Part shown: positions 1 through 64,000 of the stretch, one piece after another
Position numbering within the stretch: the stretch's first letter is position 1
How the letters are laid out: the number at the start of each line of letters is the position of its first letter
Source of the DNA: Hydrogenophaga sp.
GTDB lineage: Bacteria; Pseudomonadota; Gammaproteobacteria; Burkholderiales; Burkholderiaceae_C
Assembly: GCF_011390835.1 (NCBI RefSeq)
Contig: NZ_JAABRQ010000003.1
Span: 124,001-188,000 of the forward strand
Direction of reading: 5' to 3'
Length of the DNA stretch: 64,000 nucleotides
Notes under the pieces: generated by a model
What the model was told of the DNA's origin: nothing
The model's input: the letters and a program-made list of their open reading frames with translations, nothing else
The model's database searches: none
Position numbers and translations under genes: made by a program

Positions 1-1528
1 CGTCCAAAAGTCCACTGCCGCAAAAACCTGATGGCAAGCCTTGTGGATTGGTCGCGCAGTACCCCCCGGCCGGAAAGGCCCGGGCGCTGCTGACGACAAA
101 AGATTCCAGGGTGGACATCGGCAGGTCAGGGCGTGCTGCTGCGAGCAACGCCAACACACCAGCCACTTGCGGCGCCGCCATGCTGGTACCCGACAGCAAC
201 AGATCGGCATCGCTGGTCGCCACAGTCAATCCGGCATTGCCGGTGGAAACGATGTCACGAGGAGTGCCGGGTTGCTCCAGCAATATGGTGTTCAGACCGC
301 CTCCAGCCGCGCTGATCCGAACGCCCAAACCCACATTGGCGTAGTCGGCGTTGTCTCCTTCGCGGGTGTGCGCCGTCACAGCAAAGACACCGAGGCAATT
401 GGCGGGGACCGAGATCAAGGTGTTGCCATCGTTGCCTGCCGACGCCACGATGCTGACATCGCGCGACCGAACCTCGTCAATGACGCTCTGGATCGTGCTG
501 GTGCATGTGCCAGGCAGACCCAGGCTCATGTTGAGAATGCGCGCTGGGAATGGGTTCAGCGACAGGTTGGGCACCGCCAGTCCCGCCGCCCAACGAGCGC
601 CTGTGAGGATGTCAGACACGTAGCCACCGCAGCGGCCGAGCACTCGCACAGGCAATATCTTGGCGCCAAATGCCACGCCCAGGCCGCTCTGGTTGTTGTT
701 GCCCACAGCGCCAGCCAAGCCTGCCACATGACTCCCGTGCCAGGTGCTTTCAGGGGTCACCTGGTCACAAAACCCATCATCAACATCCGCCTGTGTCACC
801 CAGTCTCCCGGATCCAGTGCAATCGAATCACGGGCATTGCCGTCGTTGGCCGTCCAATACGCATTCCCGCCGTAACTGGCTGGGTCATCAGCACTCACAA
901 AATCGTAACCAGGCAATACGTTGGGCAACAGATCAGCATGCGTGACATAGCCACCATCCAGGATCGCAATCACCACACCACTGCCCGTGCTGCGGTCCCA
1001 TGCGGTGTTGACGTTCAGACCCCCGGGAATGACGCTGGACGGCTGCAGATGCCATTGATCACGGCCCGTGAAATAAGGATCGTTGGGCACCAGGTGCGGC
1101 TTGGCGCGCTGGTCGATCATGACGTCGAGCACGGCGGGATCGGCTTGCAGACGCTGCATCATCGCCCTGGCCTCTGCAACCGAGACCGGCTGCTCCAGCG
1201 TGGCCACGTGCAGGCTGGGCGAGACCGACTTGAGGTAGTGCATCTTGCGCTCGCCGGCCAGACTCGCGCTGCGCGTCACCTGGACCGCAGCCTGGGCGTG
1301 TTCGGTGTCGCCGGCAGCAGCGGCCGCGGCGCCCATTTTGATGCCCGTGCGGTAGCGAATGAGCAATCGCTGCACGCTCGCGGGCTCGGCCACCGAGGTG
1401 ACGGCCACCGCACCGCTGGGCACCTTGCCAGTCTTAGGAGCGGCGACGGCACCCAGGCATACGCCCAACAGCGCGGCCACCAGCAGAGACCGGAGGTGGG
1501 GCGATGAGTGCAGCGGTGTTGGGGTCAT
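1..1528 (-). CDS. Secreted subtilisin-like S8 serine protease (3' end beyond window)
   Basis: Absent from the ORF track because it runs off the left edge. Reading back from the ATG at 1528 gives at least 509 codons. Residues 1-30 form a signal peptide (two basic residues, then LLVAALLGVCLGAVAA), so export by Sec is likely. A propeptide-like region follows, beginning SVQRLLIRYRTG and containing KSVSPSLHV. The catalytic triad is visible: Asp in AILDGG, His in HGSHVAG (usual form HGTHVAG) and Ser in SGTSMAAPQVAG. The oxyanion Asn lies in VASAGNDG. This is a self-maturing extracellular peptidase that probably degrades protein for nutrition. The gene directly upstream encodes a lipoprotein resembling the propeptide. 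Family assignment is firm; substrate is unknown. Confidence 0.93.
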   Translation of the reverse strand, partial: MTPTPLHSSPHLRSLLVAALLGVCLGAVAAPKTGKVPSGAVAVTSVAEPASVQRLLIRYRTGIKMGAAAAAAGDTEHAQAAVQVTRSASLAGERKMHYLKSVSPSLHVATLEQPVSVAEARAMMQRLQADPAVLDVMIDQRAKPHLVPNDPYFTGRDQWHLQPSSVIPGGLNVNTAWDRSTGSGVVIAILDGGYVTHADLLPNVLPGYDFVSADDPASYGGNAYWTANDGNARDSIALDPGDWVTQADVDDGFCDQVTPESTWHGSHVAGLAGAVGNNNQSGLGVAFGAKILPVRVLGRCGGYVSDILTGARWAAGLAVPNLSLNPFPARILNMSLGLPGTCTSTIQSVIDEVRSRDVSIVASAGNDGNTLISVPANCLGVFAVTAHTREGDNADYANVGLGVRISAAGGGLNTILLEQPGTPRDIVSTGNAGLTVATSDADLLLSGTSMAAPQVAGVLALLAAARPDLPMSTLESFVVSSARAFPAGGYCATNPQGLPSGFCGSGLLD

Positions 1529-1593
1529 GGAGATTCCGAGGCTGTCTTCAAGAGAAGGAAACGGCAGGTGGAATCTAAGCATTTTCCAAACGC

Positions 1594-2004
1594 TCACTGC
1601 CGACGAATCAGCACGTCGGCCTCGACATCCCGCACCGCCGCCCAGGTGAGCCACCTGGCGCGCAACACCGCCATATCGACCGGTCCGCTCACCACATAAA
1701 CATGCAGAGTGGGCGAGACGCTCGACACCAGGCGCACGCAGGCGCCAGCGAGCGTCTGCAGTTGCTCAATCACCGCGGGCGCATCGGCCACCGTGGCCTG
1801 GCGAAAACTCACCAGCACGCGCTGGCCGGCAGCCGTAGGTGACGCGGCACCGCAGCGCGGCGATGAGACCACTGGCTGCCCACAGGCGGCGAGCGACAGG
1901 GCAACCATCAACGCTCCGCCAGCCACCACCACCCGGCGACGCAGGCTGGCCAACACGGCACCTGCTCGTTCTGCCGTTGGCGGAGGAACACGAAGTAGCT
2001 TCAT
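1594..2004 (-). CDS. Lipoprotein resembling a stand-alone S8 protease propeptide
   Basis: Predicted 136-residue lipoprotein. The tracked ORF starts at 2106, but the ATG at 2004 gives a normal N-terminus: a basic stretch (SLRRR), a hydrophobic core and the lipobox LAAC, with the lipidated Cys near residue 41. No strong ribosome site marks either start. The mature part (RVLVSFRQ... SVSPTLHVYVVSGPVDM...VRDVEADVLIRRQ) aligns by eye with the propeptide of the protease downstream (RLLIRYR...SVSPSLHVATLEQPVSV...AVLDVMIDQRAK). It lacks any catalytic domain. By analogy with I9-type propeptides it could inhibit or help fold the neighbouring protease; that role is inference. The two genes are 65 bp apart on the same strand. 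Confidence 0.75.
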   Translation of the reverse strand: MKLLRVPPPTAERAGAVLASLRRRVVVAGGALMVALSLAACGQPVVSSPRCGAASPTAAGQRVLVSFRQATVADAPAVIEQLQTLAGACVRLVSSVSPTLHVYVVSGPVDMAVLRARWLTWAAVRDVEADVLIRRQ

Positions 2005-2086
2005 GAATGCTGACTGAACCATGTCTGCATGATGCCTGATCCCGAGCGAAGCGCATGGTTGCTCAGGCAAAGCCTGGGTAAAGCCG

Positions 2087-3307
2087 TCAGCTGGCGGCCT
2101 GTGCACCGTCGGAGCGCTGCAACAGCGCGTACCAGCCCATCACCGGCTGCCGCTGGTCTTCGCGAATCGCCGCTGCCCACAGGGCGCGCACGCTGAGCCC
2201 GCAAGACGTGGCCAGCCGCTCGATGGCGGCGCGGCCGTGGGCGTAGCGCAGGCTGGGCCTCAGCTGCAAGTCGTGCCCCGGATCGGCCTGCTCGACGCTG
2301 AAGGCCAGGATGCCGCCGGGCGCCAGGCGCTGAGCTGCGGCGGGCAACGCGTCATCCAGCGCGCCCACGTAAATGAACACATCCGCCGCCACGATCAGGT
2401 CGGCGAGCGACTCACTCGCTGTGAGGAACGGCAGCAAATCGGCGTGATGCACACGCCGGTAGTCGCCGCTGGCGGTCGCCTGCTCGACCATGACGCGCGA
2501 CACATCCACACCGTCCACCGCGTCGCACACGGGCGCGAGCAGCTGGCCACACAGGCCGCTGCCACAACCCAGGTCCAGCGCCAGCGGCCAACGGCGGCCT
2601 TCGGCCAGGATCGGCGCGAGCAAGCGGCTGTGAGCCTGGTACTTGAGGTCTTGCAGCAGGTGCTGTTGGAAATCGGGCGCGTAGTCATCAAACAGCGACT
2701 CGACATAAGCGCGTGGCGGATGCGGCGGCACCGGCTCACCCGACCGCACCGAGGCCAGGTAGAAGCGGTGCAGCTCAGGATGGCCGCCATGCACCAGCGC
2801 CTGATCAAAAGCGGCTGCCGCCTCGGTCAACCGGCCGGCCTCGCGCATCAGGTTGCCGCGCAGGCTCCAGGCCTCGGCCAAGGAGGCGTCCGCCGCCAGC
2901 GCCTGGTCAACGGCGGCCAACGCAGCGCCCGGTCGTTCGAGGCGCATCTGGCAATCGGCCAGCGCGAGACACAGGGCGCCGTCTCTCAAGCCCAAGGCGT
3001 GGGCACGCTGCAGCGATTCGGTCGCAGCAGCCCACTGGCCCAGGGCCTGCTGCGCCAGCCCCATGGCGGCCCAGGCGTCGGCGTGGTCTGGGTCGACCTG
3101 CGCGGCGGCCTGCAACGTGGGCAAGGCCTCCTCCCAGCGCGCCAGCCGGCAAAGCGTGGCGCCGCGGTTGACCAGCAGCGAAGGGCGACCGGGCGAGTGC
3201 GCCAGCGCGGCATCGAAGTCAGCGAGAGCAGCTTCCAGGCGCCCGGCCTCGAAGTGCGCGTTTCCACTGACAAACAGGGTTCGGGCCTTGTCCAGCGGGT
3301 TGCTCAC
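2087..3307 (-). CDS. TPR-repeat class I SAM-dependent methyltransferase
   Basis: A 406-residue cytoplasmic protein. The first ~190 residues are tandem tetratricopeptide repeats (AHFEAGRLEAALADFDAAL, ADAWAAMGLAQQALGQ and so on). The C-terminal half is a Rossmann methyltransferase with SAM-binding motif I (LALDLGCGSGLCGQLL, near residue 240). The linker LFDDYAPDFQQHLLQDLKYQ is typical of the TPR-methyltransferase proteins grouped in COG4976. It is the last gene of the fatty-acid oxidation block, 23 bp after an enoyl-CoA hydratase, and probably cotranscribed. The methyl acceptor is unknown, and nothing in the sequence ties it to lipid metabolism beyond position. Confidence 0.85.
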   Translation of the reverse strand: MSNPLDKARTLFVSGNAHFEAGRLEAALADFDAALAHSPGRPSLLVNRGATLCRLARWEEALPTLQAAAQVDPDHADAWAAMGLAQQALGQWAAATESLQRAHALGLRDGALCLALADCQMRLERPGAALAAVDQALAADASLAEAWSLRGNLMREAGRLTEAAAAFDQALVHGGHPELHRFYLASVRSGEPVPPHPPRAYVESLFDDYAPDFQQHLLQDLKYQAHSRLLAPILAEGRRWPLALDLGCGSGLCGQLLAPVCDAVDGVDVSRVMVEQATASGDYRRVHHADLLPFLTASESLADLIVAADVFIYVGALDDALPAAAQRLAPGGILAFSVEQADPGHDLQLRPSLRYAHGRAAIERLATSCGLSVRALWAAAIREDQRQPVMGWYALLQRSDGAQAAS

Positions 3308-3330
3308 GTTGTCTCTCGGTTGCGCGGGGT

Positions 3331-4095
3331 TCAGACCTGGGAGAAGTCGGGCTTGCGCCGCTCCATGAAGGCGCCGAACGCTTCGCGGGCGGCGGGCTCG
3401 CGCAACATGCGACCAAAACTCTCGCCCTCTTCGGCCATCACCGCCATCACCTGCTGGGCCTGGCCTTTTTTCATAAGGCGCTTGGTCTCGATCAGGGAGC
3501 TCAGCGGCTTGACCGCGAGTTTGCGGGCCACGGCGTGCGCGTAGTTCGCAGCCTCACTCGGTGGCAAGACCCGGTTGACCAGCCCCACTTCCAGTGCCGC
3601 CTCGGCCATGAAGGGCTCGCCCAGCAGCAGGGCTTCTGCCGCACGGTGGTAGCCCAGCATCTGCGGCACCAGCAGGCTGGACGCTGCCTCGGGGCAGAGG
3701 CCCAGGTTGACGAAGGGCATGGAGAAGGCCGCGTTATCGCCGGCATAGACCAGATCGCAGTGCAACAACAGCGTGGTGCCGATGCCCACCGCCGGGCCGC
3801 ACACCGCCGCGATCGCTGGTTTGGGGAAGCCGGCGATGCCGCGCAGAAAGCGGAACACCGGCGAATCCCCGGTGGCCGGCGGGTTGTTCAGGAAATCGCC
3901 GATGTCGTTGCCAGCGCTGAAGGTGGTTTCGTTGCCCTGGAACACCACGCAGCGCACGTTGGCATCGGCCTCGGCCACCGCCAGCGCATCGGCCAGCGTC
4001 GCGTACATGGAGGCGGTGATGGAGTTTTTCTTGTCGGGGCGGTTGAAGGTCAGCGTGGTCACGCCGGCTTCGTTGTGGACGAGGATGTCGCTCAT
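3331..4095 (-). CDS. Enoyl-CoA hydratase/isomerase family protein
   Basis: I chose the ATG at 4095 (MSDILVHNEAG), giving 254 residues, the usual crotonase length. The tracked 289-residue ORF adds 35 residues unlike the family. The CoA-binding/oxyanion segment is FSAGNDIGDF, the second oxyanion glycine lies in GPAVGIGTTLLLHCD, and a glutamate lies in GLCPEAASS. The C-terminal helix ends in FMERRKPDFS, a common ending for beta-proteobacterial enoyl-CoA hydratases. It hydrates 2-enoyl-CoA or isomerises the double bond during acyl-CoA degradation. It sits on the same strand as the thiolase and dehydrogenases, separated from the thioesterase gene by about 225 bp. In that gap I saw nothing clear. 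Confidence 0.9.
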   Translation of the reverse strand: MSDILVHNEAGVTTLTFNRPDKKNSITASMYATLADALAVAEADANVRCVVFQGNETTFSAGNDIGDFLNNPPATGDSPVFRFLRGIAGFPKPAIAAVCGPAVGIGTTLLLHCDLVYAGDNAAFSMPFVNLGLCPEAASSLLVPQMLGYHRAAEALLLGEPFMAEAALEVGLVNRVLPPSEAANYAHAVARKLAVKPLSSLIETKRLMKKGQAQQVMAVMAEEGESFGRMLREPAAREAFGAFMERRKPDFSQV

Positions 4096-4319
4096 GTCGT
4101 GATCCGGTTGGGTGAAAGGAGAGTGCTGGGGCTGGATGCCCCTGATCTTCAGCACGATTGTCCACATCTTTGACGGCGCACGCCCTTTCAAAGGAGACAC
4201 GACACGACCCTCAAGCCCAGCGCGGATCTGTGTGCGCGCATCGAATCGGGGACAGCCTCGCTGCCTTTGCAGGCTGCGCTCGAGATGAACCGTTCGTCCC
4301 TTGAAGGAGGGGTTGCCCC

Positions 4320-5144
4320 TCAGGTCTTGTAGTAGACGACCTGGTGGCTGCTGGCGAGCAGGTGGCCGCCTTCACTCCAGAGCAAGGCGGCCTGGTCGAA
4401 GAAGCCGTTGCGAAACGCTTGCGCGCGCGCCTGACCCAGCACCCAGCCTTGGCCCAGTTCGGCCAGCGGTGCGGCGCCTGCGTGAAAGTACACCGTCATC
4501 GACACCGTGCCCACCGGCACTCGGGTGGCGCGGCGCAACCAGGCGCGAGGAAAAAAGACATCGGCCAATGCGGTGAGACTGCAAAAATCGAGCGCGCGTG
4601 GCACCGATTCACGCATCCACAGCCGGGTCTGGCTGTCGCTGCCGCCACCGTCCCAGTCGGCCGGAATACCGCCTTCGATGAAGCGCATCTGGTAGCGCCG
4701 CACCCATTCGACCTGCGGCAACTGGGTCGGATCCGGTACCGAGTCGGGCGCCGGCACGGCAGGCATGGGCTCGTCGTCCACGCTCCAGGTCTCACGCCTC
4801 GCCGCCGTCATGGCGGTGGCGGTCATCACCATCGCCGGTGCACCGCTGGCATCGGGCTGCGTGATCTCGACTACCCAGTGCTGCGTGGACCGGTTGGTGC
4901 GCACGGGCCGCGCGGTCACGTCAAACAGTCCATCGGCCAGCGCCGCACAAAAGTTCACCGTCAACGCCACCGGCTCACCCAGCAGCGCCGGATGTTGCAG
5001 TATGCCGTTGAGGGCGGTGGCCGCCGTCACACCGCCAAACGGTCCGACCATGTTGGCGTAGGCCGGCGAGGTGCTGCCGGTGTATTTGCCCTCAGCGGTT
5101 GGCGTGAGTGCGATGGCTTGGTCGAATGCGTGTTGCATGTTCAT
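4320..5144 (-). CDS. Acyl-CoA thioesterase family protein (double hotdog)
   Basis: A 274-residue protein with the TesB-like double-hotdog layout. The N-terminal hotdog contains MVGPFGGVTAATAL and PVALTVNFCAALADG. The C-terminal hotdog contains SLTALADVFFPRAW and TVSMTVYFHAGAAPL and ends in SSHQVVYYKT. These proteins hydrolyse acyl-CoA to free acid and CoA, and in a beta-oxidation cluster may relieve CoA trapping. Two near-adjacent ATGs (MNMQHAF) are possible starts. It lies between the thiolase and an enoyl-CoA hydratase, all minus strand. Chain-length preference cannot be read from the sequence. Confidence 0.88.
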   Translation of the reverse strand: MNMQHAFDQAIALTPTAEGKYTGSTSPAYANMVGPFGGVTAATALNGILQHPALLGEPVALTVNFCAALADGLFDVTARPVRTNRSTQHWVVEITQPDASGAPAMVMTATAMTAARRETWSVDDEPMPAVPAPDSVPDPTQLPQVEWVRRYQMRFIEGGIPADWDGGGSDSQTRLWMRESVPRALDFCSLTALADVFFPRAWLRRATRVPVGTVSMTVYFHAGAAPLAELGQGWVLGQARAQAFRNGFFDQAALLWSEGGHLLASSHQVVYYKT

Positions 5145-5223
5145 GGCCCTCAGTGTGCCGAAGGGCGTCGATCAAACACTGTCTGAACCGCGACAACCGA
5201 TCAGGGCTGAAGTGCCCCACGCC

Positions 5224-5308
5224 AGGGCACCGCGGAACCGGCTTTGCCGGGCCGCCAGTGCCGCACCCTCTTTGGCGGGTGACGGCGAAGCTGGCGCGGG
5301 GGCGGGTG
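5224..5308 (+). repeat. GC-rich intergenic palindromic repeat, copy A
   Basis: The element reads GCGGAACCGGCTTTGCCGGGCCGCC, then a short stem region and a GC-rich tail (GGCGCGGGGGCGGG). It stops immediately before the thiolase stop codon. The same module occurs at 7351, 9885, 52971 (inverted), 53090 and 56247 (inverted). The internal hairpin CCGGCTTTGCCGG is visible. It probably folds in the 3' UTR of the minus-strand gene. Confidence 0.8.
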
Positions 5309-5309
5309 T

Positions 5310-6515
5310 TTACACACGCTCAAAGATCCCCGCGGCCCCCTGCCCCATGCCCACACACATCGTCACCATGCCGTAGCGCTTCTGCGTGCGCTGCAAAGCA
5401 TGCACCACCGTGGCCGAGCGGATCGCACCAGTCGCGCCCAGCGGGTGACCCAGCGCGATCGCACCGCCCATGGGGTTGACTTTGGCCGGGTCCAGACCCA
5501 AGGTGTTCATGACGGCCAGTGACTGTGCGGCAAAGGCTTCGTTCAACTCGACCCAGTCCATGTCCTCCAGCTTCAGGCCGGCGTTTTTCAGCGCGGCAGG
5601 AATGGCTTCGATGGGGCCAATGCCCATGATGTGCGGCGGCACACCGCGGCTGGCGTAGCTGACGAAACGGGCCAGCGGCTTCAGGTTGTAGCGCTTCAGC
5701 GCAGCCTCGCTCACCAGGATCAGCGCGCCCGCACCATCGCTGGTCTGCGAGCTGTTGCCGGCGGTGACCGAGCCGCGTGCCGCGAACACGGTGCGCAATT
5801 TGGCCAGACCTTCCAATGTGGTGTCGGGCCGGGCGCCTTCGTCCAGGCTGACGGTGCGCGTGCTGGTGCTGACTTCCGCGGTCTCCAGGTTCACGCTGCG
5901 TTCGGTCACGTCCACCGGCGTCATCTCGGCGGCGAAGTCACCCGCCTTCATGGCCGCCACCGCGCGGGCGTGCGATTGCACGGCAAAGGCATCCTGCGCG
6001 TCGCGGCTCACCTTCCACTGCTGCGCCACCCTCTCGGCCGTCAGGCCCATGCCATAGGCGATGCCATAGCTCTCGACGTCATCGGTGTTGACGAAGATGG
6101 TGGGCGAGAGGCTGGGCGAGTTGCCCATCATCGGCACCATGCTCATGCTCTCGGTGCCGGCGGCGATTATCACATCGGCCTCGCCGACGCGGATGCGGTC
6201 GGCTGCCATCTGCACGGCAGACAGGCCCGAAGCGCAGAAGCGGTTCACCGTGATGCCGCCCACGGTATTGGGCAGGCCCGCCAGGATGGCGCCAATACGC
6301 GCCACGTTCAGGCCCTGCTGGGCCTCGGGGATGGCGCAGCCGCAGATCACGTCTTCAATGGCCTTGGAATCGAGGCCGGGCGCTTGCGCCAGCGCCGAAC
6401 GCAGGGCCAAGGCGAGCAGCTCGTCGGGCCGCAGGTGTTTGAAGGAGCCTTTGTGCGAGCGGCCAATGGGCGTGCGCGTGGCGGCAACGATGTAGGCGTC
6501 TTGAATCTGTTTCAT
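5310..6515 (-). CDS. Acetyl-CoA C-acyltransferase (3-ketoacyl-CoA thiolase)
   Basis: A 401-residue thiolase starting MKQIQDAYIVAATRTPIG. The nucleophilic Cys is in NRFCASGLSAVQMA, the His in GGAIALGHPLGATGA, and the C-terminal catalytic Cys in MVTMCVGMGQGAAG. It cleaves 3-ketoacyl-CoA to acetyl-CoA and a shortened acyl-CoA. It lies 64 bp downstream of a crotonase gene and follows the FadN-type gene, so it completes the oxidation cycle of this cluster. The CVGMGQG variant, in place of CIGGGQG, resembles FadA-type degradative thiolases rather than PhaA. A condensing role cannot be excluded. Confidence 0.93.
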   Translation of the reverse strand: MKQIQDAYIVAATRTPIGRSHKGSFKHLRPDELLALALRSALAQAPGLDSKAIEDVICGCAIPEAQQGLNVARIGAILAGLPNTVGGITVNRFCASGLSAVQMAADRIRVGEADVIIAAGTESMSMVPMMGNSPSLSPTIFVNTDDVESYGIAYGMGLTAERVAQQWKVSRDAQDAFAVQSHARAVAAMKAGDFAAEMTPVDVTERSVNLETAEVSTSTRTVSLDEGARPDTTLEGLAKLRTVFAARGSVTAGNSSQTSDGAGALILVSEAALKRYNLKPLARFVSYASRGVPPHIMGIGPIEAIPAALKNAGLKLEDMDWVELNEAFAAQSLAVMNTLGLDPAKVNPMGGAIALGHPLGATGAIRSATVVHALQRTQKRYGMVTMCVGMGQGAAGIFERV

Positions 6516-6579
6516 GGCAAATGCCTCGTGGTGTCAGCTGCGTTCGGTGAGTTGCAGCACGTGTCATATAGAAAAAGGT

Positions 6580-7290
6580 TCAGGCTTGAGCCGTGCCCAG
6601 GCGCTTCCAGTCGGCGATGTCTTTTTCGACGGCAGATGGCATGGCCGACATCACCGGCGCGCGCAGGCGCTGCTTGGTGGCGCTGAACGAGGCTGGGTGT
6701 GCTTTCTTCAAGCGCTCCACATGCGCCTGCACCGCCTCAGCCAGCGCCTCGGGCGCCACCGCTTCGTCCAGCAGGCCGGCGCGCACGGCGTCTTCCCCGG
6801 CGTAAGGCGATGCCGTGCCGACCAGGTGCAGGTGCGGCGTGGTCACGCGTTGGCGAATCGTCTCCAGCGCAAAGTACGGCAGCGTCATGCCGATCAGCAC
6901 CTCGTTGGCCTGGAACGTGGCACCGGCCTTCAGGCCAATGCGCACATCCGCGCACTGCAGCAGAAACAGGCCCATGGCCACCGCGTGGCCCGAGCAAGCG
7001 GCGATCACCGGGTGCGGGTACGACAGCACCCGCTGCGCCAGCTGTGCGCCTCCGGTCAGCATCTGAAACGTCACCTTGGGGTCGCCCGCCTTGAACACGC
7101 CCAGATCAAAGCCGCCGGAAAATACGCCCTGCCGCCCGGTCAGCACCACGATGGCTTTGTCCGCTTCGGCGCGGTCGAACGCCGCATTCAAGGCCGCCTG
7201 CATCGCCGGGCTCATGGCGTTGGCCTTGCCATCGTCCATGGTCAAGGTGGCCACGCCGTCGGCAAAAGCGTAAGAAACCAGATCAGTCAT
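6580..7290 (-). CDS. Crotonase/enoyl-CoA hydratase family protein
   Basis: A compact 236-residue crotonase (MTDLVSYAFADGVATLTMDDGKANAMS). The oxyanion segment is FSGGFDLGVF and the second is SGHAVAMGLFLLQCADVRIG. The FQANEVLIGMTLP segment keeps one glutamate, but the usual GAGG loop is replaced by PYFALETI. Such proteins are commonly annotated crotonase/enoyl-CoA hydratase without proven activity. It sits between the FadN-type gene and the thiolase, so it probably acts on acyl-CoA intermediates in the same pathway. The loop change makes the precise reaction uncertain. Confidence 0.85.
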   Translation of the reverse strand: MTDLVSYAFADGVATLTMDDGKANAMSPAMQAALNAAFDRAEADKAIVVLTGRQGVFSGGFDLGVFKAGDPKVTFQMLTGGAQLAQRVLSYPHPVIAACSGHAVAMGLFLLQCADVRIGLKAGATFQANEVLIGMTLPYFALETIRQRVTTPHLHLVGTASPYAGEDAVRAGLLDEAVAPEALAEAVQAHVERLKKAHPASFSATKQRLRAPVMSAMPSAVEKDIADWKRLGTAQA

Positions 7291-7350
7291 GTGTGTCTTT
7301 CCAAATCAGTCTAGCCAAGGCGCCATCCGGCGCGATGTATCCCAAACCCA

Positions 7351-7433
7351 GGATGCCTCGGAGCCGGCTCCGCCGGGCCGCCAGCATCGCCCCTTGAGGG
7401 GGTGACGCGCTGCAAGCGAGGCGTGGGGGTGGG
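7351..7433 (+). repeat. GC-rich intergenic palindromic repeat, copy B
   Basis: Starts GGATGCCTCGGAGCCGGC, with outer arms GGATGC/GCATCG, an inner CCGGCTCCGCCGG hairpin, a second stem CCCCTTGAGGGG and a G-rich tail. It abuts the stop codon of the FadN-type gene. Same orientation and same 3'-end position relative to its gene as copies A and C. Confidence 0.82.
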
Positions 7434-9833
7434 TCAATTTCGGACGGGTTTGCCTGTGTTCAACATCCCCAGAATCCGCTCCTGCGTCTTCGGGTGCACG
7501 ATCAAGGAACAAAACGCCTGGCGCTCCAGCGTCATCAGGTATTCCTCGTTCACCAGCGTGCCCGGGTCGACGTCGCCGCCGGTGACCACGTTCGCGATCA
7601 GGGACGCGATGTGGAAGTCGTGCTCGCTGATGAAACCACCGTCGCGCATGTTGACCAGGCTGCCCAGGATGGTGGCCTTGCCGTCCCGCCCGGCCACCGG
7701 GAACAGACGCTGGTGCGGCGCGCGGTAGCCGCTGGCAAACATGGCTTTCGCTTCACTGAGCGCCACGAACAGCAGCTCGTCCTTGTGCGGCACGATCAGG
7801 TCGCTGTGCAACACATAGCCCAGCTGGCGTGACTCGATGGCGCTTGTGCCCACCTTGGCCATGGCCGCGGCGGTGAAGCCTTCCGTGAGGAACGGCAACA
7901 GGTCTTTGCCGGTGGAGGTTTCCGCGTTTTCGGCGGCGCGACGCGCAATGTAGGTGAGGCCACCTGCTCCCGGCACCAGGCCCACGCCCACTTCCACCAG
8001 ACCGATGTAGCTCTCCATGTGCACCACGCGGCGCGCGCTGTACACCGCGAGCTCGCAGCCTCCGCCCAGTGCCAGGCCGCGTACTGCCGAAACGACCGGC
8101 ACGCTGGCGTAACGCAGGCGCAGCATGGTCTGCTGCATGAAACCTTCGGCGTCTTCGATGGCGGCCACACCCACGGCCATGAAGGCCGGCAGCATGGCCT
8201 GCAAATCAGCGCCAGCGCTGAAGGGCTCGTCACCCGACCAGATAACCAGGCCCTGGTACTCCTTCTCCGCCAGCTCAATGGCCGTCATCAGGCCCTCACA
8301 GACCTCGGGGCTGATGGCGTGCATCTTGGTCTTGATGCTGGCGATCAGGACCTCGTTGTCCAGCGTCCAGACACGGATCGAATCGCTCTCCTCGATGGTC
8401 GTGCCGGCCATCTGAAACTTCGGTCCGGCTTCGCCCAGCAGCAACTCGGGGAAGTGCTGGCGCTGGCACACCGGCAGGTCGCGGCGCGGATCGAAGGCAT
8501 TTTTCGATGGGTTCCACGAGCCTTGCTCGGTGTGCACGCCACCGGCCTCAGCCACAGGCCCCTTGAACACCCAGTCGGGCAGGGGCGCCTTGCAAAGCGC
8601 CTTGCCGGCATCGATGTCCTCCTGGACCATCTTCGCCACGTCCAGCCAACCGGCTTCCTGCCAGAGCTCAAACGGGCCCTGCTTCATGCCAAAGCCCCAG
8701 CGCATGGCCTGGTCCACATCTCGCGCAGTATCGGCGATGTCAGCCAGGTGCACGGCAGCGTAGTGGAAACCATTGCGCAGAATCGCCCAGAGGAACTGGC
8801 CCTGTGGGCCTTCGGCGCCGCGAAGCAGGCGCAGGCGCTCGGCCGCGGGGCGCTTGAGCATGCGGCCGTAGACCTCGTCGGCCTTGGCTCCGGCAGGCAC
8901 GTACTCGCCGCTCTCACCGTCGTAACGCAGGATGTCGCGCCCCACCTTCTTGAAGAAGCCGGCCTTGGCCTTCTGGCCCAGGTGGCCGGCCTCGATCAGC
9001 GCTTTCAAGACGGGCGGCGTACCAAAGCTCTCGTAAAACGGGTCGGTCTTCAGCGACAGGTTGTCCTGCAGCGTCTTGATCACGTGCGCCATGGTGTCCA
9101 GGCCCACCACATCGGCGGTTCGGAAGGTACCGCTGCTGGCGCGCCCAAGGCGCTTGCCGGTGAGGTCGTCGACCACATCAAATGTAAGGCCGAAGTTTTC
9201 CACCTCCTTCATCGTCGCCAGCATGCCGGCGATGCCGATGCGGTTAGCCACGAAGTTGGGCGTGTCCTTGGCGCGCACCACGCCTTTGCCCAGACCACTG
9301 GTGACGAAGGCCTCCAACTGGTCGAGGATGACGGGTTCGGTCGTGGGGGTGTTGATCAGCTCCACCAGCGTCATGTATCGCGGTGGATTGAAAAAATGGA
9401 TGCCGCAAAAGCGCGGTTTGACCGCTTCGGGCAAGCCTTCGCTCAGCTTCGTGATCGACAGGCCCGAGGTGTTGCTGGCCACGATGGCATGGTCGGCCAC
9501 GAAAGGCGCGATCTTTTTGTAGAGATCGAGCTTCCAGTCCATGCGTTCGGCAATGGCCTCAATGATGAGGTCGCAGCCGCGCAGCAGTTCGAGATTATCT
9601 TCGTAGTTGGCCTGGCCGATCAAACTGGCGTCACTCGCCACACCCAACGGCGAGGGTTTGAGCTTCTTCAAGCCGTCGACCGCGCGGGTGACGATACCGT
9701 TCTTCGGGCCTTCTTTGGCGGGCAGGTCAAACAGCACCACCGGCACCTTGACGTTGACCAGGTGGGCCGCGATCTGCGCGCCCATCACACCGGCACCGAG
9801 CACGGCGACTTTCTTGACTTGGAATCGGTTCAT
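7434..9833 (-). CDS. 3-hydroxyacyl-CoA dehydrogenase/enoyl-CoA hydratase, FadN type
   Basis: A 799-residue bifunctional beta-oxidation enzyme. The NAD-binding Rossmann domain comes first (KKVAVLGAGVMGAQIAAHLV), followed by the dehydrogenase motif IHFFNPPRYMTLVELI and the helical C-terminal dehydrogenase region. The crotonase domain is C-terminal (FSAGADLQAML, then RGLALGGGCELAVY). This order is reversed relative to E. coli FadB and matches the FadN-like family. It converts 2-enoyl-CoA through 3-hydroxyacyl-CoA to 3-ketoacyl-CoA. It probably works with the thiolase downstream and the acyl-CoA dehydrogenase upstream; all are on the minus strand. Confidence 0.93.
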   Translation of the reverse strand: MNRFQVKKVAVLGAGVMGAQIAAHLVNVKVPVVLFDLPAKEGPKNGIVTRAVDGLKKLKPSPLGVASDASLIGQANYEDNLELLRGCDLIIEAIAERMDWKLDLYKKIAPFVADHAIVASNTSGLSITKLSEGLPEAVKPRFCGIHFFNPPRYMTLVELINTPTTEPVILDQLEAFVTSGLGKGVVRAKDTPNFVANRIGIAGMLATMKEVENFGLTFDVVDDLTGKRLGRASSGTFRTADVVGLDTMAHVIKTLQDNLSLKTDPFYESFGTPPVLKALIEAGHLGQKAKAGFFKKVGRDILRYDGESGEYVPAGAKADEVYGRMLKRPAAERLRLLRGAEGPQGQFLWAILRNGFHYAAVHLADIADTARDVDQAMRWGFGMKQGPFELWQEAGWLDVAKMVQEDIDAGKALCKAPLPDWVFKGPVAEAGGVHTEQGSWNPSKNAFDPRRDLPVCQRQHFPELLLGEAGPKFQMAGTTIEESDSIRVWTLDNEVLIASIKTKMHAISPEVCEGLMTAIELAEKEYQGLVIWSGDEPFSAGADLQAMLPAFMAVGVAAIEDAEGFMQQTMLRLRYASVPVVSAVRGLALGGGCELAVYSARRVVHMESYIGLVEVGVGLVPGAGGLTYIARRAAENAETSTGKDLLPFLTEGFTAAAMAKVGTSAIESRQLGYVLHSDLIVPHKDELLFVALSEAKAMFASGYRAPHQRLFPVAGRDGKATILGSLVNMRDGGFISEHDFHIASLIANVVTGGDVDPGTLVNEEYLMTLERQAFCSLIVHPKTQERILGMLNTGKPVRN

Positions 9834-9884
9834 GGATCAGATTTCTTTCAACGCTGTGGGGCGCGTGAAGGGTAGTAGTTCAAA

Positions 9885-9960
9885 GATGCCGCGGAGTCGG
9901 CTTTGCCGGGCCACTGGCATCGACCCCCTTGAGGGGGTCGCGCGGAGCGCGGCGGGGATG
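9885..9960 (+). repeat. GC-rich intergenic palindromic repeat, copy C
   Basis: The clearest copy structurally. Outer stem GATGCC...GGCATC encloses CGGCTTTGCCG; a second perfect stem is CCCCCTTGAGGGGG; a third is CGCGCGGAGCGCG. It ends 2 bp before the DUF2147 stop codon, so it would be transcribed as the 3' end of that gene. Confidence 0.85.
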
Positions 9961-9962
9961 AC

Positions 9963-10400
9963 TCACTGGGCTACGCGAATCCAGGTTTGCGTTCGGCCGA
10001 TGCCAAACACCGAACCGCGGACTTCAAGCTTCTTGCCATCGTCTACCGGGGTTAGGCGCAGCGTGTAGGTCTTGCCGTTTTCCGGGTCAAGAATCTTGCC
10101 CTCTTCCCACACGTCCTTGCCATCAGTCTTCTTGGCACCGCGGATGATCTCCAGGCCCAGCATGGGTTTGCCCTTACGGTCGTCAGTGCACTGTTCGCAC
10201 ACGGCATCCTGCTTGGCTTCCTTGCGCAGCAGCTTGTTGATCCGGCCGGTGAGCACGCCGCCGTTTTCGGCGATTACGATCTCCGACTTGATCTCGTTCG
10301 TCTTGTCATCGATCGAATGCCAGCTGCCCACGGGTGTGAGCTGTGCCCAGGCAGCAAACGGGGCGGCGGTGAGCAGCAAGGCGGCGAGGGCTTTGATCAT
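9963..10400 (-). CDS. DUF2147 family exported protein
   Basis: A 145-residue protein with a clean signal peptide (MIKALAALLLTAAPFAAWAQ). The body (PVGSWHSIDDKTNEIKSEIVI...GRINKLLRKEAKQDAVCEQCTDDRKGKPMLGLEII...DGKDVWEEGKILDPENGKTYTLRLTPVDDGKKLEVRG) is the small beta-rich DUF2147 fold. A CxxC pair (CEQC) is visible. Function is not established for the family. It is embedded between the acyl-CoA dehydrogenase and the FadN-type gene, an arrangement hinting at an envelope role connected with fatty-acid use. That link is inference from position only. Confidence 0.85.
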   Translation of the reverse strand: MIKALAALLLTAAPFAAWAQLTPVGSWHSIDDKTNEIKSEIVIAENGGVLTGRINKLLRKEAKQDAVCEQCTDDRKGKPMLGLEIIRGAKKTDGKDVWEEGKILDPENGKTYTLRLTPVDDGKKLEVRGSVFGIGRTQTWIRVAQ

Positions 10401-10433
10401 GGTGTGTTTCTCGAAATGGCGGGGATACTGGGT

Positions 10434-12230
<1,797 letters not shown>

Positions 12231-12273
12231 GGTGAACTCCTGTGGCGTGAAAGTGAAAAGACAAAAAGCTGAG

Positions 12274-12981
12274 TCAGCGCAGGGCCGCGTCGGGACGGTG
12301 TTTGCGCGATGCTTGGGTGATCGGGATGGCCGCTGGCGCGGCGCTGAAGCGCTGCACGATGCCCTCGAAGGCCCGCAAGGCGCGTCGGGTCGAGTCTGGG
12401 CTGCGCAGGAAGCGGGCTTCGTAGTGCAAGGCCAGAATCTGGGCGTGAATCTCGAACGCCATCTGATCGGCATCGGTGTCAGCGCGCAGATGGCCTTCCT
12501 GCACCGCGATCTCCACCGCGCGTCGCATGGCGGTCAGCCAGGTGTTGACCGAACTGGCCAGCGCATCGCGCACCGGGCCCGGCCGGTCGTCAAACTCGAC
12601 TGCACCACTGATGTAAATGCAACCCGAGTCGATCTCGACCGTGGTGCGCTTCATCCAGTTGTCGAACAGGGTGCGCATGCGAGGTAGGCCACGCGGCGCA
12701 CCCATGGCAGGGTAAAACACCTCTTCCTCAAAGCGCGCGTGGTACTCGCGTACCACCGAAATCTGCAGCTCTTCTCGCGATCCGAAGTGCGCGAACACGC
12801 CTGACTTACTCATCTTCATCACCTCGGCCAGCGCGCCGATCGACAGCCCCTCCAAGCCGATCTGCGTCGCCAAGCCAAGAGCCGCATCGACGATGGCAGC
12901 CTTGGTCTGGCGACCTTTCTGCAGCGGTTTGTGGCTGTCCGCTTCGCGCCGGGGGCGCAACTGGCTGTGGGTATCGGGCAT
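12274..12981 (-). CDS. TetR/AcrR family repressor of the acyl-CoA oxidation block
   Basis: A 235-residue regulator with an N-terminal TetR helix-turn-helix (GLEGLSIGALAEVMKMSKSGVFAHFGSREEL, roughly residues 40-75) and a variable ligand-binding C-terminal domain. It lies directly upstream of, and on the same strand as, the acyl-CoA dehydrogenase. A perfect inverted repeat, GAACG-N2-CGTTC, sits about 50 bp upstream of its start. Autoregulation together with the downstream fatty-acid genes is therefore likely, with an acyl-CoA as plausible effector. The regulatory role is inferred from position; the family is clear. Confidence 0.88.
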   Translation of the reverse strand: MPDTHSQLRPRREADSHKPLQKGRQTKAAIVDAALGLATQIGLEGLSIGALAEVMKMSKSGVFAHFGSREELQISVVREYHARFEEEVFYPAMGAPRGLPRMRTLFDNWMKRTTVEIDSGCIYISGAVEFDDRPGPVRDALASSVNTWLTAMRRAVEIAVQEGHLRADTDADQMAFEIHAQILALHYEARFLRSPDSTRRALRAFEGIVQRFSAAPAAIPITQASRKHRPDAALR

Positions 12982-13031
12982 GGGCGAGGGTGGCTGGAAT
13001 CGGAAAAACGAAAAGCGATCGACAAATAATC

Positions 13032-13043
13032 GAACGGTCGTTC
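13032..13043. promoter_or_regulatory. Candidate TetR operator upstream of the fatty-acid block
   Basis: GAACGGTCGTTC: two perfect 5-bp arms around 2 bp, set in an AT-rich stretch (aaataatc...tattttta) that could hold the promoter. It lies 51 bp upstream of the TetR start codon. Short inverted repeats of this form are typical TetR-family operators. No binding data. Confidence 0.55.
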
Positions 13044-13178
13044 TATTTTTACCGCAAATACAGCCACCCGGGGTGAATGCCCTGCCCAGAGAGCGACTTT
13101 TGTCTAGGGTTCCGCCCCTAATGCGCCACGCCTAGCGCCGAAAATGCGGGTTTACCCGAAGTGCAAACGGCTGTGAGT

Positions 13179-13862
13179 TCAGAGGTGGGCGGCGGGGAGC
13201 AGCAGCGCGAGGCTGTGTTCCAGACTTTCGCTTGGAGAGCGCTTGAAGCCGCTGCGCGCATACCGCTGCAGGCGGCCCACGCAAAACGCGGTGATGACGG
13301 AAGCGTCGGCTTGCGCGTCGACGGTAGGGGTCACGGCACCCGTCATCACCGCAGCTTCGCGCAGGTTTTGCCGGAACGCTGACTCGATCTTGTCAAAGAA
13401 CAGGTTCATGCGCTGTTGCAAGCGCTCGTTTTCGAACACGAGTGCGTCGCCCACCATGACGCGCGTCATGCCCGGATTCTTCTCGCCGAATTGCAGCAGC
13501 AAGGTCATCAGCTTGCGCGAGCGCACCAGGGCATCGGGCTCGCGTTCGCCGAGCTGGTTGACCAGCCCAAGCACCGACTGCTCGATGAATTCGATCAGCC
13601 CTTCGAACATCTGTGCCTTGCTGGCGAAATGGCGGTACAGGGCGGCCTCGCTGACTTCCAAACGGGCCGCCAGGGCCGCGGTGGTGATGCGCTCGGCGCC
13701 GGGTTGCTCCAGCATGCTGGCGAGGGCCTGCAGGATCTGCACCCGGCGCTCACCGGGCTTGGGCCGCTTGCGCCCGTTGCCTTCTGCGGCCCCCACGCGC
13801 TCAGACGCAGCATCGGCATCAACGTCGTTCATGGGCGTGGACTCAGGGTCGCTGGAGGTCAT
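13179..13862 (-). CDS. slmA: Nucleoid occlusion factor SlmA (TetR fold)
   Basis: A 227-residue TetR-fold protein. After a variable N-terminal tail, RKRPKPGERRVQILQALASMLE and ITTAALAARLEVSEAALYRHFASKAQMFEGLIEFIEQS match SlmA closely. SlmA binds specific chromosomal sites and blocks FtsZ ring assembly over the nucleoid. It lies just downstream of argB on the same strand, a neighbourhood I recall as common in related Burkholderiales. The start at 13862 could instead be the ATG at 13832; the tail is poorly conserved. I saw no obvious SlmA-binding consensus nearby. Confidence 0.85.
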   Translation of the reverse strand: MTSSDPESTPMNDVDADAASERVGAAEGNGRKRPKPGERRVQILQALASMLEQPGAERITTAALAARLEVSEAALYRHFASKAQMFEGLIEFIEQSVLGLVNQLGEREPDALVRSRKLMTLLLQFGEKNPGMTRVMVGDALVFENERLQQRMNLFFDKIESAFRQNLREAAVMTGAVTPTVDAQADASVITAFCVGRLQRYARSGFKRSPSESLEHSLALLLPAAHL

Positions 13863-13948
13863 GGGCTATCGGTCCGTGATTGATCGTTGATCGGGCTTGC
13901 TGGCGACCCGCTGCTTGTCATCCCTGCGCAGATTCTCGCACAGCACAA

Positions 13949-13987
13949 CAGCCTGTTACAGGCTGGTCGCCCCCTCGCTACAGGGGG
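13949..13987 (-). terminator. Tandem hairpins after argB
   Basis: Two stems lie side by side between argB and slmA. CAGCCTG-tta-CAGGCTG occupies 13949-13965, and CCCCCT-cgctac-AGGGGG occupies 13970-13987. No strong T-run follows, so this may be a weak terminator, an RNA stabiliser or a truncated relative of the GC-rich repeat. Confidence 0.45.
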
Positions 13988-14001
13988 TCGCGAGGACCCG
14001 A

Positions 14002-14913
14002 TCAGTGGCTCCTGATCATGGTGCCGAATGGCTGATCGCCCAGCACTTCGAGCAGCAGCGCGTGGGGCACGCGACCGTCCAGGATGTGCACTGCGGCGAC
14101 ACCGCTTTTGGCCGCGTCAAGAGCACCCGAAATCTTTGGGATCATGCCGCCCGAGATGGTGCCGTCTGCCACCAGCTCGTCGATGCGCCGCGGCGTGAGC
14201 TCGACCAGCAACTGGCCGTCGCGGTCCAGCACGCCCGGAATGTTGGTGAGCATGAGCAGCTTCTCGGCCTGCAGCACCGTAGCCAGCTTGGCGGCCACCA
14301 CATCGGCGTTGATGTTGTAGCTCTCGTTGTTCTCGCCAAAACCGATCGGGCTGACTACGGGAATGAAGGCGTCGTCCTGCAAGGCTTTGACCGCGCTCGG
14401 GTCGATGCTGACCACGTCGCCCACCTGGCCCACGTCGTGCTCCAGATTGGGATCTTTGCTGTCCGTCATGCGCAGCTTGCGCGCGCGGATCATGGCGCCG
14501 TCTCGCCCCGTCAGGCCCACGGCCTTGCCGCCTGCGGCGTTGATCAGACCCACAATGTCTTGCTGCACCTGACCGCCCAGCACCCACTCGACCACCTCCA
14601 TGGTTTCAGCATCGGTCACGCGCATGCCCTGGATAAACTGCCCTTGCTTGCCCAGTCGCTTGAGCAGGGTCTCGATCTGCGGCCCACCGCCGTGCACCAC
14701 CACCGGGTTGATGCCGACCAGCTTCAGAAGCACCACGTCTTCCGCGAAGTCCTGCTGCAGCTCCGGATCGGTCATTGCATTGCCACCGTACTTGATCACC
14801 ATCGTCTTGCCGTGGTACTTGCGGATGTATGGCAAGGCCTGCGCCAGGATTTCGGCCCTCTCGCGAGGCTGGATGTGGCCGAGATCGACAGGGTGGGGAT
14901 GCGGAATGGTCAT
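14002..14913 (-). CDS. argB: Acetylglutamate kinase
   Basis: A 303-residue amino acid kinase. [10 protein letters not shown] near residue 40 is the nucleotide-binding start, [14 protein letters not shown] the acetylglutamate/phosphate loop, and [12 protein letters not shown] and [13 protein letters not shown] the C-terminal ATP-site motifs. It phosphorylates N-acetylglutamate, the second step of arginine biosynthesis. It starts at ATG 14913 ([14 protein letters not shown]) and precedes slmA. Arginine feedback inhibition needs an N-terminal helix seen in hexameric ArgB enzymes. The leader and residues [20 protein letters not shown] are compatible with that form. Confidence 0.96.
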
Positions 14914-15049
14914 GGGCTTGGACGTGAGTTGGGGTGGTGGATGGCAGAGAAATTGTAGGCCTCGACCCAGGCTTTCGATTTCGCGTGTTGCCGCGTCGCT
15001 CGCCCATCGCCGAAACGCTTTTGCTCAGTCAGTTGACAGCAAGAGGACG

Positions 15050-15080
15050 AAAAAAAGGCGAGCCGGCAGCCGGCTCGCCT
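15050..15080 (-). terminator. Rho-independent terminator of the acyl-CoA reductase gene
   Basis: On the minus strand: stem AGGCGAGCCGG-CTG-CCGGCTCGCCT (11 bp, perfect) followed directly by TTTTTT. It begins 25 bp past the stop codon of the gene at 15105, so it ends that transcript and separates it from argB. Confidence 0.92.
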
Positions 15081-15104
15081 GGCAGGCAGAAAAAGCGACA
15101 ACGA

Positions 15105-17090
15105 TCAGAAATGAATTCCGCGCATCATCTGCTGCATCGCCACCGCCTCGGCCGACAGTTGCGACTTCGCACCCTTCTCCCCCTTGGCCGCCGACGAATC
15201 GGGGAACATGCGGAAGCTGGTGTTCATCACGATCTGGGCCACACGCGGCACGAAGGCATGAAGCACCTGGCCGGTCACGCCAAGTCGCGTGGCGATGCGC
15301 ACTGGCTTGAAGATGCAGGCCTGGGCGATCAGATCGGCGGCCTCTTCAGGCGCCAGTGTGGGCACGTTCTTGTAGATCTGGGTCGGTGCGATCATGGGCG
15401 TGCGTACCAACGGCATGTTAATGGTGGTGAACGAAATGCCCTGGTCGGCGAACTCGCTGGAGGCGCAGCGTGTCCATGCGTCGAGAGCCGCCTTGCTCGC
15501 CACATAGGCCGAGAAGCGCGGGGCGTTGGTGAGCACCCCGATGGAGCTGATGTTGACCACGTGGCCCTTGCGCTTGCTCACCATACCGGGCAGCAAGCCC
15601 ATGGTCACGCGCAGACAGCCGAAGTAGTTGAGCTGCATGGTGCGCTCGAAGTCGTGGAAGCGCTCGTAGCTGCCTTCGATGGCGCGACGGATCGAGCGAC
15701 CAGCGTTATTGATCAGGAAGTCGACACCGCCATGCTCTTCGATCAACCGCTTCACGAAACGGTCGGCATCGGCCATGTCCGCGATATCGGCCGAGTAGGC
15801 AATGAACTCATACCCCTTGGCCTTGGCCTCGGCGCAGGCCTCATCGAGCTTGTCCTGATCGCGGCCGCAGATGATGGTGGTGGCGCCGGCTTCGGCAAAC
15901 TTGTGCGCCGCCGCCAAGCCAATGCCCGAGCTGCCGCCCGTGATCAGCACTACTTTGCCCGCGACCGTGCCGCGCAGGCTGCGGTCGATGTGCAGATCAG
16001 GGTCGAGGTGACGCTCCCAGTAATCCCAGAGCCGCCACGCGTAGTCCTTGAGGTTGGGGCATTCCACACCGCTGCCCTTGAGCGCGGCCAGGGTCTCCCG
16101 GCAGTCGAAGCGCGTCGGGTAGTTGACGAAATTCATCATGTCCTCGGGTAATCCGAGGTCTTGCATGATGGCCTTGTAGACGCGGCGCACCGGCGCCAGC
16201 GCCATCAGCCCCTTTTTCACGCTCTTGGGGATGAAGCCCATGAGTGCGGCGTTGATGAACAGGTTCATCTTGGGTGCGTGCGCCGCTTTGCTCAGGATGT
16301 CGAGCACGTCTCCGACGCGGTAGCCCATCGGGTCCACCAGGTGGAAGCAGCGGCCGCTGGCGCGCTTGTGGTGGCTGATGTAATCCAGCGCATCGACCAC
16401 GAAATCCACCGGCACGATGTTGATGCGGCCACCCTCCAGGCCTACGCTCGGCATCCACGGCGGCAGGATCTGCCGCATGCGCTGGATCAGCTTGAAGAAG
16501 TAATACGGGCCGTCGATCTTGTCCATCTCGCCGGTGCGGCTGTCGCCCACCACCAGCGCCGGGCGGTAGACCGACCATGGAATTTTGCACTCGGTGCGTA
16601 CGATCTTCTCGCTCTCGTGCTTGGTCATGAAATAGGGGTGGTCGATATTCTCGGCCTCGTCGAACATGTCTTCTCGGAACACTCCTTCGTAGAGGCCTGC
16701 TGCCGCGATCGATGACACGTGATGGAAGTGCCCGGCGCCAATCGCCTTAGCCAGATCGACCGTGTTGCGCGTGCCGTCAATGTTGACCGCAATCTGGCTC
16801 TCGGCATCGGCCTCCAGGTCGTACACCGCGGCCAGATGGTAGAAGTGATCGACTTTCCCTTTGAGGCCCTTGATGGCGTCGGCGCTCACGCCCAGCTTCT
16901 TGCTGGTCAGATCGCCAAACACCGGCACAGCCCGTGACGCGCTCACGCCCCAGTACTCGCGCAGCCCCGCCACCTTGCCTTCGCTGGCCTTGCGGATCAG
17001 GAAGTGCACCACCGAACCCTTGCGTTCCAGCAGTTTCTTGACCAGGCGCTTGCCAATGAATCCGGTGGCACCGGTGACGAAATACTGCAT
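15105..17090 (-). CDS. Fatty acyl-CoA reductase (fused NAD-epimerase-like and SDR domains)
   Basis: I chose ATG 17090 (MQYFVTGATGFIGKRLV), which has AGGAGA upstream, giving 661 residues. The N-terminal half is an extended-SDR reductase (TGATGFIG, HLAAVYDLEADAE, HHVSSIAAAGLYEG). The C-terminal half (from ~365) is a classical SDR (ITGGSSGIGLA, NNAGRSIRRA, YVASKAAL). Domain order, length and many segments (YDLEAD, FREDMFDEAE, GEMDKIDGPYYFFK, FMRGIHF-like end) match the Marinobacter fatty acyl-CoA reductase I recall, which reduces acyl-CoA or aldehyde to fatty alcohol with NADPH. The gene is a single unit with its own terminator. With the WS/DGAT at 28.4 kb it would supply wax ester synthesis. 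Confidence 0.85.
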   Translation of the reverse strand: MQYFVTGATGFIGKRLVKKLLERKGSVVHFLIRKASEGKVAGLREYWGVSASRAVPVFGDLTSKKLGVSADAIKGLKGKVDHFYHLAAVYDLEADAESQIAVNIDGTRNTVDLAKAIGAGHFHHVSSIAAAGLYEGVFREDMFDEAENIDHPYFMTKHESEKIVRTECKIPWSVYRPALVVGDSRTGEMDKIDGPYYFFKLIQRMRQILPPWMPSVGLEGGRINIVPVDFVVDALDYISHHKRASGRCFHLVDPMGYRVGDVLDILSKAAHAPKMNLFINAALMGFIPKSVKKGLMALAPVRRVYKAIMQDLGLPEDMMNFVNYPTRFDCRETLAALKGSGVECPNLKDYAWRLWDYWERHLDPDLHIDRSLRGTVAGKVVLITGGSSGIGLAAAHKFAEAGATTIICGRDQDKLDEACAEAKAKGYEFIAYSADIADMADADRFVKRLIEEHGGVDFLINNAGRSIRRAIEGSYERFHDFERTMQLNYFGCLRVTMGLLPGMVSKRKGHVVNISSIGVLTNAPRFSAYVASKAALDAWTRCASSEFADQGISFTTINMPLVRTPMIAPTQIYKNVPTLAPEEAADLIAQACIFKPVRIATRLGVTGQVLHAFVPRVAQIVMNTSFRMFPDSSAAKGEKGAKSQLSAEAVAMQQMMRGIHF

Positions 17091-17217
17091 GCGACTCTCC
17101 TGATGGGGTGAAAAACGAAAACCGGCCGCACTCAAGTCGACCTTAGCCTGCCATTCTTGACCAAGACGGGCGGGCCACCATTCCGCAGAAACCCGCGGGA
17201 AGGCGCGCAGGGTTTAG

Positions 17218-17235
17218 TTGTGTGCACCTACACAA
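17218..17235. promoter_or_regulatory. Inverted repeat upstream of the phasin gene
   Basis: TTGTGT-gcacct-ACACAA, perfect 6-bp arms, about 93 bp upstream of the phasin start and in the phasin/reductase divergent region. Possibly a repressor site such as one for a PHA-responsive regulator. The binding protein is unknown. Confidence 0.35.
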
Positions 17236-17327
17236 GGCAGGATCGGGCGCCTACATTGCAGTCAGTTGCCTCGACATCGTCGCGCGGTGCCCGAATTTGT
17301 TTCAACCTTCTTTCACGGAGTCCCCTC

Positions 17328-17867
17328 ATGGTCAAGAAAATCCAGAAGTCCGGCAGCGCTGCCCAATCCGCCGGCCAGGCTGCTTCGCCCCTGTCTGGCG
17401 CCATCAAGGATTCGGCCCAGCAGATTTGGCTGGCCGGTCTGGGCGCTTTTTCCAAGGCACAGGCCGAAGGCGGAAAAGCCTTTGACACTCTGGTGAAAGA
17501 GGGCCTGTCGATCCAGCGAAAGACTCAGGCCGTGGCTGAGGAGCGCATCTCCGAAGCCACCAGCCGCGTGTCCACGATGGCCACCGACATTTCGTCCAAG
17601 GCCGCTGGCAAGTGGGACAAGCTGGAAAACATCTTCGAAGACCGAGTAGCCACGGCCCTGAACAAGCTGGGCGTGCCCTCGGCACGCGATGTCGAAGCGC
17701 TGATCGAGCGCATCGACGCCCTGACCCAGGAAGTGCACAGCCTGGGCGGCAAGCCTGCGGCGGCTCGCAAGACCCCCCGCAAGACCGCAGCCAAAGCACC
17801 GGCGAAGGCTGCTCGCAAGGTGCCGGCCAAGGCGGCCCGCAAGACCTCGCGCGCCAAAGCGGCTTGA
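17328..17867 (+). CDS. Phasin with histone-like lysine/alanine tail (PHA granule protein)
   Basis: The tracked ORF starts far upstream. ATG 17328 (MVKKIQKSGSAAQS) is preceded by GGAG and gives 179 residues. The central region (DSAQQIWLAGLGAFSKAQAEGGKAFDTLVKEG...) is the amphipathic phasin helix that coats polyhydroxyalkanoate granules. The C-terminal ~35 residues are PAKAARK-type repeats like those of PhaF or histone H1, so it may also bind DNA and help partition granules. A strong terminator follows. The gene faces away from the acyl-CoA reductase and precedes the patatin gene. Confidence 0.9.
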   Translation: MVKKIQKSGSAAQSAGQAASPLSGAIKDSAQQIWLAGLGAFSKAQAEGGKAFDTLVKEGLSIQRKTQAVAEERISEATSRVSTMATDISSKAAGKWDKLENIFEDRVATALNKLGVPSARDVEALIERIDALTQEVHSLGGKPAAARKTPRKTAAKAPAKAARKVPAKAARKTSRAKAA

Positions 17868-17901
17868 TCACGCCGGTGGCGGCTGAGCCGCCCACCGACC
17901 C

Positions 17902-17925
17902 AGGGGCGCTTGATGCCCCTTTTTT
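17902..17925 (+). terminator. Rho-independent terminator after the phasin gene
   Basis: AGGGGC-gcttgat-GCCCCT followed by TTTTT, about 35 bp beyond the phasin stop. A second GC-rich stem (GGTGGCGGCT/AGCCGCC-ACC) lies just before it. Supports single-gene high-level transcription of the phasin. Confidence 0.9.
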
Positions 17926-17988
17926 GCGCCTGCTGGAGATGGTGCAACGCAGCATCTCCAGCCCCTGTCGAGGTCTACACTCAATCGC

Positions 17989-19239
17989 ATGAAGTCAGCC
18001 CGCTCCTCCACTGCCGCTTCAAAGACCCGACGCGCCCGGCCACCTCGCATCGCACTCGCCCTGGCCGGCGGCGGTCCGCTGGGTGCCATTTACGAAATCG
18101 GTGCGCTGTGCGCGCTCGAGGACTGCCTCACCGGCGTGAACTTCAACCGGCTCGATCACTACATTGGCGTGTCCGCCGGCGGGTTCATCGCGGCCGGCCT
18201 GGCCAACGGGCTGAGCCCGCGTCGTCTGAGCGACCTCTTCATCGACAACCAGGGACATGACGAACAATTCGACCCAGCCTGGTTGCTCAAACCGGCCTGG
18301 GGCGAGTTTGGCCGGCGGCTGCAGCGCTTGCCAGGGCTGCTGGTCAGCTCCCTCTGGTCCTGGGGCATGCGGGACCAATCGTTCACCCACGCCATGGAGC
18401 GTCTGGGTGCGATCCTGCCCACCGGGGTGCTGGACAACGAAAGCATGCACCGGCACATCGAACAACTGTTCAGCGCGGAAGGCCGCAGCAACGACTTCCG
18501 TCAGCTGCGTGCCCACCTCACGCTGGTGGCCACCGAGCTCGACACCGGCGAGGCCGCTCCTTTTGGTCGGCCAGGCTGGGACCATGTGCCGATCTCGCGC
18601 GCCATCCAGGCCAGTGCGGCGCTGCCCGGCCTGTTCTCGCCAGTGGAGATTGACGGCAAACATTACGTGGACGGCGCGCTGAAAAAAACGCTGCACGCCA
18701 CGCAGGCGCTCGATGAAGGAGTGGACCTGTTGCTGTGCCTGAACCCGCTGGTGCCGTTCCAGGCCAGCCCTGGCCGTTTCGGGGGTAACCGCATTCCCTC
18801 GCTGGTCGAAGGTGGCCTGCCCGCGGTGATGAGCCAGACCTTCCGCTCCATGATCCATTCGCGCCTGGCACTGGGCTTCAAGCACTACGAGCGCGACTAC
18901 CCCAACACCGACATCGTGCTCATCGAGCCCGACCAGCGCGACGCCGAAATGTTCTTCGCCAACACCTTCAGCTACCGGCAGCGCCGTGAGATGGCCGAAC
19001 ACGCTTACCAGCAGACGCGCCAACTGCTGCGCCTGAGACTGGCCACGCTGGGCACGACGCTGGCGGACCATGGCATTGGCATCGACCTCCATGTACTCAA
19101 CGACCGCCAGCGCCACCTGCTGCCACCGCTGAAGCCGAGGCGCCAGCGCCCCGCCAGCGCGGCCATCGACCGACTACACGCCACGCTGGACGAACTGCAG
19201 CAGCGCCTGCCCGCTGGGCAGCCCCAGGTCACTGCATGA
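17989..19239 (+). CDS. Patatin-like phospholipase
   Basis: A 416-residue patatin-domain protein. The oxyanion glycine-rich loop is ALAGGGPLGAIYE, the nucleophile elbow GVSAGG, and the catalytic Asp in the DG/A motif YVDGALKK. The N-terminus is basic (KSARSSTAASKTRRARP) with no signal peptide, so a cytoplasmic lipid- or granule-associated acylhydrolase is likely. Its stop overlaps the start of the next TetR gene (ATGA), so the two are translationally coupled. Position after a phasin suggests a role in storage-lipid or PHA mobilisation, which is inference. Confidence 0.9.
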   Translation: MKSARSSTAASKTRRARPPRIALALAGGGPLGAIYEIGALCALEDCLTGVNFNRLDHYIGVSAGGFIAAGLANGLSPRRLSDLFIDNQGHDEQFDPAWLLKPAWGEFGRRLQRLPGLLVSSLWSWGMRDQSFTHAMERLGAILPTGVLDNESMHRHIEQLFSAEGRSNDFRQLRAHLTLVATELDTGEAAPFGRPGWDHVPISRAIQASAALPGLFSPVEIDGKHYVDGALKKTLHATQALDEGVDLLLCLNPLVPFQASPGRFGGNRIPSLVEGGLPAVMSQTFRSMIHSRLALGFKHYERDYPNTDIVLIEPDQRDAEMFFANTFSYRQRREMAEHAYQQTRQLLRLRLATLGTTLADHGIGIDLHVLNDRQRHLLPPLKPRRQRPASAAIDRLHATLDELQQRLPAGQPQVTA

Positions 19240-19892
19240 CGCGCAAAGCCCCGCGCCGCACCGCCGAGCGCATCCTGGAGGTGACGCTAGAGCTGTTCAA
19301 CCGCTTCGGCGAGCCCAATGTGTCGACCACCCTGATCTCTGCCGAGCTGGGCATCAGCCCCGGCAACCTCTACTACCACTATCCGGCCAAAGACGAGCTG
19401 ATCAACTCGCTTTTTGAACGCTACGAGCGCGCGCTGAACGAGCTTTTGGTTGCGGCCGACGGCGTGCGCAATGTCGAGGACGCCTGGTTTTTCCTGCACT
19501 CGCAGTTCGAGATCGTCTGGCAATACCGCTTCCTCTACCGGGACCTCAACGACCTGCTGTCCAAGAACCGGTTGCTGGAAACCCATTTCCAGGCCGTGCT
19601 CAAGAACAAGACCCGCGCGGTGCGCGCGATGCTGGCGGGCATGAGCCGTGCTGGAGCGGTGGACATCGATGCGCGTGAGGTCGAGCCCACCGCCAACTGC
19701 ATGGTGGTGGTGCTGACCTACTGGCTGAGTTTCGAATACGTGCGCGACCCGCGGCATGCGCTGGAGCCCGAAAACGCAGAAATGGCGCTCATGCGGGGCG
19801 CCCAGCACGTGCTTAACCTGCTGGCGCCCTACCTGGAAGTCGGCCAGCGACAGCACCTGCTGCAGATCACGGGCGCCTACCAGCACGACTGA
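19236..19892 (+). CDS. TetR/AcrR family regulator
   Basis: A 218-residue TetR regulator overlapping the patatin gene by 4 bp. The HTH is ISAELGISPGNLYYHYPAKDELINSLFERYE. The C-terminal part (WFFLHSQFEIVWQYRFLYRDLNDLLSKN...) matches the TetR subgroup that I recall beside patatin and phasin genes in beta-proteobacteria. It probably controls the patatin operon or lipid metabolism. No operator is evident. Confidence 0.88.
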   Translation: MTRKAPRRTAERILEVTLELFNRFGEPNVSTTLISAELGISPGNLYYHYPAKDELINSLFERYERALNELLVAADGVRNVEDAWFFLHSQFEIVWQYRFLYRDLNDLLSKNRLLETHFQAVLKNKTRAVRAMLAGMSRAGAVDIDAREVEPTANCMVVVLTYWLSFEYVRDPRHALEPENAEMALMRGAQHVLNLLAPYLEVGQRQHLLQITGAYQHD

Positions 19893-19898
19893 CCCGCC

Positions 19899-20690
19899 AT
19901 GTCGCCCTCCTACGCGCCATTGCCCTGGGCTCCTTGCCCCTGCCCGCCCGCCGAGCCCTTCACCGCCGAGACTCTCACGGCGCAATGGCAGCGTCTGCAC
20001 ATTGGCGATGCCGAACCTCTGCCGGCTGAGCTTGCGGTGCTGGAGGCCTGGGTGCGGTTTCACAACGGTGACTTCGAAGGTGCTACCCGCGCTGGTCTCG
20101 CCCTGGGCGCGCAGGGCATCACTGTGGCCAACAAGGCCACCTGCATGCACGCGCGCTACGTCGAGCCCAGGGAGCCGCAGCGCCTGGCCTTGTGGCTCGA
20201 AGCCGCCGAACGCGCCCGGGTCCTGCAGCTCAGCGAACCGCAAAACGCGGCCGCATGGTATTGGCAGGGCTATGCGCTGGGTCGCTACAGCCAGGGCATC
20301 AGCGTGGCCAAGGCGCTGGCAAAGGGCCTGGGCAGCCAGGTGCAGCAGGCGCTGCAGGCCACCATCGACCGCGAGCCCCGCCATGCCGATGCACACCTGG
20401 CGCTGGCCAACTTCCACGCCGAGGTGATTGATCAGGTGGGCGAGCTCATTGGCGGCATGACGCATGGCGCGCGCAAGCAGACGGGTCTTGACCTCTACCA
20501 GCGCGCCATGGCGCTCAATCCGGATTCAGCGATCACGCTGGCCGAGGTAGCCAATGGGCTGGTGATGCTGGAGGGGCAGAAGGCGACCGAGCAGGCCGCG
20601 CGCCTGCTCCAGCAAGCCACCGCGTTCCAGCCACGGGACGCGATGGAGCGGCTTTACGTCGAATCCGCTCGCATGGCCCTCGACAGCTGA
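19899..20690 (+). CDS. Tetratricopeptide-like hypothetical protein
   Basis: A 263-residue helical protein starting 6 bp after the TetR gene, thus the likely third gene of the patatin operon. Degenerate TPR units are visible (ERARVLQLSEPQNAAAWYWQGYALGRYSQG, ADAHLALANFHAEVIDQVG, LYQRAMALNPDSAITLAEVANGLV). No enzyme motif and no signal peptide, despite a proline-rich start (PLPWAPCPCPPAEP). Probably a cytoplasmic scaffold. Function is unknown. Confidence 0.75.
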   Translation: MSPSYAPLPWAPCPCPPAEPFTAETLTAQWQRLHIGDAEPLPAELAVLEAWVRFHNGDFEGATRAGLALGAQGITVANKATCMHARYVEPREPQRLALWLEAAERARVLQLSEPQNAAAWYWQGYALGRYSQGISVAKALAKGLGSQVQQALQATIDREPRHADAHLALANFHAEVIDQVGELIGGMTHGARKQTGLDLYQRAMALNPDSAITLAEVANGLVMLEGQKATEQAARLLQQATAFQPRDAMERLYVESARMALDS

Positions 20691-20724
20691 GCGTCTCACC
20701 GACCCCAACTCTTTTGCACAGCCC

Positions 20725-21837
20725 TTAGCCCGGGCTGACCCGCCCGCTCAGGCCGTCCACCGCCTGGAACAGCGACTGCCGCGCCTGCGCCACGACTTGC
20801 ACACGCCACTCGTCAGTGTCCACATAAAACGCGTCCTTCATCTGCTGGCGGATGGCGTCGCGCAGGGCGTCTGGCGCTTCGCGGTGCCCATTCAGCCAGT
20901 GATCGGCGCGCAGGGCCTGCAACACATCGTGAAACGGCAGCGTGCCGTATTCCATGGCGATGCCGGTGTACTCGGCCTGCCGACATTCGTCGAATACCGA
21001 GCACCACATCAGACCGGTGAGCAGGGCCGAGGAAGACGAGCCGTCGTAAATCGAGGTCACCGGCGTCTGGCCGGCACCGCCCCACCAGGCCCGCGATCGG
21101 TCCAGGGCGGCGGGATCGTTGCGGCTGGCAAAAATGCGCTCGCCCAGACCGCTGGGGCCCAGGCCGGTGTGCAGATCGATCCAGCCGATGCGGTGCGCGC
21201 GCTGGCCGTGGGTGCGCAGCACCTGGCGCAGCGTGGTGTTGCTCCAGCTCGGCGCGGTACCGCCAAAAAACAGCCCGTCCGAAAAGGCGTATTGGCCGCC
21301 AGACACCGCGGTCTGGAAGCGGGCCTGGCCATGTTGCGCTATCCAGACCTCAATGGCAGCAGCATTGTCCGGGCCCGGTGGCCATTCGGCAGGCAGCAGC
21401 AGGTCGTGCAGCTCGGCGTAGTCGGCGTTGACCGGCAGTGCCTGGCTGAAGTCCTGGAAGTTGCGGTTCAGGTCCACGTTTTCGTTCGTGACACGGCGCA
21501 GCCAGGAGAACCCATATGGGTTGAGCGCATGGATGTAGAGCACCGCTACGCCCGCAGCCCGGGCGTGCTCGCGCCACTCAGCGTCGTGCGCGGCAAACAC
21601 CTGCACACCGCTGCCGCAAAAACCCTCAGCGCCATGGCAGGCGCTGCTGACGATGAGCAGGCGCTCGGCGTCGGGTGAGCCGTCGAGCGCGACGTCCATC
21701 GCTAGGGTCTCGCCCTCGCGCCCCGGCAGCGGGTGGTTGTGGCTTCGGATGGCCATGCCTGCGACTGCAGCGCCTTCGAGAAAGCACACGCGGGCGCGGG
21801 CATAGCTGCCCGCAAAGGCTTCGCTGGGCTTGATCAT
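20725..21837 (-). CDS. M14-like zinc peptidase, DUF2817 family
   Basis: A 370-residue protein with carboxypeptidase-like zinc features: SSACHGAEGFCGSG (HxxE ligands), NENVDLNRNFQDF (Arg/Asn substrate clamp), GWIDLHTGLGPSGLG (His ligand) and AMEYGT (catalytic Glu candidate). There is no signal peptide. It lies 16 bp downstream of an M20 amidohydrolase on the same strand, suggesting an operon that removes amino acids or acyl groups from small peptides. Substrate unknown. Confidence 0.85.
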   Translation of the reverse strand: MIKPSEAFAGSYARARVCFLEGAAVAGMAIRSHNHPLPGREGETLAMDVALDGSPDAERLLIVSSACHGAEGFCGSGVQVFAAHDAEWREHARAAGVAVLYIHALNPYGFSWLRRVTNENVDLNRNFQDFSQALPVNADYAELHDLLLPAEWPPGPDNAAAIEVWIAQHGQARFQTAVSGGQYAFSDGLFFGGTAPSWSNTTLRQVLRTHGQRAHRIGWIDLHTGLGPSGLGERIFASRNDPAALDRSRAWWGGAGQTPVTSIYDGSSSSALLTGLMWCSVFDECRQAEYTGIAMEYGTLPFHDVLQALRADHWLNGHREAPDALRDAIRQQMKDAFYVDTDEWRVQVVAQARQSLFQAVDGLSGRVSPG

Positions 21838-21853
21838 GGATGGGGCGTCGCCG

Positions 21854-23065
21854 TCAGGCGGTGGCGCGGGGCTCGGCGAACCACTGTTCGGCCAGCCGCA
21901 CCCAGAAAGTTGCGCCCAGCGGGATCAGGTCGTCATTGAAGTCGTAGCTGGGGTTGTGCAGCATGCAAGGGCCGCCGCCGTGCCCCATTTCCCGGTGATC
22001 ACCATCTCCGTTGGCAATGAACGCGTAGCAGCCCGGGCGCTCCTGCAGCATGTAGGCAAAGTCTTCGGCGCCCATGGTCGGCTCCTGATCCACCACCTGC
22101 GCCTCGCCCACGATGTCCACCAGCACGCGCTTAACGAATTGGGTCTCGGCCGCGTGGTTGACGGTGGGCGGGTAATTGCGCTTGAACTGGAACTCGCAGG
22201 TCGCGCCAAACGCCGCACAGGTATGCTGCGCGATCTCGCCCATGCGGCGCTCGATCATGTCCAGCACCTCCAGCGTGAAGGTGCGTACCGTGCCCTGGAT
22301 CTCGCAGACATCGGGCACCACGTTGGTCGCCTCGCCGGTGTGGATCATGGTGACAGAGATCACGCCCGCATCCACCGGCTTCTTGTTGCGCGTGATGATG
22401 GTCTGAAAGGCCTGCACCATCTGGCAGGCCACCGGCACCGGGTCGATACCGTTGTGGGGCAGCGCAGCGTGCGAACCTTTGCCGTGGATAACGATGCGGA
22501 ATTCGTTGCTGGACGCCATCACTGGGCCGCTGCTGGCGGCAAACGTGCCCACCGGCATACCCGGCCAGTTGTGCACGCCAAATACCGCTTCCATCGAAAA
22601 TTTTTCGAACAGCCCGTCCTTGATCATCTCGCGTGCGCCACCGCCGCCCTCTTCGGCGGGCTGGAAGATTAAATAGACCGTGCCATCAAAATTGCGGTGT
22701 TTCGCGAGGTGCTGAGCAGCAGCCAGCAGCATGGCCGTGTGACCGTCATGTCCACAGGCGTGCATCTTGCCGGCATGCTGGCTGGCGTGGGCGAAGGTGT
22801 TGTGCTCCTGCATGGGCAGCGCGTCCATGTCGGCGCGCAGGCCGATGGCCCGGCCGTTCTTGCCGCCATCCCGGCCATGCACGACACCCACCACGCCGGT
22901 GGTGCCCATGCCGCGGTGCATCTCGATGCCCCACTCAGCCAGCTTGCCAGCCACCACATCGGCAGTGCGCACCTCTTGATAGCATAGTTCGGGATGAGCA
23001 TGGATGTCGCGCCGAACGGCGGCTATGCCCGCTGCCTGGGTGAGGATGGAATCGATCAGTTTCAT
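21854..23065 (-). CDS. M20 family amidohydrolase (hippurate hydrolase-like)
   Basis: A 403-residue M20D metallopeptidase. Metal-site motifs are MHACGHDGHTAMLL, FQPAEEGGGGAREMI (catalytic Glu pair) and GAEDFAYML, with a C-terminal His in NPSYDFNDD context. The dimerisation/lid domain lies between. Enzymes of this group hydrolyse N-acyl-amino acids or hippurate-like amides. The ATG at 23065 (MKLIDSILTQAAGIAAVRRDIHAHPEL) gives the standard family start. Likely cotranscribed with the M14-like gene. Confidence 0.9.
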   Translation of the reverse strand: MKLIDSILTQAAGIAAVRRDIHAHPELCYQEVRTADVVAGKLAEWGIEMHRGMGTTGVVGVVHGRDGGKNGRAIGLRADMDALPMQEHNTFAHASQHAGKMHACGHDGHTAMLLAAAQHLAKHRNFDGTVYLIFQPAEEGGGGAREMIKDGLFEKFSMEAVFGVHNWPGMPVGTFAASSGPVMASSNEFRIVIHGKGSHAALPHNGIDPVPVACQMVQAFQTIITRNKKPVDAGVISVTMIHTGEATNVVPDVCEIQGTVRTFTLEVLDMIERRMGEIAQHTCAAFGATCEFQFKRNYPPTVNHAAETQFVKRVLVDIVGEAQVVDQEPTMGAEDFAYMLQERPGCYAFIANGDGDHREMGHGGGPCMLHNPSYDFNDDLIPLGATFWVRLAEQWFAEPRATA

Positions 23066-23170
23066 GACGGCGCTCCCGCGGGGTCGTGGCTCCAGACCCG
23101 TTCAAAACCGTCATGTTACCCACTCGACAGAACCTGCACAGCCCGCGCGGGTGCAACCTGTCGCCCAGGC

Positions 23171-24235
23171 TCACCGTCGCACGCGGCCGCCCTCGGTCAG
23201 CAAGGTGAGCTCGACAAAGCCCGATCCGGTGTTCTTGCGAGGGCCGAATTCGAGGACAAACCCGCCCAGATTCACGTTGCGCATGCCTTGCACCGCAGCC
23301 AGAAAGCCCTCGCGCGCAAGCGTCCGGCCGGCGCGCCGCAGGGTTTCAGTGGAGTTCTTGGCGGCCACACAGCCTTCCATGCCAGAGTAATTAGCTGACC
23401 GCCACGCCGCGTGCCATCGCTCCCAGCTCGTCGCTCAGCGCCTGGGTGCCCACGAGGGACACGTTGTAAAAGTTGCCGGCATAGCCCTTCGCCCGTGCCA
23501 GGCGGATGAAGGTGGCGCAGGCCTTGTAGGCGCCGATCTGAACCATGGCCTCGGACTTGGCGGCCGGAATTCTCTGAATCGCTGGCACCACCTCGTTGGT
23601 GCTGCGCTCCACCTTTCCGGTGGCTGCGGGCGCCAGGTTCAACGGCTTGAGCGCACGCGATCGCCCTCCAGCCCCGCCTTCCGCAGGCGTCGTTCTGGCA
23701 GAACAACGCGATGCGCTTAATGCCGGCCGAGGTAACCTGGCGCACGATGGACGCGGCCTCGTCGAAGTACGAAGCCCCCACATAGAGGGCGTAAGGGTTG
23801 AACGGATCGCGCAAGGTCTCGGTGCCGGTGAACGGCGCGAAGAGAGGCAAGCGGGCCTCGGTGGCCAGCGACAGGGCCGCCAGGCTGGTGGGTGGGTCCA
23901 CGTAACCAAAGAGCGCAAACGCCGCGTCGGTAATGAACTGCCGAGTATTGGCGGCGCAGCGCTCGGCCTCGTAACCGTCGTCCAGCCGCTGCAGCTCCGT
24001 GCGCCGGCCATTGATCCCGCCTTGCGCATTGATCGCCTCGAAGTGCATCTGGGCGCCCAGATGGAATGCAGGCCGAGCTGCGCAGAGCCGCGGGTGAACG
24101 TGCCGACTGGCCAAGCACCACCGCCTTGTCGCTCACGCCCACGATCCGGGCCTGCGCGGACGCCGACTACAGGCCCGCGGCCGAACCCCCACACCAAGCG
24201 CTCAAGCCAGCCAGTACCCGTCGACGTTGCATCAT
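23171..24235 (-). pseudogene. Decayed ABC-type branched-chain amino acid (LivK-like) substrate-binding gene
   Basis: The start (MMQRRRVLAGLSAWCGG at 24235, with AGGAGA upstream) looks intact, but the signal peptide is broken by TAG at ~24167. Reading on in the same frame gives ARIVGVSDKAVVLGQSA. The frame then shifts to LGAQMHFEAINAQGGINGRRTELQRLDDGYEAERCAANTRQFI, shifts again after IALFCQNDACG to LKPLNLAPAATGKVERSTNEVV...GTQALSDELGAMARGVAVS, then stops. The true C-terminus (GMEGCVAAKNSTETLRRAGRTLAREGFLAAVQGMRNVNLGGFVLEFG) is in a third frame. About 30 residues also seem missing before it. One nonsense codon, several frameshifts and a deletion indicate a dead gene, not a sequencing slip. Confidence 0.88.
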
Positions 24236-24327
24236 GGGCTCTCCTGATATCCTGCGTTGAAACCTGTATCGTGCCGCATCAACGGCCGGCCACGGCCTCG
24301 CAAAGGCCAGGACAAACCCTCCACCAC

Positions 24328-26403
24328 ATGATGCCCGATCCGACCTCCGGCAACGAACAGCCGACCAAGCCGACAACGACCACCATCCGAGGCGCCTGCC
24401 CGCACGACTGCCCCGACACCTGCGCCTTGCTGACCACCGTGCAAGACGGCGTGGCTATTCGCGTGCAGGGCAATCCGGATCACCGCCCCACCGATGGCGC
24501 CCTGTGCACCAAGGTCTCGCGCTACACCGAGCGCAGCTACCACTCCGAACGCATTCTGCAGCCGCTAAAGCGCATCGGCCCCAAAGGCAGCGGGCAGTTT
24601 CAACCAGTCACCTGGGACGCGGCACTAGACGAGATCGTGACCCGGCTGCAAACCATCGCCGCACGCGATCCACAGGCCATCCTGCCCTACAGCTACGCCG
24701 GCACCATGGGGCTGGTGCAGGCCGAGGGCATGGCCGCGCGCTTTTTTCACCGGCTCGGGGCCTCGCACCTGGAGCGCACCATCTGCTCGGCCGCGGGTGG
24801 CGAAGGGCTGATGACCACCCTGGGCGCCAAGGTGGGCATGAAGGTGGAACACTTTGCCGAATCGCAGCTGATCCTGATCTGGGGCAGCAACTCCATCGCC
24901 AGCAACCTGCATTTCTGGCGCCTGGCCCAGCAGGCCAAGCGCGACGGTGCTCGCCTGGTCTGCATCGACCCGCGCCGCACCGAAACCGCCGACAAGTGCC
25001 ACGACCACGTCGCCCTGCGACCCGGCACCGACGCCGCCCTGGCGCTGGCGCTGATGCACGAGCTCATCACGCACGACTGGCTCGACCACGACTACATCGA
25101 GCGCCACACCCTGGGCTGGGCCGCGCTGCGCGAGCGCGCGCTGCTGTGGCCGCCCGAGCGCGCCGCCGATGTCTGTGGCGTGCCGGCGCAGCAGATCATC
25201 GACCTGGCGCGCGCCTACGGCACCACCCAGCCCGCCGCGATTCGCCTCAACTACGGCATGCAGCGCGTGCGCGGCGGCGGCAATGCTGCCAGGGCCATCG
25301 CATGCCTGCCGGCGCTGGTGGGCGCCTGGCGCCACCGTGCCGGCGGACTGCTGCTCTCGTCGTCCGGCCATTTCCCCATCGACCGCGCCGCCCTGCACCG
25401 GCCCGACCTGCTGGCTGGCCGCACGCCGCGCATGATCAACATGAGCACCATCGGCGACGACCTGCTGCGCGAAGCCTCGCCCGAGTTTGGACCGAAGATC
25501 AAAGCCCTTATCGTCTACAACAGCAACCCGGTGGCGGTGGCGCCCGACTCAGGGCAGGTGGTGCGGGGCTTTGAGCGGGAAGATCTGTTCACCGTCGTGC
25601 TCGAGCACTTCCAGACCGACACCGCCGACCACGCGGACATCATCCTGCCCGCCACCACTCAGCTGGAACACTGGGACATCCACGCCAGCTACGGCCACAC
25701 CGATGTTCTGCTCAACCGCCCGGCGATCGCACCCCAGGGCCAGGCGCGCAGCAACGCCGCCATCTTCCGCGACTTGGCCGCGCGCATGGGCTTCACCGAG
25801 CCCTGCTTTCAGGATGGCGATGAGGCCCTGTGCCGCATCGCCTTCGGCGATCGAGTCGATTTCCAGACCCTGCTCGATCAGGGCTATGCCACCCTGCCTC
25901 TGCCCGATGCGCCATTTGCCGAAGGCGGGTTCCCCACACCCTCAGGCCACTGCGAGTTCGCAAGTAGCCGGCTCGCCGCGCAGGGGCTGGACCCGCTGCC
26001 CGACCACCTGCCCAACCACGAGCTCGCCGGCAGCCAGAGCGCATATCCGCTGGCCATGATCTCGCCGCCGGCACGCAACTTCCTCAATTCCAGCTTCGTC
26101 AACGTGAAGAGCCTGCGCGACATCGAGGGCGAACCGCTGCTGGAGATGTGCGCGGACGATGCCGCCGCACGCAGCATCCAGAGTGGCGAAGTGGTGCGCG
26201 TGTTCAACAGCCGGGGCGAGCACCGTTGCAAAGCGAAGGTATCGTCCCGTGCCCGCCCCGGCGTGGTCAACGGCCTGGGCATCTGGTGGCGCAAACTAGG
26301 ACTGGACGGTACCAACGTGAACCAGCTCACCAGCCAGCGCCTGACCGATCTGGGGCACGGACCGGTGTTTTACGATTGTCTGGTCGAAGTCGAAAAATTA
26401 TGA
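24328..26403 (+). CDS. Molybdopterin oxidoreductase family protein with N-terminal 4Fe-4S site
   Basis: The tracked 935-residue ORF reads antisense through the pseudogene; ATG 24328 (MMPDPTSGNEQ) gives 691 residues. The cluster site is RGACPHDCPDTC with a fourth Cys in GALCTK. Molybdopterin-binding segments include LILIWGSNSIASNLHFW and ARLVCIDPRRTETADKC. The C-terminal dinucleotide-binding barrel ends with FYDCLVEVEKL. There is no Tat signal, so it is cytoplasmic. These proteins transfer electrons between an unknown substrate and the Mo cofactor, and no partner subunit is adjacent. Its stop overlaps the start of the aminopeptidase gene. Confidence 0.9.
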   Translation: MMPDPTSGNEQPTKPTTTTIRGACPHDCPDTCALLTTVQDGVAIRVQGNPDHRPTDGALCTKVSRYTERSYHSERILQPLKRIGPKGSGQFQPVTWDAALDEIVTRLQTIAARDPQAILPYSYAGTMGLVQAEGMAARFFHRLGASHLERTICSAAGGEGLMTTLGAKVGMKVEHFAESQLILIWGSNSIASNLHFWRLAQQAKRDGARLVCIDPRRTETADKCHDHVALRPGTDAALALALMHELITHDWLDHDYIERHTLGWAALRERALLWPPERAADVCGVPAQQIIDLARAYGTTQPAAIRLNYGMQRVRGGGNAARAIACLPALVGAWRHRAGGLLLSSSGHFPIDRAALHRPDLLAGRTPRMINMSTIGDDLLREASPEFGPKIKALIVYNSNPVAVAPDSGQVVRGFEREDLFTVVLEHFQTDTADHADIILPATTQLEHWDIHASYGHTDVLLNRPAIAPQGQARSNAAIFRDLAARMGFTEPCFQDGDEALCRIAFGDRVDFQTLLDQGYATLPLPDAPFAEGGFPTPSGHCEFASSRLAAQGLDPLPDHLPNHELAGSQSAYPLAMISPPARNFLNSSFVNVKSLRDIEGEPLLEMCADDAAARSIQSGEVVRVFNSRGEHRCKAKVSSRARPGVVNGLGIWWRKLGLDGTNVNQLTSQRLTDLGHGPVFYDCLVEVEKL

Positions 26404-27587
26404 CCCCCCCTGCGCCGCTTCACGTCTCCCCCCCCTGCTGGGGGGAAAGCACTCTTGGCCCCGCGAAGCAGGTTACTCGGCGCGTGCTGAGCATCGCAGC
26501 GGCAGCGATTCTCCTGGTGGGCTGCGCCAGCCCCACGTCTAGCGTTGGCTACTACTGGCAATCGGCCAGCGGCCACCTACACCTGATCCGCGCGGCGCGC
26601 CCGGTGCAAGACTGGCTGCAGGACGATCAGGCTCCGGCCGCGCTTAAGACCAAGCTCGCCGTGTCGCAGCGCATCCGCAGCTTTGCGGTCAGCGAGCTGT
26701 CTCTTCCCGACAATGCCAGCTACCGGCGCTACGCCGACCTCGGCCGCCGGGCCGCGGTCTACAACGTGGTGGCCGCGCCTGCCTTGTCGCTCACGCTTCA
26801 GACCTGGTGCTTCCCGGTGGTGGGCTGCGTGGGTTACCGCGGCTACTTCGACGAAGCCAACGCCAAGACCTTCGCCGACAGCCTAGCCGCCTCGCTCGAA
26901 GTGGCGGTCTACCCTGTGCCGGCCTATTCCACGCTGGGCTGGACCAACTGGATCGGCGGTGACCCGCTGCTCAACACCTTCATCGGCTACCCGGAAGGCG
27001 AACTGGCGCGGCTGGTGTTTCACGAGCTGGCGCACCAGGTGCTGTACGTGAAGGACGACACCCAGTTCAACGAATCGTTTGCCACTGCGGTCGAGCGCCT
27101 GGGCGGCGAACGCTGGCTGGCACGCGAAGCCAGCCCGACCGCCCGCACTGAATACGCGGTGTTCGATGCACGAAGGCGGGAGTTCCAGGCCCTCACCCGT
27201 TCGGTGCGCGAGCAGCTGCAGGAGGTCTATGCGCACAGCGCCTGGAGCGATGCCGAGAAGCTGCAACGCAAGACGATCGTGATGGACGATTTCCGCGCGG
27301 CCTACGCTGCACTCAGGACGAGCTGGGGTGGCTACCCCGGCTTCGACGCCTGGGTGGCGCGGGCCAACAACGCCAGCTTTGGTGCGCAGGCAGCCTACGA
27401 CGATCTTGTACCCGGCTTTCTCGCCCTGTTCGAGCGCGAGGGTCAGGACTTCAACCGGTTTTATGATGCGGTTCGTGCGCTGGGTGAGCAGCCCCGCGAG
27501 CGGCGCACGGCGGCCCTGCAACAACTGGGCAGGCAGACCCGATTGGCCGAACAGACGAGCGCTCCCCCAAGCCCAACACTTCGCTGA
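26400..27587 (+). CDS. Predicted zinc aminopeptidase lipoprotein (COG4324-like)
   Basis: I chose ATG 26400, overlapping the preceding stop (ATGA), which gives 395 residues. The N-terminus carries KQVTRRVLSIAAAAILLVGCAS, a lipoprotein signal with lipobox LVGC. The first 20 codons lie in a copy of the GC-rich repeat, so the true start could be further in (GTG at 26484), though that leaves too little basic n-region. The zinc motif is VFHELAHQVLY with a downstream Glu (NESFATAVE). This matches the family annotated 'predicted aminopeptidase'. It is probably anchored in the cell envelope. Confidence 0.85.
   Translation: MTPPAPLHVSPPCWGESTLGPAKQVTRRVLSIAAAAILLVGCASPTSSVGYYWQSASGHLHLIRAARPVQDWLQDDQAPAALKTKLAVSQRIRSFAVSELSLPDNASYRRYADLGRRAAVYNVVAAPALSLTLQTWCFPVVGCVGYRGYFDEANAKTFADSLAASLEVAVYPVPAYSTLGWTNWIGGDPLLNTFIGYPEGELARLVFHELAHQVLYVKDDTQFNESFATAVERLGGERWLAREASPTARTEYAVFDARRREFQALTRSVREQLQEVYAHSAWSDAEKLQRKTIVMDDFRAAYAALRTSWGGYPGFDAWVARANNASFGAQAAYDDLVPGFLALFEREGQDFNRFYDAVRALGEQPRERRTAALQQLGRQTRLAEQTSAPPSPTLR
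26404..26450 (-). repeat. GC-rich repeat remnant, copy D, inside a gene start
   Basis: CCCCCCTGCGCCGCTTCACG then CCCCCC-tgct-GGGGGG. It resembles the tail module of the intergenic repeat (compare 29976 and 52971) but overlaps the 5' coding end of the aminopeptidase gene. Confidence 0.6.
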
Positions 27588-27611
27588 TCTTCATCCCGAC
27601 ACAGGATATCC

Positions 27612-27932
27612 ATGGCCGACATTCACATCCGACGCAACCACCAGCTGGGTCTCGCCGGCGCTCGCAAGATCGCGTGGCAGTGGGCCGAGCAGGCCGAAGG
27701 CGAGTTCGGCATGAGTTGCACCTACGAAGAAGGCGGTGACTGCGATGAGGTTTGCTTCACCCGCAGCGGGGTCGAAGGCACGCTCACCGTCTCGGCCGAT
27801 CACTTCGAGCTCGACGCCAAGCTCGGTTTCCTGCTCGGTGCGTTCAAGGAGCGCATCGAATCGGAGATCGTGAAAAACCTTGATGAGTTGCTCGCCGCGA
27901 AAAAGCCCGCAGCGCGCAAGAAAAAAACCTGA
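27612..27932 (+). CDS. Polyhydroxyalkanoic acid system family protein
   Basis: A 106-residue basic protein (MADIHIRRNHQLGLAGARKIAWQWAEQAEGEFGMSCTYEEG...). It contains the segment SGVEGTLTVSADHFELDAKLGFLLGAFKERIESEI and a lysine-rich tail (AAKKPAARKKKT). This is the small 'PHA granule region' family (TIGR02610-like) usually found near phasins and PHA synthase. AGGATATCC precedes the ATG. It is the second storage-granule gene in the window; the biochemical role is unknown. Confidence 0.87.
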   Translation: MADIHIRRNHQLGLAGARKIAWQWAEQAEGEFGMSCTYEEGGDCDEVCFTRSGVEGTLTVSADHFELDAKLGFLLGAFKERIESEIVKNLDELLAAKKPAARKKKT

Positions 27933-27969
27933 GAGATCCGGCGCAGCAGCCACCGCGCCGCGCCCTGAC

Positions 27970-28224
27970 TCAGCTCAGCGACTGTATGAGGTCCACGTAC
28001 TGCTGCATCGCGTCGTCCTTCGACGTGCCTTTGCAGCTGCTCCAGGCATCCCACTTGGCGCGGCCCACCATGTCGCCAAAACCGGGCTTCTTGTCGGCGT
28101 TGTCGCCCGCGGTGGCCTGCTTGTACAGGCCGTAGATCTTCAGCAGCGTCGCGTTGTCGGGGCGCTCGCTGAGATTTTTGGAACCGGCCACGGCGGCCTC
28201 GAAACGCGTCTTCAGATCGGACAT
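27970..28224 (-). CDS. Acyl-CoA-binding protein
   Basis: ATG 28224 (MSDLKTRFEAAVAGSKNLSERPDNATLLKIYGLYKQATAGD), with GGAGA upstream, gives 84 residues, the standard ACBP length. The signature LLKIYGLYKQATAGDN and the KWDAWSSCKG helix are clear. It binds and buffers cytosolic long-chain acyl-CoA. Bacterial ACBPs are uncommon outside some proteobacteria. Its position between a PHA-system gene and the WS/DGAT fits delivery of acyl-CoA to storage or oxidation enzymes. Confidence 0.93.
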   Translation of the reverse strand: MSDLKTRFEAAVAGSKNLSERPDNATLLKIYGLYKQATAGDNADKKPGFGDMVGRAKWDAWSSCKGTSKDDAMQQYVDLIQSLS

Positions 28225-28400
28225 AAGGGTCTCCTGCAGAATGGAACAAGGGCCTAGCGTGCCACGCAACCGGCATCAGGGCTCGCCCGGTATCTTACGT
28301 GCTGAGGTCGCGGCACAATAGGCCGCTCACCCCAAGTCAGAAGCCTCATCCTTGCTGCACCACACCGTGGCGCCCTGGTGCGGAGGCCACAGGAGACAAC

Positions 28401-29972
28401 ATGGTCCAGCGCATCGCCCCCGCCCACGGCACCCCATCGGCGCACGCCCGGCCTGCCACCCGCAAGCGGTCCGGCCAGACCGCGCCAGCGGCCAAGGCCC
28501 GTGCGGCCACGCCGAAGCTGGTGAGCGCGCTGGGCCTGGAAGGCGAGCGCATGAGCAAGGTAGACACCGCCTGGCTGCGCATGGACTCAGAGACTAACCT
28601 GATGATGATCGTGGGCATCTGGGTGCTGCGCCCTGGTGTATCGCTGCAGGACCTGCAGCAGCGCGTGCAGGAGCGCTTGTTGCCCTACCGCCGTTTTGTG
28701 CAGATCGCCCGGCAAGACGCCGCCGGCGCCCACTGGATCGACGACCCCGACTTCGACATCACCCGCCATGTGGTCACCGGTACGCTGCAGCGCGGACGCG
28801 GGCAGACCGAGCAGGAGGCCCTGCAGGCCCGCGTGGCCCACCTCGCGACGCAGTCGCTCGACCACGAACATCCGCTCTGGTGTTTTGAGCTGATCGAGCA
28901 CTACGACGGTGGCTCAGCCCTGATCGCGCGCATCCACCACTGCATCGGCGACGGCATCGCCCTAATCAGCGTCATGATGAGCTTGGTGGATGGCGGCAAC
29001 CTGCCGCCGCAGCGCAAGAAGCGCACACGCAAGGCCGGCATGGAAGCGGCCGAAGACTGGGTCGCCGACATGCTGATCCGCCCGCTGGGGGACCTGACGG
29101 CGCGCGCACTCGAAGTGGCTGGCGGCGGCGCGGCGCGATCGTTCTCGATGATGGCGTCTCCCCAGCAAGGGCTAAACGACACCCTGGGGGGCGCGATGGA
29201 TCTGGCGCGCATGGGCGGACAGCTGGCCAGTGATCTGGGCGCGCTCGCGCTCATGCCCGATGACTCGACCACCCGCCTCAAAGGTCAGCCCGGCGGCACC
29301 AAACGCGTAGCCTGGTGTGAGCCGCTGCCGCTCGACGAGGTCAAGGCAATTGGCAAGGCGCTGAACTGCTCGATCAACGATGTGCTCCTGAGCTGCGTGG
29401 CCGGCGCCATTGGCGCCTACCTGCGCGAGATGGGTGACGACACCGACGGTCAGGAAATTCGCGCCATGGTGCCGATCAATCTGCGGCCCATGGAAGACGC
29501 CTGGAAACTGGGCAACCGCTTTGGGCTGGTGCCGCTGGTGCTGCCGATCGGGCTGGACAACCCGATCGAGCGCGTGTTCGCGGTGCGCGCGCGTATGAAC
29601 GCGCTCAAAGGCAGCCTGCAGCCGCTGCTGACCTTTGGTCTGCTGTCGGTTGCCGGCCTGCTGATCAAACCGGCGCAGGACGCCTTGCTCAGCCTGTTCG
29701 CCAAGAAGACCACTGCGGTGATGACCAATGTGCCGGGCCCGGCCACCAAGCTCAAGCTCTGTGGCGCTACGCTCGAGCAAAACATGTTCTGGGTGCCGCA
29801 GAGCGGCACCGTCGGCCTGGGTGTGTCCATCCTGAGCTACGGCGGCGGCGTGCAGTTCGGCGTGATCGCCGACACAGCCATGTGCCCCGAGCCCCAGCGC
29901 ATCATCGATCAGTTCGCACCCGAATTCGAGCGGCTGCTGATGGTGACGTTGATGCTGCCCTGGGAAGATTAG
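28401..29972 (+). CDS. Wax ester synthase/diacylglycerol acyltransferase (WS/DGAT)
   Basis: ATG 28401 is preceded by AGGAGA and gives 523 residues. After a basic, low-complexity N-terminal ~45 residues, the core begins MSKVDTAWLRMDSETNLMMIVGIW. The acyltransferase active site HHCIGDG has His179-His180 and Asp184. C-terminal family motifs include INDVLLSCVAGAIGAYL, MVPINLRPMEDAWKLGNRFGLVPLVLPIG and TNVPGPATKLKLCGA. The enzyme esterifies fatty alcohol or diacylglycerol with acyl-CoA at the membrane or lipid droplet. The reductase at 15.1-17.1 kb could provide the fatty alcohol, and the ACBP gene is divergent next door. Confidence 0.93.
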   Translation: MVQRIAPAHGTPSAHARPATRKRSGQTAPAAKARAATPKLVSALGLEGERMSKVDTAWLRMDSETNLMMIVGIWVLRPGVSLQDLQQRVQERLLPYRRFVQIARQDAAGAHWIDDPDFDITRHVVTGTLQRGRGQTEQEALQARVAHLATQSLDHEHPLWCFELIEHYDGGSALIARIHHCIGDGIALISVMMSLVDGGNLPPQRKKRTRKAGMEAAEDWVADMLIRPLGDLTARALEVAGGGAARSFSMMASPQQGLNDTLGGAMDLARMGGQLASDLGALALMPDDSTTRLKGQPGGTKRVAWCEPLPLDEVKAIGKALNCSINDVLLSCVAGAIGAYLREMGDDTDGQEIRAMVPINLRPMEDAWKLGNRFGLVPLVLPIGLDNPIERVFAVRARMNALKGSLQPLLTFGLLSVAGLLIKPAQDALLSLFAKKTTAVMTNVPGPATKLKLCGATLEQNMFWVPQSGTVGLGVSILSYGGGVQFGVIADTAMCPEPQRIIDQFAPEFERLLMVTLMLPWED

Positions 29973-29975
29973 TAT

Positions 29976-30022
29976 CCCCCTGCGCCGCCCGCGGCGTCAC
30001 CACCCGGGGGCGGCGCAGGGGG
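29976..30022. terminator. Bidirectional hairpin between WS/DGAT and coaX
   Basis: CCCCCTGCGCCGCCC pairs perfectly over 15 bp with GGGCGGCGCAGGGGG around a 17-nt loop. It fills the gap between two convergent stop codons. It resembles the tail of the dispersed repeat (copy E). No T-run, but position suggests transcript-end function for both genes. Confidence 0.7.
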
Positions 30023-30023
30023 G

Positions 30024-30785
30024 TCAGATTCTCTTGCTGGCCACTTCCAGCAGTCCATCAAAAATCAAACTGTCCACGAGTTCGACCGGGTTGGACATGC
30101 TGGGGGCCATTTTCCAGCCGGCACCGCCGGTCATGTAGACCACGGGTTCGTCGCCGCAGTGGCGGCGCAGGTTGTCAACCATGCGCTGCACCGCGCCTGA
30201 GATGGCGAAGGTGCCGCCGCTGGTGAGCGCGTCGCTGGTGTTGGTAGGGAAATCGCGCACGTCACCCGTGGGCACATGCAGGCCTGCGGTGCCGGATTCA
30301 AGCGCTCGCAGCATGATGCCGTGACCGGGCAGGATGATGCCGCCCAGGAAATGACCCTCGGTGTCGATGGCCTCGACCGTCACGGCCGTGCCCACCATCA
30401 CCACCACGCACGGCCGTGCTGGGCCCTGGGCCAGCAGGCGCTGGCGGGCGCCGATCATGGCGACCCAGCGGTCCGAGCCCAGCCGAGCCGGGTGGTCGTA
30501 GCCGTTGGTCAGGCCGGCCTCGTTCTGGCTGGAGACCACCCACTGCGGGTTCACATCCCACAGCTCCAGCTGCTCCTGGACCCGGCGTTTGACCGCATCG
30601 CCGGCGACGACACAGCCCACGACCCAGCGCGGCGCGTCCAGCGCCTGCCAGTCGCCTTCGGCCAGGGTTTCGATGTTTTCGAGGAATTGCGCGCCGTGGG
30701 CAATCAAGCGGGCGCCCACCTTCGGAGCGTCGTAAACAGCCCACTTCAGTCGGGTGTTTCCAACGTCCAGTGCCAAAAATGTCAT
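30024..30785 (-). CDS. coaX: Type III pantothenate kinase
   Basis: A 253-residue protein with type III signatures: [17 protein letters not shown] (P-loop-like), [10 protein letters not shown] (substrate), [13 protein letters not shown] and [11 protein letters not shown]. It phosphorylates pantothenate in the first committed step of coenzyme A synthesis. In many beta-proteobacteria it follows birA; here birA is not adjacent. The stop abuts the 29976-30022 hairpin. Confidence 0.95.
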
Positions 30786-30849
30786 GCGCGCATTATCACC
30801 ACGCCACCGCGCTCACCCTGCCGCAGTGCAGCATGGGCGCCTCTGCGAG

Positions 30850-31518
30850 TCAGATCAGGCCGATCCAGCAGGCTCGCTGCACCGCCGCGAGCTTGTTGTC
30901 GGTCTTCAGTTTGGACATGGCATTGGCCAGGTGGTAGTTGACCGTGCGCTCCGAGCAGTCCATGCGGGCGGCCGTCTCGCGCGCCGTGAGGCCCTCAAAG
31001 GCCAGGTTGAGGCTTTCCTGTTCCCTAGGGCTCAGGCTCACGCGCTGCTCGGCGATCGCGCGACGCAGCATGGGCCAAATATTGTAGGCCGACCAAGCGA
31101 GCGTCGCAGCCTCGGCGCGGTGAGCGAACGCACGCGCACTGAACATGAAGCATTCGAAGGCACGACCAGCCGGCAAGCTGAACGCGACCCGAACCAAGGT
31201 CTGATGGCCATGCGCAAGCCACAGCAGTCGCCAGCGGCTGGCCGTTTCGAAAGAGGACTTGGAAATCTCCTGCCACGCCACCAGCGGCGCATCACTTTCG
31301 CGCCAGGCAGTACCGAAGTCTTTGCTTTCCGCCAGGGCCTGGGCCGCACCGAGCAGCCGGGGCGGATGAACGGCCAGCACTTCGCGGTCGTCCCGGTCGC
31401 CCAGCGGGTTGGGGCCCAGCACCACCACCGACTCAACACCTTGGTCGCTCAGCGCAGCGACCCAGTCCGCGAGCAGCGCATCAACACCCAGATTGTCAAA
31501 GTTGACAGGCAGTGTCAT
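30850..31518 (-). CDS. LuxR-type HTH regulator divergent from the quorum-sensing kinase
   Basis: A 222-residue protein with a C-terminal LuxR/FixJ HTH (LSPREQESLNLAFEGLTARETAARMDCSERTVNYHLANAMSKLKTDNKLAAVQRA, about 160-215). The N-terminal ~150 residues have autoinducer-domain length, but I do not see the Tyr/Asp-Pro residues expected for acyl-homoserine lactone binding, so this may be a LuxR solo. Only 86 bp separate it from the divergent histidine kinase gene, so the promoters overlap. It may be a target or co-regulator of the adjacent alpha-hydroxyketone system. ATG 31518 has a weak ribosome site. Confidence 0.87.
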   Translation of the reverse strand: MTLPVNFDNLGVDALLADWVAALSDQGVESVVVLGPNPLGDRDDREVLAVHPPRLLGAAQALAESKDFGTAWRESDAPLVAWQEISKSSFETASRWRLLWLAHGHQTLVRVAFSLPAGRAFECFMFSARAFAHRAEAATLAWSAYNIWPMLRRAIAEQRVSLSPREQESLNLAFEGLTARETAARMDCSERTVNYHLANAMSKLKTDNKLAAVQRACWIGLI

Positions 31519-31604
31519 GACCGTTACACCTCAATACACGCACAATTGCCACTTCGCTCAAGCCTTCGGCGCAAGTGGGTAGGAGTTGTCGTTGGAAGGA
31601 GTAC

Positions 31605-32912
31605 ATGGTGCCTTTGGACAGGTTGTGGTTCCACGGCGTGCGAACCCGCTTAGTAGGTTGGTTCAAAGACGAGATTCTGGACGCACCTTTTGAGCCCATT
31701 TTGCACCCTTCTGCCGCTCGGCTTAGGTGGACGGGATTAGCCCTGTTCGCCGGGAATCTGTTCTTCTTCTTGGCGTGGTCTCACTGGATGGAACAACCGT
31801 TCGAGAGTGCGTTGGCACGAACCGTCCTGGCTTTAAGTGGTTCGGTCTTTTTTCTCCGCATAGTTACCCGAGATTTGGGTTCGACCCTCAGCGTTTGGCT
31901 CTTCTCGGCGATTTGCTTGCTGAGCATGCCCGTGTTCTTTTTCTGGATGTATTGGATGAACCATGGCAACCCAGTATGGCTTTCCAGCGTCTGTGCGATG
32001 TTGTTGATCTATTACAACCTGACCGACTGGCGACTGGCGACCCTCGGCAGCATTGTTGGGTTGTTGGTAGGTTGGGTCTTGCATACGTTGTTGGTAGGGT
32101 CTCTCGAGACGCCATCTCCACCTCCCGAAAATGTGCTCGCAGTCGGCTTTGCGTGGGGCTCAGCGATTCTCCTTGGGCTGTCAAGTGCCAATCTGAGACG
32201 CACCAGACTTATCAGCACGCTGAGCACGATGGCCGTGATGGCGCATGAACTGCGCACGCCGCTGGCCACCGTGAACCTGATGGGCGACGTGCTGCGCACG
32301 CTGGCGCGAAACGACGTGCCCGAAGGCAAACGCAAGAAGATCGACGAACTGTCCACCCGCCTGCAAAACCTAGTGCGCAGCATGAACCGGCAGATCGACA
32401 CCCAGATTTCCAACGCACAGCTGCTGCGCCTGCCTCGCGAGAAGTCGCCAGTGATGGCGGGCGATCTGGTGAGCGAGGTGATCAACAACTACCCCTACCG
32501 GTCCACTCGCGAGCGCGACTGCGTGCGCCTGCACATCCAGGAAGACTTCTGTTTCGTAGCCTCGCGGCCGCTTTTCATGCAGGTGGTGGCCAACCTGCTC
32601 AAGAACGCCCTGCACTCGCTGGCCTCGGCCAGCAGCGCGCCCAACCCGGGCGACCTGCGCATCGACGTCGGTATCCACCGCGGGAAGGGACGCATCGCGG
32701 TGTCGGATGACGGCGTGGGTATTCCGACCGAGCAGCAGTCCCGCATCTTTGAACCCTTTTTCTCCACGCAGGCGGGCGCAGGCAATGGCCTGGGCCTGAC
32801 GTTCTGCAAGAACGTGGTGGAGTCCGTGAACGGCACCATCAGCGTGCACTCCGTACCCACCATGGGCGCGGTTTTCATGGTCGACCTGCCGCTGCAAAAA
32901 GACGCTCACTGA
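31605..32912 (+). CDS. Membrane sensor histidine kinase, putative alpha-hydroxyketone receptor (CqsS/LqsS/JqsS-like)
   Basis: ATG 31605 has GGAAGGAG immediately upstream, giving 435 residues. About residues 40-195 hold six or so hydrophobic segments (LALFAGNLFFFLAW, LSVWLFSAICLLSMPVFFFWMYW, LATLGSIVGLLVGWVLHTLLVG, VGFAWGSAILLGLS) with little periplasmic sequence, the layout of CqsS/LqsS. The phospho-acceptor is His214 in VMAHELRTPLATVN. ATP-binding motifs are LLKNALHSLAS, VSDDGVGIP and GAGNGLGLTFCKN. No receiver domain is fused. It is followed by a response regulator and a convergent CqsA-type synthase, which supports the receptor assignment. GC is near 53-55% in the membrane half and 60-68% in the kinase half. 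Confidence 0.85.
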   Translation: MVPLDRLWFHGVRTRLVGWFKDEILDAPFEPILHPSAARLRWTGLALFAGNLFFFLAWSHWMEQPFESALARTVLALSGSVFFLRIVTRDLGSTLSVWLFSAICLLSMPVFFFWMYWMNHGNPVWLSSVCAMLLIYYNLTDWRLATLGSIVGLLVGWVLHTLLVGSLETPSPPPENVLAVGFAWGSAILLGLSSANLRRTRLISTLSTMAVMAHELRTPLATVNLMGDVLRTLARNDVPEGKRKKIDELSTRLQNLVRSMNRQIDTQISNAQLLRLPREKSPVMAGDLVSEVINNYPYRSTRERDCVRLHIQEDFCFVASRPLFMQVVANLLKNALHSLASASSAPNPGDLRIDVGIHRGKGRIAVSDDGVGIPTEQQSRIFEPFFSTQAGAGNGLGLTFCKNVVESVNGTISVHSVPTMGAVFMVDLPLQKDAH

Positions 32913-32950
32913 GCGCGCCGGCAACCAGACCCGACCCGACCCATCTCCCC

Positions 32951-33937
32951 ATGGCACTGACCCTCTCCCTTTTTCACCGACCCGGCAGCGTGCTGTTCCT
33001 GGACGACGACGCCGAGTACCTCGACATGCTGGGCATGGTAATCCCGGCTCACTGGCAGGTCGAGCTGTACTCGCGGCCCGCGGCCTTTGCCCGCCGCATG
33101 CGCGACGAGCCGGCGCGCTGGGAAGCCGACGCCGCGGCCCAGTTGCACATGATCGACCGCTGGCGCCAAGGTCAGCCCCTGCTGCCCCAGGTGCTGCGCT
33201 ACTGGGCCAACCACCCGAAGCGCCACCAGCTGGCCAAGACCTGCGTGGTCGACTACGCAATGCCGGGTACCAACGGCTTGCAGGTGCTTGAGACGCTGAT
33301 CGACTGGCCCGGCACGCGCGTACTGCTAACCGGCCAGGCCGACGAGCAGGTCGCGGTCCAGGCATTCAACCAGGGCCTGATCGATCAGTTCGTGCCCAAA
33401 CAGGCGCGCGACATCACCCGCCTGCTGCTTGGTGCCCTGCGCAAGCTGGGCTATGCACCGCATCCGAGGCTCAACACCATGTGGCGCGCCACGCTGCGGC
33501 CGGCTCAGCAGTCCATGCTGCAAATCCCGTCGGTCGCGCAGGCGCTCCAAGCCTACGCCGAGAAGCACTGGGTCGAGTACGTCGTGCTGGACCAACCGTT
33601 TGGCCTGCTGGGTATGGACGTTGAAGGGCGCTGCCACTGGCTTCAGCTAGAGGCAATGTCCAGCCTGAGCGACTTGGCCGAACTGGCCAGCTCGGCCGGG
33701 CTGGGGCTCGACGCGGTGCGGGCCGTGGAACGGGGCCAGCGGCTCGCGGCCATCGAGCTACACCAGCACCTCGGACTGCAGGGTGCGATCCGCACCGCGC
33801 CGTCCATGTCCATGGGCGATGACGACACGCTGCGCGCAGCGCTCTTCACCCTGGCCCCGGAAGATCTGTCAGCACCGATCTACCCCTACCGCCACTTTCT
33901 GGAGGCGCAGGGCGAGCGGGCCATTCAGGACGATTGA
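32951..33937 (+). CDS. LqsR/JqsR-like response regulator with enlarged receiver domain
   Basis: A 328-residue protein 38 bp after the kinase. The receiver acidic pocket is LFLDDDAEYLDML (Asp18-20), the phospho-acceptor Asp101 in CVVDYAMPGTNG, the conserved Thr in VLLTGQAD and the Lys in FVPKQ. Roughly 80 residues separate the pocket from Asp101, about twice normal, because of an inserted segment (RRMRDEPARWEADAAAQLHMIDRWRQGQ...). Legionella LqsR has, as I recall, its acceptor at Asp108, consistent with the same insertion. The C-terminal ~170 residues match no standard output domain I recognise. The 3' end overlaps the convergent synthase gene by 13 bp. Confidence 0.82.
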   Translation: MALTLSLFHRPGSVLFLDDDAEYLDMLGMVIPAHWQVELYSRPAAFARRMRDEPARWEADAAAQLHMIDRWRQGQPLLPQVLRYWANHPKRHQLAKTCVVDYAMPGTNGLQVLETLIDWPGTRVLLTGQADEQVAVQAFNQGLIDQFVPKQARDITRLLLGALRKLGYAPHPRLNTMWRATLRPAQQSMLQIPSVAQALQAYAEKHWVEYVVLDQPFGLLGMDVEGRCHWLQLEAMSSLSDLAELASSAGLGLDAVRAVERGQRLAAIELHQHLGLQGAIRTAPSMSMGDDDTLRAALFTLAPEDLSAPIYPYRHFLEAQGERAIQDD

Positions 33938-35172
33938 GCGGCGCTAGCGCGGGCGCGTCTGGCGATCGGCCATTCCCAAGGCTTGACCAACGGCGCGATC
34001 TCGCGGGCAACGAGCGCCACATGGGCAAGCTCCGAGTCCGTTAAAGACGAATCCAAGGTCAAACGAACAATGGTTCTGTTACTGGTAGTGGCTGGCGCAC
34101 AAAATACGGCGCCAAAAACTTTTCGCTCCTCCAAACAATCGCGCAGCACCATGGTGTCAGATTCGGTCCCGGACTCCAGAGCAATGATCTGTTCGGTTCC
34201 TTGATGAACCGGGTAGCCCAGATCGGAGAACGACTGTCTCATGACCTTCGAGACATGGTGCAGCCGCTGTCGCTCCGAGTCGCAACCTTGAATTACATCC
34301 AAGGTTGCATTGAGCGCCGCCACTTCGTGTGGCAACAAGCAAGAACTGAAGATGTTCTGGAAGCTGGTACTCAAAATGTAGTTTCGCAAGCCAGTAGGGA
34401 TGTTGAAGAATCCTGCGCGTCCTGCAAAGGCCTTGGCCAGGCTCGCGGTGATGAAGTGAACCCTGTGCGACAAGCCCAATGCCTTGCACAGCCCGGCCCC
34501 ACCAGGCCCATGTGTTCCCAGGGAGTGCGACTCGTCAACCAATATCATGCAGCCCGCCGACTCCGCAATCTCCACCATTTCAACCAAGGGACATACCGCA
34601 CCAGTGGTGCTGTAAACAGAGTCAACAATTACAAGACCTACTCCGTGCTTGCGAACTAGGCGCTGCAGGTGGTTCATGTCGTTGTGTCGGAATGGGTGGA
34701 GATGCGCCCCACCGCGCTTGGCACCTTCCCACAAGGACGCGTGCGCGAGCATATCGATGTAAACCGGCGTCTGTTCGTCGGTGATGCACTGCAAGAGTCC
34801 GACGTTAGCCGAGTAGCCCGACTGGCACAGGATTCCATCTTCTTTGCCGATCCATTGGGCCATTTTTTTTTCAAAGGCTCGTACCGGATGGGTTTCCAGC
34901 AGGAAGCATCCCGACTGGATGACAAACTCGGCGTCCTCCCGGATTGCGGCTGTTTGGGCAGCCACAATTTGAGGATGCCCCGTAAGGCTCAGGTAGTCGT
35001 TTCCGTTCAAGCGCACCGCATTGGGCCCCGGATCAAGTCCATGTACCAAGGATCGACCACCCCATGCACCATTCCAACGCTGGACGAAATCGCGTTCAAT
35101 GCGATCACACAAGTGCGAGGTCATGGCGGGGTCGACCAGCGTGGGGCCCCTGACCAGCTCGAGCGTTTCCAT
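33925..35172 (-). CDS. Alpha-hydroxyketone quorum-sensing autoinducer synthase (CqsA/LqsA/JqsA-type)
   Basis: The track starts at 35235, but ATG 35172 (METLELVRGPTLVDP) is preceded by GAGGAGG, giving 415 residues. It is a PLP enzyme of the alpha-oxoamine synthase family. Features are LNGNDYLSLTGHPQI, the glycine-site region FVIQSGCFLLETHPVRAFE, the PLP-stacking aspartate in VDESHSLGTHGPGGAG, and the Schiff-base Lys in ITASLAKAFAGRAGFF. The last two follow the CqsA form rather than BioF or KBL. CqsA-type enzymes condense acyl-CoA with an amino acid or SAM-derived unit to make diffusible alpha-hydroxyketones. GC is about 45-57% per line, below the neighbouring genes. Confidence 0.87.
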   Translation of the reverse strand: METLELVRGPTLVDPAMTSHLCDRIERDFVQRWNGAWGGRSLVHGLDPGPNAVRLNGNDYLSLTGHPQIVAAQTAAIREDAEFVIQSGCFLLETHPVRAFEKKMAQWIGKEDGILCQSGYSANVGLLQCITDEQTPVYIDMLAHASLWEGAKRGGAHLHPFRHNDMNHLQRLVRKHGVGLVIVDSVYSTTGAVCPLVEMVEIAESAGCMILVDESHSLGTHGPGGAGLCKALGLSHRVHFITASLAKAFAGRAGFFNIPTGLRNYILSTSFQNIFSSCLLPHEVAALNATLDVIQGCDSERQRLHHVSKVMRQSFSDLGYPVHQGTEQIIALESGTESDTMVLRDCLEERKVFGAVFCAPATTSNRTIVRLTLDSSLTDSELAHVALVAREIAPLVKPWEWPIARRARASAAQSS

Positions 35173-35219
35173 GAAGACCTCCTCAATTGGATGAATAAAA
35201 CTCCATTGAAGAAAGGAAT

Positions 35220-35342
35220 CCGTGAAAAATTGCACGGGCCCTGTCAGCCTTAGCAGGGTGTGTGAGCCTTAGTATTTAATTTCCGTGCCAGCTTGCCGAT
35301 AACGCGCCTCCAAAACAACGTTTCCGTGAAATAGCGCACAGG
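35220..35342 (-). promoter_or_regulatory. Repeat-bearing promoter region of the autoinducer synthase
   Basis: The 203-bp gap upstream of the synthase start is AT-richer and holds two imperfect direct repeats. CCGTGAAAAATTGCACGGG (from 35220) and CCGTGAAATAGCGCACAGG (from 35324) agree at 15 of 19 positions. Two GCCTTAG heptamers lie 19 bp apart (35247, 35266). These are candidate regulator sites for feedback on signal production. No known consensus was matched. Confidence 0.4.
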
Positions 35343-35375
35343 TGCTTGCCAGAAGCCAAAAAGTGCGCTGCAGTC

Positions 35376-36491
35376 TCAGTTCTGCCGCCAAGGCAGGCCA
35401 AGATGCCGCCATCCACCCAGCTTGCCGCGCTGTGCTTGGGCATCAGGATCCCCTTCAAAACCGCCAAGGATGTTGTACGCCTCCAGGCCCAGTTCGGTGG
35501 CGCGTTTGGCCGCTGCGATCGAGCGCACGCCGCTTCGGCACATCAGCACCAGTTTCTTGTCGCCGGCCGCTGCCGCGCAGATCTGCTCGTCAAATGCCGG
35601 GTTCAAGGCCATGCCCGGCCATTGCTTCCAGGCCAACGGCACCGCTCCGGGCACAAAGCCCACCCACTCGCGCTCCGCATCGGTGCGCACGTCGACCAGC
35701 ACCGCCTCACCGGCCTGTACCCACTGCCAAGCCAGCGGCGCCGACACGTCGCCGGCGTAGCCGCCCTGCACCGGGCTTGGCTGCATCAGCAGCGCGCCGT
35801 CCAGATCGTGGCGCAGGCCCGAGGTGAGGTTGGCGGGCACGGCTTCATCGATGCGTCGCGGTTTGGGCAGGTTCAGCGCCGCCATGATGGCGACGAACTC
35901 GGCTTCGCTCTTTCCTGCCACGCGCGCATTGCCGGTTTTCTCCTGGCCAATGGTGGAGTGCGTGCGCCCCTGGTAGTCGTGTCCGGGCCAGACGGTGGTG
36001 TCGTCCGGGAGTGCAAACAAGATCTGCGTGATGCTGTGGAAAAGCGCTTGGGCGCTACCCGATTGAAAGTCAGTGCGCCCACAGCCGTTGATAAGCAGCG
36101 TGTCCCCGGTGAACACGTGATTGCGCCAGACGAAACTCATGCTGCCCTCGGTGTGACCAGGCGTGTGCAGCGCCTTCAACACCTCGCCACCAAAGCTCAG
36201 CGTCTCGCCGTGCTGCAGTTGCACGCCAGCGGTGCCGATGCCGCAGCCCACCGGAGCCGCGGTGCGCGCACCTGCCAACTCAGCGAGCTTACCCGCGCTG
36301 GTGATGTGGTCGGCATGCGCGTGGGTCTCCACCGTCCACACCAGCTTGAGTCCGTATTCGCGCAGCGTGGCCAGGTCGCGCTCGATCTGCTCGTCGACCG
36401 GATCGATGATCAGCGCCTCGCGGGTGGCCTGGTCGAACAGCACGTAGGTGTAGGTGCTGGAGGCGGGATCAAACAGCTGGATGGGTTTCAT
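35376..36491 (-). CDS. Persulfide dioxygenase-rhodanese fusion (MBL-fold)
   Basis: A 371-residue two-domain protein. The metallo-beta-lactamase domain (about 1-240) has THAHADH, a downstream His in HTPGHTEGS, and FTGDTLLINGCGRTDF, as in ETHE1-type glutathione persulfide dioxygenases. The rhodanese domain (about 265-371) has active-site Cys in LMCRSGVRSIAAA and the VDVRTDAE entry motif. It probably oxidises glutathione persulfide and transfers sulfane sulfur during sulfide detoxification. It is 17 bp downstream of a CsoR-family repressor and surely cotranscribed with it. Confidence 0.9.
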   Translation of the reverse strand: MKPIQLFDPASSTYTYVLFDQATREALIIDPVDEQIERDLATLREYGLKLVWTVETHAHADHITSAGKLAELAGARTAAPVGCGIGTAGVQLQHGETLSFGGEVLKALHTPGHTEGSMSFVWRNHVFTGDTLLINGCGRTDFQSGSAQALFHSITQILFALPDDTTVWPGHDYQGRTHSTIGQEKTGNARVAGKSEAEFVAIMAALNLPKPRRIDEAVPANLTSGLRHDLDGALLMQPSPVQGGYAGDVSAPLAWQWVQAGEAVLVDVRTDAEREWVGFVPGAVPLAWKQWPGMALNPAFDEQICAAAAGDKKLVLMCRSGVRSIAAAKRATELGLEAYNILGGFEGDPDAQAQRGKLGGWRHLGLPWRQN

Positions 36492-36508
36492 GTTGGCTCC
36501 GGGTCGGG

Positions 36509-36751
36509 TCAGGAAAATCGGGCGAGCAGATCGGCCACATCATCGGCCGGCACATCGCCCTGTGCGATCACACAGCCGACCAGGCTGAAAAAGGTCTTGT
36601 CCAGCGCCTTGCGCGCTGCGGCCAGTTGCTGGGCCACCTTTTCACAGTCGGCATCGGACTCAATGAGTTTTTGAATTCCTCGCAACTGGCCCTCGGCGCG
36701 CTTGAGACGCAACACGATGGACTTCTTGCGGGCGGCGTCGTGAATGATCAT
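36509..36751 (-). CDS. CsoR/FrmR-family repressor, probably persulfide-sensing (CstR-like)
   Basis: ATG 36751 (MIIHDAARKKSIVLRLKRAEGQLRGIQKLIESDADCEKV) gives 80 residues; the longer tracked start adds an unrelated tail. The DUF156 helical fold is plain. One Cys lies in DADCEKVAQQL and a second 24 residues later in SLVGCVIAQGD. The metal-binding His found in CsoR, FrmR and RcnR at that region is absent. Two Cys without His suggest disulfide or persulfide chemistry, as in CstR. The adjacent persulfide dioxygenase supports this, but metal sensing is not excluded. Confidence 0.85.
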   Translation of the reverse strand: MIIHDAARKKSIVLRLKRAEGQLRGIQKLIESDADCEKVAQQLAAARKALDKTFFSLVGCVIAQGDVPADDVADLLARFS

Positions 36752-36802
36752 GGCAGCGTTCGGGATAGGCGTACTTTCGGGGCCCCGGCGACAGGCCATC
36801 GC

Positions 36803-36819
36803 ATACCACCGGGGGTGTA
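36803..36819. promoter_or_regulatory. Candidate CsoR/CstR-type operator
   Basis: ATACCACCGGGGGTGTA: an imperfect inverted repeat with TACC/GGTG-type arms around a G/C run, the general form of CsoR-family operators. It is 52 bp upstream of the repressor start, the expected place for autoregulation of the repressor-dioxygenase pair. Confidence 0.5.
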
Positions 36820-37092
36820 AGGCGATTTTCACCCGATTCGCCAGGACCCGTGAACCCAGAGCAGAAGACTGTTTGGCCGAACGCTTTGCATATATACAAC
36901 AAGGCTAAAAAAACATTTATCACGAGATTTCGTCAATTTTCCTTGTAAATCAGGCGCTTAGGTCGCCTGTGGGAAGTGCGGACCGGGAAAACCCGAGCAC
37001 GCAAAACCTGGCTTGGCCGCGACCATTGAGGGGACCCTGTCGGGATATCGACCTCCGTACCGGGGCACCTAAGCAACATCACAGGAGACACA
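36820..37092. promoter_or_regulatory. Divergent intergenic region: repressor/dioxygenase versus TRAP operon
   Basis: This is the larger part of the only gene-free gap over 300 bp (36752-37092). It has a locally AT-rich core (36885-36950), including the interrupted palindrome TTGCATATATACAA at 36886-36899, similar in form to GntR-type sites, and ACGAGATTTCGT nearby. The TRAP ribosome site AGGAGA lies just before 37093. I see no ORF here. Confidence 0.4.
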
Positions 37093-38256
37093 ATGACCCA
37101 AGTTCACGAAGACGCTCAATCCCAGGCCAGCGAGGCTCCTGTCGGAAACCGCCGCCGCTTCTTTGGCAAAGCGGCCTCTGCCGTCGTGGCAGCCCCCCTC
37201 ATTGGCGCACCCATGATTGCCGTCGCACAGGCCCCAGTGGTGTTTAAGATGCAAGGGTCCTGGGGTCCCAACGACATCTTCAGCGAAATGGCGCAGCAAT
37301 ACGTCTCGCGCGTGAATGAGATGTCCGGTGGCCGACTGAAAATCGAGTACCTGCCTGCAGGTGCCGTGGTCAAGCCTTTCGAGATCATCGACGCCGTGAG
37401 CAAAGGCGTGCTTGACGGCGGTCATCACGTATCGGGTTACTGGTACGGCAAGTCCAAAGTGGCTTCCTTGTTCGGCACTGGCCCAGTGAGCGGCGCCACT
37501 CCCGAAATTGGGCTGAGCTGGATTCAGGCAGGCGGCGGTCAACAGTTGTGGGACAAGCTGGTGGCCAAGATGAACCTGAACGTGGTGGGTTTCTTCTCCT
37601 TCCCTATGCCTTCCCAGCCTTTGGGTTGGTTCAAACAGGCCCCGCCCAAGAAAGCGACCGATCTGAAGGGCTTCAAGTACCGCACCATTGGCCTTGCTGC
37701 CGACATGTTGCAAGAAATGGGCATGGCTGTGGCCCAGCTGCCCGGCGGTGAAATCGTGCCTGCCATGCAGCGTGGCGTGATCGACGCGTTCGAATTCAAC
37801 AACCCCACTTCAGACATGCGTTTTGGTGCACAAGACGTGGCCAAGTTCTATTCCATGGGCTCCTTTCACCAGGCCCAGGAATTCTTCGAGATCATTTTTA
37901 ACAAGGACAAGTACAACGCCTTGCCTGCGGACCTCAAAGCCATTCTGAAGTACGCAGCCGAAGCGGCTTCGACCGCATCAACGGCCCTGGCTCACGAGAA
38001 CTACTCGAAAGATTTGCAGGAGTTGATCGTCAAGCACAAGGTCCAAGTGTCGCGCACCTCCGCTGACGTCTACCAGGGTCAACTGGCCGCCTGGGACAAA
38101 GTGACGGCCAAGCTGGAGAAAGAAGTCGACATGTTCAAAGAAGTGAACGACTCCTTCAAAGCTTGGTCACGCCGTGTGGGGTTCTACCACTTCACCAACG
38201 AAGCCAATTACAAAATGGCTTTTGAGCACGTGCAGAAAACCAAGCTGCCAGCCTGA
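37093..38256 (+). CDS. TRAP transporter solute-binding protein (DctP family), Tat-exported
   Basis: A 387-residue periplasmic binding protein. The N-terminus has a twin-arginine signal (NRRRFFGKAASAVVAAPLIGAPMIAVAQA), implying folded export. Family segments include FKMQGSWGPNDIFSEMAQQYVSRVNEMSGGRLKIEYLPAGAV, KGFKYRTIGLAADMLQEMGMA and GVIDAFEFNNPTSDM. It delivers a carboxylate-type ligand to the DctQM permease encoded downstream. A hairpin terminator/attenuator follows, which could raise its level over the permease. The amidase in the same operon suggests an amide-derived substrate; identity unknown. Confidence 0.93.
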   Translation: MTQVHEDAQSQASEAPVGNRRRFFGKAASAVVAAPLIGAPMIAVAQAPVVFKMQGSWGPNDIFSEMAQQYVSRVNEMSGGRLKIEYLPAGAVVKPFEIIDAVSKGVLDGGHHVSGYWYGKSKVASLFGTGPVSGATPEIGLSWIQAGGGQQLWDKLVAKMNLNVVGFFSFPMPSQPLGWFKQAPPKKATDLKGFKYRTIGLAADMLQEMGMAVAQLPGGEIVPAMQRGVIDAFEFNNPTSDMRFGAQDVAKFYSMGSFHQAQEFFEIIFNKDKYNALPADLKAILKYAAEAASTASTALAHENYSKDLQELIVKHKVQVSRTSADVYQGQLAAWDKVTAKLEKEVDMFKEVNDSFKAWSRRVGFYHFTNEANYKMAFEHVQKTKLPA

Positions 38257-38273
38257 CGACTGGCACACACCTC

Positions 38274-38310
38274 AAGGCTGTCGGACCTGGTTCCGGCAGC
38301 CTTTGTTTTT
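38274..38310 (+). terminator. Intra-operon hairpin between binding protein and permease genes
   Basis: AAGGCTG-t-CGGA-cctggt-TCCG-g-CAGCCTT forms an 11-bp stem with one mismatch, followed by TTGTTTTTG. A leaky terminator here would give more binding protein than permease, a common TRAP arrangement. Confidence 0.7.
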
Positions 38311-38331
38311 GTTGGAAAAGAGGCAGATCGC

Positions 38332-38907
38332 ATGGAACTCTGGATTCGCAGGATCGATATATTGAGCAAGTCGATCGGACATGCTTTTTCGTGGTGCGTG
38401 CTGATATTGACCGCATCCACCTGTTACGAGGTGTTCATGCGCTACGTGCTCAACAGTCCCACCGCCTGGGCTTTTGACATGAGCTACATGATGTATGGCG
38501 CTTTGTTCATGATGTCTGGCGCCTACGCTGTGTCGCGCAACTCACATGTGCGCGGCGACTTCCTCTACCGTAAATGGTCCAACCGCACGCAGGCGAAAGT
38601 CGACCTAGTCTTGTATCTGGTGTTCTATTTCCCGGCCATTTTTGCGATGGTTTTCACCGGTGGCCAGTACGCCTTCGAAAGCGCGCGAATTTTGGAGTCC
38701 AGTGTGAACAGCCCTGCCGGGGTGCCTGTGTGGCCCTTGAAGATGGTCATATTTGTTGCTGGTCTGACCTTGTTGATCGCTGGCGTGGCCGAGTTGATGC
38801 GCTGCCTGGTGTGCATCCGCACCGGTGAGTGGTTATCGCGAAGCGGCGATGTCGAAGAACTCGACAAAGTCCTGATCCAACAGCACTCCGAGAAAGCCAC
38901 GTCATGA
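38332..38907 (+). CDS. TRAP transporter small permease (DctQ family)
   Basis: A 191-residue membrane protein with four hydrophobic segments, including HAFSWCVLILTASTCYEVFMRYVL, MMYGALFMMSGAYAVS, VDLVLYLVFYFPAIFAMVF and MVIFVAGLTLLIAGVAELM. The RYVLNSPTAWAFDM motif in helix 1-2 is typical of DctQ. Its stop overlaps the DctM start (ATGA). It forms the membrane complex with the large permease. Confidence 0.92.
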   Translation: MELWIRRIDILSKSIGHAFSWCVLILTASTCYEVFMRYVLNSPTAWAFDMSYMMYGALFMMSGAYAVSRNSHVRGDFLYRKWSNRTQAKVDLVLYLVFYFPAIFAMVFTGGQYAFESARILESSVNSPAGVPVWPLKMVIFVAGLTLLIAGVAELMRCLVCIRTGEWLSRSGDVEELDKVLIQQHSEKATS

Positions 38908-40313
38908 GCGACCCCATCATTGCCCTCTTCATGCTGGGCATCTTCATATTTTTCATTTTTCTGGGATTTCCCATCGCCTTCACCTTGATGGCCATGGGTA
39001 TCAGCTTTGGCTTTTACGCCTACTTCACGCCCGACCAGCTGATCTGGGACAACCGCATCCTCTACCTCTTCACGCAAAACACCTTCAGCGTGATGAACAA
39101 CGATGTGCTGATATCGATACCCCTGTTCTTATTCATGGGCTACATCATCGAGCGGGCAAACATCCTGGACAAACTTTTCCTGAGCCTGCAGGTGGGTTTG
39201 CGTTTTTTGCCAGGCTCAATGGCTGTGGCAGCCTTGGTGACATGCGCACTTTTTGCTACAGCCACCGGCATCGTGGGTGCGGTGGTGACCCTGATGGGCT
39301 TGATTGCCTTGCCGCCCATGCTCAAGGCCGGCTATGACCAGAAGCTGGCGAGTGGCGTCATCACCGCAGGCGGCACCCTGGGCATCTTGATTCCACCCTC
39401 GATCTTGCTCATCGTGTACGCGGCCACGGCCAGCGTCTCGGTGGTCAAGTTGTATGCCGCAGCCATCATCCCTGGCTTCACGCTGGCTGGCCTGTACCTG
39501 ATCTACATCATTGTGCGCGCCACCCTGAACCCCTCTTTGTGCCCCAAACCCAAAGACGTGGATCACTACACGGTTTGGCAAAGTGCGCTGATGGTGCTCA
39601 AAGCGTTCGTGCCCTTGGCGGCGCTGATCATGGCGGTGCTGGGCTCCATTCTGTTTGGCCTGGCCACCCCAAGCGAAGCTGCAGCGATGGGCGCCCTGGG
39701 CGGTATCGTTCTGGCCGTTGTTTACCGAGCATTCACCTGGCAGCGGCTGCGCGAGTCGGTGTACCTCACGGCTCGCACTTCGGCCATGGTGTGTTTCCTG
39801 TTCGTGGGTGCAGCCACCTTTGCGTCGGTGTTCTCGTATTTGGGTGGTGAGCATGTGGTCAAGGACTTCATGCTCGCCCTGAATCTTTCTCCCGTACAGT
39901 TTCTTTTGCTGTCGCAGTTGCTGATTTTTATTCTCGGCTGGCCCCTGGAGTGGAGCGAGATCATCATCATCTTCGTGCCCATCTTCCTGCCACTGCTGCC
40001 TTTGTATGGTATCGACCCGATCCTGTTCGGCATCCTGATAGCCATCAACCTGCAAACGTCTTTCCTGACGCCGCCGATGGCGATGTCAGCCTATTATTTG
40101 AAAGGGGTTGCACCCAAAAGTCTGCATCTGGTGACCATCTTCAAGGGGTGTCTGCCGTTTGTCGGCATGGTGCTGTTCACTCTGGCCATGACCTATGTCT
40201 ACCCGGCCATGGTGACCTATTTGCCGGATCAGTTCTTCAACCAGGCGGTGGAAATCGAAAGAGATCCCAACGATGCGTCCATCGTCAACCCTGATTTCTT
40301 CAAAGTTGATTGA
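38904..40313 (+). CDS. TRAP transporter large permease (DctM family)
   Basis: The tracked ORF begins upstream inside dctQ. ATG 38904 (MSDPIIALFMLGIFIFFIFLGFPIAFTLMAMG) overlaps the dctQ stop and gives 469 residues, with about 12 membrane segments. DctM motifs include VSVVKLYAAAIIPGFTLAG and GTLGILIPPSILLIVYA, plus GLATPSEAAAMGALGG. It provides the Na+-coupled transport pathway. The stop touches the amidase start codon, so translation is probably coupled. Confidence 0.93.
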   Translation: MSDPIIALFMLGIFIFFIFLGFPIAFTLMAMGISFGFYAYFTPDQLIWDNRILYLFTQNTFSVMNNDVLISIPLFLFMGYIIERANILDKLFLSLQVGLRFLPGSMAVAALVTCALFATATGIVGAVVTLMGLIALPPMLKAGYDQKLASGVITAGGTLGILIPPSILLIVYAATASVSVVKLYAAAIIPGFTLAGLYLIYIIVRATLNPSLCPKPKDVDHYTVWQSALMVLKAFVPLAALIMAVLGSILFGLATPSEAAAMGALGGIVLAVVYRAFTWQRLRESVYLTARTSAMVCFLFVGAATFASVFSYLGGEHVVKDFMLALNLSPVQFLLLSQLLIFILGWPLEWSEIIIIFVPIFLPLLPLYGIDPILFGILIAINLQTSFLTPPMAMSAYYLKGVAPKSLHLVTIFKGCLPFVGMVLFTLAMTYVYPAMVTYLPDQFFNQAVEIERDPNDASIVNPDFFKVD

Positions 40314-41665
40314 TGACTGAACGCACAAGAAACGTCTCTGAACTCACTGCTTTGGAAATCCGGGAGCATCTGCTCAGCGGTCAGGAGACGGTGGAGGAGT
40401 TCACGGCCAAACTCGGGCGCTTCGCCGATGCGGCGGACCAAGCTGTCAAGGCCTTCGCACACCGCGATGACCGCGTGGTGGCCCTGCAAGCCGACCACCT
40501 GCAGCGGGAGCGCACCGCAGGCCACCTGCCTGGACCGCTTTACGGTGTGCCAGTCGGCATCAAGGACATCATCGACACCACCGATTTCCCGACCGAGTAC
40601 GGCAGCCCAATCCATGCCGGTCGCTATTCTGTGGGAGATGCCACCGTGGTGTCTCGCTTGCGTGCGGCAGGAGCAGTGATTTTCGGAAAGACGGTGACCA
40701 CCGAGTTTGCGACCTCGCAACCTGGCCCCACACGCAACCCACACAACTTGGACCACACCCCTGGCGGTTCTTCCAGCGGTTCGGCGGCCGCCGTCGCCGC
40801 GGGCATGGTGCCTGTGGCTTTGGGCACGCAGACCAACGGCTCCGTCATCCGGCCCGCTTCGTTTTGTGGGGTGTACGCGTTCAAGCCTTCGCGCGGTCTG
40901 TTACCGCGCACAGGGGTACTTGATCAGTCGCCATCGCTCGACGAGATCGGTGTCTTCGCACGCAACCTTGAAGACATTGCAAAAATCACCGAAATCATGT
41001 CGGGCGACGATGGCCACGATCCGGCCAGCGCACGCCAGTCGCCACGACTTCTCTACGATGTGGCGATTTCAGAGCCGCCTCTGAAGCCAAAATTCTGTTT
41101 CGTCAAAACCCCTTGGTGGGACGACGTGGAGCCCGAGGCGCGTGAGGCCTACGAGGCTTTTGTGGATCATCTGGATGATTGCGTCGAATATGTTCAGCTG
41201 CCCGATATCGTAAAAAAGGCGGCCCCCTGGCTGACCACCATCAATGAGGTCGAACTCGGCGTGTGCCTGCAGCAAGAGTGGAACCACAGCCGGGAGCTGC
41301 TGAGCGAGACCTTGCGCGCACGGGTTGAAAAATCCATGGCCATTTCGGGCACCGAGTACCTGATCGCCAAAGACCGCATGATCCACGTCATGAGTGCGTT
41401 CGATGAGTACTTCGCCTCTTACGATGCAATTTTGTGTCCGGCAGCATTGGGCACAGCGCCGCACGGTCTGGCATCCACCGGCAACCCGATCATGCAGACC
41501 GCGTGGAGCTTTGCCGGACTGCCCAGCGTCAATTTGCCACTGCTGAACCTGTCGAATGGATTGCCGCTGGGCGTTCAGGCGGTAGGCTCGTACCGGAATG
41601 ACGGCCGGCTGCTGCGCTCCTCCCGCTGGTTGGTGTCTGAGTTTTTCAACAGGAACATGTCATGA
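40313..41665 (+). CDS. Amidase signature family enzyme
   Basis: The track uses a TTG at 40310; the ATG at 40313 (MTERTRNVSELTALEIREHL), giving 450 residues, is preferable. The Ser-Ser-Lys triad is visible: Lys in VPVGIKDIIDT, cis-Ser and nucleophile Ser in PGGSSSGSAAAVAAGMVPVALGTQTNGSVIRPASF. It hydrolyses an amide bond to carboxylate and ammonia in the cytoplasm. Coupled to a TRAP importer and ending in an overlapping small membrane gene, it is likely the first catabolic step for the imported ligand. Confidence 0.92.
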   Translation: MTERTRNVSELTALEIREHLLSGQETVEEFTAKLGRFADAADQAVKAFAHRDDRVVALQADHLQRERTAGHLPGPLYGVPVGIKDIIDTTDFPTEYGSPIHAGRYSVGDATVVSRLRAAGAVIFGKTVTTEFATSQPGPTRNPHNLDHTPGGSSSGSAAAVAAGMVPVALGTQTNGSVIRPASFCGVYAFKPSRGLLPRTGVLDQSPSLDEIGVFARNLEDIAKITEIMSGDDGHDPASARQSPRLLYDVAISEPPLKPKFCFVKTPWWDDVEPEAREAYEAFVDHLDDCVEYVQLPDIVKKAAPWLTTINEVELGVCLQQEWNHSRELLSETLRARVEKSMAISGTEYLIAKDRMIHVMSAFDEYFASYDAILCPAALGTAPHGLASTGNPIMQTAWSFAGLPSVNLPLLNLSNGLPLGVQAVGSYRNDGRLLRSSRWLVSEFFNRNMS

Positions 41666-41835
41666 AGCCACTTCAACGTGCCACGGGCCTCATTGGTCTG
41701 ATCTTGATGGCCGCATTTCTGGTGCCCTACATCATGAAGCTGCCGCAACTCGACATCACCATCATTCTGCTGGGAGGCTTGGCTTTGGCGGTCTATGATT
41801 ACCTTTCAAGCGGCAAGGATGAAGAGTCTCGCTGA
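41662..41835 (+). CDS. Small two-helix membrane protein at the end of the TRAP/amidase operon
   Basis: Too short for the ORF track: 57 codons, MKPLQRATGLIGLILMAAF...SSGKDEESR. ATG 41662 overlaps the amidase stop (ATGA). Two hydrophobic stretches (ATGLIGLILMAAFLVPYIM and ITIILLGGLALAVYDYL) predict a hairpin membrane protein with a charged tail. Translational coupling and codon-level integrity argue it is real. It may be an accessory subunit of the transporter; function unknown. Confidence 0.75.
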   Translation: MKPLQRATGLIGLILMAAFLVPYIMKLPQLDITIILLGGLALAVYDYLSSGKDEESR

Positions 41836-41837
41836 TT

Positions 41838-41851
41838 TCACCGATCGGTGA
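41838..41851. promoter_or_regulatory. Perfect 14-bp palindrome after the TRAP operon
   Basis: TCACCGATCGGTGA lies 2 bp past the small-protein stop. With no loop and no T-run it is more like a protein-binding site than a terminator. Role unknown. Confidence 0.35.
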
Positions 41852-41939
41852 TTGGAGCCGCCCGCGCGGCAATACGACATAGGGGCTGTTGGCTCCACCA
41901 CCTTTGGCAAGGTCACAAAGGAGGAGAAAAGCGCTACTA

Positions 41940-41961
41940 TTGACGTTTACGTAAACGTCAA
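41940..41961. promoter_or_regulatory. Perfect 22-bp palindrome upstream of ppk2-icmF (MerR/LiuR-like operator)
   Basis: TTGACGTTTACGTAAACGTCAA is an exact palindrome of 11-bp half sites, 45 bp before the PPK2 start. The core ACGTTTACGTAAACGT resembles sites used by MerR-family regulators of branched-chain acyl-CoA catabolism (LiuR), as I recall. A regulated promoter for both genes is likely. Confidence 0.65.
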
Positions 41962-42006
41962 TTGGCGACGCGCCTGATGGGGTGCATCGCAGCAACAAGG
42001 AACGCC

Positions 42007-42906
<900 letters not shown>

Positions 42907-42933
42907 CCCCTTTCTCGATTCACGGATGTCACC

Positions 42934-45900
42934 ATGACCCAGCTCTCAGCCGACTACCAGGCCCTGGCCAACTACCGCCCTACCCACAAAGTGCGTTTCG
43001 TCACCGCAGCCAGTCTGTTTGATGGTCACGACGCTGCCATCAACATCATGCGGCGCATCTTGCAAGGCATGGGTGCCGAAGTGATCCACCTGGGCCACAA
43101 CCGCTCGGTGGACGACGTGGTCACGGCTGCCCTGCAGGAAGACGTGCAAGGCATTGCGATCAGCTCCTACCAGGGCGGCCATGTGGAGTACTTCAAGTAC
43201 ATGGTCGACCTGCTGCGCGAGCGCGGTGGCCAGCACATTCAGGTCTTCGGCGGTGGCGGTGGCGTGATCGTGCCAGCCGAAATCCGCGAGCTGCAGGACT
43301 ACGGCGTGGCCCGCATCTACAGTCCCGAAGACGGCCAGCGCATGGGGCTGGCCGGCATGATTGGCGAGATGGTGATGCGCTGCGACCGCGACATCAGCGA
43401 CCACGCCCCCTCCGAACTCGCAGCCATCCAGGGCCATGGCGAGATGCCCTGGCGCGCGCTGGCCCAGCTGATCACCGCCATCGAAAACGCTCAGGCGCAG
43501 CCAGCGCTGATGGACACCTTGCGGACCCACGCGGCAGGTATCCAGACCCCGGTGCTCGGCATCACCGGCACCGGCGGTGCAGGCAAATCGTCGCTGACCG
43601 ACGAACTGATCCGTCGCTTGCGGCTGGACCAGGACGATGCGCTGCGCATCGCCGTGATTTCCATCGACCCCTCGCGCCGCAAGAGCGGCGGCGCCCTGCT
43701 GGGCGACCGCATCCGCATGAACGCCATCACGCCCTGGCAACAGGGCCCGAGGGTCTACATGCGCAGCCTCGCCACGCGAGACACCAGCAGCGAGATCAGC
43801 GCCTCCTTGCCAGACGTGCTGGCAGCCTGCAAGGTGGCCGGCTTTGACCTCATCGTGGTGGAGACTTCGGGCATTGGCCAGGGCGACGCCGCCATCGTGC
43901 CGCATGTGGACATCCCCATGTACGTGATGACGCCCGAGTTCGGCGCGGCCAGCCAGCTGGAGAAGATCGACATGCTCGACTTCGCCGAGTTTGTCGCCAT
44001 CAACAAATTCGACCGCAAAGGGGCGCTGGATGCCCTGCGCGATGTGGCCAAGCAGGTGCAGCGCAACCGCGAAGCCTTCACCGTGATGCCCGACACCATG
44101 CCCGTATTCGGTACCATGGCCGCGCGCTTCAACGACGACGGCGTGACCGCGCTCTACCAGGCGATCAAGGTGCGGCTGCAGGCGCTTGGACTTCCCCTGA
44201 CCGCGGAGCGGCTGCCAGCGGTCAAGGTGCGCCACAGCACCAACCAGACCCCCATCGTGCCGCCTGCACGCACCCGCTACCTGGCCGAGATTTCGGACAC
44301 GGTTCGCGGCTACAAGCGGCGCGCCCGCGCGCAGGCCCAGCTGGCGCGCGAGATCCAGCAGCTGCGCGAAGCCGCGCGCATGCTCGCGGTCGACAAGCCG
44401 AACCGGCCCAAGGCCTCGGAAGCGGCGATCGACCTGGCCCAGGAACGCGAACTGCAGCAGGACAACGACGCGCGCAAACTGCTGACCCAGTGGCCCGACA
44501 TGCAAAAGGCCTACGCCGGCGACGAGTACGTGGTGAAGATCCGCGACAAAGAGATCCGCACCGCACTGACAACGAAATCGCTCTCAGGCACCGTGATCCG
44601 CAAGGTGGCACTGCCGCAGTTTGAGGACCACGGTGAAATCCTCAAGTGGCTGATGCTAGACAACGTGCCGGGCAGTTACCCCTACACCGCGGGCACCTTC
44701 GCCTTCAAGCGCGAAGGCGAGGACCCGACCCGCATGTTTGCCGGTGAAGGCGACGCCTTCCGCACCAACAAGCGCTTCAAGCTGCTCAGCGAAGGCCTTC
44801 CAGCCAAACGCCTGTCCACTGCTTTCGACTCGGTCACGCTCTACGGCAACGACCCCGACCGACGACCGGACATCTACGGCAAGGTGGGCAACTCGGGCGT
44901 GTCGATCGCAACGCTTGACGACATGAAGGTGCTCTACGGGGGTTTCGACCTCTGCCACCCGGCCACCTCGGTCTCCATGACCATCAACGGTCCGGCGCCC
45001 AGCATCCTGGCCATGTTCATGAACACCGCCATCGATCAGAACATCGACAAGTTCAAGACCGATAACGGTCGTGAGCCCACCGACACCGAAGCACAGAAGA
45101 TCAAGGAATGGGTGTTGGCCAATGTGCGCGGCACGGTACAGGCCGACATCCTGAAAGAAGACCAGGGCCAGAACACCTGCATCTTCAGCACAGAGTTCTC
45201 ACTCAAGGTCATGGGCGACATCGCCGAGTACTTCGTGCACCACGATGTGCGCAATTTCTACTCGGTCTCGATCAGTGGCTATCACATCGCCGAAGCCGGA
45301 GCCAATCCGCTCAGCCAGCTCGCGTTCACGCTCAGCAACGGCTTCACCTTTGTGGAGGCCTACCTGGCGCGCGGAATGCACATCGACGACTTTGCGCCCA
45401 ACCTGTCCTTCTTCTTCAGCAACGGCATGGACCCAGAGTACACCGTGCTCGGCCGCGTAGCGCGCCGCATCTGGGCGGTGGCCATGAAAGAGAAGTACGG
45501 TGCCAACGAGCGCAGCCAGAAGCTCAAGTACCACGTGCAGACCAGCGGGCGCAGCCTGCACGCACAAGAGATCCAGTTCAACGACATCCGCACCACGCTG
45601 CAGGCGCTGATTGCCATTTACGACAACTGCAACAGCCTGCACACCAACGCGTTTGACGAGGCCATCACCACACCGACCGAAGACTCGGTTCGCCGCGCTA
45701 TGGCGATCCAGCTCATCATCAACCGCGAATGGGGACTGGCCAAGAATGAGAACCCCAACCAGGGTGCTTTCATCATCGAGGAGCTCACCGAGCTGGTGGA
45801 AGAAGCGGTGCTGGCCGAGTTCGAAAAGATCGCTGACCGCGGTGGCGTGCTGGGTGCGATGGAAACCGGCTACCAGCGCGGCAAGATCCAGGACGAGTCC

Positions 45901-46227
45901 ATGCACTACGAGATGCTGAAGCACACCGGCGAATACCCCATCGTCGGTGTCAACACCTTCCGCAATCCCCACGGCGACCTGACGCCCGAGACCCTGGAGT
46001 TGGCGCGCTCGACCGACGAAGAAAAGCAAAGCCAGTTGAAGCGACTGGCCGACTTCCACGCCACCCATGCCCAGGCGGCGCCGGCCATGCTCGAACGCCT
46101 GAAGCAGGCAGTGATCCACAACCACAATGTGTTCGAAGTGCTGATGGAGGCGGTGCGGGTGTGCTCGCTGGGCCAGATCACCAGCGCATTGTTCGAGGTG
46201 GGCGGGCAGTACCGACGCAATATGTGA
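42934..46227 (+). CDS. icmF: Fused isobutyryl-CoA mutase IcmF
   Basis: A 1097-residue fusion. An N-terminal B12-binding domain ([21 protein letters not shown]) comes first. A MeaB-like GTPase chaperone follows, with Walker [16 protein letters not shown] near residue 210. The C-terminal substrate-binding mutase domain covers about 540-1097. It interconverts isobutyryl- and n-butyryl-CoA with adenosylcobalamin; the GTPase domain guards cofactor loading. It probably links valine breakdown to the butyryl-CoA and beta-oxidation pool used elsewhere in this window. It shares the 22-bp palindrome promoter with PPK2. Confidence 0.95.
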
Positions 46228-46306
46228 GCCTCAGTCCGCGCAGGGTTCAAGTTGGCGATGAAGGCGCCGAGACGGCTTACACTGGCGTTCACCATTTCGA
46301 TCACCC

Positions 46307-49300
46307 ATGCCCTCTCCTGACTCCGCACCGCTCCCAACGGCTCAGGACCTGCCCGCATCGGATGTTTCGTCGCCTTTGAGACGAACCCAGCGCCGCTTGC
46401 TGGCATTTGCCACGGCAGGTTGTATCCTGGTCCTGCTGGGAGGTACCGCCGCCTTCCTCTGGAATGCGCGGGAACAAGTCTTGGATCAGGCGGAGCTTCT
46501 TGCCACCGAGCGCAGCGAGCGACTGGCAGAGGGCCTGGAGCAGGCACTCAGACTTGCAAGTGCCGTTATCAGGTCTGTCGATGACCAGATCGAATCTGCA
46601 TCCGGTCAACCGTTTGAGGCCCCACCGGCGCAGGAGGCAAAGCGTCAAGCCGATTTGCTCGCCGCACTTCCGTTGCCATTCCATCTCTATGCTGTCGGAC
46701 CGCAGGATCGAAAGATCGCGCTGGTGGGTGAGTCAGGCCCTCTGACCTTGCAGGCGACGCCTTCCCACCTGAGGCGGCTCAACCTGATCGCCGATCGTTG
46801 GGGCATCGGGGATACCGAAGGCAGCCCGGGGCAGCGTGTCTTACCGCTGCGCTGGCGGGCTGTGCCCAACCTGCAGGGAATCGAGGGCTACGGCGTGGAC
46901 CTGGATTTCGAGGCCTTGCAGCGCTGGCTGGAGCGCGAGCGCCGCGACCCCGAAGATCACGCGGTCCTGTTCCGGCTCAATCAGGATGGCACCGCCACTC
47001 TGCTGGCACTCGCCCCCCTGATCGACAGTCAGCTCGGCATCAGGCTCGCGCCCGAGTGGGTGGCGCAGGCGCGGCTCAGCGCGACCGGTGCCGTGGGCCT
47101 GCATAGCCCGCTGGACGGTCATTCCCGCCGCGTTGCGTTCCATCGGCTCGACGGGCCAGCCGACCAGCTGGTCATCGTGTACGGCGTTTCTACCGCCGGC
47201 GCACTGGTGAACTGGAGAGTACAAATGGTCTATCTGGCGGGTCTGGCCCTGTTGCTGGCTGCCAGCATGGGCGCTGGCGGCTGGCGCCTGGACCGCTCGT
47301 TGCGTGAGCTGACCGACAGCAAGCGAAGGTTCGAGCTGGCGCTGCAGTCGGGCCATGTGTGGGACTGGGACATCGCTGAGGGTGCCCTGCGTTACGCGCC
47401 CGGCTTCCTGCAAAACTTGGGCGTGCCACCAACCCCACCCGACCGGCTCACGACCAAGCTCTACCAGCTCATGCTCCCCGAAGACGCGATCCGCGTGAAG
47501 GCTGCACTGCGTGACCACGTCGTGCACCACAAGCCCTATGCCATCACATTCCGCCTGCTCGACAGCGCGGGCGAGTTGCGATGGTTCGAAACCCAGGGCC
47601 AGGCATTCTGGGACCGCAACGGGATCGCCACGTACATGGCGGGCACCACCTTCGAGATTACACAGCGCCTGCAGCTGGAAGAATCCCAGCGCCAGACCCT
47701 GCAGCGGCTGGACACCGTCGCCAACGCGTCGCCCGTGCTGTTCTGGACCGCCGATCTCCTGGGGCAACGCGACTGGGTGAACCAGCGCTGGCTCACCTTC
47801 AGGGGGCATAGCCTGGAGCAGGAACTGGGGGATGGCTGGATGGACGGCATCCACCCGGACGACCTGGAGCGGCGCCGAACCGCCACGCCGCCCGATCCGC
47901 AAGAACAAGCCTCTTGCGCAATGGAATACCGGCTGCGCCACCACGACGGCAGCTACCGCTGGGTGGTGGACCAATGGCTGCCGCGCTTCGACGCCGATCA
48001 GCAGCCAATTGGCTACATCGGCTCGTGTGTGGACGTGACCGAGCTCAAGCAGGCCGAGGCCGAAGCGCGGCAACGTGGCGCCATGCTCGAACGGGTGTTC
48101 GATGTGCTGCAGGACATGCTGTTCGTGGTGGATGCCGAGGGCCGTTTTCTGCACTACCAGGGTGCCGCCGATGCCAAGCTGTATGCACCCGCAGAGCGGT
48201 TCCTCGGCCGCGTCATCGACGAGGTCATGCCCGGCGAGCTGGCCAGTTTGCTCAGGCGCGAAATGGCACAGGCCAAGAATGGCCAACTGCGCGATTTTGA
48301 CTACAGCATGGATCTGCCTGGCGGGCGTCACCATTTCAACGCCCGGTTGGCTTACTTGACCGAGGGCAACCAGTACATGGTGGTGGCCCGCGACATCACC
48401 GAGCGCGAAACCCTCAAGGAACAGCGCGAGCGTCTGCAGCAGTTCCTGATCCTGCAGCTGCGCCTGGCGAGCCAGTTCATCAACCACCCGCTGGACACCA
48501 TCGACAAGGAGATCGACCGAGCGCTGGGCGAAATCGGCGAATTCGTGCGGGCCGACCGCGCCTACATCTTCGCCTACGACATGCAGGCGAATACCGCCTC
48601 CAACACGCACGAGTGGTGCGCACCAGGCATCGAGCCGGCGATCGAGCAACTGCAAGACCTGAGCATGGACCTGATTCCTGACTGGGTAGCGGCGCATACG
48701 CAAAAGAGGGCGCTCTGGGTGGACGATGTGCAAGCCCTGCCCCAAGGCAACCTGCGGGCCATCCTGGAACCCCAGTCGATCTGCAGCCTGATCACGCTGC
48801 CCATGAACTCGACACAGGGGCTGCTAGGTTTCGTGGGCTTTGACTCGGTGCGTGCAACGCATGTCTACGATCAGGAAGAAATCAGCCTGCTGCATCTGTT
48901 CGCGCAGATGCTGGTCAACGTGCAGGAGCGCAAGCAGGCTGAGGCGCGTCTCCACGAACTCGCCGCCGAACTGGAAATTCGGGTCCAGGACCGCACCCGA
49001 CAATTGGGCACCAGCGTCAAGCGACTCAGCCAGGCCAACCGAGAACTCGAATCGTTCGCCTACTCAGTCTCCCACGACCTGAAATCACCCCTGCGCAGCA
49101 TGGAGGGGTTTGCCAGCCTGCTTGTGCAGGAACACGACGATCAGCTGGGCGACGAGGCGCGCGACTACCTGCAGCGCATCCAGGCCGCCACCCGGCACAT
49201 GGGGCGCTTGATCAACGACCTGCTGTCTTACGCGCGCATCGAGCAGTTCGAACAGGGGCTGACGGGTCTGGCGCTGGAGCCGCTGGTGACCGAGGTGGTG

Positions 49301-49714
49301 CAGGGCATGCGCAATGAAATCGATGCGCTCGGTGCGCAGGTGCGGGTCGACATACAGCCCGGCCTCGCTGCCATCGCCCATCCGCAAGGCTTGGCCATGG
49401 TGCTGCGCAACCTGATCGACAACGCGCTCAAGTTCACGCAGCCAGGTGAGCCGCCAGAGATCACGATTCGGGGACAGGTGGTGGGGCCGGTGGTGCGCCT
49501 GTCGGTGGCGGACCGCGGGCAGGGCTTTGACATGCGCTACCACGACCGCATCTTCGCCATCTTCCAGCGGCTGCATCGTGGCGACCAGACGCCAGGGACC
49601 GGCATTGGTCTGGCGATGGTGCACAAGGCGATCGAGCGCATGGATGGCCGCATCTGGGCCGACAGCACGCCCGGCCAGGGCGCCACCTTCTACATCGAAC
49701 TGCCGCGCGCCTGA
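46307..49714 (+). CDS. Large orphan PAS/GAF sensor histidine kinase
   Basis: A 1135-residue membrane kinase. TM1 is at about 31-52 (LLAFATAGCILVLLGGTAAFLW), then a periplasmic sensor region of ~250 residues, then TM2 near 310 (MVYLAGLALLLAASMGAG). Three PAS-like domains follow (about 335-460, 470-585, 590-705), then a GAF domain (about 735-880) and a HisKA with phospho-acceptor His923 in SVSHDLKSPLRSM. The ATPase domain has NLIDNALKFTQPG and GTGIGLAMV. No receiver domain and no adjacent response regulator, so its partner is elsewhere. The signal is unknown; the C-terminal half resembles phytochrome-like kinases. Confidence 0.92.
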   Translation: MPSPDSAPLPTAQDLPASDVSSPLRRTQRRLLAFATAGCILVLLGGTAAFLWNAREQVLDQAELLATERSERLAEGLEQALRLASAVIRSVDDQIESASGQPFEAPPAQEAKRQADLLAALPLPFHLYAVGPQDRKIALVGESGPLTLQATPSHLRRLNLIADRWGIGDTEGSPGQRVLPLRWRAVPNLQGIEGYGVDLDFEALQRWLERERRDPEDHAVLFRLNQDGTATLLALAPLIDSQLGIRLAPEWVAQARLSATGAVGLHSPLDGHSRRVAFHRLDGPADQLVIVYGVSTAGALVNWRVQMVYLAGLALLLAASMGAGGWRLDRSLRELTDSKRRFELALQSGHVWDWDIAEGALRYAPGFLQNLGVPPTPPDRLTTKLYQLMLPEDAIRVKAALRDHVVHHKPYAITFRLLDSAGELRWFETQGQAFWDRNGIATYMAGTTFEITQRLQLEESQRQTLQRLDTVANASPVLFWTADLLGQRDWVNQRWLTFRGHSLEQELGDGWMDGIHPDDLERRRTATPPDPQEQASCAMEYRLRHHDGSYRWVVDQWLPRFDADQQPIGYIGSCVDVTELKQAEAEARQRGAMLERVFDVLQDMLFVVDAEGRFLHYQGAADAKLYAPAERFLGRVIDEVMPGELASLLRREMAQAKNGQLRDFDYSMDLPGGRHHFNARLAYLTEGNQYMVVARDITERETLKEQRERLQQFLILQLRLASQFINHPLDTIDKEIDRALGEIGEFVRADRAYIFAYDMQANTASNTHEWCAPGIEPAIEQLQDLSMDLIPDWVAAHTQKRALWVDDVQALPQGNLRAILEPQSICSLITLPMNSTQGLLGFVGFDSVRATHVYDQEEISLLHLFAQMLVNVQERKQAEARLHELAAELEIRVQDRTRQLGTSVKRLSQANRELESFAYSVSHDLKSPLRSMEGFASLLVQEHDDQLGDEARDYLQRIQAATRHMGRLINDLLSYARIEQFEQGLTGLALEPLVTEVVQGMRNEIDALGAQVRVDIQPGLAAIAHPQGLAMVLRNLIDNALKFTQPGEPPEITIRGQVVGPVVRLSVADRGQGFDMRYHDRIFAIFQRLHRGDQTPGTGIGLAMVHKAIERMDGRIWADSTPGQGATFYIELPRA

Positions 49715-49720
49715 GCGCGC

Positions 49721-50803
49721 TCAGGCCGGTGCGGACAGCGGCAGGTTGATCAGCAGGTTTTGCGGCTTGAGCTTGAGCAGACCCTGCTCGGTCATGGCCA
49801 GGCCCAGGTAAACCGGTTTGCCTTGAAGGTCGGCCTGCATGTCGGCCGAGTTTTCGAATCGCAGGCGGAACAGGCTGATCAACCGCTGCTGCCGTTGCGC
49901 CGACACCTCGTTGCCCTGGTACAGGTCGTTGAGCAGCTGGGTGGATTCGACGTCCAGCCCCAGGTGCCAGCGCCAGGAGGGGTCGTCCACACGGGCTTCT
50001 GGCTGGATGCGCACTGCCACACCGAGGAAGTGCTTCACCCAGCGCTCCAGCACCGCAGCCAGCGCCTTGAGGCCGGAGCGCGAACGGGTCATGGTCAGCG
50101 TGAGGCCGTGGGGCAGCTCCTGCTGCACTTCGTGGGTGAGGTCCAGCACGAAGTTGAAGCGCCCGGGCCCCTCGCAGCTTTGCAGGTAACGCGCCGCGTT
50201 GTCGTCCCCCAGCACCTCCACCTGCACCACCGGCAGCGACGCGCCGCTCTGCAGCAGCAGGCGCCCCATGCCACCCAGCCCCGCGGTTTCATTGAGCATG
50301 TCCAGTACATCGGCGTCGCCGCTGAGCACCCGACCTTCCTGCACCTGCACACGCTGGCGCCGGAACAGCAGCTCGGCAGCGCGCCAGACCCAGGCATCGG
50401 TTTCGTCCGCCAGCAGGTTGCGCACGATGGCCTGGACCATCAGGTCGAGAAACAAGGGCGGCAGCTGGATCGCGCCCGCGCGGAAGAAGCCGGCATAGGC
50501 GGCTTCCAGCGAACCCGCCTGCAAGACGGCGTCGCGCAGCTTCAGAAACAGCTGGTGATTGGCGCGCGCGTCGGCATCCTGCAGCGCGCCGAGCTCGGAC
50601 GGGGAGACGGCACGGGTGGGCGCCAACATGAGCGATTCGTGCAGCGCGTGCTCGGCCGCACAGGACTCTTCCACCAGCGCGAGCTCGGGGCGCTGCAACC
50701 AGAGGCGCCAGTAGTCGTCCGACGGCTCCAGCCAGCCACGGGCATTGCGGCGCAGGTGGTCAAAGCCACAGGAATTCCATACAGAAGGAGCAGTGTCAGG
50801 CAT
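49721..50803 (-). CDS. DUF6352-like hypothetical protein
   Basis: ATG 50803 (MPDTAPSVWNSCGFDHLRRNARGWLEPSDDYWRLWLQRPELAL) gives 360 residues. It appears to be the Comamonadaceae family annotated DUF6352; I recognise the N-terminus but no catalytic motif. No signal peptide or membrane segment. It converges with the kinase gene (7 bp gap). Confidence 0.7.
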   Translation of the reverse strand: MPDTAPSVWNSCGFDHLRRNARGWLEPSDDYWRLWLQRPELALVEESCAAEHALHESLMLAPTRAVSPSELGALQDADARANHQLFLKLRDAVLQAGSLEAAYAGFFRAGAIQLPPLFLDLMVQAIVRNLLADETDAWVWRAAELLFRRQRVQVQEGRVLSGDADVLDMLNETAGLGGMGRLLLQSGASLPVVQVEVLGDDNAARYLQSCEGPGRFNFVLDLTHEVQQELPHGLTLTMTRSRSGLKALAAVLERWVKHFLGVAVRIQPEARVDDPSWRWHLGLDVESTQLLNDLYQGNEVSAQRQQRLISLFRLRFENSADMQADLQGKPVYLGLAMTEQGLLKLKPQNLLINLPLSAPA

Positions 50804-50944
50804 CGGGGGGTCGTGAGTGAAACCCCGATGCACAGACAACCTCGCTCGGGGTGCCCGATTGTCCTTCAGCAGGGCCAACTCGCCCCGAGCGGGGTCAAAG
50901 GCGCGCCAAGGCGTGGATTGCAGCGCACCGCCCAGGCACGAGGG

Positions 50945-51391
50945 TCACGCGATCAGCCGCAGTACGGAACGCCGCGGGCTGTCTTGCGTGAAGGCAGGAT
51001 CAAGGGTGACAGAAAGCACCAGCACATCGAGCATATTCTCCGAGGGCCAGAAGGCGGGCGAGCCGATCCGGTCTGCGCCTGCAAACTGGTTGCCGTTAGG
51101 GCTCACGTTGCCCTTCAACGTCACCGCTGATGACGAGAATCCACCACTGACGAGTTCAGCGCCATCCGGGCTGGCCGGCATATAGGCCAGCAACCGTACC
51201 GACTGAGCGCCCGCAGTCACCCGTATGAAGTTGCTGTTGGGCCGGGTCACCACCGTGATGGTGTGCGACAAGGTCAGGCTGTCGGGGCCACCACTGGCCA
51301 GCCCCTCCACCCCATAGGCAATCGCGACCCGGTTCGGTGCCAACGGCCCCATGTGAGACATGGTTGCCGCACAGCGTGACTTGCCCTCCAT
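50945..51391 (-). CDS. Hypothetical ORF, probable C-terminal half of a split gene
   Basis: Reading from ATG 51391 (MEGKSRCAATMSHMGPLAPNRVAIAYGVEGLASGG) gives 148 residues; a GTG at 51421 would overlap the next ORF. The composition looks coding and beta-rich (DSLTLSHTITVVTRPNSNFIRV). No ribosome site, signal or known motif. It follows another hypothetical ORF in a different frame, so both may be remnants of one gene. Confidence 0.45.
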   Translation of the reverse strand: MEGKSRCAATMSHMGPLAPNRVAIAYGVEGLASGGPDSLTLSHTITVVTRPNSNFIRVTAGAQSVRLLAYMPASPDGAELVSGGFSSSAVTLKGNVSPNGNQFAGADRIGSPAFWPSENMLDVLVLSVTLDPAFTQDSPRRSVLRLIA

Positions 51392-51407
51392 TGGAGAAAT
51401 CGGCCAG

Positions 51408-51833
51408 CTAATTGGACACACCCGAAGGACCGTCCATCAAGTAGCTGGTTTCAATGGTCGACTCGCGAACCCTGTTCTTGAAGAGGTGGCCGTAGCGGGC
51501 TTCGTGAAAGAATCGGCCGCGCACGCTCACCCGGTCGAAATCACAAGCGGTGGCCAATGAGGATGGAAATGAAGCCTGGGTAGCAGCGCCACCCTTGGTC
51601 GTCTCGATACCGCCACCCCCAGCCGTGAGCTCATCTAGACCAATCAACGCGATATGAACACGTGCCCCGAACGTCCTGTTTGCCAGTATGGATGCTGAGG
51701 AAGTGAACATGAAACCCGTCAAAAAGGGATTCAGTTGAAGGCTGCGTGGTGCCACGTCTTGGCTCGGGGCGCTCGTTCGATAGCCGTTGACCGTCGAGAT
51801 CACTCTGCGCGCGCCTGAAGACTCATGCGACAA
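51408..51833 (-). CDS. Hypothetical ORF, probable N-terminal half of a split gene
   Basis: 141 residues (MSHESSGARRVISTVNGYRTSAPSQDVAPRSLQLNPFLTGFMF...), ending SYLMDGPSGVSN at a TAG. Reading past the TAG in frame gives LADFSNGGQVTLCGNHVSH before coherence is lost. A TGG-to-TAG change and a later frameshift would split one ~290-residue protein. Unrecognised. Base composition is a little less GC-rich than neighbours. Confidence 0.45.
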   Translation of the reverse strand: MSHESSGARRVISTVNGYRTSAPSQDVAPRSLQLNPFLTGFMFTSSASILANRTFGARVHIALIGLDELTAGGGGIETTKGGAATQASFPSSLATACDFDRVSVRGRFFHEARYGHLFKNRVRESTIETSYLMDGPSGVSN

Positions 51834-52048
51834 GCCCCATCATCCACCACCCAAGTCGATCCAGCGCAACCAAATGCGTTCTTGCCACGCCAGGTTCGGT
51901 CAAGCCCAGCTATGGCTCCGGACCCGGTGGTCTCCGCGACCTTTCAGACGACCCGCACAAATCTTGACGTATGAGGCCCGCGAGCAAGAGGCCTGCATGA
52001 ACACCATGATGTGGTGGGTGCCGAAGCAGGATCGACCACAATAGCCTC

Positions 52049-52969
52049 ATGCAACAGACCACCGTCCACCTGATCGGCGTGCCGACCGACATCGGCGCCG
52101 GCGCCCGAGGCGCTTCCATGGGACCCGAGGCCCTGCGTGTGGCGGGGCTCGCGGCGGTGCTGAAGAGCCACGGCTTGCAGGTGCACGATGCGGGCAACCT
52201 GAGGGGCCCGGCCAATCCCTGGCTGCCCCCTGCGCAGGGTTACCGGCATCTGGCCGAGGTGGTGCAGTGGAATCAGACCCTGCACGAGGCGATGCACGCC
52301 GCGCTGGGCCTGGGCCACCTGCCAATGGTGCTCGGCGGAGACCACTGCCTAGGCATCGGCTCGATCAGCGCCGTGGCGCGGCACTGCCGCGAGCAGGGCA
52401 AGAAGCTGCGCGTGCTCTGGCTCGACGCCCACGCCGACTTCAACACCGCCGACCTAACGCCCAGTGGCAACGTACACGGCATGCCGGTGGCGGTGCTGTG
52501 CGGCCATGGGCCAGCCGAACTCACTGGCGTCGGTGGCACCACGCCAGCGATATCGCCCTCAGTGGTGCGCCAGATCGGTATCCGCAGCGTGGACGCGGGC
52601 GAGAAGCGCCTGGTTCACCAGGCCGGTCTGGAGGTGTTCGACATGCGCTACATCGACGAGATGGGCATGCGCCACACCATGGAGCAGGCACTCTCCGGTC
52701 TGGACGACAACACCCACCTGCATGTGAGCTTCGACGTGGATTTTCTCGACCCGGAAATCGCCCCGGGCGTGGGCACCACCGTACCGGGTGGGCCGACCTA
52801 CCGGGAAGCCCAGCTCTGCATGGAAATGATCGCCGACACCGGCCGCATGGCGTCGATGGACGTGATGGAACTCAACCCGGCGCTGGACGTGCGCAACCGC
52901 ACGGCGATCCTCGCGGTGGACCTGATCGAGAGCCTGTTTGGAAAATCCACGCTGATGCGGAAAAATTAG
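52049..52969 (+). CDS. rocF: Arginase
   Basis: A 306-residue ureohydrolase. Manganese ligands are in VLGGDHCLGIGS, LDAHADFNT (DAHxD) and VSFDVDFLDPEIAPGVGT. The substrate loop includes SGNVHGMPVAVL. It hydrolyses arginine to ornithine and urea. ATG 52049 follows about 215 bp without another gene. The 3' end is followed at once by a copy of the GC-rich repeat. Confidence 0.94.
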   Translation: MQQTTVHLIGVPTDIGAGARGASMGPEALRVAGLAAVLKSHGLQVHDAGNLRGPANPWLPPAQGYRHLAEVVQWNQTLHEAMHAALGLGHLPMVLGGDHCLGIGSISAVARHCREQGKKLRVLWLDAHADFNTADLTPSGNVHGMPVAVLCGHGPAELTGVGGTTPAISPSVVRQIGIRSVDAGEKRLVHQAGLEVFDMRYIDEMGMRHTMEQALSGLDDNTHLHVSFDVDFLDPEIAPGVGTTVPGGPTYREAQLCMEMIADTGRMASMDVMELNPALDVRNRTAILAVDLIESLFGKSTLMRKN

Positions 52970-52970
52970 C

Positions 52971-53046
52971 CCCCCGCGCCGCCTGCGGCGTCCCCCCCCA
53001 CAGAGGGGCAACGCTGGCGGCCCGGCGGATCCGGTTCCGCAGCATT
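52971..53046 (-). repeat. GC-rich intergenic palindromic repeat, copy F
   Basis: Inverted relative to copies A-C. The reverse complement reads ATGCTGCGGAACCGGATCCGCCGGGCCGCC then the C/G-stem and a GGCGGCGCGGGG tail. It begins 2 bp after the arginase stop, so it is again at a gene 3' end in the sense orientation. Confidence 0.82.
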
Positions 53047-53089
53047 CTGAACTGAAGACACGGCGCGCCGGAAGGGAAGTTTACCCAGG

Positions 53090-53166
53090 GCACCGCCGAC
53101 CTGGCTTTGCCAGTCGGGCTGTGCCGCCCCCTTGGGACGGTGACGCCGAACGCGGCGCGGGGGGAG
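53090..53166 (+). repeat. GC-rich intergenic palindromic repeat, copy G
   Basis: GGCACCGCCGACCTGGCTTTGCCAGTCGG, then GCCCCCTTGGGACGG and a GGCGCGGGGGG tail, ending just before the stop of the monooxygenase-like gene. It faces copy F across 43 bp, so the pair separates two convergent genes. Confidence 0.8.
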
Positions 53167-53167
53167 C

Positions 53168-53467
53168 CTAGCTCTTTCTCACCAACTCCAGATGCTCCAC
53201 CACCGGCGGCTGCACGAAGAAGGGGCCGACGATGGCGCGCCATTCGACGAATGCCGGTGACTCGCGAAAACCCACGGTGTGGTCTTCGAGCGTGTCCCAG
53301 TAGATCATGAGCAGGTAGCGCCCGGGACTTTCGATGCTCCGGTTGATTTTGTAACCCTGAAAACCTTTGGCCTTTGAAATCACGGTGCTTGCGCCCCGCG
53401 TGATGGCGTCTTCGAAAGCGGCGGCTTTCGCCGGGTCGATGCGGATGTCGGCGTGTTCAAGAATCAT
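53168..53467 (-). CDS. Antibiotic biosynthesis monooxygenase (ABM)-like small protein
   Basis: ATG 53467 overlaps the GMC oxidoreductase stop (ATGA) and gives 99 residues. The sequence MILEHADIRIDPAKAAAFEDAITRGASTVISKAKGFQGYKINRSIE...RYLLMIYWDTLEDHTVGFRES is the dimeric alpha/beta ABM or DUF4188-like fold. The long tracked ORF is a shadow of the GMC gene. It is translationally coupled to the alcohol dehydrogenase; substrate unknown. Confidence 0.82.
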   Translation of the reverse strand: MILEHADIRIDPAKAAAFEDAITRGASTVISKAKGFQGYKINRSIESPGRYLLMIYWDTLEDHTVGFRESPAFVEWRAIVGPFFVQPPVVEHLELVRKS

Positions 53468-55134
53468 GCGGTGGTCTCCAGGACAGGGGCGCGGGTTGCC
53501 GGCACCGCCTGAGTGGCCTGCCGGGCTGCCCGAATCATATCGACCGCTTTCTCGGCCATCATGATCACCGGCGCATTGGTGTTGCCACCCACCACCTGCG
53601 GCATCACCGACGCATCCACCACGCGCAAACCCGACATGCCGTGCACGCGCAGCTCGGCGTCCACCACCGCCAGCGCATCGTTGCCCATGCGGCAGGTGCC
53701 GACCGGGTGGTAGATGGTGTCGGCATGGTTGCGGATGAACTGCTCGATCTGCGCATCGCTTTTCGCCGACGCCGACGCTTTGGACTCGATGCCGCCATGG
53801 CGGGCGAGCGCGTCTTGTTGCAGCATCTGGCGGGTGAGCTTGAAGCCACGCACCATGCGCGCCATGTCGTCCGGGTCTTGCAGGAACGCCGGATCGATCA
53901 GGGGCGCGACCTGCGGGTCGGCGCTGGCCAGGCGCAGCGTGCCGCGGCTCTTGGGGCGCAGCAGGCAGACATGGCAGGAATAACCATGACCCAGCACCGT
54001 CTTGCGGCCGTGATCCACCAGCTTGCCCACCACAAAGTGCCACTGCAGATCGGGAATGGCCTCGTCCGGCGAGCTCTTGATGAAGCCACCGCCTTCGGCG
54101 AAGTTGGTGGTCAGCATGCCACTGCGCGCGCGGCGCCATTCGAAGATGCCGCGCAGCAGCGCGAGGGTGCCAGTAGCCGAGAGGCCAAACAGATCGGTCA
54201 CCTTGGGCGCGTTGACCACGATCACCACGTCGGGGTGATCGTGCAGGTTTTCGCCCACGCCAGGCAGGTCGTGCACCACGCCAATGCCGTGGCTGCGCAG
54301 GTGCTCGGCCGGTCCAATACCCGAGAGCATGAGCAGTTGCGGTGAGCCGAACGCGCCGGCGCTCACCACCACTTCACCACCAGGCTTGAGCTGCAGCGCC
54401 TGCAGGTCCCCGCGACCACCTTCGGCTCGGTATTCCACGCCCGTGGCCTGCGGCTGGCCGTCCTGAATCTGTGTCAGCACCCGGGTGGTCAGGGCCTGGG
54501 TAATCACGGTCAGGTTGGTGCGACCCAGGTGCGGCGTGAGGTAACCCTTCGCTGCGCTCCACCGCTCGCCGTTCTTGTGTGTCACCTGGTAGGCGCCCAC
54601 ACCTTCTTGCTCGGGACCGTTGAAATCCGGGTTGTGCCGGTAGCCCGCCTGTTGACCAGCCTCTATGTAGGCGGGCAGAAAGGGGTTGGGGCTGCGCAAG
54701 TCCATCACGTTGAGTGGGCCGCCCTGGCCATGCAGGGCATCGGCGCCGCGCTCGTTGTGCTCGGAGCGCTTGAAATACGGCAACACATCGGCGAAGGACC
54801 AGCCCGGGTTGCCCTGGGCCGCCCAGCCATCGTAGTCCCGCGCGTGGCCGCGCGCGTAGACCATGGCATTGATCGAGCTGGAGCCACCCAGCACCTTGCC
54901 CCGCGGCTGGTAGCCCCGGCGACCATTCAGGCCAGGCTGGGGCACGGTGTGGTAGCCCCACCCGTTGAGCTCGTACTTCGCCATCAAAGCCAGGCCGGCC
55001 GGGCAATGGATGAGCACGCTCTTGTCGGCCGGGCCGGCCTCCAGCAGGGCCACGCGAATGGTCGGGTCTTCCGTCAGGCGCCCGGCGAGCACACTGCCCG
55101 CGGAACCACCACCGACGATGATGTAGTCGTACAT
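53464..55134 (-). CDS. GMC family oxidoreductase (alcohol/choline dehydrogenase-like)
   Basis: A 556-residue FAD enzyme. The dinucleotide fold is YIIVGGGSAGSVLAGRLTED; GMC signatures are PRGKVLGGSSSINAMVYARG and GAFGSPQLLMLSGIGP; the catalytic His is in YHPVGTCRMG with a second His/Asn near VGGNTNAPVIM. It oxidises an alcohol to an aldehyde. AlkJ-type fatty alcohol oxidation is possible given the fatty alcohol genes in this window, but choline or other substrates are equally compatible. It is coupled to the ABM-like gene. Confidence 0.92.
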   Translation of the reverse strand: MYDYIIVGGGSAGSVLAGRLTEDPTIRVALLEAGPADKSVLIHCPAGLALMAKYELNGWGYHTVPQPGLNGRRGYQPRGKVLGGSSSINAMVYARGHARDYDGWAAQGNPGWSFADVLPYFKRSEHNERGADALHGQGGPLNVMDLRSPNPFLPAYIEAGQQAGYRHNPDFNGPEQEGVGAYQVTHKNGERWSAAKGYLTPHLGRTNLTVITQALTTRVLTQIQDGQPQATGVEYRAEGGRGDLQALQLKPGGEVVVSAGAFGSPQLLMLSGIGPAEHLRSHGIGVVHDLPGVGENLHDHPDVVIVVNAPKVTDLFGLSATGTLALLRGIFEWRRARSGMLTTNFAEGGGFIKSSPDEAIPDLQWHFVVGKLVDHGRKTVLGHGYSCHVCLLRPKSRGTLRLASADPQVAPLIDPAFLQDPDDMARMVRGFKLTRQMLQQDALARHGGIESKASASAKSDAQIEQFIRNHADTIYHPVGTCRMGNDALAVVDAELRVHGMSGLRVVDASVMPQVVGGNTNAPVIMMAEKAVDMIRAARQATQAVPATRAPVLETTA

Positions 55135-55391
55135 GCTTGCTCCTCAATCGGGCTCCTCATTCACCAAGGTGTGAGAGGCCACCGTTTTTCTGCTGCCAGA
55201 GGTGAGTCCCTTTCAGGCGGACGTCAGCCATGGCAGGACAATCCAATCCAAGTTAGCACAGCGACCCGGAGCGCATTAGGCACCCCAACCTAGAGACGAC
55301 ACCTGAGCGACTGGCCCATTCGAGGTCGATCTCCTGCAGGCGCGAAAATCGCAGAGATCTCTTTTCACCCCTTCACAGGAGCACCCTTCTC

Positions 55392-56246
55392 ATGAGCAAT
55401 TCCATCCAGACCGTCGGCATCATCGGCTCGGGCACCATGGGCAACGGCATCGCCCAGGCCTGCGCCACCAACGGCATCCGCGTGGTCATGGTCGACATCG
55501 CGCAGACCGCGATCGACAAAGGCCTGGCCACCGTTGCGGGCAGCCTGGACCGGCTGATCAAGAAAGAGAAGATCACGGCCGCCGACAAGGCACAGGCTTT
55601 GTCCCTGATTAAAGGCAGCACCAGCTATGACGACCTGAAGAGTGCCCAGCTCGTGATCGAAGCCGCGACCGAAAACGAAGCGCTGAAGATCAAGATCCTG
55701 CAACAGCTCGACGGCGTGCTGGCCGCTGACGTGATCGTCGCCACCAACACCAGCTCGATCAGCATCACCAAGCTGGCCGCGGCCACCCAGCGCGCCGACC
55801 GCTTTGTCGGCATGCACTTTTTCAACCCGGTGCCCATGATGGCACTGGTGGAAATCATCCGCGGCCTGCAGACAAGCGACGCCACACACGACGCGGTGAA
55901 GGCCCTGGCCGAGCGCCTCGGCAAGACACCGATCACGGTGAAAAACGCGCCCGGCTTCGTGGTCAACCGCATCCTGGTGCCCATGATCAACGAGGCTTTT
56001 TTCGTACTCGCCGAGGGCCTGGCAACGCCGGAAGACATCGACGCCGGCATGAAGCTCGGCACCAACCAGCCCATCGGCCCCCTGGCCCTGGCCGACATGA
56101 TTGGCCTGGACGTGTGCCTGGCGGTGATGAACGTCTACATGGCCGAGTTCAACGACAGCAAGTACCGCCCGGCGCCACTGCTGAAAGAAATGGTGGCCGC
56201 TGGCTGGCTGGGCCGCAAGAGCGGGCGGGGTGTTTACACGTACTGA
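55392..56246 (+). CDS. 3-hydroxybutyryl-CoA dehydrogenase
   Basis: A 284-residue enzyme of HBD length. The NAD site is VGIIGSGTMGNGIAQACATNG. Catalytic motifs are NTSSISITKLA, MHFFNPVPMMALVEII (His) and APGFVVNRILVPMINEAF (Asn). It oxidises 3-hydroxybutyryl-CoA to acetoacetyl-CoA. It is divergent from the GMC gene across a 257-bp gap in which I see no ORF. It may join butyryl-CoA from IcmF with PHA turnover. The 3' side carries repeat copy H. Confidence 0.94.
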   Translation: MSNSIQTVGIIGSGTMGNGIAQACATNGIRVVMVDIAQTAIDKGLATVAGSLDRLIKKEKITAADKAQALSLIKGSTSYDDLKSAQLVIEAATENEALKIKILQQLDGVLAADVIVATNTSSISITKLAAATQRADRFVGMHFFNPVPMMALVEIIRGLQTSDATHDAVKALAERLGKTPITVKNAPGFVVNRILVPMINEAFFVLAEGLATPEDIDAGMKLGTNQPIGPLALADMIGLDVCLAVMNVYMAEFNDSKYRPAPLLKEMVAAGWLGRKSGRGVYTY

Positions 56247-56352
56247 CCCCCCGCGTCGGAGGCGTTGTTGTTCCCCCTGTGCCGGCTTCGCCGTCACCCC
56301 CCCCAGGGTGCGATGCTGGCGGCTCCGGCGGCCGGTTCCGCGGCATCCTGGG
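56247..56352 (-). repeat. GC-rich intergenic palindromic repeat, copy H
   Basis: The longest copy. Its reverse complement reads GGATGCCGCGGAACCGGCCGCCGGAGCCGCCAGCATCGC, then CCTGGGGGGG, GGCGAAGCCGGC and a G-rich tail. It starts at the dehydrogenase stop codon. Confidence 0.8.
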
Positions 56353-56404
56353 TTGGGGCACGTGCGCCGGAAAAGTTGTTGAGTTGCTGGTCTGGCCTAG
56401 CTTT

Positions 56405-57142
56405 TTACCAAGGCACGGTTTGACCATGGTGGTCGTAGAAGCCACCGGTCTGGCTGGCGCTGAGGCCGTCCATCACCGCGATGAGCTCGGCCGCCGCCAC
56501 CTCGGGCGGGCGCACCTTCAACCCGGCCTTGGCAAACGGCTGCGACAGTGGCGTGTCCACCGTACCCGGGTGCAGCGCCACGCAGATGGCCTCGCGGTTG
56601 CGCCGCGCCAGCTCGATCGACGCCGTGCGCACCAGCTGGTTGAGCGCGGCCTTGGACGCGCGGTAGGCGTACCAGCCGCCCAGCGCGTTGTCACCCATGC
56701 TGCCCACGCGGGCCGAGAAAAACGCCGCCAGACAAGGCCCCTGGCGCGGCAGCAGCGGCAGGAAGTGCCGCATCACCAGCGCCGGGCCAATGGCGTTGAC
56801 CGCAAAGCTGTGGCTCAGCGCGTCGGCCTCAAGGTGCTGCCAGGAGCGCTCCGGGTCGGCGCGGGAACCCGAAGCGGTCTCGCCATGCAGAAACCCGGTG
56901 GCCACGATCAGTCGCCGCAAGCGCTGCCCGCGGCCCGACAGCTCATCGGTCACCCGCTGCGCACAAGTGGCGATGGAGGCTGTCTGGATGAAGTCGATCG
57001 GCGGGTCGGTGCGCCGGCCGATCGCCAGCACGCTCTCTCCCCGCGCGCGCATGCCGCCCACCAGCGCCGCGCCCAGGCCGCCGGTGCCGCCGATGACAAC
57101 TGACAGGCCAGGCATTTCGACGGCGTCTTGAGGCGTGTTCAT
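56405..57142 (-). CDS. SDR family NAD(P)-dependent oxidoreductase
   Basis: ATG 57142 (MNTPQDAVEMPGLSVVIGGTGGLGAALVGG) gives 245 residues. The cofactor motif is GGTGGLG in place of TGxxxGIG. The catalytic Tyr/Lys are in YAYRASKAALNQLVRTAS, the Ser in FSARVGSMGDN. It resembles CsgA-like short-chain dehydrogenases. It is divergent from gor with 54 bp between start codons. Substrate unknown. Confidence 0.88.
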   Translation of the reverse strand: MNTPQDAVEMPGLSVVIGGTGGLGAALVGGMRARGESVLAIGRRTDPPIDFIQTASIATCAQRVTDELSGRGQRLRRLIVATGFLHGETASGSRADPERSWQHLEADALSHSFAVNAIGPALVMRHFLPLLPRQGPCLAAFFSARVGSMGDNALGGWYAYRASKAALNQLVRTASIELARRNREAICVALHPGTVDTPLSQPFAKAGLKVRPPEVAAAELIAVMDGLSASQTGGFYDHHGQTVPW

Positions 57143-57196
57143 GCGCCGATTGTGGGAGCGAACTAACATCTTGGCTTCACACAAGGATTCTTTGCC

Positions 57197-58600
57197 ATGG
57201 CTTCATTCGACTTCGACCTGTTTGTCATCGGCGGCGGCAGCGGTGGCGTGCGCGCCGCGCGCATGGCCGCCCAGCGCGGCGCCCGCGTGGCTCTGGCCGA
57301 GATGATGGGCACAGACGGGCTGGGTGGCACCTGCGTCAACGTGGGCTGCATTCCCAAAAAACTCTACAGCTACGCAGCGCACTACGCAGACAGCTTTCAT
57401 GAGTCGGCCGGTTATGGGTGGGAGGGCGTCGCGCCTACCTTGAACTGGGCCACCCTCAAGCACAACCGCGCCAAGGAAATCGGCCGCCTGAATGGCGTCT
57501 ACAGCAACCTGCTGGGCGGCTCGGGCGTGACGGTGTTCAACGGATTCGCTCGCATCGACGGCGAACACGCGATCACCCTCGCGACGCTGCACGCAGATGG
57601 CTCACCCGGGCACCAGCACTTCACCGCCAAAAACATCTTGATCGCCACCGGCGGCACACCCTTTGTACCCCACTTCCAGGGACGTGAACACGTGATCACC
57701 TCCAACGAGGTGTTTGATCTGGAGCCGTTCCCCCAGCGCCTGCTGGTGGTGGGTGGCGGCTACATCGCCTGCGAGTTCGCCTCCATCTTCAACGGACTGG
57801 GCACGAAGGTGACGCAGCTCTACCGTGGTGAGCAGGTGTTGCGCGGTTTTGATGAAGAAATTCGCCACTTCGTCGCGGGCGAAATGATCAAGTCAGGCGT
57901 GGACTTGCGGCTCAACGCCGACGTGGTCGACGTGCGCAAGACAGCCGATGGCCTGGCCGTCGAGTGCGAGGGCGGCAGCATCGTCATGGCCGATGCGGTG
58001 CTCTACGCCACCGGCCGCATGCCCAACGTCAAGGGTCTGGGTCTGGACACCGTGGGCGTGGCGCAGGGCGGACAGGGCGAAGTGATCGTCAACGCGCAAT
58101 ACCAGACCAACGTGCCCCACATCTATGCCGTGGGCGACGTGACCAACCGCGTGCAACTCACGCCGGTCGCCTTGGGCGAGGCCATGGTGGTGGTCGACCA
58201 GCTGTTTGGTCCGGTGGCCGGCAAGCCCCCGCGGGACATGAGCTACGACTTCATCCCCACCGCCGTCTTCACCCACCCCAACATCGGCACCGTCGGCCAC
58301 AGCGAAGAGAAGGCCCGCGAAAAGTTTGGCGCCATCACGGTGTTCCGCAGCGAGTTCAAGGCACTCAAGCACACGCTCTCGGGCAGCAGTGAACGCACGC
58401 TGATGAAGCTGGTCGTGGACACCGCCAGCGACCGCGTGGTCGGCCTGCACATGGTTGGCCCCGACGCGGGCGAGATCGTGCAGGGCTTTGCGGTGGCGAT
58501 GAAGGCGGGCGCGACCAAGGCGGTGTTCGACAGCACCATCGGCATCCACCCGACAGCCGCGGAAGAGTTCGTGACGATGCGCGAGGCAACCCGGAACTGA
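57197..58600 (+). CDS. gor: Glutathione-disulfide reductase
   Basis: A 467-residue flavoprotein. FAD site is LFVIGGGSGGVRAARMAAQRG; the redox disulfide is GGTCVNVGCIPKK; the NADPH site is VVGGGYIACEFASIF. The C-terminal His/Glu pair lies in GIHPTAAEEFVT. It regenerates GSH from GSSG. It has no obvious operon partner. The convergent MgtC-family gene is separated by a hairpin-rich gap. Confidence 0.92.
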   Translation: MASFDFDLFVIGGGSGGVRAARMAAQRGARVALAEMMGTDGLGGTCVNVGCIPKKLYSYAAHYADSFHESAGYGWEGVAPTLNWATLKHNRAKEIGRLNGVYSNLLGGSGVTVFNGFARIDGEHAITLATLHADGSPGHQHFTAKNILIATGGTPFVPHFQGREHVITSNEVFDLEPFPQRLLVVGGGYIACEFASIFNGLGTKVTQLYRGEQVLRGFDEEIRHFVAGEMIKSGVDLRLNADVVDVRKTADGLAVECEGGSIVMADAVLYATGRMPNVKGLGLDTVGVAQGGQGEVIVNAQYQTNVPHIYAVGDVTNRVQLTPVALGEAMVVVDQLFGPVAGKPPRDMSYDFIPTAVFTHPNIGTVGHSEEKAREKFGAITVFRSEFKALKHTLSGSSERTLMKLVVDTASDRVVGLHMVGPDAGEIVQGFAVAMKAGATKAVFDSTIGIHPTAAEEFVTMREATRN

Positions 58601-58692
58601 CTGGCCCCTTGCTTCCCCGCTGAGTGTGGTCCTCTGCCCCCGAGGAGCTGATCCGGCTTGGGGCGGTCCGGCGCAGGATCGTTTCCCCCCTG

Positions 58693-58740
58693 CGAGCCGC
58701 ATCCTGCGGATGCGACTCGCGGCTTCCCCGCTGCGCAGCG
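58693..58740. terminator. Hairpins between gor and the MgtC-family gene
   Basis: CGAGCCGCATCC-tgc-GGATGCGACTCG (one mismatch in 12) followed by the perfect palindrome CGCTGCGCAGCG next to the convergent stop codon. This is a variant of the GC-rich tail module and probably ends transcripts from both sides. Confidence 0.6.
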
Positions 58741-60045
58741 TCACGGCATCAACCACCCAATCAGCGCCACACCAAGCGCGGTGTGCGCCCACAGGCCAGG
58801 CGCCAGCCAACGCAGGTAGCGCCAGCGCCCCACCAGGCCGGCCGTGACGCTTTTGCTGAGCGCATGAACCGCCAGCGCGCCCATCACGGGGATGGCTGAT
58901 GCGAGACCGGGCTCAGCGCCGGATGAGGCAAACACAGCCGCCAGGGCGGCGTGCAGATCGGCCAAAGATGCCACCAGGGTGCCGGCGATCAGGCCGGCCT
59001 GCCCCAGCCACAGGTCCAGCCCATGCACCAGCGCCTGGACGCCGGTCAGCAGCCCGGCCACGGCGGCAGCGCCCCAGAGGCTGAACATGCGGTCGTCGCC
59101 CCGCCCCGTCAAACCTTCGATGCGCGAGCTCGACACCACGCCATCGGCCGGTTCAGGCGGTGCACCATGCACCAGCCACCACGCCCAGGCTGCAGCCAGC
59201 AAAGCCGCACTCAGCGTGGGCAACCACAACACCGCCAGCCAGGCCGGCTGCACCGCGGCAGCCACCAGCAGGACCTGCAGCTGCGTGGACACGCACGACA
59301 TCAGACCGCCTCCAGCCATGAGCCGCGCACCCGAACGCCCCTCTCGCACGGCGAGGCCTAGGGTAGCGATGGTGGCGGTGCTCGACACAAAACCCGAGGC
59401 CAGGGCCGAGAACGCCACCGCTTCGCGCGCCTGCAGGAGCCGGCGGCTCAGGTGGGCGAGCGACTGCACCGCCAGCAACAGCGCCAGCAGCTGCACGATC
59501 ACATAGGGGTTGAGGACCGGGCCCCACAACGGCCGGTTGGGCACCAGTGGCAGCGCCATCAGCACCAGCGCGGCGAGGACGATGCCATCGCGCACCTCGC
59601 CCGGCCGCAGCCATTGGCTGGCGAATCGGTGCAGCGCGTCGCGCCCAGCCAGCACCGCGGTCAGCCCCACCGCCAGGCCCGCCGCCACCGGCAAGCTCCA
59701 GGCACACAACACGCCGATCAGGTAGGTAAGCAGCAGCGCAATTTCGGTCGTGGCACCCGGGTCGTCAGAGCGGTCTCGCCAGTAGGCCACCAGGCTCAGC
59801 GCAGCGACCAGCAAGGCACCGGTGACCACCAGCCCTGGCATCGCGGTCAGCGCCGCCACCGCGCCCACCACGCTGCTCAGCGCAAAGGTGCGCAGGCCAG
59901 CAAATGCCCGACCCGGGCCACTGCCCTTGCGCCGCTCGCGCTCGATGCCCACCAGCAGCCCGCAGCCCAGCGCGGTGGCGAGCACCGCGACCGCACCAGC
60001 CGGGTCGGCCGGCAGTGGCAAGAGCGAAGGGGGGGCGTCGAACAT
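58741..60045 (-). CDS. MgtC/SapB family membrane protein with DUF4010 domain
   Basis: A 434-residue polytopic membrane protein with about 12 hydrophobic segments. The N-terminal MgtC-like motif is ALGCGLLVGIERERRKG followed by AGLRTFALSSVVGAVAAL. The C-terminal DUF4010-like half includes REAVAFSALASGFVSSTATIATLGLAVREG. Members are proposed envelope or transport proteins without a settled substrate. Confidence 0.87.
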   Translation of the reverse strand: MFDAPPSLLPLPADPAGAVAVLATALGCGLLVGIERERRKGSGPGRAFAGLRTFALSSVVGAVAALTAMPGLVVTGALLVAALSLVAYWRDRSDDPGATTEIALLLTYLIGVLCAWSLPVAAGLAVGLTAVLAGRDALHRFASQWLRPGEVRDGIVLAALVLMALPLVPNRPLWGPVLNPYVIVQLLALLLAVQSLAHLSRRLLQAREAVAFSALASGFVSSTATIATLGLAVREGRSGARLMAGGGLMSCVSTQLQVLLVAAAVQPAWLAVLWLPTLSAALLAAAWAWWLVHGAPPEPADGVVSSSRIEGLTGRGDDRMFSLWGAAAVAGLLTGVQALVHGLDLWLGQAGLIAGTLVASLADLHAALAAVFASSGAEPGLASAIPVMGALAVHALSKSVTAGLVGRWRYLRWLAPGLWAHTALGVALIGWLMP

Positions 60046-60090
60046 CCTGTCAAGTCGGGGGTGTCACGGTGCAGGGTCACAATAGTCGCC

Positions 60091-61578
60091 ATGCACAAGA
60101 CACCTGACTTTACCGCCCCGGTCCTCTACCGCGATCCAGCCGCCGCCCTGGCCCAGGTGCAGGCGATTTACCAGCGCGCCGTGGACCATTTGCGCGCCGC
60201 CATGCGCGGATTTGTGGCTGGCGAAGACTTCCAGGGCAGCCGCGTGCGCGCCTGCTACCCCTTTGTGCGCCTGCACACGCAGAGCACGTCGCACCAGGGT
60301 TCTGGACGCTTGAGCTACGGCTTCGTCGCGGGCCCTGGCCGCTTCGAGACGACGATCACCCGGCCCGACCTTTATGGCGGCTACCTGCTGGAGCAGTTCA
60401 GCCTGCTGCTGGCCAATCACGGTGGCGAACTGGAGGTGGGCATCAGCGCTCAGCCGATCCCGATCCATTTTTCGTTTGCCGATCATGAGCATGTGGAAGG
60501 CCAGCTCAGCGCCGAGCGCCGCGCCCTGATGCGCGACGTCTTCGACCTGCCCGACCTCACCGCCATGGATGACGGCATCGCCAACGGCACGCACGAGCCC
60601 CGTTCGGGCGAGGCGCAGCCGCTGGCCCTGTTCACCGCGCCGCGGGTGGACTATTCGCTGCAGCGCTTGCGCCACTACACCGGCACCGCGCCCGAGTGGT
60701 TCCAGAACTTCGTGCTGTTCACCAATTACCAGTTCTACATCGACGAGTTCATCAAACTGGGCCACGCCGAGATGGCCAGCCCCCACAGCGAATACACCGC
60801 ATTCATCGAGCCCGGCAATGTGGTGACCCGGCGTGTGGACCGGCCGTCTGAAGCGGGCGACGAGCTCGGCGCCGCCCCGCCCCGGCTGCCGCAAATGCCG
60901 GCATACCACCTGATGCGCGCCGACCGCAGCGGCATCACCTTGGTCAACATCGGCGTAGGCCCGTCCAACGCCAAGACCATCACCGACCACATCGCCGTGC
61001 TGCGGCCCCACGCCTGGCTCATGATCGGCCACTGCGCTGGTCTGCGCAGCACGCAGCAGCTGGGCGACTACGTGCTGGCGCACGCCTATGTGCGCGAAGA
61101 CCATGTGCTCGACGAAGAGCTGCCGCTGTGGGTGCCGATTCCGGCCCTGGCCGAGATCCAGCTTGCGCTGGAGGCCGCGGTGGCCGACGTCACAGGCGTG
61201 CCACCCCAGGAGCTCAAGCGCATCATGCGCACCGGCACCGTGGCCAGCACCGACAACCGCAACTGGGAGCTGCTACCCGACAACACGCCGCAACGCCGCT
61301 TCAGCCAGAGCCGCGCGGTTGCGCTGGACATGGAGAGCGCCACCATCGCCGCCAACGGCTTTCGCTTCCGCGTGCCCTATGGCACCCTGCTCTGCGTGAG
61401 CGACAAGCCGCTGCACGGCGAAATCAAGCTACCGGGCATGGCCAACCATTTCTACCGCGAGCGCGTCGACCAACACCTGCGCATCGGCATCCGCGCCGTC
61501 GAACGGCTGCGCCAGGGCGGCGCCGGCCAGCTGCACAGCCGCAAGCTGCGCAGTTTTGCTGAAGTAGCCTTCCAGTAA
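60091..61578 (+). CDS. amn: AMP nucleosidase
   Basis: The tracked 708-residue ORF reads antisense to the MgtC gene; ATG 60091 (MHKTPDFTAPVLYRDPAAALAQ) gives 495 residues. The N-terminal half is the AMP nucleosidase-specific regulatory domain (RACYPFVRLHTQSTSHQGSGRLSYGFVAGPG). The C-terminal half is a nucleoside phosphorylase-like fold (TLVNIGVGPSNAKTITDHIAVLRPHAWLMIGHCAGL, then AVALDMESATIAANGFRF). It cleaves AMP to adenine and ribose 5-phosphate, limiting AMP build-up. Confidence 0.93.
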   Translation: MHKTPDFTAPVLYRDPAAALAQVQAIYQRAVDHLRAAMRGFVAGEDFQGSRVRACYPFVRLHTQSTSHQGSGRLSYGFVAGPGRFETTITRPDLYGGYLLEQFSLLLANHGGELEVGISAQPIPIHFSFADHEHVEGQLSAERRALMRDVFDLPDLTAMDDGIANGTHEPRSGEAQPLALFTAPRVDYSLQRLRHYTGTAPEWFQNFVLFTNYQFYIDEFIKLGHAEMASPHSEYTAFIEPGNVVTRRVDRPSEAGDELGAAPPRLPQMPAYHLMRADRSGITLVNIGVGPSNAKTITDHIAVLRPHAWLMIGHCAGLRSTQQLGDYVLAHAYVREDHVLDEELPLWVPIPALAEIQLALEAAVADVTGVPPQELKRIMRTGTVASTDNRNWELLPDNTPQRRFSQSRAVALDMESATIAANGFRFRVPYGTLLCVSDKPLHGEIKLPGMANHFYRERVDQHLRIGIRAVERLRQGGAGQLHSRKLRSFAEVAFQ

Positions 61579-61598
61579 CCCACGCCTCACAGAACCGC

Positions 61599-62702
61599 AT
61601 GCAACCGATCCGAGAATTCTTCGTCCAGACCTTTGGTATTGAAGCCTGGCTGGCGATGCTGCTGGCCATTGTGGTCATCGCCTTGCTGGTGAGCCATGCC
61701 GCCCGCCTGTTGTTCAACCAGCTCGACCGCTGGACCCACCAATCCCGGAATGCCTGGGATGAGGCGCTGGCCGAAGCCGCCCGCCGACCCACACATCTGC
61801 TGATCTGGATCGTCGCACTGGCGTGGATAGCCCGCGTCGTGCTGGTGCAATGGCCCGACCTGGACTTCGGGGAGGAGCGGGTGCAGATCCGCAACGTGGC
61901 CATCGTGGTCGCAGTGGCCTGGTTTTTCTGGCGCTTCATCCACCTCATGACACGCGGCACCGTGGACCGAGGCCGCGAAGGTGGGCAGGAATTTGACATC
62001 ACCACCGTATACGCGCTCAGCAAGCTGGGGCGACTGCTGGTGGTCATCGTCACGGTCATCACCGTGGCACACAATCTGGGGCTCAACATCGGCGCCCTGC
62101 TCGCGCTCGGCGGCGTGGGTGGACTTGCCGTCGGTCTGGCAGCCAAAGACCTGCTGGCCAACTTTTTCGGCGGCCTCACCATCTACCTGGACCGGCCGTT
62201 CAGCGTCGGCGAATGGATCCGCTCGCCCGACAAGAGTATTGAAGGCACGGTGGAGTACATCAGCTGGCGCCACACGCGCATCCGCGCCTTCAACAAGAAC
62301 CCGATCTACGTGCCCAACGCCGTCTTCACCACCATCGTGGTGGAGAACCCCTCGCGCATGAGTCACCGGCGCATCAAGGAGACACTGGGGCTGCGCTACG
62401 ACGACTTTGCCCAGGTAGAGACCATCGTGGCAGAGATCAAAACCATGCTCCACGAACACCCCGACATCGACAACACCCAGACCCTGATCGTCAACTTCAC
62501 CCAGTTCGGCGCCAGCTCGCTCGACATCATGATCTACACCTTCACCAAGACCCGGAAATGGGTCGAGTACCACGCGGTCAAACAAGCCGTGTTGCTTGAG
62601 ATCGGCCAGATCGTCGCCCGCCATGGGGCCGAGATCGCCTTCCCGACGCAGACGCTGCACCTGGCCCCGCCGGCCGAGCCGCCTCCGGCGGCCGCCAGCT
62701 GA
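61599..62702 (+). CDS. Mechanosensitive ion channel (MscS family)
   Basis: A 367-residue inner-membrane protein. Several N-terminal helices (AWLAMLLAIVVIALLVS, LLIWIVALAWIARVVLV) precede the conserved pore helix TM3 (ALLALGGVGGLAVGLAAKDLLANFFGGLTIYLDRPFSVGEWI). A beta domain follows, with VEYISWRHTRIRAFNKNPIYVPNAVF. It releases osmolytes on hypo-osmotic shock. It starts 20 bp after the AMP nucleosidase and is probably cotranscribed. Confidence 0.92.
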   Translation: MQPIREFFVQTFGIEAWLAMLLAIVVIALLVSHAARLLFNQLDRWTHQSRNAWDEALAEAARRPTHLLIWIVALAWIARVVLVQWPDLDFGEERVQIRNVAIVVAVAWFFWRFIHLMTRGTVDRGREGGQEFDITTVYALSKLGRLLVVIVTVITVAHNLGLNIGALLALGGVGGLAVGLAAKDLLANFFGGLTIYLDRPFSVGEWIRSPDKSIEGTVEYISWRHTRIRAFNKNPIYVPNAVFTTIVVENPSRMSHRRIKETLGLRYDDFAQVETIVAEIKTMLHEHPDIDNTQTLIVNFTQFGASSLDIMIYTFTKTRKWVEYHAVKQAVLLEIGQIVARHGAEIAFPTQTLHLAPPAEPPPAAAS

Positions 62703-62818
62703 CAGGCATACGTCGCCGGCGCGACCCATTGACCGGAACTTCACCCGGCCTTGACGAACCGGACACACCTGCGCGCCAGAATGAATCCGAGCATCCCCGC
62801 GCCTGACCCCCTGCCCCC

Positions 62819-64000
62819 ATGACACGCCACCTCCCCACCACACCCGATACCGCCAGCACATTGCCGCGCTGGCTGGGGCTCGCTGGCCTGGCGCTGCTGT
62901 TGTCGGGCTGCGCCAGCCTGCGTCCGCCAGCGCCAGCGCCAGCACCCGTCGACACCGCCCTGCCCACCGCATGGACGGCTGCGCCGGCTGCGGCCACCGC
63001 GTCGCCCGCCGACCTGGCTCGCTGGTGGACCCGCTTTGACGACCCCACGCTCACCACGCTGGTCGAACAGGCCATGTTGCGCAACACCAGCGTGCAAAGC
63101 GCGCAGGCTGCGCTGGCGCAGGCCCGGGCGCAGCGCGATGTGCAGGCGGCCCAGCTCGGCCCCTCGCTGGGCGCCTCGGCCTCGGCACGCCGCAGCAGGG
63201 CCAGCGGGCAGGACGCCAGCAACAACTTCCAGGCGGGTTTTGATGCCAGCTGGGAACCCGATTTGTTCGGCGGCAACCGCAGCGCCGCCAACGCCAGCGA
63301 GGCTGACGCGCGTGCCGCCGCCAGCAACCTCGCCAATGTGCAGGTCTCGCTTGCCGCCGAGGTGGCGGTGAACCTGATCGAGCTGCGCGGTCTGCAGACG
63401 CGCCTGGCAATCGCACGCAGCAACCTCGCGGCGCAAACCGAAACCCTGCAAATCACCCGCTGGCGCGCCCAGGCAGGCCTGGCCGCCTCGCTGGATGTGG
63501 AGCAGGCGGTGGCCGCGAGCGAACAGACCGCCGCGCAACTGCCCGCCCTGCAGAGTGGCATCAGCCAGGCGATGAACGCGCTGGCGGTGCTCACCGGCGA
63601 CGCCCCGGGCGCGCTCCAGAACCAGCTCGGCGCAGCCTCACCCATTCCCCTCGCTCCAGCGGACCTCGCGCTGGCTTTCCCCACCGAGACCCTGAGGCAA
63701 CGGCCCGACGTGCGCAGCGCCGAATCGCGTGTGGCCGCAGCGCTGGCCCGCGTGGCGGTGGCCGACGCCGCGCGCTACCCCAGCTTTCGGCTCAGCGGCT
63801 CGCTCGGCCTCTCCGCGCTCACCCTGGGTGGCCTCACCAATGGCGCCTCGGTGGTCAACAGCCTGCTGGCGAGCCTGTCGGTGCCGCTGTTCGACGGCGG
63901 CGCCAGCGAAGCCCAGGTGCGCGCACAGGAAGCGGCGCTGGACCAGGCCCGCGTGGCCTACCGGGCGGCGGTGCTCGCCGCGCTGAAGGATGTGGAAGAC
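62819..64000 (+). CDS. RND efflux outer-membrane channel lipoprotein, NodT/OprM family (3' end beyond window)
   Basis: Open to the window edge; at least 394 residues. The signal ends in lipobox LLSGCAS (Cys near residue 33), so it is an outer-membrane lipoprotein. Helical repeats typical of TolC-like channels follow (WWTRFDDPTLTTLVEQAMLRNTSVQSAQAALAQARAQR..., FDASWEPDLFGGNRSAANAS, LRQRPDVRSAESRVAAALARVAVADAARYPSF). It exports drugs or metabolites with an RND pump that should lie further right. Not in the ORF track because it lacks a stop here. Confidence 0.92.
   Translation, partial: MTRHLPTTPDTASTLPRWLGLAGLALLLSGCASLRPPAPAPAPVDTALPTAWTAAPAAATASPADLARWWTRFDDPTLTTLVEQAMLRNTSVQSAQAALAQARAQRDVQAAQLGPSLGASASARRSRASGQDASNNFQAGFDASWEPDLFGGNRSAANASEADARAAASNLANVQVSLAAEVAVNLIELRGLQTRLAIARSNLAAQTETLQITRWRAQAGLAASLDVEQAVAASEQTAAQLPALQSGISQAMNALAVLTGDAPGALQNQLGAASPIPLAPADLALAFPTETLRQRPDVRSAESRVAAALARVAVADAARYPSFRLSGSLGLSALTLGGLTNGASVVNSLLASLSVPLFDGGASEAQVRAQEAALDQARVAYRAAVLAALKDVED

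Follow-up and report, generated by a model that had tools for sequence, protein, structure and literature searches.

In Legionella pneumophila, the Lqs system consists of the synthase LqsA, the receiver-less kinase LqsS and the separate response regulator LqsR, whose Asp lies far into the protein. Programmes of virulence, competence and biofilm formation are under the control of LqsR and PhcX, and a dedicated LuxR partner would offer a route to how such a regulator acts without a DNA-binding domain. The Legionella factor LvbR is a transcription factor linked to LqsS and is not known as an adjacent LuxR. In Vibrio, the synthase CqsA is accompanied by CqsS, a hybrid kinase whose receiver feeds LuxU/LuxO, and the system is not known to have LqsR or an adjacent LuxR. 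In the Janthinobacterium JqsA/JqsS/JqsR system (PMC3566124), a betaproteobacterial synthase is likewise found next to a kinase and a regulator of the LqsR type; a LuxR partner or operator has not been described for it, and our comparison is by description. Clusters of lqs genes have previously been described in Polaromonas and others (PMC3376566), and LqsR/PhcX orthologues are found in 206 Betaproteobacteria, most of them clustered with lqsA and lqsS (PMC10653808).

We analysed a locus in a window of 64,000 nt, the whole stretch of Hydrogenophaga sp. DNA presented here. The locus employs the same three protein families as the Legionella system, with a kinase that has no receiver, a separate LqsR and an Asp located far into that protein. 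It differs by having no hdeD, by a kinase-regulator pair that is convergent with the synthase gene and by the addition of a divergent LuxR gene with palindromic sites. We consider it probable that the locus encodes Lqs-type alpha-hydroxyketone quorum sensing with a LuxR-type transcription factor as its output.

Gene families and gene order at the locus

All four genes are present as a preliminary description of this DNA had listed them (Table 1). Its view of the locus as a complete alpha-hydroxyketone system is correct as to the synthase, sensor and regulator genes, and the assignment of these three to the Lqs/Cqs type is upheld by family models, solved structures, a phylogenetic tree and a sensor profile. 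The host, characterized there as Comamonadaceae-like, is a Hydrogenophaga and so a member of the Comamonadaceae, with a genome assembly of 3.67 Mb; the closest relative with a name is a Hydrogenophaga MAG, and the two synthases are 90% identical.

Table 1. Features of the locus, with positions in the window
Feature	Position	Strand	Description and basis
luxR	30850..31518	-	LuxR-type transcription factor, 222 aa
Divergent intergenic region luxR/kinase	31519..31604	.	86 bp; sequence and comparison with relatives
Membrane histidine kinase, LqsS/CqsS-like	31605..32912	+	435 aa; Pfam and sensor-only profile
LqsR/PhcX-family response regulator	32951..33937	+	328 aa; 6sy9 match by sequence and fold
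Predicted alpha-hydroxyketone autoinducer synthase, CqsA/LqsA type	33925..35172	-	415 aa; NF005526, 3hqt, ML tree
Palindrome O1, TTGTCAAAGTTGACAG	31493..31508	.	1 mismatch to CTGTCANNNNTGACAG; in luxR 5' end, 10 bp past start codon
Palindrome O2, CTGTCAGCCTTAGCAG	35241..35256	.	2 mismatches; centre about 76 bp upstream of synthase start codon

The synthase contains the motifs quoted earlier and scores 549.9 bits against NCBIfam NF005526 (cut-off 428), while falling far under the cut-offs of the BioF model (217 versus 426), the KBL model (174 versus 460) and the serine palmitoyltransferase model. Its closest solved structure is V. cholerae CqsA (3hqt, E 5.6e-101), and the next family follows at 1e-36. 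In a maximum-likelihood tree of 56 rows, drawn from proteins other than LqsA and JqsA and with long outgroup branches, the synthase joins CqsA and other proteobacterial homologues, leaving E. coli BioF and KBL outside (split support 100/99); its placement with CqsA, and not inside BioF/KBL, agrees with the preliminary description. As judged from these models, structures and the tree, the protein is a CqsA/LqsA-type enzyme, and its product would be a long-chain alpha-hydroxyketone.

The kinase combines HisKA and HATPase_c domains (Pfam) with a hydrophobic, multi-pass N-terminal sensor, and a Pfam search of its 435 residues for Response_reg gave no match. Both the missing receiver and the phospho-acceptor His214 (motif MAHELRTPL) stand as first proposed. 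A 19-residue hydropathy scan of the sensor resolves only four clear segments, the count of six helices having been made by eye. A profile built from the sensor alone matches the kinase adjoining V. campbellii cqsA (E 5e-17), a detectable homology that joins the shared synthase family as a likeness to the Vibrio system. By its sequence, the sensor region is CqsS-like, and the kinase, having no receiver, is of the LqsS type. For the regulator, LqsR (6sy9) is the best match at the sequence level (E 8e-15) and also the best solved fold for its AF2 model (pLDDT 93, E 1.8e-20). The previously noted Asp101 is confirmed, being invariant in 19 relatives together with D18/D19, T127 and K150, and no DNA-binding domain was found in the 328-aa protein. 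The regulator belongs to the LqsR/PhcX family.

The gene order had been thought to match none known, but this did not hold: of 60 genus and family loci that were fetched, 59 share the order luxR(-) HK(+) RR(+) synthase(-), which is standard for Comamonadaceae. The same four-gene unit is conserved in nearly all intact named Comamonadaceae loci, including those of Polaromonas JS666, Tibeticola, Ramlibacter and Caenimonas, and kinase-regulator pairs that converge with a synthase gene but lack this luxR are frequent in other parts of the bacterial order too. In the window, the convergent regulator and synthase genes overlap by 13 bp. Because lqs clusters have been published from about 200 Betaproteobacteria and the order is standard in Comamonadaceae, neither the alpha-hydroxyketone class nor the four-gene order is new.

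The comparison took in about 150 related loci, and two further genes were rejected as parts of the system: coaX lies kilobases away in many loci that retain luxR, kinase, regulator and synthase, and an MBL-rhodanese gene is up to several kilobases off or was not found near the locus. Carriage by phages was also rejected; viral contigs contained no LuxR relative and only one distant (34%) synthase-like match.

The LuxR gene follows the LqsR-family regulator

We determined the distribution of LqsR, LuxR and the synthase in the same sample of 401 family genomes. Within the genus, 55 of 67 genomes carry the synthase. Of the 401 sampled family genomes, 36 have the synthase, 52 LqsR and 41 LuxR, and all 41 with LuxR also have LqsR. 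LuxR is present in 33 of the 36 genomes with a synthase, compared to 8 of the 365 without one (Fisher p = 2.7e-37). The high conservation of luxR could have suggested a core gene with no part in quorum sensing, a reading that we rejected on the basis of this census. An LqsR-type gene without a strict LuxR orthologue occurs in 11 family genomes. One of these (G137) carries a more distant LuxR beside a second lqsR.

Loci that have lost components show which genes stay together. In the eight genomes with luxR and no synthase, luxR and lqsR are adjacent and divergent, and the kinase is gone from the locus. Two Polaromonas plasmids retain luxR and lqsR, with a frameshifted kinase in one and an insertion element in its place in the other, and one complete Hydrogenophaga genome without the synthase retains luxR, kinase and lqsR. 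Ralstonia PhcX is likewise an LqsR-family regulator that persists without lqsA and lqsS (PMC10653808); however, PhcX is tied to phcBSRQ, whereas here it is beside luxR that the regulator survives the loss of kinase and synthase. A search of the window for PhcR/PhcQ relatives found none but the kinase core, and the locus does not belong to the Phc system.

The protein distances follow the same connections. We calculated full partial correlations between pairwise protein distances, using flanking genes as controls. Three links within the system are strongest across the 32 Hydrogenophaga loci, namely synthase-sensor (0.70), kinase core-LqsR (0.70) and LqsR-LuxR (0.57); across 21 loci of other genera, the corresponding values are 0.51, 0.35 and 0.68. 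The observed LqsR-LuxR value was reached by 0 of 999 permutations in both sets, a permutation that allows for phylogeny incompletely. The partial correlation between LuxR and the synthase is about zero (-0.08 in Hydrogenophaga and -0.15 in other genera). Of all the parts, the sensor domain changes fastest, with a mean distance of 0.47 compared to 0.15 for LuxR, and its change together with the synthase is as expected if signal types diversify. The links run in the order that a signalling chain would predict, even though the kinase gene separates luxR and lqsR.

The LuxR gene belongs to the hydroxyketone system, and it is new as a working part of it. The co-occurrence, the retention with lqsR, the co-evolution and the palindromes described below strongly support the earlier suggestion of a possibly new LuxR partner.

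An ordinary Lqs system, in which LqsR works independently of LuxR (through c-di-GMP or other proteins, for example) and LuxR, instead of standing downstream of LqsR, controls the synthase locally and regulates itself, appears unlikely. LqsR-family regulators do occur without this LuxR, and the 11 genomes with an LqsR-type gene and no strict LuxR orthologue mean that LqsR can act without it; a degenerate GGDEF-like output domain has also been proposed for PhcX/LqsR (PMC10653808). However, such independence fits poorly with luxR and lqsR remaining together once kinase and synthase are gone, with LqsR being the strongest co-evolution partner of LuxR despite the intervening kinase gene, and with the recurrence of LqsR-LuxR linkage in several architectures.

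Among these architectures, lqsR and luxR form an operon in L325, they follow a kinase gene in the operon of L272, where the synthase is divergent, and in two loci (L323, L324) luxR is divergent from luxI-lqsR and the LqsR-type receiver has lost key residues. Such recurrent linkage suggests that regulators of the LqsR family act by way of LuxR partners. Deletion of phcX in R. solanacearum is reported to increase the expression of two luxI/R pairs (PMC10653808), which fits this mode of action. It is possible, and we propose it tentatively, that the LqsR family generally controls LuxR-type factors, in hydroxyketone loci, in kinase-less luxR-lqsR pairs and in AHL systems such as L323 and L324. If so, two great quorum-sensing families would share one output module.

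Properties of the LuxR protein

The LuxR protein has a GerE helix-turn-helix at residues 161-215 (Pfam GerE, 56 bits), and its AF2 model (pLDDT 89) folds into the same two domains as acyl-signal LuxR proteins. The top Foldseek matches are QscR, RhlR and SdiA (E 1e-8 to 1e-7), with moderate TM-scores of about 0.45-0.53. With these AHL-type LuxR solos the protein shares the predicted fold, the GerE helix-turn-helix and a lux-box-shaped palindrome, but it differs from them in its pairing with an LqsR-type regulator and in its N-terminal domain. In a sequence profile comparison of that domain with AHL-type LuxR proteins, the C-terminal half alone aligned; PF03472 (Autoind_bind) had no Pfam match in LuxR, and the AHL signature W-x3-Y...DP is missing from 21 of 21 LuxR orthologues. 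Because the PF03472 match and the signature are both missing, we do not class LuxR, as read from its sequence, as an AHL receptor.

It is quite improbable that LuxR itself acts inside the cell as a receptor of the hydroxyketone or some other acyl signal, in parallel to the kinase, a single signal then having two readers. A receptor would fit the resemblance of the predicted N-terminal fold to the acyl-signal-binding QscR, RhlR and SdiA, and the related LuxR gene of the L272 operon has the Pfam autoinducer-binding domain. However, beyond the missing AHL-binding signature, LuxR changes little while synthase and sensor co-diversify, with a LuxR-synthase partial correlation near zero, and it is kept where the synthase is gone.

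Palindromic sites at two conserved positions

The locus contains copies of a lux-box-like palindrome, CTGTCA-N4-TGACAG, in which CTG-N10-CAG is the general lux-box shape. The window alone has 3 matches with at most two mismatches, compared to 2.4 expected, which is no excess. Since the window's palindromes are imperfect and their number is at chance, the case rests on their conserved position in relatives.

The position of O1 is shared by nearly all orthologous loci. Across luxR codons 4-8 (CCT GTC AAC TTT GAC), the mean frequency of the top codon is 0.98, compared to 0.65 elsewhere; these codons are synonymously frozen, and the constraint therefore acts on the DNA. Upstream of the synthase, a palindrome with at most two mismatches is found in 57 of 60 loci and one with at most one mismatch in 49 of 60 (0.01 expected from shuffles), its centre located 70-101 bp from the start across loci.

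The conserved sites depend on luxR. Loci without this luxR have no palindrome upstream of the synthase (0 of 18), and in Polaromonas OV174 (L220), where luxR has been lost, the palindrome upstream of the synthase is likewise gone, while the one at the luxR start is retained where luxR and lqsR alone remain. Some very divergent loci with LuxR present, L165 among them, have no clear synthase site. Based on the strict co-occurrence of site and luxR, the palindromes are candidate LuxR binding sites. That they are instead the target of another regulator is very improbable: an AHL-type LuxR encoded elsewhere in the window's genome could share or own them, because an exact palindrome lies 76 bp upstream of its gene, and the CTG-N10-CAG shape is common to lux boxes in general, but the site tracks the locus luxR through its losses and through the reduced luxR-lqsR pairs, and apart from a weak 30% match the AHL-type gene is found at no other fetched exact site.

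Proposed pathway and sites elsewhere

In the pathway that we propose, the PLP synthase would produce a long-chain alpha-hydroxyketone, as its family suggests, and the multi-pass kinase would detect it, a role consistent with the sensor's homology and its co-evolution with the synthase. The kinase would then control phosphorylation of the LqsR-family regulator at Asp101, to which the conserved residues and the kinase core-LqsR link point. The regulator would act on LuxR, either directly or via an intermediate, in keeping with their retention, co-evolution and recurrent linkage. LuxR may in turn bind the palindromes, both the one that precedes the synthase gene and the one in the first codons of luxR; with sites at these two positions, the circuit would feed back, with either sign, on production of the signal as well as on LuxR.

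Such a system would link the hydroxyketone and acyl-homoserine-lactone worlds. The dedicated LuxR, a DNA site at two constant positions and the natural loss variants make the hydroxyketone output directly testable, and the environmental Comamonadaceae that carry the loci include cultured members (Hydrogenophaga, Polaromonas and Ramlibacter).

Across the genus, the exact palindrome is present in 60 of 66 genomes, mostly in a few copies each, compared to a reversed control that occurs once in each of two genomes. Among 38 other sites that were fetched, 13, spread over 13 of the 19 genomes, are located upstream of hemJ (PF03653). LuxR may also bind a small number of further sites, of which the one in front of hemJ is the most frequent in relatives. 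Besides the copy at the AHL-type LuxR gene, the window's genome contains a second exact palindrome.

Palindromes at other genes

In 13 Hydrogenophaga genomes hemJ (UPF0093) is preceded, at a distance of 105-250 bp, by the same palindrome, a placement hinting that haem synthesis may be under quorum control. In the host genome, a canonical AHL-type LuxR gene also has an exact copy 76 bp upstream; no luxI was seen in the 2.7-kb stretch of L365. Four of the divergent loci (L165, L181, L195 and L224) keep luxR, and their synthase-upstream site is weak or lost, with 3-5 mismatches.

Features considered here (L-numbers, fetched stretches)
Feature	Location	Remark
luxR / luxI-LqsR-like regulator	L323:7106-10139	luxR divergent from luxI
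luxR / luxI-LqsR-like regulator	L324:7673-10690	luxR divergent from luxI
luxR-kinase-lqsR without synthase	L329:5770-8848	complete Hydrogenophaga genome
Exact palindrome, canonical AHL-type LuxR gene	L365:1501-2336	window's own genome, outside window
Palindrome upstream of hemJ	L369, L370, L374, L377, L378, L381, L382, L386, L388, L389, L396, L405, L406	
Acyl-CoA/lipid genes	window 5310-29972	one side of locus
IcmF-like fusion protein	window 42934-46227	

Variant loci and neighboring genes

Two family genomes (L323 and L324) combine AHL and Lqs components in a hybrid arrangement, whereby luxI precedes the gene of an LqsR-like regulator whose receiver is degenerate, the divergent luxR has an autoinducer-binding domain and no kinase gene lies nearby. 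The Hydrogenophaga strain of L329 is possibly listener-only. Two Polaromonas plasmids (L330, CP087967.1; L331, NC_008757.1) carry luxR and lqsR and lack the synthase; one has a frameshifted kinase gene, and in the other an insertion element takes the place of the kinase.

The lipid genes beside the locus comprise thiolase-like and FadB-like ORFs, an acyl-CoA dehydrogenase, a fatty acyl reductase-like gene, a patatin and a wax ester synthase/DGAT. Because the substrate of the alpha-hydroxyketone synthase is acyl-CoA, their proximity is possibly relevant, or possibly due to chance. Elsewhere in the window, B12-binding, MeaB-like GTPase and acyl-CoA mutase parts are fused in one IcmF-like protein.
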